NCBI GenBank assembly: GCA_937920455.1 | Contig: CALETX010000310.1 | Location: forward strand, 1-6,079 | Source of the DNA: an uncultured bacterium | GTDB taxonomy: Bacteria > Verrucomicrobiota > Kiritimatiellia > UBA8416 > CALETX01 | DNA length: 6,079 nucleotides | Reading direction: 5' to 3' | In this document: positions 1 to 6,079 of the stretch, piece after piece | How the letters are laid out: each line of letters starts with the position of its first letter | Numbering within the stretch: position 1 is the stretch's first letter | Position numbers and translations under genes: made by a program | Notes under the pieces: model-generated | The model's input: only the letters and a program-made list of their open reading frames with translations | Told to the model about the DNA's origin: nothing | Database searches by the model: none

Positions 1-2302
1 CCTCAAGAACGGCGGAGGATGGTTCCCACTCGGCGCGCAGACTGATGCTGCCATCGGAGATGTCTGTATATCCGGAATGTATGAGTCCGGCAGCCGGAAT
101 GAAGACTGATCGGTCCGTAGGAGGAAGGTCCCATTTGCGGCACGAAAGGAGCGCGGAATCAAGATCAACCGAGCCATTCTCAAGCGTGACGACCGTTTCG
201 GCTTCAATATAGTCGGAGCAACCCCAGGTGAGCGATACCCATGTCCAATCGTCGCTTTCCACCCGACAAGAAGCACTATGCGATGGTTGCCCGTCGCTTC
301 GCAATGTTGCTCGTATTGTGCCGTTGCCTCTGGTTCGCACCAGCAAGGCTGTTTCCTGAACGCAGGGGTAGCGATATGTCGGAATGACAACATTTGCATT
401 CGTATTGTCCAGTCTGACGAAGCATCCGCCAGACGCCGACTCATCTATCATTGCCGCCAGGCCGGGTGGTGGATGCGACTCGAATTCGTGCACAGATGTT
501 GGCGCAATTACCGGCCAGTCTGGAGGTTGCGGATGCTCGGCGACAGGCTGAGTCTGAATTCGAAACGACCATATTGGGCCGGATTGGCAAAGCAGTTTCA
601 GGCGCGGATTGGCCAGGAGGCCGGAAAGCGTCAGACCGCCAGAAAAAGGGCTGATTTTTTTTTGGAAGAGGTCTTCGTGGAAAACAATCCATGAGATTCC
701 TCGGGACGACAGCCAGTCCAATTGCGAGTCGGAGAGAACACCGCGATTTGCAGAACGGAGCGGCTCATAAACCTTTTCCCTGTATCCGGCGGGCGGCGCA
801 GGGCTGTAGCCATTCACGAGACGGATTCTATATAGCGAAGCATAGTGTAGATACGGCGAGCTCCAGGTGGATGTGCCAGGCCAGATGGGCACCACAAGAG
901 CGCGCGGGATTGTCTCGCGGTCTGCTGCGTCATTTGCGACTGCCAGATAAGCGGGCTCTTCGTCCACAACCAGCGATATTGTGGGGCGGACGACGATGCT
1001 GAATTCTGCCAGGAGGGCAGCGGAGGTCAGTAACGGGAAGGCGAAACGCCATCTGTAAGAGGAACGCAGGACGCTGAAGTGTGCTGTTGCAATGGCAAAG
1101 GCAAGAGCGAGGAGGGTGGGCATTAGGGCGAAAATCTTAGCTGGCTGGCGGACGTGTGATATGGGCCTGATGACGTGTCGGGCGATTCGGAAAACAAGTC
1201 CTTGACCAGGGCCGCGCATACCCGATGCCATGACAGCCGCCAGGATAACAGTGCCGCCAATAAGCAAGAGGGCTGTGCCGGCCGGAAAGAATCTGCGATC
1301 GCGTGCCATGCGCCAAAGGGCGAAGGCAAACGCAGCGGTCAGTATTGTTGTGCAACCCCAACCGATATAAATGTGAGATTTAACACCCGCTTCGCCTAAG
1401 CCAAGGATTCCTTCCAAGGGGTGGGAAAAGAGAAGTACTTCTCGGATTGGCCATTGCGACGGCAACAGGGAGACGCTTTGGTCAACATGCCGGACGAAAT
1501 AATAAGATGCGGCGATGGCCGCGGCAGGCAATGACGCCACTGCGACTGAGCGCCAAAAAGATTTGAGGTCTGAAAAGGGGAACGCTTCAGCGTGCATCAT
1601 GCCCAGGAGAGCCCACAGAGGCATCGAGAGAACTCCAAACATGAAAGTTGCCTTGTCGGTCCACGAAGCCATGACAAATGCAAATGCGGCAAGCAAACCG
1701 GCCGACCATTTCCTGACGGCGAACGTATCGAATGTGCTGATTGCTATTAGAGGCACCCATGCCATGGCAAGCCCTGTAGGGCTTCCGCCGAGCATAGATA
1801 TCCAGCGATACGGGAAGGCAATATGCAGAATCGTTGCCGGAACTATAATTTCCCACCTGTCGGTGAATCTTCTGCAGAGATTTATCATTGCGGCGGCAGA
1901 AAGCCAGAGACCAAGAAACTGTACCGCATTCCAGCCTAACGCCCTGCCCCCCAACCATCCGACAATCGAGTAAACAAGGGAAAAAGGAACGTAATACGAG
2001 TCGATATCCCGCCTTGCTTCGTCGTTGCCGTCATTGAACTCGTATAGATTATAGAATAATGGTGTATTCCCTGCTACCATGTCGCCAGCCAGCCAAAAGT
2101 GATATAGGAGCTGAAGAGGGTCGCCTGGTATCATGGTCCTGACAGCGCCTTTTTCTACATTGTGCGCAGAGATGGCGATGCCGTGCTTTGCGTATTTGGG
2201 AATGGGCCATCCGATCACTATCCATACAATACCGGCAAGGACCAGTGGGAGAAGGAACCTGACGAGGTCTTCGGCGAAGGAATATTGGATGTTTCGGTTC
2301 AC
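1..2302 (-). CDS. GT-C/YfhO-like polytopic membrane protein with extracytoplasmic carbohydrate-binding-like tail (C-terminus cut by window edge)
   Basis: Reading the minus strand from the GTG at 2302 gives 767 codons without a stop, running off the left edge. Residues 13-31 form a first transmembrane helix. A predicted external loop (about 32-104) follows, with G60-D61-P62 and a PLFYN motif (81-85). About ten further hydrophobic segments lie between 105 and 437. An R-Q-P-A-K motif (385-389) before a helix, an NGYSP motif (497-501) and a 'LDWLSSRGISWIVFHED' stretch (528-544) are the kind of landmarks seen in large bacterial families of predicted GT-C glycosyltransferases and YfhO-like proteins that use polyprenyl-phosphate sugars. 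From about 600 the chain is soluble and beta-rich; residues 620-722 resemble a CBM6/35-type jelly roll, and a second module may begin near 733. The start is set by the GTGA overlap with the upstream pyruvyl transferase gene and by the need to include helix 1; no Shine-Dalgarno is visible, fitting coupled translation. A nine-A run (positions 655-663) lies in codons 547-550 without breaking the frame. The family call is from motif style only; sugar donor and acceptor are unknown. Confidence 0.85.
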   Translation of the reverse strand, partial: MNRNIQYSFAEDLVRFLLPLVLAGIVWIVIGWPIPKYAKHGIAISAHNVEKGAVRTMIPGDPLQLLYHFWLAGDMVAGNTPLFYNLYEFNDGNDEARRDIDSYYVPFSLVYSIVGWLGGRALGWNAVQFLGLWLSAAAMINLCRRFTDRWEIIVPATILHIAFPYRWISMLGGSPTGLAMAWVPLIAISTFDTFAVRKWSAGLLAAFAFVMASWTDKATFMFGVLSMPLWALLGMMHAEAFPFSDLKSFWRSVAVASLPAAAIAASYYFVRHVDQSVSLLPSQWPIREVLLFSHPLEGILGLGEAGVKSHIYIGWGCTTILTAAFAFALWRMARDRRFFPAGTALLLIGGTVILAAVMASGMRGPGQGLVFRIARHVIRPISHVRQPAKIFALMPTLLALAFAIATAHFSVLRSSYRWRFAFPLLTSAALLAEFSIVVRPTISLVVDEEPAYLAVANDAADRETIPRALVVPIWPGTSTWSSPYLHYASLYRIRLVNGYSPAPPAGYREKVYEPLRSANRGVLSDSQLDWLSSRGISWIVFHEDLFQKKISPFSGGLTLSGLLANPRLKLLCQSGPIWSFRIQTQPVAEHPQPPDWPVIAPTSVHEFESHPPPGLAAMIDESASGGCFVRLDNTNANVVIPTYRYPCVQETALLVRTRGNGTIRATLRSDGQPSHSASCRVESDDWTWVSLTWGCSDYIEAETVVTLENGSVDLDSALLSCRKWDLPPTDRSVFIPAAGLIHSGYTDISDGSISLRAEWEPSSAVLE
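2299..2302 (-). promoter_or_regulatory. GTGA stop/start overlap (translational coupling)
   Basis: On the minus strand the TGA stop of the pyruvyl transferase gene (2301-2299) overlaps the GTG start of the membrane protein gene (2302-2300). The bases just upstream of the GTG contain no purine-rich Shine-Dalgarno, so re-initiation by ribosomes finishing the first gene is the likely mode of translation. This junction decides the start of the downstream gene. Confidence 0.75.
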
Positions 2303-3522
2303 GAATCGGATGGGTTGGCGTTTTGGAATAAAGCGTCAATATCATCGCCGCGATCAAGCGCGGCCACTACCCGGGCGGCGGCGAGAGCTTTTGTTTTCAG
2401 GCGTGGTATGCGATTCTGCAGATGAGCACGCAAGTCGGCCTTTCGGGCCCAGCCGCGCAAGATGTGCTGGGCGACGCTATGTTCAGAGAAATCTTCGAAA
2501 CCCATGCTGAACTCACGGAGTCCCAGAGTGGAGTAGTAATGATGCACTTTAGGCTGATAAGCAAGGCCGATTATGGGCGTCAGTTCCGATGACGCCATGA
2601 TCATGGCATGGAGTCTCATGCCGAAGAGCATAGTCATGCGTCGCAATATGCCCTTTATCTGCAGGTGATTGAGATGGACGTTGCTGATCAAAATGGGTTT
2701 CAGGCGGCGGTCGAGGCGGGAAATGAGTTCCTTTGATATCGGGACATCAGCATGCTGCGTGGTGATGACTGCGACTTGGCTTACGATTTCATTAAGGGCG
2801 CGATTCGCGCCGGCTGCGTATATTGCCAGGAACTTCTCCCGTCCAAGCCGCGGAGCATTGGCATGTGCCCATGTGTCAATGTAGTGGTTGATATTGAGGG
2901 CAAGTATTTCTTTTTCTGGATCAAGTCCGGCCTGGCGGAGCAAAATCAGCACGCTTTCGTCGGGAACCGACGGAGCGTTCAGCGCGGCGTCGGCGCCGAG
3001 AAGTATGCGCGGATTGGTAACGCCGATGTCTTTGAGAATAGCGAGGGAATCCTCGTCACGGACCGTTATAAAGTCCATCATATTGGAAAGGTCGCGAAGC
3101 ATACGGCATCCGGCGGATGTGGTGACTGGTCCGGCCCCGACATTGTAAAATCCCATACGCCGGCCCATTTTTTTTGCAATGGGCAGAAAGAGATAGAGGG
3201 TGGACATGAAGTTGAAGAGGGGGTTGAAAAGCGAGCGATCGAAGAGGATGGCGTCAAAGACAAGAGTGATATCGGTGCCTCGGATCGAGTTCCAGGTTGG
3301 AAGGCCCAGCATTTTGACAGAAAGGTTCCAAGGGAGAGTTGGAACGGGGGTTATGTTATCCGTGTAGTGATTCCTGATATACGATGGGCGAATTGTCGGT
3401 ACCTCGTAATGCAGGCGTCTCCCGCAGGCAGCGTCCACCGAGGCAGCAATGGCTGCGATCAGGGCTGCATCACCTGAGTTGCGTCCTGAGGAAGATCCCA
3501 AAAGTGTTGCGGAACGTAACAT
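2299..3522 (-). CDS. Polysaccharide pyruvyl transferase family protein (CsaB/WcaK-like)
   Basis: A complete 407-residue protein that fits the polysaccharide pyruvyl transferase family (PF04230). Known members move a pyruvyl group from phosphoenolpyruvate onto a sugar hydroxyl of a cell-wall or exopolysaccharide glycan, usually on the cytoplasmic side. Visible landmarks are an N-terminal glycine-rich segment with N15-S-G-D18 (9-20), a central GAGP motif (129-132) followed by V-R-D-E-D-S (154-159) and a D-I-G-V segment (165-168), and the family hallmark GMRLHAMIMA (301-310) followed by Y322-Q-P-K-V. There is no signal peptide. The ATG at 3522 is chosen because the glycine-rich motif begins directly after it and an in-frame TAG lies five codons upstream; the Shine-Dalgarno is poor (GAGAG abuts the ATG). 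It is first in a two-gene minus-strand unit and overlaps the membrane protein gene by four bases. An eight-A run (3168-3175) encodes K117-K118. Family assignment is firm; the sugar substrate, and whether the donor is pyruvate, cannot be told from sequence. Confidence 0.9.
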   Translation of the reverse strand: MLRSATLLGSSSGRNSGDAALIAAIAASVDAACGRRLHYEVPTIRPSYIRNHYTDNITPVPTLPWNLSVKMLGLPTWNSIRGTDITLVFDAILFDRSLFNPLFNFMSTLYLFLPIAKKMGRRMGFYNVGAGPVTTSAGCRMLRDLSNMMDFITVRDEDSLAILKDIGVTNPRILLGADAALNAPSVPDESVLILLRQAGLDPEKEILALNINHYIDTWAHANAPRLGREKFLAIYAAGANRALNEIVSQVAVITTQHADVPISKELISRLDRRLKPILISNVHLNHLQIKGILRRMTMLFGMRLHAMIMASSELTPIIGLAYQPKVHHYYSTLGLREFSMGFEDFSEHSVAQHILRGWARKADLRAHLQNRIPRLKTKALAAARVVAALDRGDDIDALFQNANPSDS

Positions 3523-3589
3523 CTCTCGGATAAGCTAAACATTTCACGGAATCGGGCAAGCGTTTAACATAACTACGGTGGATTCTTTT
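3523..3589. promoter_or_regulatory. Divergent intergenic region, presumed bidirectional promoter
   Basis: Only 67 bases separate the minus-strand pyruvyl transferase start from the chosen plus-strand start, so promoters for both directions must lie here or reach into the coding ends. A weak plus-strand candidate is TTTCAC (3542-3547), then 17 bases, then TAACAT (3565-3570), which matches the -10 consensus at four of six bases but has a poor -35. No convincing sigma-70 pair was found for the minus strand. The region is more AT-rich than the flanking genes. GGTGGA (3577-3582) is the probable ribosome-binding site for the ATG at 3590. Confidence 0.4.
3529..3573. repeat. Imperfect inverted repeat between the divergent genes
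   Basis: The left arm GATAAGCTAAAC (3529-3540) and right arm GTTTAACATAAC (3562-3573) match as inverted copies at 9 of 12 positions, with a 21-base spacer. Arm centres are 33 bases apart, about three helical turns. This could be an operator for a dimeric regulator, or simply mirrored AT-rich promoter elements for the two genes. Chance similarity is possible because the arms are AT-rich. Confidence 0.35.
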
Positions 3590-5692
3590 ATGGCAGACAA
3601 TTCCAAAGGCAGCGGGGGAACGGGCGCAAGAGTTTTGTACTGGGTGTTCAGTCTTGGCGTCACGGTGGGAATCTTCACATATTTACTGCGAAATGTTTCG
3701 CTTGGTGACGTATGGGACCTGATAAAAGGCATAAACAAGGCTGGTGTTGCCTGTTTTCTGGTTCTTTCATTCGCGATGAGTTTTTTCAGGTTATGGCGTT
3801 ACAAAGTTATGCTTCGTCTGTGGGGTTACGCCCCTCCCTCGGTTGCTTTGTTCCTGGTGGTTCTGGTCCGGAATTTTTTTTCAGACCTTTTGCCGGCCAG
3901 GCTCGGCACGCTTGTTTACATTTATCTGGTGAACACCAGACTTGGCGTGCCATTTGAAGCTGCGGCAGCAAGTTTCTCCTTGGCTTTTATCTTCGACATG
4001 ATTGCCATCGCGCCCTTGATACTCGCCGCCGTTCTCGCCGCTGGCTTGGGGACAGGGTTGCCGCCAGGCGCGCTGCTGGTTGGCGCCGGGGGGCTGTGCG
4101 CTGTGTCGGTTGCGGTGCTTTACGCTTTGCCTTTTCTGTTCCGTATCTCAGGAACTATTGGCCGGAAGCTCAAGCTGTTCGGACAAACGCGAACCGAAAG
4201 GCTGGTGGCGAGGCTTGAGGGAGTGGGTCGAGAGATAGACGCAGCCAGAAAACAAGGCGTCTATGGCCGTCTCCTGTTATTGTCTGTCCTCGTTAGGGTA
4301 GGAAAGTATGCGTCGTTGTATGTATTACTTTATGCGCTGCTTGCGCCGATGGGATATGGGCTGCGGGATCTTCCCGTGTCAAAGGTTTTTCTGGGGATGT
4401 GCGCCGCGGAGGTTGCCGCGAGCACTCCAATTTCAGGGATTGCCGGATTTGGTGTTTATGAGGGCACGTGGAGCCTGGTTTTCAGGCTTTTGGGATTTCC
4501 CGAGGAAATGGCCAATCTGACCAGCATTTCGCATCATCTCTTTACCCAGGTTTACGGCTACGGGCTGGGAGCTTTGGCGCTGCTGGCGCTGCTCCTGCCG
4601 TTTTTCAAGGTCACAGATGCGCGAAAGGCTGAGTTGTTTCCTGGACCCGGACCCTTTAGATTCTACGGTGCCGTTGCATCCGCTATCGCTGCGTTTGCGC
4701 TTCTCATAGCAGGGATTTCAGTACTGGGCGCGGGCAGCGAGAGATGGCAAAGAGCTGCGTGCCATGCCGATGTTCCCAGCAGAGATGAGGAAGACGCTAG
4801 AAGAGAGTTTGACGCAGTTTTCCCAGGTCGTGTGCTTTTTGACTCTAACCGGAGTGGCACTTTCGGCATTTTTTCGATGTGCGCTGACGGTTCGGACGTC
4901 AGACCGATAGCGGACAGCCATTTGCACGAGATGTATCCGGACCCTTCGCCTGATGGAAGACTGATAGTTTTCGCGCGAACCGCGGTCCTGTCGAAAAAAG
5001 CGCCTGCTGAGATATGGATATGCGACAGAAATGGAGGCAACAGTCGAAAACTTGCCGATAATGGCACGTTTCCGACGTTCTCGGGAGATGGCCGACTTGT
5101 CTATTTCGAGCGTGAGCGACGGAAACTGATGGCCGTCAATGTGGATGGCTCGCGCGAACGCGAAATTTTCCCTACCACTAGTGAAGATTGGGGAGATTAC
5201 CAGATTGTGAAGCCGCGTGTGACGGCAGACGGCAGCAAGGTCGTTTTTATTTCAGACCGACGTGGCAGATGGAACCTGTGGTGGGCGGATTTGCGGTCCG
5301 GCAAGGCGTTCCATGTTTCGGACGGATGCGAGGGGGGCTGGTTCTGCGACGGGCGAAGAATTGTCTGGATCAAGGACAAGGGTGTCCGTGAAAGAACTGG
5401 AATTTTTGAATATGATCTGCAGGATGGCCGGATTTCGGAAATCCATGACGGCGACGCCCCGCGCGGCCATGAATATTTCCCAACGCTTGCCGCTGAGGAC
5501 GCTTTTCTGCTGTGGAGCGCATGTCGTCCAGGAGAGCACGATCATCTTGCTGCTGGCTCAAACTATCAGATTTATGGCAAGAGACTTCCTGATGGCAAAG
5601 CGGTGCGTATCACATTTGACGCTTTCAACAATCGGTGGCCAAAGCTGCTCAAAGACGTTCCACCGGGCAGTAGCGGTTCATCAACGCCGTAG
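3590..5692 (+). CDS. UPF0104/LPG_synthase_TM flippase-like membrane domain fused to an extracytoplasmic six-bladed TolB-like propeller
   Basis: Counting from the ATG at 3590 the protein has 700 residues. Residues 15-340 form about eight transmembrane segments and fit the LPG_synthase_TM/UPF0104 family (PF03706; YbhN, AglD and the MprF flippase part). The family-type motifs are an RLWRYKVMLRLWG stretch (67-79), LLPARLGTLVYIY (100-112), TPISGIAGFGVYEG (279-292) and a late SHHLF helix start (314-318). A ninth helix (about 357-381) then places the C-terminus outside the cytoplasm. Residues 413-687 contain six PD40/TolB-like repeats (about 413-456, 457-501, 502-548, 549-588, 589-637, 638-687). Each carries a 'hydrophobic-x-x-D/N-G-x-x-R-x-hydrophobic' strand turn, and several end in SPDG-like loops (SPDG 453-456, SGDG 498-501, TADG 545-548). 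Known UPF0104 proteins move or modify lipid head groups; TolB-type propellers bind proteins or ligands. The ATG is preferred because GGTGGA precedes it by seven bases; an in-frame GTG at 3578 would add four residues but has no Shine-Dalgarno. It diverges from the pyruvyl transferase operon. An eight-T run (3874-3881) lies in frame. The domain calls are strong; the substrate is unknown. Confidence 0.88.
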   Translation: MADNSKGSGGTGARVLYWVFSLGVTVGIFTYLLRNVSLGDVWDLIKGINKAGVACFLVLSFAMSFFRLWRYKVMLRLWGYAPPSVALFLVVLVRNFFSDLLPARLGTLVYIYLVNTRLGVPFEAAAASFSLAFIFDMIAIAPLILAAVLAAGLGTGLPPGALLVGAGGLCAVSVAVLYALPFLFRISGTIGRKLKLFGQTRTERLVARLEGVGREIDAARKQGVYGRLLLLSVLVRVGKYASLYVLLYALLAPMGYGLRDLPVSKVFLGMCAAEVAASTPISGIAGFGVYEGTWSLVFRLLGFPEEMANLTSISHHLFTQVYGYGLGALALLALLLPFFKVTDARKAELFPGPGPFRFYGAVASAIAAFALLIAGISVLGAGSERWQRAACHADVPSRDEEDARREFDAVFPGRVLFDSNRSGTFGIFSMCADGSDVRPIADSHLHEMYPDPSPDGRLIVFARTAVLSKKAPAEIWICDRNGGNSRKLADNGTFPTFSGDGRLVYFERERRKLMAVNVDGSREREIFPTTSEDWGDYQIVKPRVTADGSKVVFISDRRGRWNLWWADLRSGKAFHVSDGCEGGWFCDGRRIVWIKDKGVRERTGIFEYDLQDGRISEIHDGDAPRGHEYFPTLAAEDAFLLWSACRPGEHDHLAAGSNYQIYGKRLPDGKAVRITFDAFNNRWPKLLKDVPPGSSGSSTP

Positions 5693-5711
5693 CGGAAGGG
5701 AAAATGAACGG

Positions 5712-5744
5712 ATGCGCGTGGCTGAAGATTCAATCTCAGCGCAT
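5712..5744. terminator. Stem-loop in the convergent gap, possible bidirectional terminator
   Basis: Positions 5721-5740 fold as GCTG, a bulged A, AGAT, loop TCA, ATCT, CAGC; an outer ATGC (5712-5715) can pair with GCAT (5741-5744) across an internal bulge. It sits between the plus-strand stop at 5692 and the end of the minus-strand lipoprotein gene, whose stop codon falls inside the stem. On the minus strand a short CATTTTCCC stretch follows about 12 bases after the stem; neither side has a strong U-tract, so intrinsic termination is only possible, not clear. Confidence 0.35.
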
Positions 5745-6079
5745 AAGATAGATCGTTTGTTCTGGCGAATCCCTGCCCAAATGCGGATCGAACAGGTAGT
5801 CTCTTATCCTCACGTAATGTGAGGAAACTTCGCCGTAGGATGTCCATCTTTCACCAGTGGCGGAATCCGTCAGGGAAATCCAGCCGTCTGAAGTGATAGT
5901 GCCGGTGAAATTTTGCCCCTCTCCGACAAGGGATGTCTCAATGACAAGATTGCTGCCAACCTGGGTTATATGAGCGGTCAAGTCTACGTGGCGGCCTGGG
6001 CGTTCATAATATCCGGTCCAATCTCCCCTCAGATCGGCATAAACAGGGTCTGGTCCGTTATCGTCTTCACATCCCGAAA
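5736..6079 (-). CDS. Small predicted lipoprotein, N-terminus cut by window edge
   Basis: Minus-strand frame open from the right edge to a TGA at 5738-5736, 113 residues visible. The first complete codons read S-G-C-E-D-D-N-G. S-G-C followed by acidic residues is the end of a lipobox, and the split codon before it ends in TT, so it would encode L, I, V or F, three of which fit the lipobox -3 position. Mature protein from the cysteine would be 111 residues. The body is beta-rich: GDWTGYY (18-24 of the visible part), then alternating strands with G-x-I-x-x-D-G and TDSATGERW turns, resembling a small lipocalin-like or beta-barrel domain. The residue after the cysteine is Glu, not Asp, compatible with outer-membrane sorting under the E. 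coli +2 rule. The signal peptide and start lie beyond the window. Function is not recognisable. An internal TTG at 5981 could be mistaken for the start but would delete the lipobox and the first strand. It is convergent with the UPF0104-propeller gene. Confidence 0.75.
   Translation of the reverse strand, partial: SGCEDDNGPDPVYADLRGDWTGYYERPGRHVDLTAHITQVGSNLVIETSLVGEGQNFTGTITSDGWISLTDSATGERWTSYGEVSSHYVRIRDYLFDPHLGRDSPEQTIYLMR

Follow-up and report, generated by a model that had tools for sequence, protein, structure and literature searches.

A candidate two-part lipid-export unit combining an MprF-type membrane domain with a TolB-like propeller

Introduction

A 6,079-nucleotide stretch of DNA from an uncultured bacterium of the Kiritimatiellia, referred to here in its entirety as the window, encodes a single protein in which a flippase-like membrane domain is fused to a TolB-like propeller. 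The predicted models of the two parts match MprF and TolB, the pairing of the parts is recurrent, and propellers that are not fused carry export-type signals. The fusion is a widespread family and not a lone oddity; its two-part unit is also found split and with a second type of propeller, so that the fusion is one of several arrangements. We tentatively propose that it may represent a previously undescribed lipid-export unit, consisting of an MprF-type scramblase domain and a dedicated extracytoplasmic TolB-like propeller (fused, as type A or B, or encoded head-to-head as a lipoprotein), in which the propeller would capture the lipid head group and direct its delivery, and in which exchange of the propeller type would change the cargo.

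According to the available portion of PMC5898192, UPF0104 proteins mostly stand alone or make up one part of a two-domain protein, as in AglD and MprF, and the word 'propeller' is absent from its main text. A preliminary description of the window agreed with this source in naming AglD (with a GT2 glycosyltransferase) and MprF (with a synthase) as the known fusions. It named no fusion to a propeller, and the open-licence papers on PF03706, MprF, AglD and TolB/PD40 propellers likewise gave none: among the best matches of some queries, no paper was recognisable as describing a PF03706/UPF0104 flippase-like domain combined with a propeller. Lipid transport in vitro has been reported for MprF. As far as the accessible text of each source goes, the structure and activity of MprF are described in PMC8131360 and PMC11980842, an MprF-like domain lying outside is demonstrated in PMC8974105, flipping of a glycosylated phospholipid by the UPF0104 protein GpgF is a prediction only (PMC12713373), and PMC12419801 concerns a different superfamily.

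Results

The fusion gene is a single frame on the + strand that runs without interruption from 3578 (GTG) or 3590 (ATG) to 5692 (Table 1); ATG 3590 is the likelier start, because GGTGGA precedes it by 7 nt. In a Pfam scan of the protein (residue numbers counted from the GTG, equal to the ATG-based numbers used here plus 4), PF03706 (LPG_synthase_TM/UPF0104) scored 97 bits against a cut-off of 33.4, covering profile positions 1-296 of 302, and PF07676 (PD40) scored 50.6 bits against 20.9. Both families had been read from the letters in the preliminary description, and their fusion in one frame is thereby borne out. Two further families precomputed for many homologues, PF26549 and PF26550, were not among the matches of our own scan. 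An AlphaFold2 model of all 700 residues, made from 49 sequences (pLDDT 89.8, pTM 0.84), has the fold of MprF TMD1 in its membrane domain, with eight helices and two hairpin pairs. The strands from 413 to 688 form the six blades that had been expected, and the propeller is closed by the C-terminal strand 681-688, which adds to the first three strands (the division into blades is our own, from the strand list of the model). With the model and the Pfam matches, the limits first given for the membrane domain (15-340), the extra helix (357-381) and the propeller (413-687) prove correct to within a few residues.

Table 1. Features of the window and of the fusion protein (residues numbered from ATG 3590)
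Feature	Position	Strand	Remarks
767-aa multi-span membrane protein, runs off the contig	2..2302	-	4-base overlap with the pyruvyl transferase gene; related genes in 6/67 loci
Polysaccharide pyruvyl transferase PF04230, divergent neighbour	2299..3522	-	Pfam; related genes in 11/67 loci
67-bp gap between the divergent fusion and pyruvyl-transferase genes	3523..3589	.	
GGTGGA, likely ribosome-binding site	3577..3582	+	7 nt before ATG 3590; letters read, function inferred
Fusion gene, 700 aa	3590..5692	+	GTG 3578 a possible alternative start
PF03706 membrane domain, residues 11-334	3620..4591	+	Eight helix units, two of them hairpins (84-100/103-118, 263-278/286-300); MprF fold match
Ninth transmembrane helix, linking, residues 355-387	4652..4750	+	AlphaFold2 model; positive loop ahead of the helix
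Short linker helix, residues 398-410	4781..4819	+	AlphaFold2 model
TolB-like propeller, six blades, type A, residues 413-688	4826..5653	+	Pfam, AlphaFold2 model, fold comparison
Small likely lipoprotein, SGC start, N-terminus cut by the contig end	5736..6077	-	Relatives in L004, L086 and L088

A protein search that scored 7995 candidates yielded 268 homologues. Among the best 120 of these listed, which include the window's own protein (P0001), 118 carry both PF03706 and PF07676 in the precomputed annotation (the exceptions are P0116 and P0119), and this rules out a fusion by chance or by faulty assembly. Scanning of genome contigs gave 52 loci, whose records name Kiritimatiellae, Lentisphaerae, Verrucomicrobia, Desulfobulbaceae, Oligoflexia, Bdellovibrionales and others. 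In the window's class the membrane domain was found in 51 of 240 genomes (E <= 1e-30), and pairing was scored for type B propellers of at least 120 bits, for type A propellers at E <= 1e-30, and for head-to-head type B genes within 500 bp. By these thresholds the membrane domain is followed in the same orientation by a type A propeller in 23 genomes and by a type B propeller in four; a further 15 have a head-to-head type B gene no more than 500 bp away, and nine have no partner; in all 27 same-direction cases the frames matched by the membrane and propeller profiles are equal in length, so that the two parts are fused. Six of the nine genomes without a partner were fetched (the others are G097, G145 and G201): four (L122-L125) have a fused, weaker A-like propeller of 40-103 bits, and two, L120 (the contig of L033) and L121 (the contig of L022), have no propeller nearby. 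A propeller partner, fused or head-to-head, is thus present in at least 46 of the 51 genomes.

As a control, the best 150 PF03706 matches listed from the same genomes included three within 500 bp of a propeller by the same thresholds, all of type B and beside a paralogous PF03706 gene. Ten frames among these 150 matches exceed 600 aa; neither propeller profile matched them at E 1e-3, PF03706 is C-terminal in eight, and two have a C-terminal S41 peptidase. Two class PF03706 proteins with a C-terminal PDZ domain and S41 peptidase in the same frame (L138:853-3363, - strand; L139:2292-4838, + strand) represent another fusion of PF03706 to a domain that would lie outside.

Six-frame profiles on a set of 73 sequences (L003-L054, L086-L105 and the window, six duplicate pairs included) show three arrangements of the same membrane domain: joined to a type A propeller, joined to a type B propeller, or on its own beside a head-to-head type B gene. 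The two propeller types are distant relatives: the type B profile gives type A propellers 14-55 bits, versus 259-428 for the type B proteins compared. Across 57 non-duplicate rows, 16 are fused to type A, 14 are fused to type B, 17 are split with type B, nine are alone (the L120 and L121 contigs included), and one is cut by a contig end. On a tree of these rows, in which L101 and L102 are near-copies, the states change 14 times versus a mean of 30.3 when shuffled; propeller states have likely been exchanged repeatedly, with the weakly supported backbone making 14 no firm count of events. Three membrane-only proteins (L021, L037 and L086) keep, by eye, the ninth hydrophobic stretch without a propeller, which would fit its loss or its transfer to a separate gene. 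In L030 a VTC-domain gene (12198-12950) lies directly downstream of the type B fusion gene.

In the class genomes, 14 of 34 type B propellers lie away from this membrane subfamily. Three of the 14 adjoin a paralogous PF03706 gene, head-to-head in L109 and L112 and in the same orientation in L108, and for the other 11 (L106, L107, L110, L111 and L113-L119) two profiles found no PF03706 gene in the fetched stretch, some being at contig ends. A second, paralogous PF03706 gene with a head-to-head type B gene was seen at L088:5326-7310 (G119), L109:4907-6972 (G004) and L112:4879-6954 (G022), so that the pairing may extend past the window's subfamily. In the window's own genome, the type B search matched the fused propeller alone, weakly and across types, and this absence of a type B propeller says little since the genome is 64% complete.

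The propeller had been placed on the outer face, and several features support this placement, the MprF fold among them. The loop before helix 9 (335-356) has a mean of 3.5 K+R versus 1.5 D+E, and loop 255-262 has 0.2 K+R versus 1.1 D+E, a contrast that under the positive-inside rule fits an outside propeller; the stretch after helix 9 (387-412) is itself rich in K+R (mean 3.0, with 3.6 D+E), so that the charge argument alone is weak. The starts of unfused propellers suggest the same location independently. By a PROSITE-like lipobox rule, applied to 18 type B proteins (L106-L119 left out), 12 of the 18 have a lipobox versus 41 of 734 control frames, 13 of these control frames being unfused type B propellers themselves. 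By eye, three more type B starts are lipobox-like (L043, L100 and L101) and three are not (L086, L088 and L098). Among unfused type A propellers, L045 has a signal-peptide-like start, and L023, L034 and L039 have N-terminal hydrophobic stretches. The fused propeller is accordingly predicted to lie outside the inner membrane.

One face of the propeller is more conserved than the other. In a 49-row alignment, with strands and loops assigned by us from the strand list of the AlphaFold2 model, mean conservation is 0.70 in the channel-lining strand A versus 0.44 in strand D, and 0.52 in the DA and BC loops versus 0.42 in the AB and CD loops (one-sided p 0.001), a difference between faces that comes mainly from the CD loops (0.37), AB (0.49) and DA (0.51) being close. 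Among the conserved propeller residues His, Arg, Glu and Trp are frequent, and the conserved face would resemble a polar ligand site while being no proof of one.

Beside the fusion gene, the 767-aa membrane protein, which we take to resemble a GT-C-type or YfhO-like protein, and the small likely lipoprotein at 5736-6077 had no Pfam match. Relatives of the former occur in L004, L005, L086, L088 and L100, and the relatives of the latter have signal- and lipobox-like starts. The window's neighbours recur together in L088, and L086 has the same gene families further from the unit. Near 67 loci (flanks of up to 10 kb, many shorter; representatives scanned in place of every member), the families found are pyruvyl transferase (11), second PF03706 (10), FrhB-like (8), hexapeptide transferase (7), epimerase (7) and the 767-aa type (6). 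Glycosyltransferases are present among the further neighbours scanned (65/112), and none of the Pfam families had matches in more than four members of either set among the 180 close neighbours. Neighbouring genes being this mixed, a general glycan cassette was rejected as the rule: glycan genes are the setting of only part of the family, and a glycan cargo does not apply throughout it. One other PF03706 match lies in the window's genome, on contig C25, beside an epimerase-like gene that reads like an NAD-dependent epimerase; near this PF03706 gene a short gene (L001:2810-3325, - strand) reads like a NusG-type antiterminator of surface-glycan clusters.

Discussion

The reading that we favour, a possibility short of an even chance, is that an MprF-type membrane domain, a ninth helix and an outside six-bladed TolB-like propeller together make a lipid translocator that brings along its own receptor on the outside. 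A lipid or lipid-linked glycan would pass through the membrane domain to the outer leaflet, where the propeller would bind the exposed head group; binding on the outside could pull the equilibrium in that direction or pass the cargo on, and would so give direction to an otherwise passive scramblase. We infer these functions (movement of lipid, binding of the head group, direction by outside binding) from the architecture. The roles proposed for the propeller in the preliminary description, to sense, bind or gate delivery of the translocated lipid or its glycan, are likewise putative. A lipid anchor that would replace the fused helix in the split form, together with the exchange of types A and B, would fit a modular receptor. 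With a polysaccharide pyruvyl transferase gene as divergent neighbour of the fusion gene, a surface-glycan intermediate is the probable cargo in the window.

An adaptor role for the propeller, comparable to that of TolB towards Pal, is somewhat unlikely; in this reading it would tether the membrane domain to a protein or complex of the envelope, and that domain would move bulk lipid or serve envelope homeostasis. Structure comparison of the model gives TolB as the closest fold to the propeller, and the TolB entries of the PDB among its matches include complexes with Pal and with colicin peptides; the unfused type B propellers look like lipoproteins, and the mixed neighbouring genes fit a general envelope role. 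However, the TolB equivalog TIGR02800 gave the fusion protein 64.2 bits, far short of its cut-off of 343.15, on which score membership of TolB was rejected; no TolB N-terminal domain is among the Pfam matches; and no second protein recurs beside the unit in all settings (67 loci, 180 close neighbours).

We consider it unlikely that the propeller is an enzyme that modifies the flipped head group by cleaving, transferring or trimming a sugar or acyl group, as the MprF synthase acts on the inner side. Many conserved charged, histidine and aromatic residues do lie on one face and in the channel. An oligogalacturonate lyase with manganese (3pe7) is also among the Foldseek matches, GDSL-type genes lie near some loci, and the S41 peptidases of two other class PF03706 proteins indicate that enzymes on this side of the domain occur. 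Yet the oligogalacturonate lyase family PF14583 scored 12.5 bits against a cut-off of 30, so that membership was rejected, no catalytic family was recognised, and the conserved residues differ between types A and B.

It is very unlikely that the membrane domain is a mere anchor or sensor relay, with a propeller sensing an outside ligand and a PF03706 part that no longer moves lipids: a hydrophobic or lipid anchor is enough for unfused propellers, which makes anchoring interchangeable, but five charged residues within the helices, R70, D99, R236, K239 and E274, do not vary in the 57-row alignment, in rows with and without a fused propeller alike, and this is more than a mere anchor would need.

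If the translocator with an outside receptor is correct, the direction of a passive PF03706 scramblase would be supplied by an outside propeller partner. PF03706 proteins occur widely, in 11 of 14 named control genomes, and the database label 'flippase-like domain-containing protein' hides the two-part unit; a conserved outside partner, fused or split, offers a handle on the cargo, and the propeller can be produced as a soluble protein whose ligand could name that cargo.

Among known systems, MprF shares with the fusion protein the flippase-domain fold of TM1-8 with its two hairpins and the joining of that domain to a soluble functional domain. It differs in its second membrane domain (TM9-14), in place of which the fusion protein has a single further long helix (355-387) before the propeller; in its synthase, PF09924, which is absent from the Pfam matches of the fusion protein; and in the location of its soluble domain, a cytoplasmic transferase, whereas the propeller is predicted outside. 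Using hhalign, no meaningful alignment was obtained between the 57-row membrane alignment and six MprF-like N-terminal stretches from the class genomes (frames cut by the loci), so that the gate residues of MprF are not transferable to the fusion protein. An equivalence of E291-H315 with the MprF pair E295-R319 (Pa) or E280-R304 (Rt) was dropped for the same reason, a spacing of 24 being the sole agreement. A sequence search of the PDB with a 9-row membrane profile matched ABCG2 alone (E 0.065-0.067), which we take as chance.

The archaeal GT2-UPF0104 protein AglD is, in the part of PMC5898192 available, likewise built from more than one part, a PF03706 membrane domain among them, and belongs to a setting of glycosylation; its own glycosyltransferase is N-terminal and cytoplasmic, whereas the fusion protein has a C-terminal propeller, predicted outside, and no GT2 glycosyltransferase domain among its Pfam matches. 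The stand-alone UPF0104 proteins YbhN and GpgF belong to the same membrane family, and differ in that no propeller is mentioned for them in the accessible text of PMC12713373. Unlike TolB of the Tol-Pal system, the fusion protein is membrane-anchored and, by the Pfam scan, without the TolB N-terminal domain. LysX2 of Mycobacterium, as described in the available part of PMC8974105, has a synthase-like outside domain and four predicted membrane segments, and resembles the fusion protein in being MprF-related with an extracytoplasmic domain, a topology tested there with PhoA/LacZ fusions.
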